The translations under genes were made by a program, and so were the position numbers. This document shows positions 1 to 41,889 of a stretch of DNA of 41,889 nucleotides, in pieces. The first letter of the stretch is position 1; each line of letters opens with the position of its first letter. Below the pieces are notes generated by a model that saw nothing but the letters and a program-made list of their open reading frames with translations, was not told where the DNA came from and made no database searches. The DNA comes from a virus: IMG/VR virus record IMGVR_UViG_3300036772_000565, positions 1-41,889 of that record; one strand, given 5' to 3'.

Positions 1-1179
1 TCACGTCCCGCCACTGACCTGCTGAGGTCTTTTCTCTGTATTCCCGTCATACTCTTTTAAGTACGATCCGTAGTGTCGGAAAAGCATCTCCGGTCCTTTA
101 TGTCCCATTTGCCCGGCCAGCCAAAAGAGGTTTGCACCCTGGCTGATATGTCTGGTCGCGAACGTGTGTCTGGTCTGGTATGGATTTCGGTACCGGATGC
201 CCGCTTTCTTTAACACCGGTACCCACGCTTTCTTCCTGATGGCATCAGCACTTGCCCATGGCTTGTTAGTTTTAGGATCTTCAAATATCGTCTCATCCTT
301 CAGGAACGTGAAAGGTTTCTGTTCTGCCAGCGCCGCTATTGCTTCAGCATCCAGTTCAACCTTGCGCGTACCTGCCTTTGTTTTCGTTCCCTTAATCACG
401 CCAACAACACTCGCATTCTGAACGTGCGCAGTCTTACCAATGAAATCTATATCTCGCCAACGTAGGGCGCACAATTCCGAACTACGCATGCCGGTATGAA
501 TAGCGAATGCAAAAAGATTTTCCCATTGCTTATAAGCGGTCGCTGATAGAAGGGCGCTTGTCTCCGCTGGGGAAAGCGGATCAACGATGTATTCGCTTTC
601 GCTGGTGGTTTTATCACTCTGGTATCTTGATGCTGTAACTAGTGAAACAGGGTTCAACTGCAAAATACCGTCAGTCACTGCTTCATCAAGAGCAGAACGC
701 AGAAAAGAAAGCTGATTTCGAATCGTCTTAAGCGTTGTTGTTTGTTCCTGAATCCATGTTTTTAGCGCAGCTGGTGTTAGCTCACTGGCTGGAAGTTTGT
801 GCAGTAAAGAAAGAGCACTGCGGCATTTTTTGTAACCGCCAATAGTTGATGGCGATAACTTCCTTGTTTCGCAAATTATCAGATATTCATCGAGGTAATT
901 TTTAACCGTCTTACCGGCGGCCGCATTACCGAATAATTTTAAACGAGTAGAGCGCGGGAAATACTCAGAATAATTGAATATACCCCTTTCAATTTTGTTA
1001 TGAATTTCACCCAGAATACGTTCAGCATATTTAAGGTTTTTTGTACTAACATCAAGATTGGAAAGGGGCTCACGACATTTGACCCCTTTAAAAGTAAAAG
1101 TGATGTTTATGGTTTCACCCTGGCGGTGTTTCCTTACGGTTACGCCGCGCGGGAGTTTAGGCGATTCTGTCTTGCCCAT
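1..1179 (-). CDS. int: Tyrosine-recombinase integrase
   Basis: Site-specific tyrosine recombinase of 392 aa that would integrate and, with Xis, excise the prophage. The N-terminus (about 1-85) looks like an arm-DNA-binding domain, about 90-180 a SAM-like core-binding domain, and 200-375 the catalytic domain. Visible catalytic residues are Arg232 (GMRSSELCALRW), Arg337 in YQTRHTFAT, His360 in GQMGH and the probable nucleophile Tyr370 (FRHYGSY). The usual first His of HxxR is Tyr334, a substitution common in phage integrases. The stop codon is the first base triplet of the window, so attP/attL probably lies just outside. The 5' end overlaps xis by about 40 nt, a typical xis-int arrangement. Confidence 0.96.
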   Translation of the reverse strand: MGKTESPKLPRGVTVRKHRQGETINITFTFKGVKCREPLSNLDVSTKNLKYAERILGEIHNKIERGIFNYSEYFPRSTRLKLFGNAAAGKTVKNYLDEYLIICETRKLSPSTIGGYKKCRSALSLLHKLPASELTPAALKTWIQEQTTTLKTIRNQLSFLRSALDEAVTDGILQLNPVSLVTASRYQSDKTTSESEYIVDPLSPAETSALLSATAYKQWENLFAFAIHTGMRSSELCALRWRDIDFIGKTAHVQNASVVGVIKGTKTKAGTRKVELDAEAIAALAEQKPFTFLKDETIFEDPKTNKPWASADAIRKKAWVPVLKKAGIRYRNPYQTRHTFATRHISQGANLFWLAGQMGHKGPEMLFRHYGSYLKEYDGNTEKRPQQVSGGT

Positions 1180-1346
1180 TTAGCAACCTCACTAAGATCA
1201 ATCCATCTCTCTTTTACACCTTCCACTTTGAGAACCTGCACACCGTCCTGCCAAACACCGCGCTGAAGACGCTTGTTTATTGCTTCGGTGGTTTCTCCAG
1301 TTTCTTTGCAATAAGACGAGATAGGAACACACTCGAGGTTCAGCAT
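1140..1346 (-). CDS. xis: Excisionase (Xis-like)
   Basis: Small basic protein of 68 aa, probable recombination directionality factor. It has a winged-helix/MerR-like pattern: an N-terminal helix followed by INKRLQRGVWQDGV and a C-terminal DLSEVAKWARQN helix, as in excisionase-like (Exc) proteins. The ATG at 1346 is chosen over an upstream in-frame start at 1382 because GGAG sits at the right distance before it. The gene overlaps the start of int, which supports coupled expression from the leftward operon. Function is inferred from size, fold pattern and position. Confidence 0.8.
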   Translation of the reverse strand: MLNLECVPISSYCKETGETTEAINKRLQRGVWQDGVQVLKVEGVKERWIDLSEVAKWARQNRLNSRAA

Positions 1347-1393
1347 AATGTTCTCCACTAAAAGCCCGCTGCACACGGGCACAATGATTAAAT

Positions 1394-1960
1394 CTATTCG
1401 CTTACTGACGGAACGAGACGCTGCCAGATCGCTGAAACATATTTAGCCTGGTGTTTTGCGTCAGCCAAAGCGTTATGAGCAACGCCATCGAAAGGCATAT
1501 CTTTCTTCGGATCGAATCCAACTTCCCGACCAAGCATGACAATGGTGCGCACATCGCTGTCGTTAAAGAATTGCCACGGACAAATGTGGCCAGCGCGTTC
1601 ATAGGCGCTGCGAAGAATGACGTTATCGAAGTTGGCCCCGTTGCCCCAGACTTTCATATAACGAGGGTTGTCGGCATTACGATTAATAAAATGGCTGAGC
1701 TCAGATAATGCATCGGCAATAGGAAGAGCATCATCGGCACATATAGCTGCTCGTGCTTCCGGGCTTTGCTTCATCCACCAAAGAATGGTATCGCCGTCTG
1801 GGGCTGCACCTTGCGCCATTGCGCTGGCTAGATTTACTGCAACATAGAATTCCGCGCCTTCCCCACCCGTTTTTGGTTCAAAGAATACTGCACCAATAGA
1901 TACAATCGGTGCGTCGGGTTTATTACTCATGGTTTCTAAATCAATCATCAAATGGTTCAT
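1394..1960 (-). CDS. 3'-5' exonuclease, Rv2179c-like (DEDDh)
   Basis: Protein of 188 aa with the acidic residues of a DEDDh 3'-5' exonuclease: Asp7 and Glu9 (MIDLETM), Asp112 (NGANFDNVIL), and His162/Asp167 (HNALADAKHQ). This matches the Rv2179c-like exoribonuclease family that is frequent in enterobacterial prophages. The substrate in phage is unknown; RNA or single-stranded DNA is plausible. It is the third gene from the left end of the PL operon. The ATG at 1960 has only a weak AAAGG site; the in-frame ATG at 1948 is an alternative and would still keep Asp7. Confidence 0.85.
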   Translation of the reverse strand: MNHLMIDLETMSNKPDAPIVSIGAVFFEPKTGGEGAEFYVAVNLASAMAQGAAPDGDTILWWMKQSPEARAAICADDALPIADALSELSHFINRNADNPRYMKVWGNGANFDNVILRSAYERAGHICPWQFFNDSDVRTIVMLGREVGFDPKKDMPFDGVAHNALADAKHQAKYVSAIWQRLVPSVSE

Positions 1961-2071
1961 GTATGGCCTTTATTGTTTTGTTTTTAACTATTTAGCTCAT
2001 AAACAACCTTTAATATGCTTTATAGGTTGTTTATGGTCTTTAATGAATTTTATTTTGTTGTTATGGGTTAT
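1961..2071. other. AT-rich intergenic region with 11-bp inverted repeat
   Basis: CATAAACAACC at 1998-2008 and its exact complement GGTTGTTTATG at 2025-2035 form perfect 11-bp arms around a 16-nt AT-rich loop. A third, one-mismatch copy (GGTTATTTATG) lies at 2066-2076, overlapping the end of the upstream gene. No T-run follows on either strand, so this is not an obvious terminator. It could be an operator, a recombinase/Xis arm-type site or an RNA hairpin in the leftward transcript. Confidence 0.6.
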
Positions 2072-2689
2072 TTATGACCCTTCAACAGTAATGCCAGAGG
2101 CGCGGAGTGTGTGCTCAACATCAAATCGAGATAACCAATTGCCACCTTCTTTGGGGATCATGGCGTATTTCTCATCACCATAACTCGGATGGCCCGCACG
2201 AACGATGTAACCCATTGGCAACTTCACTGGCTTAACCTCTGACTGTGTCGCTGCAAGCAGGGCTGATGCCATGCAACTAATCTCAAGGTCAGTAGCTTCG
2301 GCAACGCCATCACGGATTAGCTCTAACCCTTCTTTGGATATAATCTCCGCACCTTTGTACATCACACTGCCTGGCTTAACCGCTGCGGCTTCCATCTCTG
2401 CATTGCGTTGAAGGGCTTCGCGCATGTCATCACGCATTGCTAACGCAACGGCTTCCAGTGCGCATTTCTCATTACTAAGCTCTATGTTTTGCTGCTGCAA
2501 CTGCTCCAGATCCACTATCAGCCCAACAATGATATTTATTTCATCGTTGTTTATTAGCGCATCTATCTCGTTTGTGGCTTTGTCCCAGGCATATAAGGCG
2601 CCGGAGTCCATCGGATAATTGCAATGCGCCGTGTGAGTTAAGCGATATTTTTTCGCGGCTTTAATCAGCGCTTCTAGTGAGTTAGTCAT
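2072..2689 (-). CDS. Phage protein with coiled coil, Ea22-like
   Basis: Predicted 205-aa protein, start at the ATG at 2689 because AAGGGGAACTGCA precedes it; a longer reading frame reaches 2797 but overlaps the upstream gene. The N-terminal third is helical (ALIKAAKKYRLTH), residues about 60-110 form a Glu/Gln/Leu-rich coiled coil (DLEQLQQQNIEL), and the C-terminus is a globular segment with GYIVRAGHPSYGDEKYA. The layout resembles Ead/Ea22-type accessory proteins of lambdoid left operons. No function can be assigned from sequence. Confidence 0.7.
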   Translation of the reverse strand: MTNSLEALIKAAKKYRLTHTAHCNYPMDSGALYAWDKATNEIDALINNDEINIIVGLIVDLEQLQQQNIELSNEKCALEAVALAMRDDMREALQRNAEMEAAAVKPGSVMYKGAEIISKEGLELIRDGVAEATDLEISCMASALLAATQSEVKPVKLPMGYIVRAGHPSYGDEKYAMIPKEGGNWLSRFDVEHTLRASGITVEGS

Positions 2690-2873
2690 TGCAGTTCCCC
2701 TTGGCGACAAAGCGCGATGGTGACCAATCGCAATATGTATCCGTTTCTGTATGACCGAAGATGGCTTTACAGCGGTAAATGTGGCGGCAATCACCACAAG
2801 TCACCTCTTTGGGGAGTTTCATCTTGTCCGGGTCTGCTGGGTCGTAGTTCAGCGCTTCGATGTTATTGCTCAT
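2682..2873 (-). CDS. Small cysteine-rich phage protein
   Basis: A 63-aa protein starting at 2873 behind a strong GAAGGAG site; a longer in-frame start at 2894 is less likely. It holds CGDCRHIYRCKAIFG then TETDTYCDWSPSRF, four cysteines plus a histidine that could make a small zinc-binding module. Similar short CxxC proteins with an SPSRF-like end are common in lambdoid left operons. It overlaps both neighbours by about 10 nt, so it is translationally coupled. Function unknown. Confidence 0.7.
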   Translation of the reverse strand: MSNNIEALNYDPADPDKMKLPKEVTCGDCRHIYRCKAIFGHTETDTYCDWSPSRFVAKGNCND

Positions 2874-3135
2874 TACTGACTCCTTCTGGTTCAACCTTCA
2901 ACTTCAGAACGACAGGACCATCGCGAAAATCACCGTCAACGATGCCATCAAGCTCTGAAATTTCCTGCTTTGTGAGGTTGTGCATTTTTGCAATGCAGTA
3001 GTCGCCTTTCAGTACGCCAACACCAGCCGCTCGGCATGAAGTTGATCCGTAGCTGTAGCCATGACTATCAAGCCAGTTCTGGCATGCATACCACGCGTTG
3101 AAATCGCCTTTGTCGCTGAATGTCAGTTTGAACAT
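2863..3135 (-). CDS. Hypothetical phage protein
   Basis: A 90-aa protein with no family I can name. It begins MFKLTFSDKGDFNAWYACQN and ends with an acidic, beta-rich tail (VVLKLKVEPEGVSNEQ). The compact alternation of aromatic and charged residues suggests a small globular protein. The start overlaps the end of the upstream gene and its stop overlaps the next start, so it belongs to the tightly packed PL operon. Confidence 0.7.
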   Translation of the reverse strand: MFKLTFSDKGDFNAWYACQNWLDSHGYSYGSTSCRAAGVGVLKGDYCIAKMHNLTKQEISELDGIVDGDFRDGPVVLKLKVEPEGVSNEQ

Positions 3136-3854
3136 TGGTCTGACTCCTTGCGCAGCTGTTCGACCTTGCCATCAAACAGGAAATCAAGATGGTCTACAGA
3201 ATCAGACTCCAGCATTGACTTGGAGAAGTCTTTGGCTTCCTGCCACATCTGCGCCTTCAGGTCTGCAATAAAGGCGTCAGTGGCAGGTGAAGCGGCTTTG
3301 ATTATTTCCAAAGCTCGAACGTGGCCAATGCTGTCTTTCTGCTGTTCGTTAGCCCATGCCTCGATTTCAGCAAAATCGCTTAGCTCCGGAGCTTCAATGC
3401 CTGGTCCAAACACAGTGTTTTGTAGCCAGGTCATACCGTCATGCAGACGACCATTTCTGATATGCATTAGAGCAACCTGAATGCCAACCCAGTATTTATG
3501 AAGCATCCAGGCATTGGATAGTTCGCTGGCAGCCTTTGGCAGCAGGCTTGAATTCTCAACCGCCAGAATCACCACCTGCTGGTTTAGCGCTGCGACCTGC
3601 TCAGAAATACTTAACGTGTCACTTGTTCCAAGAACCTGTGTTATTTGGCTGATAGTCAGCATGGCGCTGGATAATTCTGTCCGTGCTTCGTCACGCTCTT
3701 TAAGTGCCTGGGTAACGGCTACTGTATTGGCACTAAGACGCGTAGTGAGTTCTTTCACCAGTTCTGAATGGATACCGATTTCAGTAATACTGGACACTTC
3801 ATTGCTCGCCATTGTTACCAGTTCGCTGGTGGACATATCGCTTAAGCGTTGCAT
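3123..3854 (-). CDS. Ea22-like coiled-coil phage protein
   Basis: A 243-aa protein. Residues about 25-100 are a long coiled coil (ELVKELTTRLSANTVAVT and following), then a helical segment with HKYWVGIQVALMHIRNGRL. A C-terminal segment KAASPATDAFIADLKAQ is a recurrent motif of Ead/Ea22-like proteins in lambdoid phages, where the function is unknown. The start at 3854 lies inside yfdR (stop at 3842); Met7 at 3836 is an alternative start just after that stop. Confidence 0.7.
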   Translation of the reverse strand: MQRLSDMSTSELVTMASNEVSSITEIGIHSELVKELTTRLSANTVAVTQALKERDEARTELSSAMLTISQITQVLGTSDTLSISEQVAALNQQVVILAVENSSLLPKAASELSNAWMLHKYWVGIQVALMHIRNGRLHDGMTWLQNTVFGPGIEAPELSDFAEIEAWANEQQKDSIGHVRALEIIKAASPATDAFIADLKAQMWQEAKDFSKSMLESDSVDHLDFLFDGKVEQLRKESDQCSN

Positions 3855-4378
3855 GTGGCCCCCGTTAGCTCTTCAAATCGTGCAATGAACAAACCGTATG
3901 CCTGACCTGGGCGCAGGGGATTAATCTGGAAAAGGTCTGTTGGTGGGATGCCTTCCAGAATTGGCCACGATGTCCCATCGTCCAGCTCGAGATCCTGCCG
4001 TTCGGTAGCGAGCATGACGAGATCTGCGTATTTGACGCATGAACTCATCGTCGCTGGCAGTTCAAATTTATTGCGGATCGCTGAGTCCACATATTCTTCA
4101 ATAATCTGGTAGTCCGGCAGCAACGCCTTTAGTGGGGAAGGGATGTCCTGGCAATATGCTTCTGCTGCATCATGTAGGAGTGCTTCAAGTGCAAACTCTG
4201 GAGAAACCAGTTGGCTGGCCAGAACAGAGTGCTGAGCCACGCTATAGAACTCAGGCAAATGCCCAGCAAAGCGGCAGATATTTGAAAGGGCGTTGGCAAT
4301 ATCCTCAATGCAAATATCTGCATGGCGGACGTTTCGATAATCGAAATGCTTTCCGGTGTAGGTTTTAATCCACGACAT
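3842..4378 (-). CDS. yfdR: HD-domain 5'-nucleotidase-like protein YfdR
   Basis: A 178-aa HD-superfamily metal-dependent phosphohydrolase, the same length as I recall for YfdR of the E. coli CPS-53 prophage and close to it in sequence (LSNICRFAGH, FYSVAQH, HDAAEAYCQDIP, LPDY). Metal ligands visible are His50, His69-Asp70 and Asp119, with Glu73 next to the HD pair, as in the YfbR-type deoxyribonucleotidases. It may trim nucleotide pools or act on phosphorylated signals; the substrate is not known from sequence. The ATG at 4378 is chosen because GGAG lies 6 nt upstream; the upstream frame opens with GTG at 4390. Confidence 0.9.
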   Translation of the reverse strand: MSWIKTYTGKHFDYRNVRHADICIEDIANALSNICRFAGHLPEFYSVAQHSVLASQLVSPEFALEALLHDAAEAYCQDIPSPLKALLPDYQIIEEYVDSAIRNKFELPATMSSCVKYADLVMLATERQDLELDDGTSWPILEGIPPTDLFQINPLRPGQAYGLFIARFEELTGATCNA

Positions 4379-4513
4379 TTTGTTCTCCACTTAAATAAAT
4401 GCGCCACTGCACCTGCGCTGAATTTTGGTTGCACGAATCCCTTGCCCGAAGGCAAAAATAAAAAGGATTACGCTTCACTAAGCACCCCCGCAGGGGCGCT
4501 TAAAGCTGCATAA
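4379..4513 (-). other. Intergenic region with two RNA hairpins between yfdQ and yfdR
   Basis: This 135-nt spacer in the leftward transcript can form AGCGCCCC/GGGGGTGCT (4481-4500) and a TTGCC-TTCG-GGCAA tetraloop hairpin (4442-4455). Neither is followed by a T-run in the leftward direction, so they look like mRNA-stabilising or processing structures, not terminators. No convincing gene is present. Confidence 0.5.
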
Positions 4514-5338
4514 TTAGGCGTTAAACACGCCGATAAAAGTTTCCACCTGGCTATCTTTAAACTTCTCTACCAGCAGATCGCGGAACTCAGTGGCCATAGC
4601 TTCTTGTGTGGCTTCCAACTGTGCAACACGTAAAACCAGAACTGGACGATCACCAGTGATAATGCTCAGGCGTAGTTTGAACGGACGATCTTTCAGACCT
4701 TCAAACGGCACGCAGTTAAATTCAAAAGCAACCGGCATGATGTCTTTGGTCTTTGCTTCAACTGATTCCATCAATGAGCGCTTACCGCTGAAATCGTTAT
4801 CTTCGAAATCGGCTGACTGGTTCGATTCGATGGTGATTTTACGCAATGCGGCAGCTGCTTTTTTGGCGGTAATAACTTCACCGTTAGCATCAAAACCCAT
4901 CAAGAAATCAGCATAGTCTTCAACCCATTCAGCCAATTCTTTCTGGTTTTTTCTTTCGCCGTTAATTTCCAGAAGTGCGGCATAAGGTGCCGTTTTCTTT
5001 AATTGAACCGTTGCAGTGTTATCAGCGTGACCTGGTTCGGCGAGTGTGCCGAGGTTCAGAACTGTCACTGCCTTCATATTGTCAGCGTCAATAAAACAGC
5101 GCGTACCGACAACTGCAAAACCGGTTGAATAACGGGTGAAGTCTTCGATGCTGGTTGTTTTCAGCGCACCACGGAAGCGGTAACGCCCAAGGTTAAGGTT
5201 TTCAAGGCTATGAATGCTAAGGTCACGAGGAATGGCAACTGCATCACATGGTTGATGAGACAATACAGAATTAACTTCTTGCCCCTGGACAAGATCACGA
5301 ATTTGATTGATTGCAGTAGCGTCTACGGTTTGAGACAT
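4514..5338 (-). CDS. yfdQ: DUF2303 protein YfdQ
   Basis: A 274-aa protein of the DUF2303 family, matching the length and general sequence of YfdQ from CPS-53. Recognisable pieces are [47 protein letters not shown] and FADF-like segments such as [10 protein letters not shown]. Members sit in lambdoid prophages next to yfdP and yfdR, as here; their biochemical role is unknown, though the company of a nucleotidase suggests nucleic-acid or nucleotide metabolism. A purine-rich region lies before the ATG at 5338. Confidence 0.92.
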
Positions 5339-5385
5339 AATATGAAATTCCTTATTAAACTTATCGTCGGGTAAATTGATGGTTA

Positions 5386-5754
5386 TTACTGTGCGCGAAG
5401 CTTGCCGTCAGGCTCGCCGGCCAATGTTAATAACTGGCCCTGATCTTCCTGCAAGATGGTTAGCTTGCCGCCACGGTTCACGTACATTGGTGTTTCGGTA
5501 GTGTCTTCTTCAGACGATTTCCCGCGTGGGGTTGGTCGGACGTAAGCCAGTTTGTGTTTGATCATCACTCGCTTTTCATCAACGGAGTTGCTCATGCGAT
5601 CCAATTCAAGGGTCAGCGTGACTTTCCCCTTTTGGCCGTTGTTAAGCACACCGAAAGCAACTTCACTGAGTGCCATAGAAATCTTGTTTTCGAAGACCCC
5701 GCCATCCAGTTCGCCGATAAAGTCCGGCACGTTAGTAGCTCGTTCACTGCTCAT
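5386..5754 (-). CDS. yfdP: YfdP-like phage protein
   Basis: A 122-aa protein starting at 5754 behind GAGG. It occupies the yfdP position directly before yfdQ and has the expected size (about 120 aa). Visible features are [38 protein letters not shown] and a [15 protein letters not shown] motif. No enzymatic motif is seen. The first gene of the PL operon after the long structured leader; the symbol rests on order, length and my memory of the CPS-53 protein. Confidence 0.75.
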
Positions 5755-5928
5755 AGGTAATTCCTCATTTAAGCGGCTGCACCCGCCGCGGGTAAGTTCT
5801 CCACATAAAATGCTGCTGTGGTGCCGGGTGCCTCCCGGTGCTGTCTGGCGGCAAACCATTCAGCGATGACCTATACCGATAATGACTTGATATTTTGCCT
5901 TTCATCGCGAGCGCTGAGCCGCATTCAC
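5755..5928 (-). other. PL leader, segment before yfdP
   Basis: Leader of the leftward transcript. It contains CTGGCGGC (plus strand, 5845-5852), which duplicates CTGGCGG at 6071-6077, so in the RNA both copies could compete for the complementary segment encoded at 6108-6114. A CCGGG/CCCGG hairpin lies near 5823-5840. Open frames of 40-86 codons cross this region but none has a good ribosome site, so I do not call a gene. Confidence 0.4.
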
Positions 5929-6059
5929 CACAACGAAGAGAGCACTGCCGGTGTCCGAGTTGAACGGACCTTTTCCCTGCCCAACCCTCCCAACTAAATG
6001 GGACTGTCTGGAATTGAACCAGCACTTATGCCTTGCTCGTCAATACTCTCATCGTTGTG
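5929..6059 (-). ncRNA. Structured tRNA-like leader RNA (possible C4-type antisense RNA)
   Basis: Leftward RNA closed by an 8-bp stem (5929-5936 with 6052-6059), extended by AGAG/CTCT. Inside are three hairpins: CTGG/CCAG (6008-6022) and GTCCG/CGGAC (5953-5969), whose 7-nt RNA loops UUCAAUU and UUCAACU both fit the tRNA T-loop consensus UUCRANY, plus UCCCA/UGGGA (5988-6003). A competing 7-bp stem (5946-5952 with 6018-6024) would form an acceptor-like stem directly flanking the GTCCG T-arm. There is no D-arm, so it is not a working tRNA. RNase P-processed C4 antisense RNAs of P1-type immunity systems are the nearest known concept; that identity is inference. Confidence 0.5.
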
Positions 6060-6070
6060 CCCTGAAAAAG

Positions 6071-6114
6071 CTGGCGGTTACCGCGACATCAACGGGAAAC
6101 AAACGGGCCGCCAG
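6071..6114 (-). other. Hairpin at the start of the PL transcript
   Basis: CTGGCGG (6071-6077) and CCGCCAG (6108-6114) form perfect 7-bp arms around 30 nt, close to the 5' end of the leftward transcript. Position fits an RNA-mediated antitermination site of the HK022 put kind or the 5' domain of the structured leader; no boxA/boxB pair of the lambda type is evident. Confidence 0.35.
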
Positions 6115-6132
6115 AACAGGGATGTAAGGCAT

Positions 6133-6202
6133 ATAAGTATTCTTACATTTCCAGTATTAGTAAACTAACAATGACTGTCAACTAAAAAATAAGAATGCTT
6201 AC
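6133..6202. promoter_or_regulatory. Left operators (three palindromes)
   Basis: Three 14-bp palindromes: ATAAGTATTCTTAC (6133-6146), ATTAGTAAACTAAC (6156-6169) and ATAAGAATGCTTAC (6189-6202). They share the RTAAG-N4-CTTAC form with the right operators and cover the leftward promoter. They are the expected binding sites of the repressor encoded at 6253-6903. Confidence 0.85.
6154..6181 (-). promoter_or_regulatory. PL promoter
   Basis: On the minus strand TTGACA (6176-6181) and TAATAC (6154-6159) are separated by 16 nt. The middle left operator overlaps the -10 element, so CI binding would block transcription of yfdP through int. The start site would fall near 6147. Confidence 0.75.
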
Positions 6203-6210
6203 ATTGAGGT

Positions 6211-6240
6211 CGAAAAAGAAGCCCGCAGATTAGCAGGCTT
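6211..6240 (-). terminator. Terminator after cI
   Basis: Leftward hairpin AAGCCTGC/GCGGGCTT (8 bp with one wobble, loop of 6) followed by CTTTTT. It lies 13 nt past the cI stop and immediately before the left operators, so it would separate the repressor message from the PL operon. Confidence 0.8.
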
Positions 6241-6252
6241 GATATGAGGTCG

Positions 6253-6903
6253 TTACTGAAGGTCTATGACTACTTGCTTAACAACGCCTACAATTTGGCA
6301 ATTACCGTTCACTTCAATGGGCCGGAACATGCTGTTCAACGGGATAAGATACTTATTAGGCCCATCAATGTAGAATTTCTTGATTGTCGCTTCATTGCTG
6401 CCAGAAAGCCTGGCGATCACAATCTTATTATTTACATCTTCAATGAAACCATATTCAGGTTCCACGATGACTATAGAGTCTTCAGGTATTGATAATGGAC
6501 CGGCTGATGTCATCGATTCCCCTTTAACGCGTAGTGCAAAAGCATTTTTAGTTAGAGGAATGGTTGTATCTATAAATTCATGACTAGTAAGGTTTTCTTG
6601 TTGAACTCCGCCGCATTCAGTCCACGCACCAGCCTGTACCCATGAAATGATTGGAACTGGCCGAACTACCTTACCACTTCTTATTTCGCCTGGCTCAGGT
6701 TGACCTACGCCTGAAAGTATCCACTGAGGATCACACTGTAGGTGAGATGCCAGACGCAACAAGTTTTCGCCGGATGGATTTGTAACGTCATTTTCCCATT
6801 GGGTTACTGCAGAAGCAGAAATGCCAATCCATTCAGCTAAATCTTTCTGAGTTAGCTTCAGTAGACGTCTTCTGCTTTTGATGCGACTGCCAACAGTTTC
6901 CAC
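6253..6903 (-). CDS. cI: CI-type repressor with S24 self-cleavage domain
   Basis: A 216-aa phage repressor. Residues 1-65 form an HTH domain (LTQKDLAEWIGISASAVTQW), and 85-216 a LexA/CI peptidase domain. The cleavage site is Ala91-Gly92 (VQAGAWTE), the catalytic Ser130 lies in KGESM and the general base is Lys175 or Lys176 in EATIKKF. RecA-stimulated self-cleavage would couple induction to DNA damage. The start codon is GTG at 6903 with GGAGGTGAAGC before it; the upstream ATG frame closes after four codons. It is divergent from cro across three operators. Confidence 0.96.
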   Translation of the reverse strand: METVGSRIKSRRRLLKLTQKDLAEWIGISASAVTQWENDVTNPSGENLLRLASHLQCDPQWILSGVGQPEPGEIRSGKVVRPVPIISWVQAGAWTECGGVQQENLTSHEFIDTTIPLTKNAFALRVKGESMTSAGPLSIPEDSIVIVEPEYGFIEDVNNKIVIARLSGSNEATIKKFYIDGPNKYLIPLNSMFRPIEVNGNCQIVGVVKQVVIDLQ

Positions 6904-6924
6904 GCTTCACCTCCAGTTCATGAT

Positions 6925-6987
6925 GTTAGCAATCTTACATTTTATTGACGTAAGTAGTCTGTGATTGTATTGTGTAAGCATACTTAC
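6925..6987. promoter_or_regulatory. Right operators OR1-OR3
   Basis: Three operator-like sites at regular spacing: GTTAGCAATCTTAC (6925-6938), GTAAGTAGTCTGTG (6950-6963, one weak half) and GTAAGCATACTTAC (6974-6987, perfect). Start-to-start distances are 25 and 24 bp, so they face the same side of the helix roughly every two and a half turns. They match the left operators in form. Confidence 0.85.
6945..6973 (+). promoter_or_regulatory. PR promoter
   Basis: TTGACG (6945-6950), 17-nt spacer, TATTGT (6968-6973). The -35 overlaps the middle operator and the -10 abuts the cro-proximal operator. It would drive cro and the rightward early operon. Confidence 0.75.
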
Positions 6988-7004
6988 TTTTAGAGGTTGG
7001 AAGC

Positions 7005-7226
7005 ATGTTGAAAACAGTCGTTTTGAATTACTTCAAAGGCACAAGCAGAACAGCTGAAGCACTAGGTGTTTCTCATAGTGCCGTCTGCCAGTGGGGGAAA
7101 GTCATCCCTGAAGGCCGAGCATTAAAAGCAGAAAAAATAACTGCCGGGGCTCTAGTTTACGATTCGTCTTTTTATGCGAATGACGTCACTGGCTTAGAAG
7201 ATAGTGGCATTAAGCCAAAAGCGTAA
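7005..7226 (+). CDS. cro: Cro-type repressor
   Basis: A 73-aa HTH protein, first gene of the PR operon and divergent from cI. The HTH is at about 10-30 (GTSRTAEALGVSHSAVCQW), a pattern shared with P22-like Cro and DicC (tyrosine- and tryptophan-rich short Cro). It would bind the same operators and lower cI and early transcription after induction. AGAGGTTGG provides the ribosome site. Size, position and HTH make this a confident call. Confidence 0.93.
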   Translation: MLKTVVLNYFKGTSRTAEALGVSHSAVCQWGKVIPEGRALKAEKITAGALVYDSSFYANDVTGLEDSGIKPKA

Positions 7227-7245
7227 CTACCAAAGGGAAAACAAG

Positions 7246-7707
7246 ATGGTAGAGCAAAGCCTTAAAGAAGTAGTGAAAGCAATGTGTAAAGCAATTCCAG
7301 GCGGACGTGAATCTATGGCAGGCGCACTTGGCATGACCATGACTCAGTTCAACAACAACCTGTATGAGAAGAACGGCTGTCGTTTCTTCGAAGTAGTAGA
7401 GCTGGAAGCGATGGAAGACATTTCAGGTACATCTGCCCTGGCTGATTACTTCGCCAAACGTCGCGGTGCGCTGCTGGTGGATGTTCCGAACCTTCAGGAT
7501 CTGGATCGTGTTGACCTGTTTACCAAAGCAATGCGTACAGCTGCTGCTCGCGGGCAAGTTGATCAGATTATTGAACAAGCTCTGGAAGATGGAGTGATTG
7601 AAAAACATGAAGCTGAAGAAATTCTGGTGCATCACCGCCGCCATCTGGCAGCACGTGAAGAAGAGATCCGCGCCATTGTCGCGCTGTTTGGTCGCAAAAA
7701 GAAGTGA
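7246..7707 (+). CDS. YmfL-like phage regulatory protein (CII position)
   Basis: A 153-aa protein of the YmfL family of putative phage regulators (YmfL is from e14), occupying the cII position after cro. Residues about 1-60 contain an HTH-like segment (GGRESMAGALGMTMTQFNN), while the rest is helical with a charged C-terminus (HHRRHLAAREEEIRAIVALF). The start ATG at 7246 is preceded by AAAGGGAAAACAAG; an in-frame upstream start at 7204 lies inside cro. A hairpin follows the stop. Confidence 0.88.
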   Translation: MVEQSLKEVVKAMCKAIPGGRESMAGALGMTMTQFNNNLYEKNGCRFFEVVELEAMEDISGTSALADYFAKRRGALLVDVPNLQDLDRVDLFTKAMRTAAARGQVDQIIEQALEDGVIEKHEAEEILVHHRRHLAAREEEIRAIVALFGRKKK

Positions 7708-7735
7708 CGCCCGCGAGTGTGCAGCTCCGGGCGTC
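7706..7735 (+). terminator. Hairpin after the ymfL-like gene
   Basis: GACGCCC (7706-7712) and GGGCGTC (7729-7735) form a perfect 7-bp stem with a 16-nt loop. No U-run follows, so it may be a weak, factor-dependent or attenuating site in the PR transcript. Confidence 0.45.
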
Positions 7736-7767
7736 TTGGCGTGTCGATTCGTGGAGAACTTTAACGC

Positions 7768-8124
7768 ATGAACAGTTTAACCAGAAACATGGGAACACCG
7801 CAAATACGTTGCCGTTCAGTAACTGGCGGTCGTGATGTTGCCCCGTTCTTGTATGAAGCCAATTTACTGGGTGAGTGGGTCGCCATCAACTACCAGTTCG
7901 CAGCGTGGTTGGTAGAAGACATGCGGATTAAACATGAGGCTGAGCGATGCAAGAGCTTGACCGTAAGTACCGTGACTGGCGAGGAAACATCGTCCGGGTT
8001 ACCGGTTACGACAGGGAAAAGCAGCAAGTCATATTCAGACGTGAAGACTATGAGCATGACTGTATGCAGCCAGTTGAGCAATTCCGCGACAAATTCACAA
8101 GGGTTGAAGAATGACTACCAGTAG
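7768..8124 (+). CDS. Hypothetical early protein, probably extended by stop loss
   Basis: Open frame of 118 aa starting at 7768 with GGAG 11 nt upstream. The first ~60 residues look like a real conserved phage protein (RDVAPFLYEANLLGEWV, INYQFAAWLVEDM). After residue ~60 the frame runs antiparallel in meaning over the whole DUF4222 gene in another frame and becomes Ser/Thr-rich, with no sign of a fold. The CGA codon at 7945-7947 would be TGA with one C-to-T change, exactly before the next gene, so the tail is probably read-through of a lost stop. Confidence 0.55.
   Translation: MNSLTRNMGTPQIRCRSVTGGRDVAPFLYEANLLGEWVAINYQFAAWLVEDMRIKHEAERCKSLTVSTVTGEETSSGLPVTTGKSSKSYSDVKTMSMTVCSQLSNSATNSQGLKNDYQ
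7947..8114 (+). CDS. DUF4222 small phage protein
   Basis: A 55-aa protein, missed by simple length cut-offs. It begins MQELDRKYRDWRGNIVRVTG and contains YDREKQQVIF and YEHDCMQPVEQF, the pattern of DUF4222 proteins found between cII and the replication gene in lambdoid phages. Its stop overlaps the start of the replication gene as ATGA (8111-8114), implying coupled translation. Function unknown. Confidence 0.85.
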   Translation: MQELDRKYRDWRGNIVRVTGYDREKQQVIFRREDYEHDCMQPVEQFRDKFTRVEE

Positions 8125-9226
8125 CCGGATATTCGATGTTGTTCAGGCCATGTCGGGCCAGAAGAACGTAATTATTATTCCGCGCCCATACCTTCAGTTT
8201 TTTGGTGAAGATCAGCTGGCTTATCCGCTCGCTGCTGTGCTGAATCAAATTGTGTTTTGGTCTGGAGTGGAGTCTTCCTGCGGTGATGGCTGGTTTTACA
8301 AAAGCCACGAGGAGATGGGTTCTGATCTGGAAGTATTGAGCCCGGATCAGATCGGGCGCCTTGTGAAAAAAATCTGCCTTAAGTATCTGCCTGGTATCAT
8401 TGAAACCAAGACACAAAAGGTAAATGGAACGCCTACCACGCATTACCGCATTTTAGATAGTGAAGCCTTAATGGCTAAAATTTTCCCGAAAACACTGGAT
8501 TCCGCGAAAGTGCGGAATGGAAATCGCGAAGATGCAGAATCAATTCCTCAGCATCACGGAATTGAAACCGCAGGATCGCAGAAACAATGCCGCGAAAGTG
8601 CGGAATCCTATCTCTATACAGATCTTAACTCAGATCATAACTCACAGATCATAAAACCTATTGGTCAACCGCAAGCGGCAGACCCACAGCAAGTTGATTC
8701 TCTGAAAATTGATTACACCGCCGTGCTTGAAGCATTCCACACCACGCTGCCTGAACTTCCTGGTGTACTCAAAATGACAGACAAACGCAGAAAGGCTCTG
8801 CGTAAACTCTGGAAAGACTACGACCTGAATATTGAGAAGTGGGGCGCATACCTGCGCTATATCTCCAAAAAATGCCGCTGGATGCTGGAAGACCGCCCGG
8901 ATACGAACACTGGCAAGACGTGGCGGAAAAAAGACTTCGATTACCTGATTGACGAAGAGTGTTACCTCAAGGTCAAAGAAGACCGTGCCAATGACCTGCC
9001 GACTGTAGCTCGCGTGGACAACACCGAACGTGACGAGGCTTTATACCGGCTGGTTTCTTTGGGGCGCAAGCCGAAAGGACGTGTTGAAGAACTGGCGATG
9101 ATTGCATTCGGTAAAGCAGGTCTCCAGCGTGCCAACGAGGTTATGGTTCGTTCGGCATGGAAATCAATCTGGCTGCAGGCTGTTTCACAGGCCAGCGAAG
9201 AAGACCTGGCGAGGATTGCGTCATGA
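8111..9226 (+). CDS. Phage replication initiator
   Basis: A 371-aa protein in the position of lambda O. The N-terminal part (about 20-115) looks like a winged-helix DNA-binding domain (YPLAAVLNQIVFWS, DGWFYKSHEEMG). The centre (about 130-170) is encoded by an iteron array, and the C-terminal half (205-371) has aromatic helices such as KWGAYLRYISKKCRWMLED. As in lambda, the origin appears to lie inside the initiator gene. No helicase loader or helicase follows, so it presumably recruits host DnaB directly or by an unrecognised partner. Start and stop overlap neighbours as ATGA. Confidence 0.82.
   Translation: MTTSSRIFDVVQAMSGQKNVIIIPRPYLQFFGEDQLAYPLAAVLNQIVFWSGVESSCGDGWFYKSHEEMGSDLEVLSPDQIGRLVKKICLKYLPGIIETKTQKVNGTPTTHYRILDSEALMAKIFPKTLDSAKVRNGNREDAESIPQHHGIETAGSQKQCRESAESYLYTDLNSDHNSQIIKPIGQPQAADPQQVDSLKIDYTAVLEAFHTTLPELPGVLKMTDKRRKALRKLWKDYDLNIEKWGAYLRYISKKCRWMLEDRPDTNTGKTWRKKDFDYLIDEECYLKVKEDRANDLPTVARVDNTERDEALYRLVSLGRKPKGRVEELAMIAFGKAGLQRANEVMVRSAWKSIWLQAVSQASEEDLARIAS
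8499..8606 (+). other. ori: Replication origin: five 22-bp-period iterons
   Basis: Five 20-bp units begin at 8499, 8521, 8543, 8565 and 8587, exactly 22 bp apart. Units 1 and 5 share 17 bp (CCGCGAAAGTGCGGAAT) and unit 1 is a palindrome (ATTCCGC-N6-GCGGAAT). Units 2-4 are degenerate; unit 3 has ATTCC/GGAAT ends. An AT-rich stretch with repeated CAGATC-type words follows at 8607-8660 and could be the unwinding element. Arrangement parallels the lambda origin inside O. Confidence 0.85.
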
Positions 9227-10098
9227 CCGAAACAGCTTCTCAAACCCCATACTGCCAGGCTCTGGCAGAGCTGCGTAGTCGCAACGCTCATGAACTGAAA
9301 GAAGTTGGTGACCAATGGCGTACACCAGACAACATTTTCTGGGGTATCAATGCGATGTTCGGCCCGTTAGTCCTCGACTTGTTTAGTGATGGCGAGAACG
9401 CGAAGTGCAACGCTTTCTATACCGCAGAAGACAATGCATTAACTCATGACTGGTCAGAACGTTTGAAAGAACTAAACGGTGCGGCATTCGCCAACCCACC
9501 TTATAGCCGGGCGGCTAAGTTCGATGATCAGTACATCACCGGCATGCGTTACATAATGGGGCATGTCAGCGCAATGCGTGAAAAAGGCGGGCGCTACGTA
9601 TTTCTGATTAAGGCGGCGACGAGTGAAATCTGGTGGCCAGAAGATGCCGATCATATTGCTTTTATTCGTGGGCGTATTGGTTTTGATTTACCGGATTGGT
9701 TTATCCCAGCTGATGAAAAACAGGTTGCCTCTGGTGCGTTCTTTGCAGGAGCGGTGGCCGTGTTCGATAAAAATTGGCGTGGACCTGCGATGAGTTACAT
9801 CAGCCGTAAGGATCTGGAAGCGCAGGGGGATGCATTTATCGCACAGATCCACCGTGAAGCAATGCGCCTGGTACCACAAATCCAACAACAAAATATACCA
9901 GAAATTATTTCTGAAACGCCGTGGCCTGCAGAAGTTGGAATGGTTTTTGAACAGGTTGATTTAGCTTCTTCATTACCTGCGAATCACCAGCAAAAATTGA
10001 AACAACACATTAACAGAATGTGGCTTGAGCAAATGCCAGTCCCGTCAATTATCGATGCTGCCCGTTCGCTGGCCAGTTCTATGGAGATAAACGCATGA
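9223..10098 (+). CDS. dam: Phage DNA N6-adenine methyltransferase (Dam)
   Basis: A 291-aa member of the phage Dam family. It starts with the conserved QWRTPDNIFW segment (31-40) and has the catalytic NPPY at 91-94, with a cofactor-region segment (VLDLFSDGENAKCNAFYT) before it. It would methylate adenine, probably in GATC or a short host-like site, to evade restriction or mark replicated DNA. The C-terminal ~60 aa are an extra helical extension. Start ATG at 9223 overlaps the initiator stop (ATGA); an upstream in-frame start at 9157 is inside that gene. Confidence 0.93.
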   Translation: MTETASQTPYCQALAELRSRNAHELKEVGDQWRTPDNIFWGINAMFGPLVLDLFSDGENAKCNAFYTAEDNALTHDWSERLKELNGAAFANPPYSRAAKFDDQYITGMRYIMGHVSAMREKGGRYVFLIKAATSEIWWPEDADHIAFIRGRIGFDLPDWFIPADEKQVASGAFFAGAVAVFDKNWRGPAMSYISRKDLEAQGDAFIAQIHREAMRLVPQIQQQNIPEIISETPWPAEVGMVFEQVDLASSLPANHQQKLKQHINRMWLEQMPVPSIIDAARSLASSMEINA

Positions 10099-11981
10099 AA
10101 GAAATCATCGTAGATAACTTTGCTGGTGGCGGTGGTGCAAGTACAGGAATTGAATTGGCAATTGGCCGCAGTGTGGATATCGCAATAAACCACGATGTTA
10201 ATGCCGTGGCGATGCACACCACCAATCACCCGGATACTCTGCACTATTGCGAATCTGTTTTTGATATCGATCCAACGCAAGCAACGGCAGGCAATCCAGT
10301 GGGCCTGGCATGGTTCTCGCCAGACTGTCGGCACTTTAGCAAGGCGAAAGGCTCAAAGCCGGTTGAGCGTGAAATTCGTGGGCTTGCCTGGATTGTTCTT
10401 CGCTGGGCGCTCGCAGTTCGTCCTAGAGTGATGATGCTGGAGAACGTTGAAGAGTTTAAAACGTGGGGTCCATTGATGGTTGACGATAACGGAGATAATC
10501 GACCAGATCCGAAACGTGCCGGTGAAACATTTGTAGCATTCGTAGGGATGCTTAGTGTTGGAGTTGATGCCGGAAATCCTGCACTGACTGAAGCTTGTGA
10601 ATTCCTCGGTATCGCACCAAACAGCACAGATGCACTCCGCCTGGTCAACGGTCTGGGATATGAGGTTGATTCACGTGAACTGCGAGCATGTGACTACGGT
10701 GCTCCAACTATTCGTAAACGTTTCTTCATGGTTATGCGTTGTGACGGTCAGCCGGTTACATGGCCTGATCCAACACATGGCGATCCGAAGTCGCTTGGAG
10801 TTCTAAACGGTGCGTTACAACCATGGCGTACAGCGGCCGAATGTATCGACTGGTCACTGGATTGCCCGAGCATTTTTGAGCGTAAGCGACCACTGGCAAC
10901 GAATACGTTAAAGCGCATAGCTCGCGGCATTCAACGATTCGTTATCGACAACCCTACGCCATTCATCGTTAAGTGCAACCACACCAGCACCAAAACGAAA
11001 TATGACTGCTTTCGTGGACAGTCACTGGCTGAGCCGTTGCAGACCATAACCAAAACGCATGGCTACGCTATTGCGGTACCACACCTGACTAAGTTCAGAA
11101 CTGGCGCAACGGGACAGGATTGCCGCGAACCGGTACCGACAGTTACTGCCGGGACATCGAAACGCCCAGGTGGTAATGGGCATGCGCTGGGGATTGTGGA
11201 AGCGTACATCGCTCCATTTGTTGGTCGCCAGTTTGGAAATAGCATTGGGCATGCGGTGACAGAACCAAACGGCACTATCACTGCTGGTGGTGGCGGTAAA
11301 AGCCAACTTTGCGCAGCGACTCTAATCCAAATGGGATATGGCGAGCGTCTGGGGCAATCACCACGAGTGCTTCAGCTTGAAAAACCATTAGGCACAGTCA
11401 CTGCCGGCGGCGGCAAATTCGCTGTAGTTGCGGCAAATCTCGTTAAGCATTTTGGAGGAAACTACACGGGGCCGGGTGTCTCGATGGATGAGCCTGTGCA
11501 TTCAGTGACAACAGTGGATCATCATGCCCTGGTTACATCCCATCTCGTTATGCTGCGCGGTACATGCAAAGACGGGAGGGTTGTAAATGCACCCGCACCA
11601 GGATTAACGGCTGGCGGCTTGCATGTTGGCAACGTCGAGACATATCTGGCGGTCGATGAGTATGACGAGCAGCGCGCAGAACAAGTATCGGCCTTCCTGC
11701 GCGAGTACTGCGGCGATGATTATCAAGAGTTTGTTACCGTCGACGGTGTTACTTATCGGATAGTCGATATTGGTATGCGCATGCTTCAGCCGCATGAACT
11801 CTACCGTGCTCAAGGGTTCCCAGATTGGTACATCATTGACCAGGACTACCGCGGCGTTAAATATGCTAAGGACAAGCAAGTAGCCCGTTGTGGTAATGCG
11901 GTACCGCCGCCTTTTGCTGAAGCATTAGTCAGGGCGAACCTTCCTGAAATGTGTAATCTCAAACAGGGGGTTGCAGCATGA
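10095..11981 (+). CDS. DNA (cytosine-5) methyltransferase with internal repeats
   Basis: A 628-aa C5-methyltransferase. Motif I is NFAGGGGAS (8-16), the catalytic Cys78 lies in SPDCRHFS (the usual PPC reads PDC here), ENV is at 116-118, YGAPTIRKRF at 201-210, RMLQPHELYRAQGFP at 562-576 and GNAVPPPF at 600-607. Between 313 and 508, where the target-recognition region sits, six degenerate copies of an E/K-P-x-x-T-V/I-T-A-G-G unit occur at 33-45 residue intervals. Such repeats could provide multiple recognition modules. It is coupled to dam by ATGA. Confidence 0.93.
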   Translation: MKEIIVDNFAGGGGASTGIELAIGRSVDIAINHDVNAVAMHTTNHPDTLHYCESVFDIDPTQATAGNPVGLAWFSPDCRHFSKAKGSKPVEREIRGLAWIVLRWALAVRPRVMMLENVEEFKTWGPLMVDDNGDNRPDPKRAGETFVAFVGMLSVGVDAGNPALTEACEFLGIAPNSTDALRLVNGLGYEVDSRELRACDYGAPTIRKRFFMVMRCDGQPVTWPDPTHGDPKSLGVLNGALQPWRTAAECIDWSLDCPSIFERKRPLATNTLKRIARGIQRFVIDNPTPFIVKCNHTSTKTKYDCFRGQSLAEPLQTITKTHGYAIAVPHLTKFRTGATGQDCREPVPTVTAGTSKRPGGNGHALGIVEAYIAPFVGRQFGNSIGHAVTEPNGTITAGGGGKSQLCAATLIQMGYGERLGQSPRVLQLEKPLGTVTAGGGKFAVVAANLVKHFGGNYTGPGVSMDEPVHSVTTVDHHALVTSHLVMLRGTCKDGRVVNAPAPGLTAGGLHVGNVETYLAVDEYDEQRAEQVSAFLREYCGDDYQEFVTVDGVTYRIVDIGMRMLQPHELYRAQGFPDWYIIDQDYRGVKYAKDKQVARCGNAVPPPFAEALVRANLPEMCNLKQGVAA

Positions 11982-12319
11982 ATCAGCTCACTCCACGCCA
12001 GCATGAAGTGCTGGCAATACTTACAGCCTTTCAGGATCAGAACGGTTATCCACCAACATGCCAGGAGATTGCTGACCAGATGAGCCTGAGCTCACCGAAC
12101 GCCGCTGCCGAACATCTGAAGGCGCTGGAGCGTAAAGGGGCTATCAGCATCACTAAATATAAAGCCCGTGGTATTCAGATCATCGGAATGGATACGCCAG
12201 CTAAGCAACGTGACGAAGCGTTAGACGTTATTCGAGATCTGCTTGCCTGCAATGTTGGGTGTGCTGAGCGGGCGCTGTCTCTTCTGAGTCGTTATCAGCA
12301 AGAGGGAGAAAATGTATGA
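11978..12319 (+). CDS. LexA-like winged-helix regulator without peptidase
   Basis: A 113-aa protein with a LexA N-terminal winged-helix domain (LTPRQHEVLAILTAF, GYPPTCQEIADQMSLSSPNA, HLKALERKGAI). The S24 peptidase half of LexA is absent; instead there is a short helical tail (EALDVIRDLLACNVGCAERA). It may bind LexA-box-like DNA as a constitutive or dominant form, perhaps tuning SOS-linked phage genes. Coupled to the methyltransferase by ATGA and to rusA by an overlapping start. Confidence 0.88.
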   Translation: MNQLTPRQHEVLAILTAFQDQNGYPPTCQEIADQMSLSSPNAAAEHLKALERKGAISITKYKARGIQIIGMDTPAKQRDEALDVIRDLLACNVGCAERALSLLSRYQQEGENV

Positions 12320-12717
12320 AGTTGACGCTGCCATTCCCACCGAGCGTAAACACCTACTGGCGTGCTCCGAACAGCGGGCCGTTGGCAGGTCGTCACCTGA
12401 TTAGTGCCAAAGGTCGCAAGTACCGAAGCGATACAACTGCCTCGGTTATTGAGCAATTGCGCAAAATACCGAAGCCATTCAGTGCTGAGCTATCCGTAAA
12501 TGTAGTTTTGTACCCGCCTGAAAACCGGCGCCGGGATCTGGATAATTATCTGAAGGCACTCTTTGACTCGCTGACTCATTCCAATGTGTGGGAGGACGAC
12601 AGCCAGATAAAGCACATGGAGGTGAGCTGGGGGCCAGTCATGCCGAAGGGCAGTGCAGTAATAACCATTCGAGAATTTATCAATGAAACCGTAACGGGTG
12701 CAGCCGCCGGTCTATGA
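12316..12717 (+). CDS. rusA: RusA-family Holliday junction resolvase
   Basis: A 133-aa crossover junction endonuclease. The N-terminal LPFPPSVNTYWR and the active-site segment RRRDLDNYLKALFDSL with WEDDSQIK are diagnostic. By alignment with E. coli RusA (Asp70, Asp72, Lys76, Asp91) the catalytic residues are Asp74, Asp76, Lys80 and Asp95. It would resolve branched replication or recombination intermediates before packaging. It overlaps the preceding gene by 4 nt. Confidence 0.96.
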   Translation: MKLTLPFPPSVNTYWRAPNSGPLAGRHLISAKGRKYRSDTTASVIEQLRKIPKPFSAELSVNVVLYPPENRRRDLDNYLKALFDSLTHSNVWEDDSQIKHMEVSWGPVMPKGSAVITIREFINETVTGAAAGL

Positions 12718-12731
12718 ATAGTGGAGAACGT

Positions 12732-13445
12732 ATGCAACAGACATTCAGCAGTACACAGTTATGTGCAAAGCATCATCTGATGGCATCAGGGCCAACAATG
12801 TCCAGCCGTGAGATCTCCGCACTGGTAAATAGCAAACATGGCGACGTTAAACGCTCAGCAGAACGACTTGTTGCTGTCGGAGTTTTAACCGCGCCGTTGG
12901 CGCAGTTCGATTTTGAGCATAACGGCAACACCTACCAGGAGTATCGCTTCAATAAACGTGATTCATTGGTGCTGGTGGCTCGCTTGTCACCGGAGTTTAC
13001 AGCTGCAGTAGTTGATCGCTGGCAAGAACTCGAGCAGGGCGGAGTGGTTCCGCAGTCCTTACCAGAAGCGTTGCGCCTGGCAGCTGACCTTGCAGAGCAA
13101 AAGCTTTACCTCGAAAACCAGTTACTCATTGCTGCACCAAAAGCTGAGTTTGTCGATCACTATGTTGAAGCAAACGGCGCTCTGGGCTTTCGCCAGTTGG
13201 CAAAGTTGCTCAATGCAAAGGAGTATCAGCTCCGCACTTTCCTTGAAAAGAGTAAGATCATGTACCGGCTATCGGGCGGCATGATGCCTTACAGTCAGCA
13301 TATTGAGGCAGGGCGCTTCACTGTGAAAACTGGCACCAGCGAAGTCAGCAATCACGCATTCACTCAGGCACGCTTTACACCGAAAGGAGTTAAGTGGGTA
13401 GCAGGCTTGTGGGCTGAGCACCTGCAAAATGGCGCATCAATATGA
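12732..13445 (+). CDS. Antirepressor: Rha plus KilAC domains
   Basis: A 237-aa two-domain phage regulator. Residues about 10-100 fit the Rha (pRha) domain (MSSREISALVNSKHGDVKR, TYQEYRFNKRDSLVLVARLS), and about 125-235 the antirepressor KilAC/ANT domain (ANGALGFRQLAKLLNAKEY, ARFTPKGVKWV). Such proteins usually interfere with repressors of the same or other phages. The ATG at 12732 follows GTGGAGAACGT and is preferred to the in-frame start at 12714 that overlaps rusA. Confidence 0.9.
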   Translation: MQQTFSSTQLCAKHHLMASGPTMSSREISALVNSKHGDVKRSAERLVAVGVLTAPLAQFDFEHNGNTYQEYRFNKRDSLVLVARLSPEFTAAVVDRWQELEQGGVVPQSLPEALRLAADLAEQKLYLENQLLIAAPKAEFVDHYVEANGALGFRQLAKLLNAKEYQLRTFLEKSKIMYRLSGGMMPYSQHIEAGRFTVKTGTSEVSNHAFTQARFTPKGVKWVAGLWAEHLQNGASI

Positions 13446-14431
13446 GAGCGCTGCTGAAACCCGTGGTTGTTCGTGAACTGGGCATGGTGATATTCAGGCC
13501 TGGTACTGAATTGCTTTCTCTGTTTGGGGATCGGGTCATTATCGACCACGCCCCGGAATATCTCTCAGATGTGGCATCCGGAGAACTACCCGCAGCGCGT
13601 CAGGCGCTTGGTGATGATCCGGTACTGCTGCCGTTTTTCACTAACGAGAAAGTGGCTGAAGTTGCTGGTGGCCTGAATGGGCTTGAAGCCTGGCTGATGC
13701 GACAGGGTAAACAATGCCAGTGGCCACACTCCGACTATCACCATCACGAACTGATTACGACGCGATTCCATCCAGGCGCATTACGTCTTTGCTGGGGTTG
13801 TGATAACCAACTGCGTGACCACTACACCGAGCAACTTTCTACATTGGCAACGACTAACGTGGTGGCGTGGATAATTGACAGAGCGCGGGCAACGCTTGGC
13901 TTTGACGAAAGTCATGTGCTGACATTGCCAGAGTTGTGCTGGTGGGCGACGAAGATGGATGTTGTCGACTCGCTACCTGAAGGCATGGCCCGACGAGCCC
14001 TCCGTATGCCTCAAGATGTTATCCCATCAGTGAGTCGTGAATGCGACATCGTCCATGAGTTACCGGCCACCAGCATTGTGCAGGAGAAAGTGAAACCTGT
14101 ACTCAAGCTGAAGGTAGATCCGGAGAGCCCTGCAACATTAATGCGCCGTCCAAAGCACATTCGTATGGAAAAACCAAAGTATCTTCAATGGGTAAAAACA
14201 CAGCCATGTGAAGGCTGCGGTTCACCTGCTGATGATCCGCATCATCTAATTGGCTGGGGGCAGGGGGGAATGGGAACCAAAGCTCATGACCTTCTTACGA
14301 TTCCCCTTTGCCGAGTATGCCATACAGAGCTACATAACGACCCGGTGAAATTCGAGCGTAAGCATGGTTCGCAACCGGAAATGATTATTCGTGTATTTGG
14401 CCGGGCTTGCTCGCTCGGCGTAGTGGCATAG
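13442..14431 (+). CDS. DUF968 protein with C-terminal HNH-like zinc module
   Basis: A 329-aa protein of the DUF968 family of lambdoid phages. The N-terminal ~220 aa are unassigned (HHHELITTRFHPGALRLCWG is a characteristic block with a CWGCD knuckle). The C-terminus has CEGCG, DDPHHLIGWGQGG and CRVCHTELH, which together look like a treble-clef HNH nuclease site with Zn-binding cysteines. It may be a structure-specific or recombination nuclease, as suggested by its place next to rusA and the antiterminator. Overlaps the antirepressor by 4 nt. Confidence 0.88.
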   Translation: MRALLKPVVVRELGMVIFRPGTELLSLFGDRVIIDHAPEYLSDVASGELPAARQALGDDPVLLPFFTNEKVAEVAGGLNGLEAWLMRQGKQCQWPHSDYHHHELITTRFHPGALRLCWGCDNQLRDHYTEQLSTLATTNVVAWIIDRARATLGFDESHVLTLPELCWWATKMDVVDSLPEGMARRALRMPQDVIPSVSRECDIVHELPATSIVQEKVKPVLKLKVDPESPATLMRRPKHIRMEKPKYLQWVKTQPCEGCGSPADDPHHLIGWGQGGMGTKAHDLLTIPLCRVCHTELHNDPVKFERKHGSQPEMIIRVFGRACSLGVVA

Positions 14432-14442
14432 GGAGAAAGTAA

Positions 14443-15021
14443 ATGATTAATGAAACAGCAACTGGCAAAAGCGGTGAGATGGTTCGTTTACGCACACTAG
14501 AAAGCGTCTGGATTCAGGGCAAGCTACGCATGTGGGGGCGCTGGTCATTTATTGGTGGTGGTAGTGGTGGCAATATGTTTAACCAACTTCTGGCAACAAA
14601 GACGTTAACTAAAACATCCATTAATGAAGCACTCCGCCGCATGAAGAAGTCGGGCATTACCAAGCCGGAACTGGAAGCGTTTTTAAAAGATATCCTGAGC
14701 GGGAAACACAAAAGCAACCTGGCGTTCTGTACAGACGAGGAAGCGCTTAAGATTGATGGTGTGATTGGCGCAATTCTGAAGTCTCAGGGGTATGGCCATC
14801 TTGTCGGATATTTAAATGATCGCTATCAGCGTCGTATGAGTAAAAAAGCCATGGCGCGGGATCTACACTACAAACACCCTGAATGGTGCCTGAGGACCTG
14901 TGAAACCCGTATTGATGTGTGGTTGAATTTAGCAGAATCGATGCTATACGCACCAATGTGTGATGCATTCGACACAAATAGCACCAAATTTAGCTTGCAT
15001 CGTTGCGCGGAAACTGTTTGA
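14443..15021 (+). CDS. DUF1133 protein, Q-type late antiterminator
   Basis: A 192-aa DUF1133 protein located where lambda Q sits, last in the PR operon. Conserved blocks are TGKSGEMVRLRTLESVWIQG, LRMWGRWSFIGGG, NMFNQLLATKTLTK and a C-terminal segment with HPEWCLRTCETRIDVWL. The family is often labelled antitermination protein Q; the late leader, hairpin and terminator just downstream support this. Only the role by position is inferred; no direct motif for RNA polymerase contact is seen. Confidence 0.82.
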   Translation: MINETATGKSGEMVRLRTLESVWIQGKLRMWGRWSFIGGGSGGNMFNQLLATKTLTKTSINEALRRMKKSGITKPELEAFLKDILSGKHKSNLAFCTDEEALKIDGVIGAILKSQGYGHLVGYLNDRYQRRMSKKAMARDLHYKHPEWCLRTCETRIDVWLNLAESMLYAPMCDAFDTNSTKFSLHRCAETV

Positions 15022-15107
15022 ATTGTGCTAAGCTCGGGACGTAAAAACGAACTGAGCATACCTTGTCAGCGAAGACGCTATAAGCTGAGCGACAAGGTCA
15101 GATAATG
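15022..15107 (+). promoter_or_regulatory. Probable late promoter and Q-response leader
   Basis: The 87 nt after the antiterminator gene hold a possible promoter (TTGAAT near 15019, TAAAAA about 18 nt on) and an inverted repeat ACCTTGTC (15060-15067) / GACAAGGT (15091-15098). Direct copies of CTGAGC flank it. This is the expected place of a PR' promoter with its qut/pause element; the exact promoter is uncertain. Confidence 0.5.
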
Positions 15108-15134
15108 AACCCGCCTAGTAGCGGGTTTTGCTTT
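15108..15134 (+). terminator. tR'-like terminator
   Basis: AACCCGC (15108-15114), 6-nt loop, GCGGGTT (15121-15127) followed by TTGCTTT. It would stop the short late leader RNA until the Q-type protein allows read-through into the lysis genes. No T-run exists in the opposite direction, so it does not serve the converging gene at 15133. Confidence 0.8.
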
Positions 15135-16038
15135 ATAAGCACTCCAGAAATTCTTTATAGCGATTCACATCTGCTGTACTTATGTTTTTATTGTCTTCCA
15201 GGTATTTCAGTAACTGCGATAGATTTTCTCGAGTAAAAAACATCTTGGCTGTTTCAATTATTTCCTGTGCCTTCTCAATTCTAGTATTTAAGGCAGATAT
15301 TCCATTAACAATTGGTCTCATTTGTGTACGGGATAATTTCTCTGGATCTGCATTCTGTAGTGCCTGTACCGTACCCCTTAATTGACTTTCATAAATAGTT
15401 ATCAAATCGTTGTCGGGCGACAAGAAGTCAATGTTTGAAATAAAGCCGACAATGACTTCTATAGATTGTGGAACTGGGTGACCAGATGTTTTGGCTAACT
15501 CTATTTCTTTAGCTGTAGGTGGGCGAGTGTTGGTTACATTGCCATTACCATTAGCCTGCATCTGTCTTAATGCGCGATATGCAGCCAATCCGATGAAGTC
15601 TGATGAGTTAATCTTCGTATATAAATCAGTGGCCCACGTAACATTTTTGGGGCCAACGGCCAAAGTATTTACTTTTTGCCAGTATTCGAAAACTCGTGAT
15701 TTGTTTTCTACGATGAAAATTTTCGCTTTGGCAAATTCGAGGGCATTCAGGAACTCTGACGACATGGTTTCGAATTGGACATCGAAATATTTTGATCCAC
15801 AAGTGTGTCCGATATTCGTTTCGGTGCCGTTGTCAGTTTCAACAACGTAGCCTTTAAAATGGCTTGTATGGCAATTAGAAAGACCGCATTTTACTTTTTC
15901 AGGGAGTTCGTAATAACCGATGATCTTTTCGAGCTTCCTACCTTTAACTACAAGGTTTTCTAAATAGGTTGGCCTGGTGCAAACCTTCTGCCATTCATCA
16001 ATCTCAACGAATGAATCACCTTCCATCATATAAATCAT
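15133..16038 (-). CDS. Unknown accessory (moron) protein with Cys cluster
   Basis: A 301-aa protein I cannot assign. Residues about 50-90 hold VKCGLSNCHTSHFKGYVVE and NIGHTCGSKYFDV, a Cys/His set that could bind zinc. The rest is mostly helical, with a likely coiled coil at the C-terminus (ALNTRIEKAQEIIETAKMFF). It is transcribed against the late operon between the antiterminator and holins, is AT-richer than its neighbours, has AGGAGG before the ATG at 16038 and its own promoter. These are signs of a lysogen-expressed cargo gene, for instance in defence or superinfection exclusion, but no function is shown. Confidence 0.8.
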   Translation of the reverse strand: MIYMMEGDSFVEIDEWQKVCTRPTYLENLVVKGRKLEKIIGYYELPEKVKCGLSNCHTSHFKGYVVETDNGTETNIGHTCGSKYFDVQFETMSSEFLNALEFAKAKIFIVENKSRVFEYWQKVNTLAVGPKNVTWATDLYTKINSSDFIGLAAYRALRQMQANGNGNVTNTRPPTAKEIELAKTSGHPVPQSIEVIVGFISNIDFLSPDNDLITIYESQLRGTVQALQNADPEKLSRTQMRPIVNGISALNTRIEKAQEIIETAKMFFTRENLSQLLKYLEDNKNISTADVNRYKEFLECL

Positions 16039-16089
16039 ATAACCTCCTGAAATAAATGAATTATCACCTTACCATTACAAGATATGGGG

Positions 16090-16117
16090 TGTATATGTTC
16101 ATAAAATAATCTTGCAA
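16090..16117 (-). promoter_or_regulatory. Promoter of the reverse accessory gene
   Basis: On the minus strand TTGCAA (16112-16117) and TATACA (16090-16095) are 16 nt apart, about 50 nt upstream of the start at 16038. This would allow expression in the lysogen independent of CI and the antiterminator. Confidence 0.6.
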
Positions 16118-16186
16118 GGTAGATTCCACTATTAATCGTTTCTTTCCCCTCATTCAGAGAGGATGCACAGCAAAAGAGGGGGCTTA

Positions 16187-16582
16187 ATGTCCGCAGAACC
16201 TATCTCCGGCACAGCTACAGCTCATGCTGTGGTGACAACTGTCACGTTTGCCGGGTTATGGGCTAACACGGATGCCGGGGTGATACTTGGTGCATTCGCT
16301 GGCGCCACGCTTTATGTCCTGACTTCCCGCAACCTGCACTGGTGGGAAAAGCTGCTTTATGGCCTGGCTTCATTCCTCGCTGGATTGATTGGCGCGAAGT
16401 ACATGACCGCCATACTCAATGCCACACTTAATACCACGCTGGGAAAGATTGCACCTGGCACCGAAGTAATCCCTGTTCCTGAGTCCATCGGCGCGATGGT
16501 GGCTGCTGCGGTCATTATTACGTTTGTCCTCATGTACAAATCACGGCTGGAGAAGCAAGCGACCGCTGGGGAGGGGAAATGA
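16187..16582 (+). CDS. Holin-like membrane protein
   Basis: A 131-aa membrane protein, first of the lysis cassette. Three hydrophobic segments are visible: about 13-35 (VVTTVTFAGLWANT), 45-75 (LLYGLASFLAGLIGA region) and 100-120 (IGAMVAAAVIITFVLMY), followed by a basic tail. This is the pattern of phage class I holins next to a second holin-like gene. The ATG at 16187 is preferred to an in-frame start at 16163; the latter has no better ribosome site. Confidence 0.82.
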   Translation: MSAEPISGTATAHAVVTTVTFAGLWANTDAGVILGAFAGATLYVLTSRNLHWWEKLLYGLASFLAGLIGAKYMTAILNATLNTTLGKIAPGTEVIPVPESIGAMVAAAVIITFVLMYKSRLEKQATAGEGK

Positions 16583-16851
16583 TAGTTGATGCATCTTTTA
16601 TCTGGGTTCAGGCAAATGCTGTTATCTGTCTTGCAACAGCAATCATTATTGCGACATACCAGCGCACCGACTCCCGTCATAAGCTGCACTACTCGATTGT
16701 TGCCTGGCTGGCGATGGTGGCACTTGTCTCAATACCAATCCGAGTGTGGGTCGGAAACTATACAGTCGTGGATCGTTCCGAAGTCATTGTGAATTTGATT
16801 CTCCTACTGGTGATGTTGAACTCGCGGGGAAATATCACAGGGCGAAGATAA
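16579..16851 (+). CDS. Phage holin (3TM family)
   Basis: A 90-aa protein with three hydrophobic helices (about 8-26, 38-55 and 65-82; NAVICLATAIIIATYQR, LHYSIVAWLAMVALVSI, VIVNLILLLVML), typical of the 3TM phage holin family. The start overlaps the previous gene by 4 nt. Two consecutive small membrane proteins suggest a holin plus antiholin or holin pair controlling lysis timing with the endolysin at 17016. Confidence 0.85.
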   Translation: MIVDASFIWVQANAVICLATAIIIATYQRTDSRHKLHYSIVAWLAMVALVSIPIRVWVGNYTVVDRSEVIVNLILLLVMLNSRGNITGRR

Positions 16852-17015
16852 AAAAAATCCCAGTAATGCGACTCTGCATTACCAGGATGAATTCAAACAC
16901 AGCTAGTCGGATCTTTTTATACACACCCAATAGGTCTAATCCATAAACTCAAAAATCACCAGTTAATGCTTTTGCATTATTCACATTGTTTTAACTTCGT
17001 GATTCAGGGGGTTAC
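16852..17015. other. Spacer with two related hairpins
   Basis: A 164-nt spacer inside an otherwise packed lysis cassette. GTAATGC/GCATTAC (16863-16882) and TAATGC/GCATTA (16964-16979) are two hairpins with the same arm sequence. The first has a run of A to its left, so on the minus strand it reads as a hairpin followed by T residues, a possible reverse terminator. No gene is supported here. Confidence 0.5.
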
Positions 17016-17627
17016 TTGAATCAACAACAATTTCAAATGGCGGCTGGTATCAGCGCCGGATTAGCTGCGTGCTGGTTTCAGCACATCGATGCAGCAATGA
17101 CAGAATTTTGCATTACTTCGCCAATTGATCAGGCGATGTTTATTGCGCAGGTCGCGCATGAGTCATCCGGATTCAGCACGCTGGTGGAGAGCTTCAACTA
17201 TTCCGTGGATGGTCTGAAGAAAACCTTCGGTAATCGCCTGACACCTTATCAGTGCGAAATGCTCGGGCGTACCACGACTCAGGCAGCTCACCAGCCACAG
17301 ATTGCCAATCTGGTTTATGGCAGTCGCATGGGTAATAAAGAATCTGGTGATGGCTGGAAATACCGTGGTCGTGGACTGATTCAAATCACTGGCCGTGAGA
17401 ATTACACAAAATGCGGTACCGCGCTGAGGCTTGACCTTATCAGCACGCCCGAACTGCTCGAGCAGGAAAAGCAAGCTGCACGTTCAGCTGCCTGGTATTA
17501 CGCTCTGCGCGGTTGCCTGTTGTATTCCGGTGACCTGGTCCGCGTCACACAGATTATTAACGGTGGGCAGAACGGTATCGATGACCGCAAGGCTCGCTTT
17601 AACCAGGCTCAGGCAGTGCTGGTATGA
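17016..17627 (+). CDS. GH19-type endolysin
   Basis: A 203-aa glycoside hydrolase family 19 (chitinase-like) lysozyme that would degrade peptidoglycan at lysis. Catalytic glutamates are likely Glu49 (VAHESSGFS) and Glu58 (LVESFNY), and the substrate-cleft motif GRGLIQITGRENY is at about 118-130. There is no signal peptide, so export relies on the holin. The start codon is TTG at 17016, preceded by AGGGGG; the N-terminus NQQQFQMAAGISAGLAA matches related endolysins, so the rare start is probably real. Confidence 0.94.
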   Translation: MNQQQFQMAAGISAGLAACWFQHIDAAMTEFCITSPIDQAMFIAQVAHESSGFSTLVESFNYSVDGLKKTFGNRLTPYQCEMLGRTTTQAAHQPQIANLVYGSRMGNKESGDGWKYRGRGLIQITGRENYTKCGTALRLDLISTPELLEQEKQAARSAAWYYALRGCLLYSGDLVRVTQIINGGQNGIDDRKARFNQAQAVLV

Positions 17628-18025
17628 CGGCATTTATTGCTGCTTTCGAGCTGTTCAAAGCTCACTGGCGCTGGTGGCTCACCCTCGGGGCATTGGTAGT
17701 GATGTCATGGCTGTGGAATGAAAACACCCGAATCGATGCCAGCCTGACCACGCTACAGGATGCGAACGACAGTAATCGCGCTGTCATGGATAACATGCTG
17801 CGCACTGTCGCTATCACCAATATTGTTCTGGGAGCCAACCAGCATGCAAAAAATCAGATCGCACTGGAGTCACAGAGAGCCGCGAGCGATATCAAAACTG
17901 CTGTTAAAGGGGATAATTGCGCTAATCGGCCTGTGCCTGTTGTTGCAGTTAACAGGCTGCGGCAATACGCGGACAGTGTACGTACCAGTGCCACAAACCC
18001 CAATCCCAGCCAGCCTGACCTCTGA
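17624..18025 (+). CDS. Rz-like inner-membrane spanin
   Basis: A 133-aa i-spanin. One N-terminal transmembrane segment (about 14-32, WRWWLTLGALVVMSWLW) is followed by a periplasmic helical region (TTLQDANDSNRAVMDNML) as in Rz proteins of the DUF2570 kind. It would pair with the lipoprotein encoded inside its 3' half to fuse inner and outer membranes. It overlaps the endolysin by 4 nt. Confidence 0.85.
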   Translation: MTAFIAAFELFKAHWRWWLTLGALVVMSWLWNENTRIDASLTTLQDANDSNRAVMDNMLRTVAITNIVLGANQHAKNQIALESQRAASDIKTAVKGDNCANRPVPVVAVNRLRQYADSVRTSATNPNPSQPDL

Positions 18026-18188
18026 AACCCCGCAGCCATTCATTCCTGATCCACTGACTTACGGGGCCAGTCTGGATTTGAACGTCAAACTGCTGGGGGC
18101 GCTGGGGATGTGTAACCGGGATAAAGCGGATATTCGAACGATTGAGCAAACAAAACAGGTAAAGAAAGATGGAAAACCAACACCGTAA
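17844..18188 (+). CDS. Rz1-like outer-membrane lipoprotein spanin
   Basis: A 114-aa o-spanin nested in the +1 frame of the Rz-like gene, overlapping it by 182 nt. It has a signal sequence (LLKGIIALIGLCLLLQ) and lipobox LTGC, with lipidated Cys39, then a Pro-rich segment (VYVPVPQTPIPASL) typical of Rz1. The C-terminus is unusually long (residues about 70-114). The ATG at 17844 follows GGGAG; a longer frame opens at 17760 but would place extra residues before the signal peptide. Confidence 0.87.
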   Translation: MQKIRSHWSHREPRAISKLLLKGIIALIGLCLLLQLTGCGNTRTVYVPVPQTPIPASLTSETPQPFIPDPLTYGASLDLNVKLLGALGMCNRDKADIRTIEQTKQVKKDGKPTP

Positions 18189-18507
18189 AATCGCAGGTTA
18201 TCGCGAGCTGTCACCAGAAGAAATCGACCTGATGAATCGTATCAAAGCCAAGGGCGCTGAGATACTGGGTTTGCAGGCTGAGCTGGCGTGTCGATTGAAA
18301 ACGGATTTTGACATCAAGCATGCGGCTGCATGTGATGCACAGCACGGCACCGGCTTCGATGTGTACCAGGGTGCAAGCGACGAAGCGCAAGAGTTTCGTC
18401 GTTATATTGCTGCTGAGCCACAGCGATGGGCCGCAATTGCCAAAACTGATATTCAGACCGGCATTATGGCGCTGGTGCGCGCAGTAGCGCAGCCGACTAC
18501 CTGTTAA
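18169..18507 (+). CDS. Acb2/Tad1-type cyclic-nucleotide sponge (anti-CBASS)
   Basis: A 112-aa protein whose ends match the Acb2/Tad1 hairpin family. The N-terminal MENQHRKIAGYRELSPEEID and the C-terminal block RWAAIAKTDIQTG...ALVRAVAQPTT are characteristic. Tyr11 and Lys26 coincide with the cyclic-dinucleotide-binding positions reported for phage PaMx33 Acb2. Members sequester CBASS or Thoeris signal nucleotides so effector enzymes are not triggered. Between the two conserved ends lies an extra segment (about 45-80, HAAACDAQHGTGFDVYQG) that makes it longer than the ~94-aa prototype. It overlaps Rz1 by 20 nt, so it is expressed late with lysis genes. Confidence 0.85.
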   Translation: MENQHRKIAGYRELSPEEIDLMNRIKAKGAEILGLQAELACRLKTDFDIKHAAACDAQHGTGFDVYQGASDEAQEFRRYIAAEPQRWAAIAKTDIQTGIMALVRAVAQPTTC

Positions 18508-18761
18508 GCAGTGAATCATGCTGAGTAGATACGGTATTCTATTTTAGAAAATATCGTTAATTCACAAACGACGACGCAAACAGGCTGTCCATTACAGGCG
18601 ACCATAAAAAACTCCACAAGCTGGGGAGCAGGTGGAGTCGAAGTTTGGCAAATGTTACAGAAGAAAACCATGTAAAATATTAAACATAAATTCATATAGT
18701 TACATACGTAAACTGTAAATAACATTAAGAAACATATGGATTTAAGCCATCCCAATATACG
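18508..18761. other. Non-coding spacer with a reverse-oriented terminator-like hairpin
   Basis: AT-rich region without a convincing gene. ACTCCAC (18611-18617) and GTGGAGT (18632-18638) with an inner GCT/AGC stem form a strong hairpin; the five A residues to its left mean it reads as hairpin plus TTTTT on the minus strand. That points to a leftward transcript ending here. A 51-codon reverse frame starting near 18671 is the only candidate and is not supported by a ribosome site. Confidence 0.45.
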
Positions 18762-18787
18762 GCCTCGAAATTTGCGGGGCTTTTTTT
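18762..18787 (+). terminator. Rho-independent terminator
   Basis: GCCTCG (18762-18767) pairs with CGGGGC (18775-18780), loop of 7, followed by seven T. It lies after the lysis/Acb2 block and before the next small gene, so it would modulate late read-through. Confidence 0.8.
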
Positions 18788-18861
18788 CACCCTGAATGCG
18801 GAGTCTCCGCGTGATTATTCTCAACTGGCTGCAAAGCCGTAATAAAAGAAAGGAAACAGTA

Positions 18862-19044
18862 ATGCCTGATATCAAAGATGTTGTGACAAATGACCTGGTC
18901 AAAAATGCCCTGCAATCAACCGCAGTAGTCACCGCAGTAAAGGCGCAGATTAAAGCGGATCTGGACAGTCAGATTGACAGTGCCGTCGATACTGCGCTCA
19001 CCGGCCTTCTGGGTGCGCCTGCGGGAGATGGCAGTACAAACTAA
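18862..19044 (+). CDS. Small helical phage protein
   Basis: A 60-aa protein behind AAAGGAAACAGTA. It is almost wholly helical and polar (LVKNALQSTAVVTAVKAQIK, DSQIDSAVDTALTG), with no membrane segment or Cys. It resembles short conserved hypothetical proteins found after lysis genes in related prophages. An in-frame start at 18796 is possible but the site before 18862 is much better. Function unknown. Confidence 0.65.
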   Translation: MPDIKDVVTNDLVKNALQSTAVVTAVKAQIKADLDSQIDSAVDTALTGLLGAPAGDGSTN

Positions 19045-19052
19045 GCATTTCA

Positions 19053-19075
19053 GCAGGCATTCACTGAGTGCCTGC
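19053..19075 (+). terminator. Hairpin after the small helical gene
   Basis: GCAGGCA (19053-19059) and TGCCTGC (19069-19075) form a perfect 7-bp stem with a 9-nt loop, directly after the stop at 19044. There is no T-run, so terminator activity is uncertain. Confidence 0.4.
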
Positions 19076-19123
19076 GTATTGACGCTAATTCCTGACAGCC
19101 TAAAAAGTGAATTGTAGTTACTT

Positions 19124-19327
19124 TTACAAATCGCAGGCTTTTTGGTGGTTATTGGTGGCTAACAGGTCTGAAGCAGCAATAATTTCAGCCACACAACTTC
19201 GATTTAACAGATTTTTTCTGTTGACCGGGTTGTTGGCAATTTGAGGATCTTTAAAATCTCTAATTAAATCAGCTGCACAATGAATCAGATGTTTCATAAT
19301 TTCATCGGATACCACTTTGTTTGGCAT
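19124..19327 (-). CDS. Small reverse-strand protein of unknown function
   Basis: A 67-aa protein (MPNKVVSDEIMKHLIHCAAD...) starting at 19327 behind GGAGAGATTTT. It is helical, with a central FKDPQIANNPVNRKNLLN segment, and has no recognisable domain. It lies on the strand opposite to the late genes, in an AT-rich stretch with its own upstream promoter-like sequence (TTGAGG near 19362, TACAAA 16 nt on). A longer in-frame start at 19408 exists without a ribosome site. It is probably a moron expressed in the lysogen. Confidence 0.6.
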   Translation of the reverse strand: MPNKVVSDEIMKHLIHCAADLIRDFKDPQIANNPVNRKNLLNRSCVAEIIAASDLLATNNHQKACDL

Positions 19328-19495
19328 AAAATCTCTCCAGTTTGTAGTTGACAAAAAATGTTCCTCAAAAACACTCTTGTTTAATAAGTTCGTAAAAGCG
19401 TAACGCATGTTTAATAAGAACTGACAACAGTTTATTCAATTAAAAATTCATATCAAATCACTGGCGTTAGCTGGTAGTTTTTTATTGGAGCTTCT
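19328..19495. promoter_or_regulatory. Divergent AT-rich spacer
   Basis: Separates the reverse small gene from the forward gene at 19496. It carries the putative reverse promoter noted for that gene. For the forward gene a TTGGAGC ribosome site is present just before 19496. No further gene is seen. Confidence 0.4.
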
Positions 19496-20038
19496 ATGCA
19501 GGTCACTATTGCTTGCGTGGCCAGCGGACCTTCATTGTCTTCACCTGATTGCCAGAAGCTCCTTGAAGCTCATATCCCCATCATTGCTGTAAACAATTCA
19601 TGGCGTGCTGCGCCGTTCTGCTCTGCCATTTACGCAGCGGATTGTTGCTGGTGGGAAGAATACAGCGGAGAGATAACGAGTCCGGCGTCCCGGTGGTGTG
19701 GTGACAGCTTTACGGCTAACCGGTTCGGCATCCATCACCTGGACAGTAAGATATCTGGCTCGTTCAATTCTGGTCAGCGGGCCATTGAGCTGGCAATACA
19801 CCTTGGCGCTACCCGCGTGCTGCTGGTGGGCTATGACTGTTCAATTCGCCAGGGTACACACTGGCACGGGCAGCACCAGATGCTGGCGAATCCGGACAAC
19901 TTTAGTGTTAACCGCTGGCATGAAGAATTTAAGCGCTTACAGCAACAGTATCCGTCAATCGAGATACTGAACTGCTCACGCCGAACCCGGCTGAAATGCT
20001 TTCCCATAATGTCGCTTGAGGCGGCACTCTCGCTTTAA
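19496..20038 (+). CDS. MptE/DUF115-like protein of the sugar cassette
   Basis: A 180-aa protein with a Rossmann-like pattern: VTIACVASGPSLSS at the N-terminus, IIAVNNSWRAAP, YAADCCWWEEY and ATRVLLVGYDCS. GPSL, NNS and VGYDC recur in DUF115/MptE-like and sialyl- or pseudaminyl-transferase-like proteins that handle activated sugars or pterins. It starts a three-gene forward set with a GT9-like protein and a methyltransferase, suggesting a glycan or nucleotide-modification role. Substrate unknown. Confidence 0.7.
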   Translation: MQVTIACVASGPSLSSPDCQKLLEAHIPIIAVNNSWRAAPFCSAIYAADCCWWEEYSGEITSPASRWCGDSFTANRFGIHHLDSKISGSFNSGQRAIELAIHLGATRVLLVGYDCSIRQGTHWHGQHQMLANPDNFSVNRWHEEFKRLQQQYPSIEILNCSRRTRLKCFPIMSLEAALSL

Positions 20039-20050
20039 AAGGTTTCCTTC

Positions 20051-20914
20051 ATGGCAAAATCAAAAGTCTGCATCCGTGGGATGTACGGGCTGGGTGACTC
20101 TATTTATCAGCGCGCCTTTGTGCGCCAAATCCCTGGTGCATATCTCCGGACGCCCTGGCCTGAACTGTATTCTGATCTGGACGTGAAATTTGTCCGATCC
20201 AATACCTCATTACGTACGCAGCGTAAGAACGAAGAGAAAACGGGCTTTGAGTTTGTTCGGGAGCCAGTACGACCATCAGAAGTGCTGACCATCTTCTATG
20301 GACCTGAAGAATTACGGAAAGGCTCGATTATCGATGCCATGACCTGGCAGTTCGGGCGAGCGGCCAACGTTTTTGATTTGCCATCCTTCGGCGCTTCACC
20401 TGTCAAGGCAGACAAACCGATTGCGGTTATCCGTCCTGCAACGGTGCGAACCGAATGGGCTAATCCTGCCCGCAATCCTGATCCTGAGTACATTGCAGAA
20501 GCCGCACGGGAACTGCGTAAACACTTCTACGTGGTCAGCCTGGCGGATCTTGAAGAGGGTGAAGAGTGGCTTGTTGGCGAACAGCCTGAAGCTGATCTTT
20601 ATCTGCATGCAGGCGAGCTGTCTGTAACTGAAATGCTGGCACTGGTGGAACATGCTGCCGTTGTCGTGTCGGGTGTTGGCTGGGCGCTGCCTGCTGCCGT
20701 TTGCTACAAAACGCCGGTATTTATTATTCAGGGTGGCTGCGGTGCGCACAATGCGCCGCATATCGTGACTGATCCTGATATGGACCTGTCCCGGGTGGGT
20801 TGGGCGCAACCCGACGACTACTGCATGTGTGGCAGCATGGAGCACGATTGCAGCAAGCACATCACTGGTTTCACTGACAAATTCAAAGGTTGGCTACATG
20901 AAATCGTTCTCTGA
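20051..20914 (+). CDS. GT9-like (heptosyltransferase-like) glycosyltransferase
   Basis: A 287-aa protein resembling glycosyltransferase family 9 (ADP-heptose transferases). The N-terminus CIRGMYGLGDSIYQRAFVRQ matches the G-x-GD start of GT9 enzymes. The C-terminal half has AVIRPATVRTEW, LALVEHAAVVVSGVGWALPA and VCYKTPVFIIQGGCG, the donor-binding region. The extreme C-terminus carries CMCGSMEHDCSKHI, a Cys/His cluster. It could glycosylate LPS or phage DNA; the neighbours do not settle this. Confidence 0.78.
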   Translation: MAKSKVCIRGMYGLGDSIYQRAFVRQIPGAYLRTPWPELYSDLDVKFVRSNTSLRTQRKNEEKTGFEFVREPVRPSEVLTIFYGPEELRKGSIIDAMTWQFGRAANVFDLPSFGASPVKADKPIAVIRPATVRTEWANPARNPDPEYIAEAARELRKHFYVVSLADLEEGEEWLVGEQPEADLYLHAGELSVTEMLALVEHAAVVVSGVGWALPAAVCYKTPVFIIQGGCGAHNAPHIVTDPDMDLSRVGWAQPDDYCMCGSMEHDCSKHITGFTDKFKGWLHEIVL

Positions 20915-21512
20915 TGAATTGCAGACCGGCCTTGTCTGGCTTCCTGAGCTGGGAATGGGCCGCTACCCTGTCGCTGATAGCCGCCCTTATGATGCTGACT
21001 ACTTCACCCGCTATCAGGCTATGGCAGAAACCTCAATGGGGCAGCAGCTCACCGCCGCCCGAATTCAACTAGTGTCACGGCACTATCAGGGGCCGGTTCT
21101 GGACGTGGGGATTGGCTCAGGCCAGTTCGTTAGCTGTTATCCCGGCGCGCTGGGTTTTGATGTCAATCCGGCGGGTGTGGCATGGCTTCATAAGCGCAAT
21201 GCTTATGCTGACCTGTACGCAAACCGCTGGCGGGCGCTGACCATGTGGGACGTGCTGGAACACATCGATGAGCCAGAGCGGGCAGTACAGCAGGCGACTG
21301 AGTTCGTCTTTGTTTCGCTCCCTGTCTTTGATAGCGCAGAGCACATTGTCACCTCGCGCCACTACCGCAAAGATGAACACATCTGGTACTGGACGCATGA
21401 TGGCCTGGTTAAATGGTTTGCTGAGCAAGGGTTCAGCATGGTGGAACACAACACTTGCGAAAGCATGTTAGGTCGGGAAGGCATTGGTAGTTACGCATTC
21501 AAAAGGAACTAG
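20898..21512 (+). CDS. Class I SAM-dependent methyltransferase
   Basis: A 204-aa methyltransferase. The SAM-binding motif VLDVGIGSGQF is at 67-77 and LTMWDVLEHIDEPE at 114-127, as in UbiE/Methyltransf_23-like enzymes. No DNA-methyltransferase catalytic motif is visible, so the substrate is more likely a small molecule or a sugar. The ATG at 20898 follows AAAGG and overlaps the GT9 gene by 17 nt; an in-frame start at 20829 lies deeper in that gene. Likely acts after the two preceding enzymes. Confidence 0.88.
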   Translation: MKSFSDELQTGLVWLPELGMGRYPVADSRPYDADYFTRYQAMAETSMGQQLTAARIQLVSRHYQGPVLDVGIGSGQFVSCYPGALGFDVNPAGVAWLHKRNAYADLYANRWRALTMWDVLEHIDEPERAVQQATEFVFVSLPVFDSAEHIVTSRHYRKDEHIWYWTHDGLVKWFAEQGFSMVEHNTCESMLGREGIGSYAFKRN

Positions 21513-21514
21513 CC

Positions 21515-21883
21515 ATGCCACCCAGAACACCAAAGGCCTGCCGCAAAAGAGGTTGTAAGAATACAACCATCGACCGCAGCGGGTTCTGTGATGAGCATAA
21601 GGGCGAAGGCTGGAAGCAATACAAGCCCGGTCTGACGCGTCGCCAGCGTGGCTATGGTCCCGGCTGGGACAAGACGCGGTCCCGCATTCTCAAGAGAGAT
21701 AAAGGATTGTGCCAGGAATGTTTGCGAAGGGACGTGATTTCAGAAGCAACTTGTGTTGACCACATAGACCCTCTGGCGAACGGAGGCAGCCACAGTGATG
21801 ACAACCTTCAAAGCTTATGCACCCCATGTCACCGCGTGAAGACGGCCAGAGAGAGGCTACCAGACAGGCGGGGGGGAGGGTAA
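21515..21883 (+). CDS. HNH endonuclease adjacent to cos/terminase
   Basis: A 122-aa HNH nuclease. It has an N-terminal CRKRGCKNTTIDRSGFCDEH zinc knuckle, then CQECLRRDV, VDHIDPLANGGSHSDDNL and CTPCHRVKTARE, the complete treble-clef HNH. In HK97-like phages such a protein, encoded directly before terminase, is required for cos cleavage by the terminase. Its position just before TerS supports that role here. Confidence 0.94.
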   Translation: MPPRTPKACRKRGCKNTTIDRSGFCDEHKGEGWKQYKPGLTRRQRGYGPGWDKTRSRILKRDKGLCQECLRRDVISEATCVDHIDPLANGGSHSDDNLQSLCTPCHRVKTARERLPDRRGGG

Positions 21884-21965
21884 ATCCCTACAGCCCTTAC
21901 CCTTCCGGACTGCCCGCCCCGTCGTATTTTTACACGTCCGAAATAAGAAACTTTTTTCCGGAAGG
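21867..21965. other. Candidate cos region
   Basis: Between HNH and TerS lie a G-tract (GGCGGGGGGGAGGG, 21867-21880) at the end of the HNH gene and an 8-bp inverted repeat CCTTCCGG (21901-21908) / CCGGAAGG (21958-21965). Phages with this terminase type have cohesive ends near this location. The exact cut site cannot be read from sequence. Confidence 0.4.
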
Positions 21966-21991
21966 TGTCGCCTATTGATAAGGAGGTATTC

Positions 21992-22426
21992 ATGGGTGCA
22001 GCCGTGCGATCGTCCGGCGGTGGCCGAAAGCGAAATTTGCCTGCCGGGCAGACAAGCAAACTTACCCGCATTGCTCCGCCTGATGAATTAATGAGTGAAG
22101 TTGCGGTAAAGCTCTGGAAAACGCAGAGCAAGATATTAATTGAGCGTGGATTGTTTGAACTCGAAGACGCGCCAATCCTGTTGGCCTACTGCAACGCTTT
22201 CCACTTAATGCTTGAGGCGGAAAAACTTCTCTTAACAAGCCTTACCGTTGATAGCGAAATGGGTGGCCTGAAAAAACACCCTGCCGTAAACGTCCGCAAC
22301 GATTCGGTTTCACAGCTTGCCCGTCTGGGATCACTTCTGGGACTTGACCCTTTAAGCCGCGTTCGTATGACTGGCGGCAGAAAAGAATCAGAAGATGAAG
22401 GGAACGAATTTGATGAGTTTGGCTGA
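21992..22426 (+). CDS. terS: Terminase small subunit (P27 family)
   Basis: A 144-aa DNA-recognition subunit of the packaging motor. It has the P27-type pattern: a Gly/basic N-terminus, APPDELMSEVAVKLWKTQSK, LLAYCNAFHLMLEAEKLL and a helical tail (QLARLGSLLGLDPLSRVRM). The ATG at 21992 follows AAGGAGG; the upstream GTG at 21965 is not needed. It overlaps TerL as TGATG. Confidence 0.92.
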   Translation: MGAAVRSSGGGRKRNLPAGQTSKLTRIAPPDELMSEVAVKLWKTQSKILIERGLFELEDAPILLAYCNAFHLMLEAEKLLLTSLTVDSEMGGLKKHPAVNVRNDSVSQLARLGSLLGLDPLSRVRMTGGRKESEDEGNEFDEFG

Positions 22427-24156
22427 TGGCTACCTATCCGAACGTCAATGCGGCAAACCAGTATGCGCGGGACGTAGTGAGCGGAAAGATTCTGGCCTGT
22501 CAGTTAGCACGACAGGCATGTCAGCGTCACCTTGATGACCTTGAGCGGGCGAAAGATCCTGGCTGGCCGTATCGTTTTGACAAGAACAAGGCGGAACGTT
22601 TTCTCCGTTTCTCCCAGAAAATGCCCCACACGTCTGGTGAGTGGGCTCGTCGAAAGCTCCGTATCACATTTGAACCCTGGCAAAAATTCTCACTTGGTGT
22701 GCCATTCGGCTGGGTGCGAAAGGACAGCGGCCTGCGCCGTTTCACCGAAATTTATATTGAGGTCCCGAGGAAAAACGGCAAATCAGCGATCGCCGCGGCA
22801 GTAGGCAACTATATGTTTTGTGCTGATGGTGAGCACGGTGCAGAAGTTTATTGCGGTGCGACAACAGAGAAACAGGCCTGGAAGGTATTTTCCCCGGCGT
22901 TGCAAATGGTCAAGAAGCTGCCCGAGATGCGGCGAGCATTTTCCATAAAGCCCTGGGCCAAGAAAATGACCCGCCCGGATGGTTCAGTATTTGCACCGGT
23001 CATTGGCGATCCGGGTGATGGTGATTCACCGTCCTGCGCAATTATTGATGAATATCACGAACATCCGACTGATGCGCTTTACACGACGATGACGACAGGT
23101 ATGGGCGCTCGCGAGCAACCCATGACGCTAATCATCACCACCGCAGGTTATGACATTGCTTCACCTTGTTATGAGAAGCGTGCGCAGGTGGTTGAAATTC
23201 TGGAGCGTATCCGTGAAGGAGGGGAAAACGAAACCATCTTCGGGATCATCTTCACTCTTGATGATGATGATGACTGGACGAAGCCAGAAGCGCTGATTAA
23301 AGCGAACCCGAATTATGGTGTTTCACTCAAAGAGGGCTTTCTTCGCGCCAAGCAATTGTTAGCGATATCAACACCCAGCCAGACCAACAAAATACTCACC
23401 AAGCATTTCAATAAATGGGTGAGTGCTAAAGCGGCCTATTACAACCTGCAGAAGTGGATGGCTGCCGCTGATAAGACGCTGAAACTATCGGATTTTGTGA
23501 ATGATGAGTGTTATCTGGGGATTGACCTTGCTTCGAAACTCGATTTAAACGCCGTTATTCCGGTGTTTTGCCGGGAGATTAATGGGCTTAAACATTTTTA
23601 CTGTGTCAGCCCTTTCTTCTGGGTACCGGAAGATACGGTGTATTCAACTGATCCCGCACTGAAGCGAACGGCTGAGCGTTACCAGACGTTCGTTAATCAG
23701 GGTGTTCTGATCCCTACCGATGGGGCGGAGGTTGATTACCGTCTCATTTTCGAAACCATTCTTGCATTGCGGTCTGGCGTCAAAATCGCTTCATGTCCGA
23801 TTGACCCTTATGGTGCGGTCTCTATCTCTCACATGCTTATGGATGAGGGACTGGAGCCCATCACCATCACCCAGAATTTCACCAACATGAGCGATCCCAT
23901 GCGTGAAATTGAGGCGGCACTTGCCGCTGGTCGTTTTCATCATGACGGCAATCCTATTTTGACCTGGTGTATTGCCAACGTGGTGGGACGTCACCCACCT
24001 GGCAGTGATGACATTGTTCGTCCGGTTAAAGAGGGCAACGAAAATAAAATTGATGGAGCCGTGGGGCTGATGATGGGCGTCGGTCGCGCCATGTTGAACG
24101 AGCCTAAAGACTTCCTTTCCAATCTGGACCCTGATGAGGACCTGTTAATCCTGTGA
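22426..24156 (+). CDS. terL: Terminase large subunit
   Basis: A 576-aa packaging ATPase/nuclease. The Walker A-like motif PRKNGKS is at about 114-120, Walker B with catalytic Glu is AIIDEYHEH at about 205-213, and a coupling TTAGYD motif follows. The C-terminal RNase H-like nuclease begins with YLGIDLASKLDLNAV (about 363-378), giving the first catalytic Asp. It is of the HK97/P27 type and works with TerS, HNH and the portal to cut and pump DNA. Confidence 0.97.
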   Translation: MATYPNVNAANQYARDVVSGKILACQLARQACQRHLDDLERAKDPGWPYRFDKNKAERFLRFSQKMPHTSGEWARRKLRITFEPWQKFSLGVPFGWVRKDSGLRRFTEIYIEVPRKNGKSAIAAAVGNYMFCADGEHGAEVYCGATTEKQAWKVFSPALQMVKKLPEMRRAFSIKPWAKKMTRPDGSVFAPVIGDPGDGDSPSCAIIDEYHEHPTDALYTTMTTGMGAREQPMTLIITTAGYDIASPCYEKRAQVVEILERIREGGENETIFGIIFTLDDDDDWTKPEALIKANPNYGVSLKEGFLRAKQLLAISTPSQTNKILTKHFNKWVSAKAAYYNLQKWMAAADKTLKLSDFVNDECYLGIDLASKLDLNAVIPVFCREINGLKHFYCVSPFFWVPEDTVYSTDPALKRTAERYQTFVNQGVLIPTDGAEVDYRLIFETILALRSGVKIASCPIDPYGAVSISHMLMDEGLEPITITQNFTNMSDPMREIEAALAAGRFHHDGNPILTWCIANVVGRHPPGSDDIVRPVKEGNENKIDGAVGLMMGVGRAMLNEPKDFLSNLDPDEDLLIL

Positions 24157-24314
24157 AATCACTGATTATAGATATTGCCGGGCTGGTGGGCTTTGGTGCG
24201 CTGATAGCGGGTATTTACCTGCGATACGGCACAGCCATTGCGCTAATGTCCGGCGGTTCAGGTCTGTTGATCTGGGCTTTAATGGCGGCATGGAGGGCGA
24301 AACATGCTTATTGA
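24153..24314 (+). CDS. Small membrane protein between TerL and portal
   Basis: A 53-aa protein starting with GTG at 24153 that overlaps the TerL stop as GTGA and ends 11 nt inside the portal gene. It has two hydrophobic helices (IIDIAGLVGFGALIAGIYLR and a GGSGLLIWALMAAW segment). Similar 50-60 aa two-helix proteins sit in this position in several HK97-like phages; function is unknown, perhaps in prohead assembly at the membrane. Confidence 0.75.
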   Translation: MKSLIIDIAGLVGFGALIAGIYLRYGTAIALMSGGSGLLIWALMAAWRAKHAY

Positions 24315-25530
24315 TGCCGTTTTCAGAAGCAACTCACTGGAGAATCCCGCTGTTCCTTTGACGGCTGAAACCGCTGATTGCGACGGTATTTTCCAGAGTG
24401 ACGTTATTGTCAGCCCAAAAACAGCCATGAAGCTGGCGGCGGTTTACTCCTGTATTTACGTCATTTCTTCTAACGTGGCGCAGATGCCGCTACATGTCAT
24501 GCGCCGTACCGGGAAAACCGTGGAGGCCGCGAGCGATCATCCTGTTTTTTATCTGGTGCATGATGAACCCAACGAGTGGCAGACCAGCTACAAATGGCGC
24601 GAGTTAAAGCAGCGACATGTGCTCGGCTGGGGCAATGGTTATACGCGTATCCTGCGTAACCGGCGCGGTGAGGTGACTGGGCTGGATGCCTGTATGCCGT
24701 GGGAAACCGCGCTGGTTAATACGGGCGGTCGCTATACCTACGGTGTCTATAACGAACAGGGCAGTTTTGCCATTAGCCCGGATGACATGATCCACATTCG
24801 AGCCCTGGGTAATGATCAGAAAATGGGACTCAGCCCCATCATGCAGCATGCCGAAACAATCGGGATGGGCATGAGTGGGCAGAAGTATACCTCCAGCTTT
24901 TTCAATGGAAATGCCCGTCCAGCAGGGATTATCTCCGTCAAAAACGAGCTGAATGCCGAAAGCTGGGACCGGTTGAAAGGTGTCTGGCAAAAAGCCACAG
25001 CATTGTTACGGCAGCAGGAAAATAAAACCATGCTGCTACCTGCTCAACTGGATTACAAAGCGCTGACAGTCTCCCCCGTTGATGCGCAGATCATCGACAT
25101 GATGAAACTGAATCGCTCAATGATTGCGGGGATCTTCAACGTACCTGCCCACATGATTAATGACCTGGATAAAGCGACTTTCAGCAATATCACCCAGCAG
25201 GCCATCCAGTTTGTTCGCTACACCATGATGCCCTGGGTAACTAACTGGGAGCAGGAGCTTAATCGGCGATTGTTCACCCGGGCAGAGCGTGCGGCCGGTT
25301 ATTACGTTCGCTTTAACCTGACGGGCCTTTTGCGCGGAACACCACAGGAACGTGCTCAGTTCTACCACTTTGCTATCACTGATGGCTGGATGAGCCGCAA
25401 TGAAGCCCGTGCATTTGAGGATATGAACCCGGTAGACGGACTGGACAGCATGCTGGTTAGCGTCAATGCGGCTAACCCGGCGGACGACTTTAAAACCACA
25501 AAAACCACAGAGGACAAAACCGATGAGTGA
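24304..25530 (+). CDS. HK97-family portal protein
   Basis: A 408-aa portal protein that forms the dodecameric DNA-entry ring. HK97-family landmarks are an N-terminal PKTAMKLAAVYSCIYVISSN, a central DMIHIRALGNDQKMGLSPI, GNARPAGIISVKNEL and NRSMIAGIFNVPAHMINDL. The C-terminus is acidic and Lys/Thr-rich. It sits between TerL and protease, overlapping the protease start by 8 nt. Confidence 0.97.
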   Translation: MLIDAVFRSNSLENPAVPLTAETADCDGIFQSDVIVSPKTAMKLAAVYSCIYVISSNVAQMPLHVMRRTGKTVEAASDHPVFYLVHDEPNEWQTSYKWRELKQRHVLGWGNGYTRILRNRRGEVTGLDACMPWETALVNTGGRYTYGVYNEQGSFAISPDDMIHIRALGNDQKMGLSPIMQHAETIGMGMSGQKYTSSFFNGNARPAGIISVKNELNAESWDRLKGVWQKATALLRQQENKTMLLPAQLDYKALTVSPVDAQIIDMMKLNRSMIAGIFNVPAHMINDLDKATFSNITQQAIQFVRYTMMPWVTNWEQELNRRLFTRAERAAGYYVRFNLTGLLRGTPQERAQFYHFAITDGWMSRNEARAFEDMNPVDGLDSMLVSVNAANPADDFKTTKTTEDKTDE

Positions 25531-26122
25531 TCGCGAAATGCGGTGTTACAGCGGTGAAGTCCGGGCAGAGTTACAAAGTGATCAGCCGACGAGAATTATC
25601 GGCTATGGCTCTGTGTTCAACTCCCGTTCCGAACCGCTCTGGGGATTCCGCGAGATCATTAAACCTGGCTCCTTTGACGATGTGCTGACTAATGATGTGC
25701 GTGGCCTGTTTAACCATGACCCGAATTTTATTCTTGGGCGCAGTACATCAGGAACGCTGGCACTGAGTGTTGATGAGCGAGGGCTGCAATACAACATTAC
25801 TGCACCTGATACACAAACCATCCGTGATCTGGTGATCGCCCCCATGATGCGCGGGGATATCAGTCAGTCCTCATTTGCGTTCCAGGTCGCCCGGGATGGT
25901 GAAAACTGGTACGAGGACGAGGAAGGTATCGTTATCAGGGAGATATCTCGATTTTCGCGCCTCTACGACGTGAGCCCAGTGACGTATCCGGCTTATCAGG
26001 AAGCTGACTCCAGCGTCCGTTCAATGAAAGCCTGGCAGGAAGCGCGAGACAGCGGTGCGCTTAAGAACGCCATTAACCAACGAATGGCGCGTGAGCGCCT
26101 GCTGACCCTTCTGAATGTGTAA
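25523..26122 (+). CDS. HK97-family prohead protease
   Basis: A 199-aa serine protease of U35 type that matures the prohead by removing the capsid delta domain. Catalytic His65 is in LFNHDPNFILGR and Ser114 in RGDISQSSFAF, the same numbering as I recall for HK97 gp4. It begins with an RAELQS...RIIGYGSVFNSRSE region. Start is the ATG at 25523, overlapping the portal stop; an in-frame start at 25466 lies inside the portal gene. Confidence 0.95.
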   Translation: MSDREMRCYSGEVRAELQSDQPTRIIGYGSVFNSRSEPLWGFREIIKPGSFDDVLTNDVRGLFNHDPNFILGRSTSGTLALSVDERGLQYNITAPDTQTIRDLVIAPMMRGDISQSSFAFQVARDGENWYEDEEGIVIREISRFSRLYDVSPVTYPAYQEADSSVRSMKAWQEARDSGALKNAINQRMARERLLTLLNV

Positions 26123-26131
26123 GGAAAAAAC

Positions 26132-27361
26132 ATGAAATTGCATGAACTGAAGCAAAAACGTAACACCATCGCCACTGACATGCGCGCTCTGCACGACAAA
26201 ATTGGCGACGGCTCCTGGAGTGACGAGCAACGAGCCGAGTGGAATGAGGCAAGAACTGAACTGGATAAATTGGATGCGCAAATTGCCCGTGAAGACGAGC
26301 TGCGTAATATCGACCAGAAGTTTATTGACGATCAGAAAGAAGAGCAACGCCAGAATCTGGATAAAGAAAACGGCAATCAGCCGGAAGAAAAGCGCTTCCA
26401 GATTTTTGACAAATGGATGCGTCACGGTGCCAGTGAACTGAGTTCAGAAGAACGCAAAGCGCTGCGCGAACTGCGTGCTCAGGGTGTGGCACCGGATGAA
26501 AAGGGCGGCTATACCGTGCCTGATACCTTCCTGGCAAAAGTGGTTGAGCAGATGAAAGCCTACGGCGGTATTGCTGGCGTGGCGCAGATTCTCACAACCT
26601 CAGATGGTCGCAGCATGGAATGGGCCACAGCTGATGGCACTGCTGAAGTCGGTGTGTTGCTGGGTGAAAATGAAGAAGCCGGCGAAGAAGATACTGATTT
26701 CGGGATGGACAGTCTGGGCGCATTAAAAATGACGTCCAAAATTATCCGCGTATCGAACGAGCTGCTGCAGGACAGCGCCATTGATATGGAGGCGTATCTG
26801 TCACGCCGTATCGCTGAGCGAATTGGTCGTGGTGAGGCCCGTTATCTTATCCAGGGTACCGGCACCGGCACACCAAAACAGCCGAAAGGCCTGGCGGCGT
26901 CAGTCACGGGAACCACACCGACAGCATCTGCAACGGCGGTGAAGTGGCAGGAAATTCTGGCGCTGAAGCACAGCATTGACCCAGCATACCGTCGCGGCCC
27001 GAAATTCCGCCTGGCGTTCAATGACAGCACGCTGAAAGCCATCAGCGAAATCGTTGACAGCCAGGGGCGTCCATTATGGCTGCCGGATATTGTTGGCGTA
27101 GCGCCAGCATCGGTGCTGAATACGCCTTACGTTATTGATCAGGAAATTGACGACATCGGCGCGGGCAAGAAATTCATGTACTGCGGTGACTTCGACCGTT
27201 TCATAATCCGTCGCGTGCGCTACATGATCCTGAAGCGCCTGGTTGAGCGCTATGCTGAATTTGACCAGACCGGCTTCCTGGCCTTCCACCGCTTTGATTG
27301 TATTCTGGAAGATACCTCTGCAATCAAGGCGCTGGTGGGCAAAGGGAGTGCCAGCAGCTAA
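26132..27361 (+). CDS. HK97-family major capsid protein
   Basis: A 409-aa capsid protein. Residues 1 to about 105 are a charged coiled coil (delta/scaffolding domain, removed by the protease; e.g. ELDKLDAQIAREDELRN), followed by the HK97 fold starting near EKGGYTVPDTFLAKVVEQ. Typical blocks are SKIIRVSNELLQDSAIDMEA, LIQGTGTGTPKQPKGLA and CGDFDRFIIRRVRYMIL. Highly expressed; a GGA-rich site precedes the ATG at 26132 and a terminator follows. Confidence 0.97.
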   Translation: MKLHELKQKRNTIATDMRALHDKIGDGSWSDEQRAEWNEARTELDKLDAQIAREDELRNIDQKFIDDQKEEQRQNLDKENGNQPEEKRFQIFDKWMRHGASELSSEERKALRELRAQGVAPDEKGGYTVPDTFLAKVVEQMKAYGGIAGVAQILTTSDGRSMEWATADGTAEVGVLLGENEEAGEEDTDFGMDSLGALKMTSKIIRVSNELLQDSAIDMEAYLSRRIAERIGRGEARYLIQGTGTGTPKQPKGLAASVTGTTPTASATAVKWQEILALKHSIDPAYRRGPKFRLAFNDSTLKAISEIVDSQGRPLWLPDIVGVAPASVLNTPYVIDQEIDDIGAGKKFMYCGDFDRFIIRRVRYMILKRLVERYAEFDQTGFLAFHRFDCILEDTSAIKALVGKGSASS

Positions 27362-27388
27362 CAGACAATCCAGCAATGAACACTGACG

Positions 27389-27407
27389 CCGCGTAAGCGG
27401 TTTTTTT
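27389..27407 (+). terminator. Terminator after the capsid gene
   Basis: CCGC-GTAA-GCGG (27389-27400) followed by seven T. The short stem suggests partial termination, which would lower expression of genes downstream of the abundant capsid. Confidence 0.75.
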
Positions 27408-27429
27408 GTGCCCGTCATCTGGCGGGCAC
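27408..27429 (+). other. Second hairpin before the connector gene
   Basis: GTGCCCG/CGGGCAC (7-bp stem, 8-nt loop) immediately after the terminator T-run and just before GGAGGATTT and the connector start at 27440. It might act as a 5' stabiliser or affect translation. Confidence 0.5.
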
Positions 27430-27439
27430 CGGAGGATTT

Positions 27440-27763
27440 ATGTTGCTGACGCTCGAGGAAATCAAAGGCCAGCTACGGCTGGATGATGATTTTAGTGATG
27501 AAGACACTCTGCTAACCCTGTTGGGCAATGCCGTACAAACCCGCACGGAATCCTTTCTGAACAGAACGCTGTATGCAGCCGACGACGATATTCCGGATAC
27601 CGATACGGATGGCTTGCACCTTCCTGACGATATCAAATTGGGGATGTTGCTGCTGGTGACGCATTTCTATGAGAACCGTTCAGCTGTGTCAGAAGTGGAA
27701 AAAGTTGAATTGCCGATGAGCTTTAACTGGCTTGTTGGCCCGTACCGGTACATCCCACTATGA
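27440..27763 (+). CDS. Head-tail connector (gp6-like)
   Basis: A 107-aa connector of the HK97 gp6-like family that binds below the portal. Features: MLLTLEEIKGQLRLDDDFSD, helical core TLLTLLGNAVQTRTESFLNR and KLGMLLLVTHFYENRSAVSE, the last a hallmark of this family. Overlaps the next gene by 4 nt. Confidence 0.88.
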   Translation: MLLTLEEIKGQLRLDDDFSDEDTLLTLLGNAVQTRTESFLNRTLYAADDDIPDTDTDGLHLPDDIKLGMLLLVTHFYENRSAVSEVEKVELPMSFNWLVGPYRYIPL

Positions 27764-28164
27764 AACTCAGACAAAGCCAGACCAGCGCCACGTATTTGTT
27801 ACCCGACCCCGGCGAACTGGACCGGCGTGTGACTATCCGGCGGCGGGTAGATGAGCCGTCCGATGATTTTGGTGTAGAGCCTACGTATCCGGACTCGTTT
27901 GATACCTGGGCGAAGAAAGCTCAGCCCGGCGCTGCGGCGTATCAGGGATCGGTACAAACGGAAACCACGGTGACCCACTATTTTACCATTCGCTTTCGCA
28001 AAGGGATCACCGCCGATCATGAAGTGGTTTGTGATGAACAGGCCTATCGTGTCCGGCGTGTGCGTGACCTGAACAGCAAGCGCCGGTTCCTGCTGCTGGA
28101 ATGTGAAGCGCTGGGAACGGACAAAGGCGCAGGCCATGCAGAAGAAAGCCTTTTTACACGTTGA
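27760..28164 (+). CDS. Head closure protein (gp16-like)
   Basis: A 134-aa head-closure/stopper protein of the SPP1 gp16-like family. Beta-rich sequence with GELDRRVTIRRRVDEPSDDF, DTWAKKAQPGAAAYQGS and ETTVTHYFTIRFRKGI is typical. It closes the connector to hold DNA and join the tail. It overlaps the connector and the next gene's start. Confidence 0.88.
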   Translation: MKLRQSQTSATYLLPDPGELDRRVTIRRRVDEPSDDFGVEPTYPDSFDTWAKKAQPGAAAYQGSVQTETTVTHYFTIRFRKGITADHEVVCDEQAYRVRRVRDLNSKRRFLLLECEALGTDKGAGHAEESLFTR

Positions 28165-28645
28165 TTTTGAGCAACCGGATGAGCTGGTTTTTAACCGTGC
28201 CCGGATGCGGCGGGCGTTTGTAAAAATCGGCCAGGTCCATATGCGTGACGCCCGCCGGCTGGTGATGAATCGGGGGAAATCAAACGAAGGGGAAAACCCG
28301 TCTTATCGCACCGGGAAACTGGCCCGATCAATTGGTTACTACGTCCCGAGGGCATCGAAGCGCCGTGCCGGGCTGATGGTGAAGATTGCACCAAACCAGA
28401 AAAATGGAGAGGGAAACCGGCATATCAACGGCGCGTTTTATCCGGCATTTCTGTTCTATGGCGTTAAGCGTGGTGCTAAACGTAAAAAAGGACACCACCG
28501 GGGTGCCTCTGGTGGTAGTGGCTGGCGCATTGCGCCACGCAACAACTACATGACCGAGGTGCTGGAACGTCGGCGCAGCTGGACGCGCTACATCCTGTCC
28601 CGTGAGCTGCGGAAATCTCTGCGTCCCCAGAAGAGGAAAAAATAA
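28136..28645 (+). CDS. HK97 gp10-like neck/tail-completion protein
   Basis: A 169-aa basic protein in the place of HK97 gp10-like neck proteins. It starts with MQKKAFLHVDFEQPDELVFN and has a central HMRDARRLVMNRGK, then a PSYRTGKLARSIGYYV block often seen in this family. The C-terminus is very Arg/Lys-rich. A GTG-initiated longer form from 28103 would overlap more; AAAGG sits ahead of 28136. Confidence 0.78.
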   Translation: MQKKAFLHVDFEQPDELVFNRARMRRAFVKIGQVHMRDARRLVMNRGKSNEGENPSYRTGKLARSIGYYVPRASKRRAGLMVKIAPNQKNGEGNRHINGAFYPAFLFYGVKRGAKRKKGHHRGASGGSGWRIAPRNNYMTEVLERRRSWTRYILSRELRKSLRPQKRKK

Positions 28646-29205
28646 TGAAGCTCATTCCCATTGTGTCCGCCTTGCGTGCTCGTTGCTCACGCTTTGAAAA
28701 CCGGGTTGGCGGGGCGGCGCAGTTTAAAGCGATCCCTGATTCCGGAAAAATGAAGTTGCCAGCAGCGTATGTGGTACCGGCAGAAGATGTTGTCGGTGAA
28801 CAGAAATCGCAAACTGACTACTGGCAGGATCTCACTGAGGGGTTTTCCGTCATCGTGGTTCTGAGTAATGAGCGTGACGAGAAAGGCCAGTGGGCATCCT
28901 ACGATGCCGTCCACGATGTCCGGGCGGAGGTGTGGAAGGCACTGCTGGGATGGGAGCCGGACCCACAGGCATATGAAATTAAATATGCTGGCGGCATGTT
29001 GCTGGATCTTAATCGTTACGAACTTTACTACCAGTTCGATTTCACCGTGAAATATGAAATCACGGAAGAGGATACCCGGCAACAGGACGATCTGGATGCT
29101 CTGGATGAACTGAAAACGGTAAGTATCGATGTTGATTTTATCGAGCCTGGCAACGGGCCAGATGGCGTTATTGAGCATCACACCGAAATCCACTTCAGCG
29201 AGTAA
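28645..29205 (+). CDS. Tail terminator protein
   Basis: A 186-aa protein in the tail-terminator slot, directly before tail sheath genes. The pattern MKLIPIVSALRARCSRFENR, KLPAAYVVPAEDV and YELYYQFDFTVKYEI fits tail-terminator/Gp37-like proteins that cap the tail tube and join the neck. It overlaps the preceding stop by 1 nt. Confidence 0.8.
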   Translation: MKLIPIVSALRARCSRFENRVGGAAQFKAIPDSGKMKLPAAYVVPAEDVVGEQKSQTDYWQDLTEGFSVIVVLSNERDEKGQWASYDAVHDVRAEVWKALLGWEPDPQAYEIKYAGGMLLDLNRYELYYQFDFTVKYEITEEDTRQQDDLDALDELKTVSIDVDFIEPGNGPDGVIEHHTEIHFSE

Positions 29206-29208
29206 CCC

Positions 29209-29376
29209 ATGTTTATTAAACCCGAAAAAGGGCGGTCTGTTCCGGACCCGGCCCGCGGCGACGTGTTGCCTGAAGAAGGCAGAAATGTCGACCCTTCCGC
29301 CTACTGGTACCGCCGTATTGCGGATCAGGACGTTGTTAAATTCCCACCTTCAAACAAAGAGGCAGGTAAAAAATGA
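29209..29376 (+). CDS. DUF2635 small tail protein
   Basis: A 55-aa protein, MFIKPEKGRSVPDPARGDVL..., matching DUF2635 proteins that lie immediately before the sheath gene in Mu-like tails. The core PDPARGDVLPEEGRNVD and AYWYRRIADQDVV are characteristic. It ends overlapping the sheath start (AATGA). Function unknown, probably tail assembly. Confidence 0.88.
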   Translation: MFIKPEKGRSVPDPARGDVLPEEGRNVDPSAYWYRRIADQDVVKFPPSNKEAGKK

Positions 29377-30887
29377 CCGTAAGCTTCAATACTATTCCGG
29401 GTGAAAACCGGGTGCCGCTGTTTTACGCCGAAATGGATAACAGTGCGGCTAACACGGCTCAGGACAGTGCGCCTTCACTGCTGATTGGCATGGCGCTATC
29501 TGATGCAGATTTTCCACTTAATCAACTGGTCATCATGCCCTCTGCCGACATGGCGAAGAAAATGGCCGGTCGCGGGAGCCAGCTGGCCCGCATGGTTTCC
29601 GCTTATCGTCAGGTTGATCCGTTTGGTGAACTCTGGGTTATTGCCGTGGAAGATAACGGCGCGGCGGCAAGTGGAACGCTGACGATGACGGGGACCGCAA
29701 CAGATGTCGGTTCGGTAAATTTGTACATCGGAACAACCCGGGTACAAACAACCGTGGCCACAAACGATACCGGGCGGCAGGTTGCCCAGTCCCTGATGGC
29801 AGCCATTAATAAAAATCTCGATCTGCCTGTCACTGCGGCGTATGTGCCTACCTCTGCTGGTGACACACAAGGGACCATTACGCTAACGGCAGTGAACGGT
29901 GGCACAGTGGGAAACAGTCTGCCCCTGACGCTGAACTATTACGGCACGGCCAGTGGAGAAATTGCGCCTGCGGGTCTCAGTATTCAGGTCGGAAAAATGT
30001 CCGGTGGCGCGGGTGATCCTGATTTGTCACAGACTATTGCCGCAATGGGCGATGAGCCTTTTGATTATATTGGCCTGCCATTTAGCGATTCGGCGTCATT
30101 GCAGATGATGGCGACGGAAATGAACGACAGTTCTGGTCGCTGGAGCTACATTCGCCAGCTTTACGGTCATGTCTATACGGCGAAAACAGGATCACTTTCC
30201 GAGCTTGTCGCTTTTGGTGATTTATTGAATAACCAGCACATCACTGTTGCCGGGTATGAAGCGACCATTCAGACCCCCATCGATGAGCTGGTGGGTTATC
30301 GCCTGGCGCGTGATGCTGTCTTTTTACGTAATGACCCCGCCCGCCCAACTCAGACAGGGGAGCTGACGGGGGCATTACCTGCACCGACCGGAAAACGTTT
30401 CACCGTCACCGAACAGCAATCCCTGCTGACGCATGGGATCGCCACGGCTTATACCGAAACGGGCATTCTGCGTATTCAACGTGATATCACCACGTATAAA
30501 ACGAATGCCTATGGCGTTGCGGATAACAGCTATCTGGACAGCGAAACGCTGCATACCAGCGCATATGTACTGCGTCGTCTGAAATCGGTCATTACGAGTA
30601 AATACGGGCGCCACAAACTGGCGAATGATGGTACGCGTTTTGGTCCAGGTCAGGCCATTGTCACGCCTGCGGTTATCAGAGGGGAGTTGAGCGCTATCTA
30701 TCGCGGCCTTGAACGTGAAGGCATTGTGGAGAACTTCGATCTCTTCCAGAAGTACCTGATCGTGGAGCGTAATGCGACTGACCCGAACCGCCTGGATGTG
30801 TTGTTCCCACCTGATTATGTCAACCAGCTGCGCGTGTTTGCTGTGCTTAATCAGTTCCGTCTGCAGTACAACGAGGAGACCGCGTAA
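29373..30887 (+). CDS. Contractile tail sheath protein (Mu gpL-like)
   Basis: A 504-aa sheath protein like Mu L. The N-terminus VSFNTIPGENRVPLFYAEMD and SAPSLLIGMAL is typical; a variable inserted domain spans about 95-220 (GTLTMTGTATDVGSVNLYIG), and the C-terminal conserved region has DPARPTQTGELTGALPAP and TYKTNAYGVADNSYLD. This establishes a myovirus-type contractile tail. Confidence 0.95.
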   Translation: MTVSFNTIPGENRVPLFYAEMDNSAANTAQDSAPSLLIGMALSDADFPLNQLVIMPSADMAKKMAGRGSQLARMVSAYRQVDPFGELWVIAVEDNGAAASGTLTMTGTATDVGSVNLYIGTTRVQTTVATNDTGRQVAQSLMAAINKNLDLPVTAAYVPTSAGDTQGTITLTAVNGGTVGNSLPLTLNYYGTASGEIAPAGLSIQVGKMSGGAGDPDLSQTIAAMGDEPFDYIGLPFSDSASLQMMATEMNDSSGRWSYIRQLYGHVYTAKTGSLSELVAFGDLLNNQHITVAGYEATIQTPIDELVGYRLARDAVFLRNDPARPTQTGELTGALPAPTGKRFTVTEQQSLLTHGIATAYTETGILRIQRDITTYKTNAYGVADNSYLDSETLHTSAYVLRRLKSVITSKYGRHKLANDGTRFGPGQAIVTPAVIRGELSAIYRGLEREGIVENFDLFQKYLIVERNATDPNRLDVLFPPDYVNQLRVFAVLNQFRLQYNEETA

Positions 30888-31243
30888 TGGGAAAGATTGC
30901 GGGTACAACCTATTTCAAAGTTGACGGCCAGCAGCTGTCGATTACCGGAGGCATTGAGGTGCCGATGAATACACGGGTTCGTGATGATGTTATCGGCCTG
31001 GATGGTTCTGTTGATTACAAAGAAACGGCCCGTGCGGCGTACACGAAGGTGACGGCAAAGGTCCCGAAAGCGTTTCCTGTCGACAAAATTACCACATCTG
31101 ATCAGATGACCATCACCTCTGAACTGGCAAACGGTCAGGTGTATGTTCTGTCAAATGCCTGGCTTCACGGTGAAGCCAATCACAACCCGGAAGAGGGCAC
31201 TGTGGATCTGGAATTCCATGGTGAAGAAGGATTCTATCAATGA
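30887..31243 (+). CDS. Tail tube protein (Mu gpM-like)
   Basis: A 118-aa tube protein. Beta-rich sequence with AGTTYFKVDGQQLSITGGIE, DGSVDYKETARAAYTKVTAK and LSNAWLHGEANHNPEEGTVD, typical of Mu-type tail tube proteins. It stacks inside the sheath. It overlaps the sheath stop (TAATG) and the next start (ATGA). Confidence 0.93.
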   Translation: MGKIAGTTYFKVDGQQLSITGGIEVPMNTRVRDDVIGLDGSVDYKETARAAYTKVTAKVPKAFPVDKITTSDQMTITSELANGQVYVLSNAWLHGEANHNPEEGTVDLEFHGEEGFYQ

Positions 31244-31560
31244 AAGAACTGACGCTGAAAAAGCCCATCATGGCGCACAACGAAAAGGTTCATGTGCTTG
31301 AGCTGCGTGAACCGACGTTTGATGAAGTTGAACACATTGGTTTCCCGTTCACGCTCAGTACGGAAGGCAGTGTCCGACCAGACAGTTCGGTCATGTTGAA
31401 GTATCTCCCAATACTGGCGGGTATTCCCCGCTCTTCGGCAGCCGATATGGCGCTTATTGATATCTTCAAAGCCTCAATGATGATCCTGAGTTTTTTTACC
31501 AGCTCAACGGAGACAACCTCCGAAAGCGACTCTTCAACGTTGCCCACTACTGGCGATTAA
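31240..31560 (+). CDS. Tail assembly chaperone, short form (Mu gp41-like)
   Basis: A 106-aa tail assembly protein of the Mu gp41 type (KKPIMAHNEKVHVLELREPT, FDEVEHIGFPF). The real-frame sequence after residue ~88 becomes low-complexity Ser/Thr, whereas the -1 frame encodes a sensible protein, so the gene carries a programmed -1 frameshift. This entry is the zero-frame product. Confidence 0.9.
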   Translation: MKELTLKKPIMAHNEKVHVLELREPTFDEVEHIGFPFTLSTEGSVRPDSSVMLKYLPILAGIPRSSAADMALIDIFKASMMILSFFTSSTETTSESDSSTLPTTGD

Positions 31561-31652
31561 ATCCCCTTGAACTCAAACGGTCCCCTGTCTCTGAATTTCT
31601 GGAGCTGGAGGCAGAGGCCGTCCGCATCAATGAGGAAATAAAGAATGGCTGA
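31240..31652 (+). CDS. Tail assembly chaperone, -1 frameshift form (gp41-42-like)
   Basis: After -1 slippage at 31491-31497 translation continues as YQLNGDNLRKRLFNVAHYWR and ends at 31652, giving 137 aa. The extension is a helical, charged C-terminal domain (EFLELEAEAVRINEEIKNG) of the kind made by Mu and related phages. The longer form should bind the tape measure protein. It overlaps the tape-measure start at 31645. Confidence 0.85.
31491..31497 (+). promoter_or_regulatory. -1 frameshift slippery heptamer
   Basis: T TTT TTT in the reading frame AGT TTT TTT ACC, a canonical X-XXY-YYZ slip site for -1 frameshifting. The overlap frame downstream is clearly coding, as expected in dsDNA-phage tail chaperones. 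Confidence 0.88.
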
Positions 31653-33654
31653 CAGTTTTCAGTTAAAGGCCATTATCACAGCCGTTGATCAGCTTACCGG
31701 TCCAATGAAAGGTATGCAGCGGGAGCTCAAAGGATTCCAGAAGGAGATGGCTGGGCTGGCATTAGGCGCGGCAGCGGCGGGAACCGCCATCCTCGGCGCA
31801 TTGATCATGCCTATTGGCTCGGCTATCACCTTTGAATCAAAGATGGCGGATATCCGTAAGGTGGTTGATGGCCTTGACGATAAAACCGTATTCCAGGGGA
31901 TGAGTGACGATATTCTGGAATTATCGACTCAGTTGCCAATGGCTGCTGAAGGGATAGCGGAAATTGTCGCTGCGGGTGGGCAGGCGGGCATTGCCCGTAA
32001 TGATCTGATGCAGTTTGCCAATGACGCCGTGAAAATGGGTGTGGCATTTGACCAGACGGCGGAAGAGTCCGGGCAGATGATGGCGCAGTGGAGAACGGCG
32101 TTCAAACTGACGCAGGATGACGTGGTTGTTCTGGCTGACAAGATTAACTACCTGGGCAACACTGGCCCGGCGAACGCCGCGAAAATATCGGAAATTGTGA
32201 CCCGTATTGGTCCTCTGGGCAGTGTCGCCGGGGTGGCGTCGGGTGAAATTGCTGCGATGGGGGCCACCATTGCCGGGATGGGCGTAGAGTCTGAGATTGC
32301 GTCAACTGGCATCAAGAACTTTATGTTGTCACTGACGGCAGGAAAATCAGCCACATCTGCGCAAAAAAAAGCACTGAGCTTCCTGAAAATTGATCCGGGG
32401 CAGTTGGCTGCGGATATGCAGAAGGATTCCAAAGGCGCCATTCTGAAGGTTCTGGACTCACTGGCTAAGGTGCCAAAAGCTAAGCAGGCTGCTGTGATGA
32501 ATTCCCTGTTCGGGAAGGAGTCACTTTCTGCTATTGCACCGCTGCTCACCAATATGGATTTGTTGCGAACCAACTTTAACCGTGTTGCCGATGCTCAGGA
32601 GTACGGTGGCTCGATGCAGAAGGAGTATGCCAGTCGTGCGGCAACGACGGAAAACCAGATAACGCTGCTGAAAAATAGCGTGAATGCGATATCGATAACG
32701 CTCGGTGATACCTTTCTTCCTGCCATAAACGATGCTACCAAGGCGGTGATGCCGTACCTCGAAGAGCTCAGGAACTTTGTACGTGCCAATCCCGAAATGG
32801 TCCAGTCGGTAGCTAAGTTTGGTGCCGCCTTACTGGGGGTGGGCGTTGCGATCGGCACGTTATCACGCGCTTTTAAAATCCTGAACAGTGTCATGAACCT
32901 TTCTCCCGCAAAAGTGGCTATCGCAGTCCTGGCTGCTGGGGCAATGCTCATCATTGAAAACTGGGATACGGTTGGACCGGTGATTAAAGAGGTCTGGCAG
33001 GAAGTGGATAACGTGGCGCAGGCGATGGGCGGATGGGAAACCGTGATAAGCGGCGTGGGCATGATTATGGCTGGAGCCTTTACCGTCAAAACCATTGGTG
33101 CGCTTCAGCAAGCTGTCACACTGGCTGGCTCATTGTCTGGCTTGCTGGGAACCATCAGCAAGTTTGGGGCGATGACAATAACCATTGGTATCGCTGTTTC
33201 GCTTCTCAAACAACTTCAGGATCTGGAGAAAGATTCAAAAGAAGCCGGTGTGAGTAAAGGTGATTTCCTTGTTAATAAAATGCAGGGTAAAGAACGTGAG
33301 CAGGGGTACAACGGGTTCTTGCCTCGTTTGCGTGAATTGATTGGCATGGATAATCCTATTCATGATGGTCGTTACATGCCATCTGTACCTGTAGACAAGA
33401 TCACCATGGGCGAACTGAACGGTATGGATAATCCGATCCCAAAAGATCGTTTTTTACCACAGGATACAGCCAGAAGGACGCCAACGGCCGGACTGGTATC
33501 ACCTGCATTGCCTCGCCCACAGCGTAGCGAACTCAAAGTGACGTTTGATAATGCTCCCCAGGGAATGCGAGTGGTGGATATTCCCGACAAGGGTGATCCA
33601 TTAATGACCATCAATCATGATGTGGGTTATTCCCCTTTCCGTAATCAACCTTAA
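31645..33654 (+). CDS. Tape measure protein
   Basis: A 669-aa tape measure protein of the TP901 core-type family. It starts FQLKAIITAVDQLTGPMKGMQ with a coiled region, then a TP901 core with DKTVFQGMSDDILELSTQLP and QAGIARNDLMQFANDAVKMG, then hydrophobic segments (about 390-450 and 470-510) likely inserted in the host membrane. It sets tail length and is bound by the frameshift chaperone. A terminator follows. Confidence 0.94.
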   Translation: MADSFQLKAIITAVDQLTGPMKGMQRELKGFQKEMAGLALGAAAAGTAILGALIMPIGSAITFESKMADIRKVVDGLDDKTVFQGMSDDILELSTQLPMAAEGIAEIVAAGGQAGIARNDLMQFANDAVKMGVAFDQTAEESGQMMAQWRTAFKLTQDDVVVLADKINYLGNTGPANAAKISEIVTRIGPLGSVAGVASGEIAAMGATIAGMGVESEIASTGIKNFMLSLTAGKSATSAQKKALSFLKIDPGQLAADMQKDSKGAILKVLDSLAKVPKAKQAAVMNSLFGKESLSAIAPLLTNMDLLRTNFNRVADAQEYGGSMQKEYASRAATTENQITLLKNSVNAISITLGDTFLPAINDATKAVMPYLEELRNFVRANPEMVQSVAKFGAALLGVGVAIGTLSRAFKILNSVMNLSPAKVAIAVLAAGAMLIIENWDTVGPVIKEVWQEVDNVAQAMGGWETVISGVGMIMAGAFTVKTIGALQQAVTLAGSLSGLLGTISKFGAMTITIGIAVSLLKQLQDLEKDSKEAGVSKGDFLVNKMQGKEREQGYNGFLPRLRELIGMDNPIHDGRYMPSVPVDKITMGELNGMDNPIPKDRFLPQDTARRTPTAGLVSPALPRPQRSELKVTFDNAPQGMRVVDIPDKGDPLMTINHDVGYSPFRNQP

Positions 33655-33655
33655 T

Positions 33656-33673
33656 CCGCTTCGGCGGTTTTTT
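33656..33673 (+). terminator. Terminator after tape measure
   Basis: CCGC-TTCG-GCGG (33656-33667), a tetraloop hairpin, then six T. It lies 2 nt after the stop and likely reduces baseplate gene expression compared with the tail shaft. Confidence 0.82.
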
Positions 33674-33689
33674 ACTTTCAGGTGGCGTT

Positions 33690-35042
33690 ATGGCTCTTTT
33701 CTCAAGCGCACCCGACTGGCGAACGCGCTTGCGCGAAGCCTCTTTTCGGGGAGTGGGGTTCTCTGTAGAGGATGATGAAGGCTCGTTCGGGCGACGTGTT
33801 CAGGTTCACGAATACCTTAATCGGGATAAACCCTTTACTGAGGATTTAGGTCGGGCAACAAGACGGCTGACGATAAACGCTTACCTCATCGGCGATGACT
33901 ATGCTGATCAGCGTGACAGATTGATTGTTGCTATAGAAACGGCGGGTCCTGGTACGCTGGTTCACCCGCAGTATGGAGAAATGCAGGGCAGTATTGACGG
34001 GCAGGCCCGGGTATCACACAGCACGGCAGAAGGTCGCATGTGTCGTGTGAACTTCCAGTTTGTTGAAAGTGGGGAGCTGTCTTTCCCGACGGCAGGTATC
34101 GCAACCGCTCAACGACTGAATGAAACCGGTGGCCTGTTTGACGATGCGATTGACGATATGTTTTCTGCTTTTGGGCTATCTGGCTTACCTGATTTTATTC
34201 AGAACGATGTCCTGGCTGATGCAGCGGCCATGCTGAATACCGTGGCAGATACTTTTCAGATGGTTGATTCCGGGGTGTCAGCGGCGATGCGTCTTCTTCA
34301 GGGGGACTTGTCCGTTATCCTGATGCCTCCGAGTGCCGCCAGTGATTTTGTCCATGCTCTACAAAAGGCCTGGCGTGCGGGAGATCGCCTGAGTGGTGAT
34401 ACTTCTGATCTCGTTACGATGGTAAAAACCATGTCAGGTGTGACACTCGATCCCGGTCTGGCCCCGCGAGGGACATGGCCAACGGATTCAGGCTCTGTCT
34501 CCGCAAAGAAAGCCCAGAGCAATCTGGTTGCCTCTGCTATTCGCACTACCGCCATCAGTACCACCACTAACGTGGTGACAGATCTTGCACAACCTCGTGT
34601 TGCGCCATCTCAGTCGCGACAGTCAGGTGCAATGACCAGCGGGGGAGGGCAGAGCGCGACCGACATTATTAACGTTCCTCATCCCGCACTCGACAGCGTT
34701 ACCGAAGACAAAGCGGCCCCATCACCACCAACATGGGACGCATTGACTGATATCCGCACTGCAATCAATACCGCGATAGACCAGGAACAATTGCGCATTA
34801 ATGATGATGCTCTGTTCTTGCAGATCTCCGCGTTACGGACGGATTTGAACCGTGATATTTCCGGGCGTCTGGCGCAGGCAGAAAGAACGGCTGAAAGAAC
34901 ACCATCGGACGTCTTGCCCGCGCTGGTCCTGGCTGCAGGCTGGTACGACGATGCCGGACGGGAGTCCGATATTCTTGACCGTAACACGGTCCGTCATCCC
35001 GGTTTTGTTCCGGTGAAACCACTGAGGGTACCGGCGAGATGA
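33690..35042 (+). CDS. DNA circularization/tail protein (Mu gpN-like)
   Basis: A 450-aa protein of the Mu gpN / DNA circularization family. The N-terminal domain (1-130; SFRGVGFSVEDDEGSFGRRV, HEYLNRDKPFTEDLG, NAYLIGDDYADQRDRLI) is the DNA_circ_N signature. The rest is a helical extension (AERTAERTPSDVLPALVLAA). It is placed between tape measure and hub genes as in Mu. It overlaps the next start by 4 nt. Confidence 0.9.
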   Translation: MALFSSAPDWRTRLREASFRGVGFSVEDDEGSFGRRVQVHEYLNRDKPFTEDLGRATRRLTINAYLIGDDYADQRDRLIVAIETAGPGTLVHPQYGEMQGSIDGQARVSHSTAEGRMCRVNFQFVESGELSFPTAGIATAQRLNETGGLFDDAIDDMFSAFGLSGLPDFIQNDVLADAAAMLNTVADTFQMVDSGVSAAMRLLQGDLSVILMPPSAASDFVHALQKAWRAGDRLSGDTSDLVTMVKTMSGVTLDPGLAPRGTWPTDSGSVSAKKAQSNLVASAIRTTAISTTTNVVTDLAQPRVAPSQSRQSGAMTSGGGQSATDIINVPHPALDSVTEDKAAPSPPTWDALTDIRTAINTAIDQEQLRINDDALFLQISALRTDLNRDISGRLAQAERTAERTPSDVLPALVLAAGWYDDAGRESDILDRNTVRHPGFVPVKPLRVPAR

Positions 35043-36103
35043 ACAATACCGTCTTTTTACGGGTAAACGGGCGCGAATGGGGTGGATGGACTTCTGTCCG
35101 TATCAGCGCAGGTATTGACCGGGTTGCGCGAGATTTTAATGTGGCAATAACGCGACAGTGGCCCGGTCAGGTGGAGGGTTCTGCACAGATAAAAAATGGC
35201 GATCAGGTTGAAGTGTTGATCGGCGATGACCTGGTGATCACGGGATGGGTGGAAGCGACACCTGTTAGATATGACGGCAGCTCTATCACAACCGGGATTG
35301 TGGGGCGCAGTAAAACAGCCGATCTGATTGATTGCTCCGCTGCACCTACACAACACAACGGCAAAAGCCTGGTACGTATCGCCAGTGCGCTCGCAACACC
35401 TTTCGGTGTTTCTGTTATTGACGCTGGTGCTCCGTCTACTGCGGTCATTGACGCGCAGCCGGAGCATGGTGAAACCGTGATTGAATGTCTTAACCGCTTA
35501 CTGGGGCAAGTTCAGGCACTGGCATATGACGATGAGCAGGGGCGACTGGTGCTGGGAACACCGGGAAGCGTGAAAGCATCAACTGCGTTGGTACTGGGAG
35601 AAAATATCCTTTCCTGTGATACCGAACGCAGTGTTCGTGAACGCTTTTCAGATTATCTCGTCACTGGCCAACGGCCCGGTACCGATGATGACTTTGGTGA
35701 AGCGACCATTTCTGCTATCCGTCAGGCAACAAAAGATGCTGGCGTGGCGCGATATCGCCCGCACACGGCTCAGCAATCCGGGACGGCCACCACAGACAGC
35801 TGCAAAGTTCGTTGTGAATTTGAAGCACGGCAGCGAGCTGCGAAAACCCTCGAGACAACCTACAGCGTTCAGGGCTGGCGCCAGGGTAATGGTGAGTTGT
35901 GGAAACCGAACCAGAAAGTGATTGTTTATGATCCATTGCTGGGTTTTGACAACGAGGAGCTGGTGATTGCTGAAGTGACTTACAGCCAGGATGGCAATGG
36001 TACGGTCACTGAATTGCGGGTGGGGCCAGCGGATGCATATCTGCCGGAGCCTACCACGCAAAAGAAAAAGAAAAAATCATCCGGAGGAGGCGACGATTTC
36101 TGA
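35039..36103 (+). CDS. Baseplate hub (Mu gpP-like)
   Basis: A 354-aa hub protein similar to Mu gpP (gp44). Beta-rich with VFLRVNGREWGGWTSVRISA, DQVEVLIGDDLVITGWVE and IVGRSKTADLIDCSA. The C-terminus is a Lys-rich linker (KKKKKSSGGGDDF). It forms the hub to which tube and spike attach. Confidence 0.92.
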   Translation: MNNTVFLRVNGREWGGWTSVRISAGIDRVARDFNVAITRQWPGQVEGSAQIKNGDQVEVLIGDDLVITGWVEATPVRYDGSSITTGIVGRSKTADLIDCSAAPTQHNGKSLVRIASALATPFGVSVIDAGAPSTAVIDAQPEHGETVIECLNRLLGQVQALAYDDEQGRLVLGTPGSVKASTALVLGENILSCDTERSVRERFSDYLVTGQRPGTDDDFGEATISAIRQATKDAGVARYRPHTAQQSGTATTDSCKVRCEFEARQRAAKTLETTYSVQGWRQGNGELWKPNQKVIVYDPLLGFDNEELVIAEVTYSQDGNGTVTELRVGPADAYLPEPTTQKKKKKSSGGGDDF

Positions 36104-36648
36104 TGGGAATATCTTCTCTGTCTAAAGGGATGGCGAATGTCGTCACCCGTGGCGTTATTACTGCACTGGATACGGCGAAAAAATGTCAGGCGGTCGGGCT
36201 GAAACTGATAGCCGGCGAAGTGAAGGATAACGTGGAACACCTTGAACCGTATGGTTTCACCTCTGCGGCAAAAGATGGTGCTGAGGTGCTGGTGGTATTT
36301 CCAGGCGGCGACCGTTCTCATGGTGTTGTCGTCACTGTTGCCGACAGGCGTTACCGGTTGAAAGGGCTGGCGCGCGGTGAAGTGGCAATTTATGACGATC
36401 AGGGCCAGTCCGTCACGCTGACGCGTAAGGGCATTGTGGTTAATGGCGGTGGCAAACCGATTATTTTTACCAACGCTTCAAAAGCCCGCTTTGAGATGGA
36501 TATTGAAGCCACCGGGCAAATTAAAGATCTTTGCGACAGCGCCGGTAAAACCATGGCGGCCATGCGCATGACCTACAACGGACACACCCACAAAGAAAAC
36601 GGCGACGGTGGCGGTACGACTAACCAACCTGACCAACCAATGAGCTGA
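36103..36648 (+). CDS. Baseplate spike (Mu gp45-like)
   Basis: A 181-aa spike protein like Mu gp45. It has an OB-like start (TRGVITALDTAKKCQAVGLK), repeat beta segments (ARGEVAIYDDQGQSVTLTR, GIVVNGGG) and a HxH tip motif (NGHTHKENGDGGG) that in Mu-like spikes binds iron. It pierces the cell envelope on contraction. Confidence 0.92.
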   Translation: MGISSLSKGMANVVTRGVITALDTAKKCQAVGLKLIAGEVKDNVEHLEPYGFTSAAKDGAEVLVVFPGGDRSHGVVVTVADRRYRLKGLARGEVAIYDDQGQSVTLTRKGIVVNGGGKPIIFTNASKARFEMDIEATGQIKDLCDSAGKTMAAMRMTYNGHTHKENGDGGGTTNQPDQPMS

Positions 36649-36652
36649 CACC

Positions 36653-37066
36653 ATGATCCTTTATGTTAATGGCCTCCTCAAGGAGTCCACGGACCCGCTC
36701 GACCTTTTGACTCGCGCTGTGGTGATTTCTCTTTTCTCATGGCGCCGCGCTGAAAGTGATGACAACACGTCACAGCCTTATGGCTGGTGGGGTGATACCT
36801 GGCCTACGGTTCAGAACGATCGTATCGGTTCCCGCCTGTATCTGCTTAAAAGAAGCAAGCTCACTAACCGGACGCCGCAAGAGGCGCGGGAATACATCCA
36901 GCAGGCGCTGGCCTGGATGACTGAAGACGGGGTGGCTGCGCGTATTGAGGTGACATCAGCGCGTACCGGGATTGATACCCTGGCGGCGGGTATCACCCTC
37001 TGGCAGCAGAACGGGAGCCAGCACAACATTACTTTTGATGATATATGGAGCGAACTGAATGGCTGA
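36653..37066 (+). CDS. Baseplate protein Gp46 (gp25/W-like)
   Basis: A 137-aa Mu gp46-like baseplate protein (LTRAVVISLFSWRRAESDD, GWWGDTWPTVQNDRIGSRLY, EAREYIQQALAWMTEDGVA), equivalent to the T4 gp25-like wedge. Overlaps the next gene by 8 nt. Confidence 0.93.
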   Translation: MILYVNGLLKESTDPLDLLTRAVVISLFSWRRAESDDNTSQPYGWWGDTWPTVQNDRIGSRLYLLKRSKLTNRTPQEAREYIQQALAWMTEDGVAARIEVTSARTGIDTLAAGITLWQQNGSQHNITFDDIWSELNG

Positions 37067-38141
37067 TAGTCAATTTACGCGTCCGGAGCTGCCACAGCTT
37101 ATCGCCACGATCCGCAGCGATTTGCTGACCCGTTTTGATCAGGATGTTCTGCTCCGCAGAATGGACGCGGAAGTGTATGCCCGTGCGCAGGCCGCTGCTG
37201 TCCATACTCTCTATGGTTACATCGATTATCTTGCACGAAATATGCTGCCCGATCTGTGTGATGAAGACTGGTTGTACAGACATGGCCGCATTAAACGTTG
37301 CCCGCGAAAAGATGCCGTAGCAGCCACTGGATTTGTACGCTGGGATGGGCTGAGCGGCACACCCACACTTCCTGCTGGCACACAAATTCAGCGTGATGAT
37401 CAGCGAACCTACACCACGACAGCATTAGCAACCGCGTCAGGTGGCGTGCTGCGAGCCCCTGTTACTGCGGATGAAACCGGTATGGCCGGAAATACAGATG
37501 ATGGTATAGCCCTGCGTCTGGGAACGCCATTGAGCGGTATCCCGTCCACGGGATACGCCGACACTATCATCGATGGCGCGGATGTTGAGGATCTGGAGAT
37601 CTGGCGCGCCCGTGTCATGGAGCGTTACTACTACATTCCACAGGGCGGGGCTGATCCGGATTACATCATCTGGGCGAAAGAAATCGCCGGGATAACGAGA
37701 GCCTGGACTTTAAGACACTATAAGGGGATCGGGACAGTGGGCGTGATGGTGGCAACCGGCGACCCCGCTAATCCTGCGCCTGATGATGATCTGGTGCAGC
37801 GCGTCAGGGAGCATATTTTACCTTTAGCCCCGGTGGCAGGTGGCGGTCTGTTTGTCTTTGCGGCCACAGAAAAAGTTATTCCAATGACGATAGCGCTTGC
37901 GAAAGATACTACCGAAATCAGAGCGTCAGTCACCGCCGAGCTTAATTCTTTAATGCTTCGTGATGGCACCCCATCAGGAAAAGTGTTCGTCTCTCGTATC
38001 AGCGAAGCGATTAGCCTGGCGGCCGGAGAAGTGGCACATAAACTTACCGTTCCCGCTGCGGATATCACGCTGGGTTCAACGGAATTACCCGTTCTGGGAA
38101 CCATCACCTGGGCTACTTACGACATAAGTGGAGGAGCCTGA
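37059..38141 (+). CDS. Baseplate J family protein (Mu gp47)
   Basis: A 360-aa baseplate wedge protein like Mu gp47/P2 J. Landmarks: [59 protein letters not shown] and [20 protein letters not shown]. Forms the baseplate periphery with gp46 and gp48. Confidence 0.95.
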
Positions 38142-38728
38142 TGGCATCAGAAGACGAATACACCCGCTTGCTTCATCAGTTGTTGCCACCTGGCCCTGCC
38201 TGGGAAGGTGATAATCCATTGCTCGAGGGGCTTGCCCCCTCTCTGGCGCGTGTACAACAGCGCGCTGATGCATTGATGAAAGAAATCGATCCGGCACAAA
38301 CAACAGAACTGATTAATCGCTATGAGTCTCTGTATGGCCTGCCTGATTCCTGCGTACCTGACGGCGTTCAGACATTACGGCAACGCCAGCAACGTCTGGA
38401 TGCTAAGGCAAACGTGACAGGCGGTATAAACGAACAGTTTTACCGGGATCAGCTCGACGCCCTCGGCTATACCACGGCCACCATTGAACAGTTTCAGAAT
38501 CTGAGCAGTTCGCCCGATCCAGAGTGGGGTGAGTTTTGGCGCTACTACTGGCGCGTAAACATACCAGCGGATGCCAATGTGAACTGGCAGACCTGTATGA
38601 GCGCATGCAACTCCGCTATCAGAACATGGGGCGATACGGTGGCGGAATGCGTTATCGACAAGCTTTGCCCCTCTCACACCGTAGTTGTTTTTGCTTATCC
38701 GGAAGGAACAGACGATGCATCGAATTGA
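38141..38728 (+). CDS. YmfQ/gp48-like baseplate protein (DUF2313)
   Basis: A 195-aa DUF2313 protein, the YmfQ/Mu gp48 family ([58 protein letters not shown]). It links the wedge to tail fibers. The next gene starts 14 nt inside its end. Confidence 0.93.
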
Positions 38729-40082
38729 TACACCCACCGCGCAAACAGATAAATTTGGCGCAGGTAAAAATGGATTCACGAATGGTGATCCCAGTACTGG
38801 ACGCAAGTCAACGGATCTTAACAGCGATATGTGGGACGCCGTTCAGGAAGAAATTTGCAATGCTATTGAGAAATCAGGGGCAACGTTAAACAAATCCGAG
38901 CACGATCAGTTATACAAAGCCATTGTTAAACTCATCACGGATCGGGTACCAGATGCGCTTTTACGAAAAAATAACCTTTCTGATTTAGTCGATAAGGCCG
39001 TTTCGCGGGCGAATCTTGGTTTAAAAAGTGCAGCAACTGCTGATATTCAGACATCAAGGGATGATATAACTTCTGGCCGCGTTCTGACTAACGGCGGGGC
39101 GATTGCTACACGCTCTGTGGTGGCTAATGGAATTGCTGGATCGGCTATTACTGATGCCAACAATTTACCGGGAAATTCCGTCAGTTTTGTTTATGGCTCG
39201 GCAACCAATTCGCCTGGTTTTGAATCTTCTGTTTTGGATTTTGCTGGTTTTAATACTGGCTATAATGTCCAACTTACAGCAAGTTACAACACAAAGGGGT
39301 TGGTTAAATTAAGAACGAGAAACGGGGATAACAATACGTGGAGTGGATGGACTACATTTTACACAACCGATAATAAACCAACCGCTGCAGATACCAACGC
39401 TGTCCCTTTGCTGGCGAATGGCATCGTGAATGCAGTACAACGGATTCAGAACATCATCAGTATTTTCACCACCCAATCTGGATCTCCGCTTGAGTTAGGT
39501 CATCTTACGGGAACCCCCGGTAATTTTTATATTGATATTCACACTGACGGCACACAAGACGGCGTTGATTATTCCCACCGTCTGACATTTAAGCCTGGTG
39601 GTGGGTTCTCTATTCAAACTCAGGGCGGAGGTATGGTTTCGCTCGGCGATAATGGGGGGGATGTCGTTGCCAGAGGCTCTATAAGTGCATCCGGTAGTGT
39701 TAATTCCACAGGCGATATTCGCTCTGAAAGAAACATTAGCACTGCGGGTATCTTGCAGGCAGGAACGGGAGTTTATGAATCAAATGGGGCTGTTCGAGTT
39801 TACTCATCAAACAATCCGCCACCGCAGCAGGATTTAAGCCCATACGTTACATATGGCGTGGCCGATGGTCGTTATCTGATGGATGTTGCGCGCGGGGGGC
39901 AAGCGCTGCAAAACGCCGGGCATACAACTGAAAACATATGGGAGGCCCCGGAAGGTTGCTATATGACCGGGTTAAATATTCGTGCTGACCTTGGGGACTG
40001 CCGAAGTATGGGCAAATATTACCGTGCTATTGTTGTGCGAGTTTATAACGGCAGTTGGCGTCAAATTGGGAGTATTGCGTAA
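38715..40082 (+). CDS. Tail fiber protein
   Basis: A 455-aa tail fiber. The N-terminal ~100 aa is the baseplate-attachment part ([40 protein letters not shown], a common fiber start). The middle is beta-rich and repeat-like ([39 protein letters not shown]) and the tip ([20 protein letters not shown]) likely binds the receptor. The ATG at 38715 follows GGAAGGAACAG; an upstream in-frame start at 38685 is less likely. The C-terminus is the most variable part. Confidence 0.9.
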
Positions 40083-40606
40083 TGATCCAGTTTAAAAATA
40101 TCAGGATTTCAAAGCAGGTAATTGAAAATGGCATGCCATTGCCATTTATTTATTTTGAAGATGAACTTGGGCGTGACTGGTACACCCTGCGCGATGAAAC
40201 ATGGAATGGAGATACGGCATTTATTGCTGTGTCAGATGACGGATTTATTGCCACAGGTGCGCGAAATCCGAACTTTATGACACTTATGGAGGGGGTCAGT
40301 ATTTATGAAATCAATGCTGAAGATTATCGGGATGATATCGGCACGGCTATTTATCGTTTTGAACAGGGAGAAATCATAGCGTATACGGTTCCCGCGAGTG
40401 AAGTTGCTGAGAGGGAAAAAAACGTGAGAATGGTGGAGGCGAATGTTGCAATTGCACCGCTCCAGGATGCTGTTGAATTAAGTATGGCTACTGATGAAGA
40501 AACTAATGCTCTGACAGCTTGGAAGAAATATCGGGTGCTTCTTAGTCGTATTGACACAAGCAAGGCTCCCGATATTGTATGGCCTACAAAGCCAGTAGTT
40601 GGTTAA
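40082..40606 (+). CDS. tfa: Tail fiber assembly protein
   Basis: A 174-aa fiber chaperone (Caudo_TAP). The C-terminal motif region [20 protein letters not shown] followed by [15 protein letters not shown] and a WPTKP end is diagnostic. The start overlaps the fiber stop as TAATGA. It would help fold or trimerise the fiber. Confidence 0.92.
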
Positions 40607-41499
40607 ACTATGAACTCATTGAATTTTTCTTTGTTTTTTGCCAAATAAACAGGGAATGAATTCTCTGTCATTTCTTGTTTAACTAACTTCCTGTCCCGTC
40701 CCCATATATCTTCGGCGTTTGTAATAACCTTCATAATATGTTCTGGGTTATTAAACTCAGGGAGGTCATATTCTGTGTGCGAAATGGTGGACATTTTCTC
40801 TGAAATACGCTCAGGCGTCATAACCCATGAGAAGTGCCACCCACCATCATTAATAATTTTATTGTTGTACTTTAGCCAATTCCATTTTAACCATGACCAT
40901 TCTTTTTCGCGGCGACCCCGCTTCCAGTTGCGAAAAATTTCAGGTTCACCATGAAAGAAACACTTCAAATTTTTGTATGACGTCGCCCGGGGGAGCGTGC
41001 ATTTCCTTGGCGTACCATCAACGTTAAATACCTGGAGATTGAATTGGTAGTTGTAAAAATTCTGACGGATAGTCGTACATAGTTTCTTGGGGTTAATGGC
41101 AGCAATGGCCTCTGGAGAGAAAATTTCATCGACGTCTGAAACAAGAATCAGGTCATCATCTTGAGCGAATTGTAACCCCTTCATAATTGCATTGCGCTGG
41201 GCAGCTTCATTGGCCCAAGCGTCAACCTCCCAGACTTCTGGCTGCCAAGGATCAACTTCACGGTCTTGGTTGAAATCCTCAGAGACTTTCATGAGCGGCT
41301 TTTCGTCATGCACGACGTAAATAATTTTATCTTTGAATGTTGAAAACTTATTTATATCAAAATGGAGATTTCTTGGTTTACCAGTAAAGGTATGGGTTGA
41401 TTCGACTATGACAAATTTATCAACGGCATTAGCGAGAGTATGTAACCGAATATCAAGAAGCATATCTTCGTCATAATATAGGAAACAATCGTAAATCAT
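40603..41499 (-). CDS. GT17-family glycosyltransferase (lysogenic conversion)
   Basis: A 298-aa member of glycosyltransferase family 17 (the N-acetylglucosaminyltransferase III-like family). It starts [20 protein letters not shown] with [20 protein letters not shown], has the metal-binding SDVDE at 121-125, then a GT17 core ([20 protein letters not shown]). Reverse strand and AT-rich relative to the tail genes, with an AAGGATAAAAA ribosome site. Likely modifies LPS or another surface glycan to change serotype or block superinfection; substrate unproven. Confidence 0.88.
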
Positions 41500-41696
41500 T
41501 TTTTATCCTTATCCCTTCGCCCCGATTTCACGCCACCAGTGTACTTTTTATTGCAAAGGTCTGCATGTCCTTTGAGGGAAGCGGCAACCGTTCCCCTGGA
41601 AGCGGGAAGTAAATTCTTATGCCCGATATGATCATGTTGTCCATAGCCGTTACTCGCTAACGAGCCAGAACTCAGCTTCCTCAAACATTTCTTCAA
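41496..41696 (-). CDS. Possible small downstream ORF
   Basis: A 66-codon frame whose only ATG lies within the dinI-like gene. The last ~40 residues (NLLPASRGTVAASLKGHADL, KYTGGVKSGRR) are basic and may be coding; an alternative frame in the same segment opens with ATG at about 41644. Weak evidence only. It overlaps the GT17 start by 4 nt. Confidence 0.3.
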   Translation of the reverse strand: MKKCLRKLSSGSLASNGYGQHDHIGHKNLLPASRGTVAASLKGHADLCNKKYTGGVKSGRRDKDKK

Positions 41697-41889
41697 TCAG
41701 GCGATTTAGTTTTTCTTTCTCGGTCTTCGTACAGTCGCTGTTTACCGCATTGGCTTGCATAGGTTTAACGCGAACATCTGCTGCAGGGAAAATACCATGC
41801 ACGCGTTTCGTGAGTTCTGACTGGATGATTTCTTTCGCGCCAGCTAACCCTGCCACATTGCGTTTGTCATAAACGAGTTCAACGTACAT
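41650..41889 (-). CDS. dinI: DinI-like SOS protein
   Basis: A 79-aa DinI-family protein, complete because its ATG occupies the last three bases of the window. Characteristic blocks are MYVELVYDKRNVAGLAGAKE, IIQSELTKRVHGIFP and LNRLIEEMFEEAEFWL. DinI-like proteins modulate RecA filaments and so could affect CI self-cleavage. Prophage-end copies like this normally have a LexA box upstream, which would lie outside the window. Confidence 0.93.
   Translation of the reverse strand: MYVELVYDKRNVAGLAGAKEIIQSELTKRVHGIFPAADVRVKPMQANAVNSDCTKTEKEKLNRLIEEMFEEAEFWLVSE

Follow-up and report, generated by a model that had tools for sequence, protein, structure and literature searches.

A tRNA-like structured RNA in the early-operon leader of a prophage-like virus is one payload of a modular RNA cassette class

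The put RNAs of phage HK022 consist of two short hairpins of about 70 nt and occur at both PL and PR. C4 antisense RNAs are phage regulatory RNAs with a closing stem and internal hairpins. Eleven copies of the prophage-borne STnc100 RNA have RNA-seq reads in E. coli O157:H7 EDL933, and a Northern blot confirmed one of them (PMC5331693). PasD is a relative of STnc100, whose matches lie near other Pas sRNAs in flanks where tRNA matches are also abundant (PMC13192938). GOLLD and ROOL are structured non-coding RNAs of phages, of unknown function and often located near tRNA islands (PMC12286853), and GOLLD combines a conserved 3' part with a variable 5' part and a linker that sometimes contains tRNAs.

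Here we describe a structured RNA of about 133 nt (element E) in a window of 41,889 nucleotides, which is the whole stretch of DNA that was analysed (IMG/VR record IMGVR_UViG_3300036772_000565). Both HK022 put and E are structured RNAs in a PL leader, in phages where no N gene is evident, but unlike put E is a single-copy, cloverleaf-like and swappable module. It has the closing stem and internal hairpins of a C4 RNA and differs from C4 in its loops, position and pattern of variation. With tRNAs it shares a T-arm stem, the T-loop consensus, a cloverleaf-like four-way layout and tRNA neighbours, whereas it carries two T-arms and a closing stem of about 18 bp, its consensus structure has neither D-arm nor anticodon arm, and there is no CCA end or clear RNase P site. 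RNAs of the STnc100/PasD type resemble the cassette of E in being prophage-borne and often near tRNA matches, and they adjoin it (PMC13192938). GOLLD and ROOL differ from E, which is short and enterobacterial; their Rfam models gave no match to it, and the considered parts of PMC12286853 contain no layout of constant frame and variable payload. The Nus-dependent mEp phages were rejected as a precedent, as they use N-like/nut systems and not E (PMC11893012). No family of Rfam 15 covers E, and no description of E or of frame/payload cassettes was found in the open-licence literature; E is an undescribed structured RNA family.

A conserved structured RNA in an early-operon leader

The window, a viral and prophage-like record, contains an immunity region of the lambdoid type; the following features surround and compose E.

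7005-7226, plus strand: Cro-like gene (ORF and Pfam)
6253-6903, minus strand: CI-type repressor gene with HTH and S24 peptidase domains (Pfam PF00717, PF01381)
6190-6205, flanking the PL-like promoter: operator-like repeat TAAGAATGCTTACATT, resembling motifs in the cI-cro intergenic region
6181-6153, minus strand: putative PL-like promoter TTGACA-17-AATACT (consensus scan, 10/12 matches)
6134-6147, flanking the PL-like promoter: operator-like repeat TAAGTATTCTTACA, resembling motifs in the cI-cro intergenic region
6114-6065, minus strand: intrinsic-terminator-like hairpin CUGGCGG...CCGCCAG-C-UUUUU between PL and E, read from the sequence
5929-6059, minus strand: element E, tRNA-like structured RNA (covariance model and covariation in 33 homologues)
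6041-6059, minus strand: 5' strand of P1, the cassette frame common to other payloads, pairing with 5947-5929
6022-6008, minus strand: P2, T-arm-like hairpin 1, CUGG-UUCAAUU-CCAG, with T-loop UUCAAUU at 6018-6012
6003-5988, minus strand: P3, third hairpin, variable in sequence with pairing preserved
5969-5953, minus strand: P4, T-arm-like hairpin 2, GUCCG-UUCAACU-CGGAC, with T-loop UUCAACU at 5964-5958
5929-5947, minus strand: 3' strand of P1, whose CGUUGUGG end also begins the next module
5815-5934, minus strand: module M2, STnc100-like, with 5' strand GUUGUGGUG common to P1 of E and 3' strand CACCACAGC
5754-5386, minus strand: YfdP-like gene, first of the left operon (ORF; YfdP/YfdQ synteny in the annotated IAI39 locus)
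5338-4514: DUF2303/YfdQ homologue, the next gene (domain match)

Repeats of TAAGNATNCTTACA lie on both sides of the PL-like promoter, and from there to the YfdP-like gene the minus-strand leader carries the terminator-like hairpin, E and the STnc100-like module, in that order. The initial annotation had placed a multi-hairpin RNA in a PL leader, and this setting is borne out by the S24-type CI gene upstream on the same strand, the PL-like promoter and the YfdP-like gene downstream. It had treated the RNA as an isolated leader element; the element is real, but it sits in a cassette system and is preceded by the hairpin at 6114-6065. The standard terminator scanner omits this hairpin because its loop exceeds the scanner's limit, whereas a custom scan finds it, together with terminator-like hairpins in ten other E upstream flanks (11 of 74 distinct flanks). 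Elsewhere in the window, a match to the Rfam IS009 model was observed at 40360-40563 (plus strand) below threshold (43 bits vs 117, E-value 8.6e-7).

The minus strand at 6060-5928 matches R1, a covariance model built from a 33-sequence alignment, at 157 bits. This is the only strong R1 match in the window, the next scoring 11.9 bits if a reverse-strand echo is left aside, and the R1 search found no second copy on the PR side. RNAalifold and an explicit count of pairs concur on a closing stem (P1) and three hairpins. All the helices named in the initial annotation are present on the minus strand; the folding energy of 5925-6065 has a z-score of -4.0, and none of 200 dinucleotide shuffles was as stable. 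Both the P2 and P4 loops fit UUCRANY, and both arms have the features of a tRNA T-arm (a 5-bp stem closed by G-C and a UUCRANY loop), P2 having 4 bp in the window, where the fifth modelled pair (6023/6007) is unpaired. E is a cloverleaf-like fold of four helices: the long stem resembles an acceptor stem, two hairpins are genuine T-arms, and the remaining hairpin is variable. A simple tRNA or tmRNA gene was rejected at this position, where ARAGORN called none in the window and the Rfam tRNA model RF00005 gave no match.

The alignment of E comprises 33 distinct homologues and the four-helix model 33 pairs. In total, 95% of the cells of the model pair and 17 of the 33 pairs show compensated double changes; the observed covariation was reached by 0 of 500 shuffles on any of five measures, and sliding the partner strand cuts pairing to 37-50%. 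P1 has 18 pairs, 98.5% of its cells paired and compensated changes in 6 pairs, and P4 has 99.4% of its cells paired and compensated changes in 4 of 5 pairs. Compensated changes were also present in 3 of the 5 modelled pairs of P2 and in 4 of the 5 of P3. The initial annotation had left its RNA to be judged by covariation among homologues, and covariation is what these changes reveal. Its description of a tRNA mimic without a D-arm also stood, as the UUC-R-A core is invariant in both T-loops of all 33 homologues. More than 50 columns are invariant across diverse phages, which together with the 17 double-compensated pairs indicates purifying selection, and the homologues differ by indels of 1-7 nt, which argues that E is non-coding. 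E is thus a conserved structured non-coding RNA module in an early-operon leader. Its T-arm sequences and tRNA neighbours could also be those of a decayed tRNA pair without function; this reading is refuted by the covariation, besides the invariant columns, and we give it next to no credence. A degenerate E was observed at L165:1501-1597, with T-arm 1 retained with an altered loop and T-arm 2 apparently lost.

Two proposals of the initial annotation fared less well. The competing acceptor-like 7-bp stem (6024-6018/5952-5946) can form in the window sequence, but it is not conserved: none of its pairs shows compensated changes, 20 of 33 homologues leave the outermost one unpaired, and the stem is probably fortuitous. 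The suggestion of a C4-type antisense RNA failed, with the Rfam C4 model (RF01695) giving no match on the leader (5700-6200) at E-values up to 10 and positive controls scoring 82-84 bits in the loci L010, L012, L200 and L209. More broadly, an antisense RNA of the C4 (P1/P7) or P4 CI type would pair with seqA/seqC-like sites in the leader and end transcription early, and E could be such an RNA. The CACAAC, GUUGUG and CACCACAAC repeats of the leader would permit alternative pairings of one strand, and C4 RNAs do occur elsewhere in these phages, but the variable part of E compensates within its own helices and not with an external target, and we regard this role as very improbable. The true C4 RNAs adjoin isrK in the PR operons of relatives (L010:1298-1385 and L012:482-569, both on the minus strand; L200:2634-2721; L209:83-170).

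Occurrence of E and the module that follows it

More than 120 loci of enterobacterial phages and prophages carry E, with a single copy per phage. BLAST retrieved 13 phage records, part of them matching the neighbouring module only, and a query match in 127 of 5,426 E. coli genomes, not all of them to E. DNA-pattern scans added well over 100 viral contigs and five genomes (Yersinia, Rouxiella, Buttiauxella, Serratia, and Edwardsiella). When the E model was run against samples of genomes, those of the Enterobacteriaceae gave matches in 12 of 392 at E-values of 0.001 or less, some of these being weak frame-only matches, and no new genome appeared among 395 sampled from the order and 369 from the class; the filters may lose weak matches. 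At least 33 of 71 loci have an S24-type CI repressor as the nearest ORF upstream of E, and E also precedes tRNA-Arg in late-region morons of SPN1S-like phages. The gene downstream varies (YfdP-like, RdgC, and others), so E is independent of it.

The module directly 3' of E, M2, is swappable. It is STnc100-like in the window, L033 and L005, a tRNA-Arg in SPN1S-type phages, a 128-nt match to the tRNA model with a large insertion in L148, and of several other types elsewhere. In the window, the Rfam STnc100 model (RF02076) matches 5937-5809 on the minus strand, covering M2 and not E, at 36.9 bits against a gathering threshold of 47 (E-value 1.6e-6 in a short search), and M2 here differs from STnc100 in lacking its terminator. 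The L148 module (1255-1382, minus strand; 40 bits to the tRNA model) is a non-decoding tRNA-like RNA with a D-arm, a short anticodon hairpin, a variable-region insertion of about 55 nt and a T-arm; similar sequence follows E in L048, L116 and L050 and precedes it in L091. Directly 3' of E in L029, L057, L149 and L136 lies a module like a very short tRNA with a CCC-type anticodon loop, which ARAGORN does not call.

The 3' end of M2 (CACCACAAC) is an alternative pairing partner for the last bases of P1 (GUUGUG...). In 21 of 74 loci, as opposed to 0.5 in shuffles, the shared strand of E has an exact 8-base partner 93-154 nt further downstream. A generic helix test allowing G-U pairs gave no excess over shuffles. 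The excess came from the exact Watson-Crick 8-mer test alone, and we therefore restrict the claim of a shared strand to these 21 of 74 loci. In this subset, the 3' strand of the frame stem is at the same time the 5' strand of the next module, be it an STnc100-type sRNA, a tRNA or a tRNA-like RNA.

An intrinsic terminator follows E within about 330 nt in 91 of 117 distinct loci, compared with 14 of 117 on the opposite strand, and the array of cassettes is usually closed in this way. A further stem-loop often lies between the leader terminator and the first gene. Past the terminator of many loci (e.g., L002:4319-4429), another CACAAC...GUUGUG module lies just ahead of the ribosome-binding site; it contains GGGCUCAUAACCC, which may resemble the anticodon arm of an initiator tRNA. 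On L012 the STnc100 model (2993-3206, plus strand) runs from the 3' stem strand of the cassette to the leader terminator, so that what is annotated as this sRNA is M2 together with the terminator. Instead of being an sRNA gene on its own, STnc100 appears to form part of a larger leader array, as one of its modules.

Given this arrangement, the precursor of an STnc100/PasD-type base-pairing sRNA could have E as its 5' domain, with E serving the stability or processing of the sRNA and not itself active. E does abut the STnc100-like module with one strand in common, transcripts of STnc100 copies have been detected (PMC5331693), and PasA, of 84 nt, arises by processing of a longer transcript (PMC13192938). 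However, E is kept where M2 is a real tRNA or an unrelated module, and its loops are conserved above the needs of a mere stabiliser. We regard this reading as distinctly unlikely.

A constant frame around interchangeable payloads

The stem arms of E recur at its leader position in E. coli GF4 (L012) and Pantoea phage AH07 (L009), where they enclose different interiors that are free of T-loops. Between E. coli IAI39 (L010), which carries E, and GF4, the flanks are 95.8% and 96.2% identical and the 25-nt 3' stem strand is identical, while the payload and M2 are different. Two scans for the 3' strand (TGCTCT[CT]..CGTTGTGG) plus the start of M2 returned at least 251 usable sites. Among the matches listed, 164 frame sites are distinct; 160 of them have the complementary 5' strand with at most 2 mismatches in 7, and 120 have it exactly, where shuffles give 0.3. 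The search put no constraint on the three bases 5' of the anchored AAC; in the matches listed these were mostly CAC, TGC, CAT or CGC, most of which can lengthen the stem. E itself has this anatomy, with a 5' strand complementary to the TGCTCT[CT]..CGTTGTGG strand and the payload enclosed between them.

At least 67 payload families (blastn E-value 1e-3) occupy this one frame, E being family 0; the number of payloads and the family count hinge on the thresholds and, like the other counts given here, hold among the matches listed. E is one payload of a modular cassette class, in which a constant closing stem surrounds many apical domains. A strict T-arm motif occurs in 6 of the 66 other payload families among the matches listed, against 0.06 expected. 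In a search for known RNAs among the payloads, Rfam at gathering thresholds on 20 payload loci returned only tRNAs, C4, isrK, and isrJ, and a known-RNA identity was rejected on this result. Tandem cassettes exist, as in L176, where the reverse strand at about 6400-6900 holds two complete cassettes that differ in payload and each have a separate M2 after them.

Cassettes without E are also found in late leaders after Q and in co-oriented tRNA clusters. Of 73 non-E cassettes among the matches listed, 15 have CI as the upstream ORF and roughly 20 a Q-type antiterminator (PF03589, PF06530, PF06323); holin or endolysin genes are among those downstream. At 16 of 146 distinct non-E sites among the matches listed, tRNA genes were no more than 1 kb away and in every case on the same strand as the cassette. 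The placing of different payloads in one RNA stem suggests an undescribed modular way to deliver small RNAs.

The strongest rival to a role in trans is a role in cis, in which E, or the cassette frame with M2, would govern readthrough of the leader terminator by antitermination or attenuation and replace N/nut in the left operon. E loci lie mostly in PL leaders, a bias (at least 33 of 71 with CI upstream) that would also fit a cis role; a terminator follows in most of them, and related cassettes stand after Q genes and upstream of lysis genes, where antitermination also acts. Moreover, the terminator stems vary in sequence while the modules upstream of them persist, as would suit an element that modifies RNA polymerase. 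The antitermination RNA proposed in the initial annotation is nevertheless weakened by the single copy of E and its absence from the PR side of the window, by the unrelated payloads that replace it in otherwise near-identical leaders, by its position before tRNA-Arg in morons, by the terminator-like hairpin that lies upstream of E in 11 of 74 distinct flanks, that of the window included, and by an anatomy unlike the two hairpins of HK022 put. What the leader terminators keep alive is control of readthrough as such, and we consider a cis role possible but on balance unlikely.

A possible role in trans as a tRNA mimic

Our preferred reading, held with slightly less than even confidence, is that E is a tRNA-mimicking non-coding RNA made from PL that would act in trans, perhaps as a decoy for tRNA-handling proteins; we infer its transcription, processing and target. 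We prefer action in trans because E is independent of the downstream gene, is swapped wholesale for unrelated payloads, occupies a niche of tRNA genes and keeps unpaired T-loop residues invariant. The cassette sites in co-oriented tRNA clusters, the M2 modules that are real tRNAs or the 128-nt match to the tRNA model, the strand-specific terminators after E, and the expression of STnc100, an RNA of the adjacent-module type with one Northern-confirmed copy (PMC5331693), also speak for it.

On prophage derepression or early in infection, PL, under the control of CI, would transcribe the array; in the window and in the ten other loci where E follows a terminator-like hairpin, E would be made only on readthrough. 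E would then fold and be parted from its neighbours by host RNases, at a boundary marked by an exchange of strands between the next module and the outer portion of P1, and would persist as a small RNA acting in trans. Most likely it would engage readers of the tRNA elbow or T-arm, such as processing or modification enzymes, EF-Tu or tRNA-directed defence nucleases, as a decoy or competitor, because it keeps T-arm features only and has neither anticodon nor D-arm. Its role would be neither that of a decoding RNA nor that of an antisense RNA.

A wider proposal, which we advance tentatively as rather unlikely in its full form, is that enterobacterial temperate phages carry a general RNA-cassette system. 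A constant stem would recombine as a unit among early and late leaders and tRNA arrays, and hypervariable payloads, several tRNA mimics included, would each be directed against a different host target, for example as decoys against tRNA-directed or other RNA-sensing defence, with E as the tRNA-elbow mimic of the set.

Through E, STnc100/PasD, an orphan sRNA that is well expressed, is tied to a cassette architecture in which dozens of payloads are interchangeable. If the payloads act in trans, these phages would hold in their leaders a recombining library of RNA effectors, comparable to moron gene cassettes but non-coding, and this would give a testable handle on STnc100-type RNAs and on the structured leaders of lambdoid phages that lack N.
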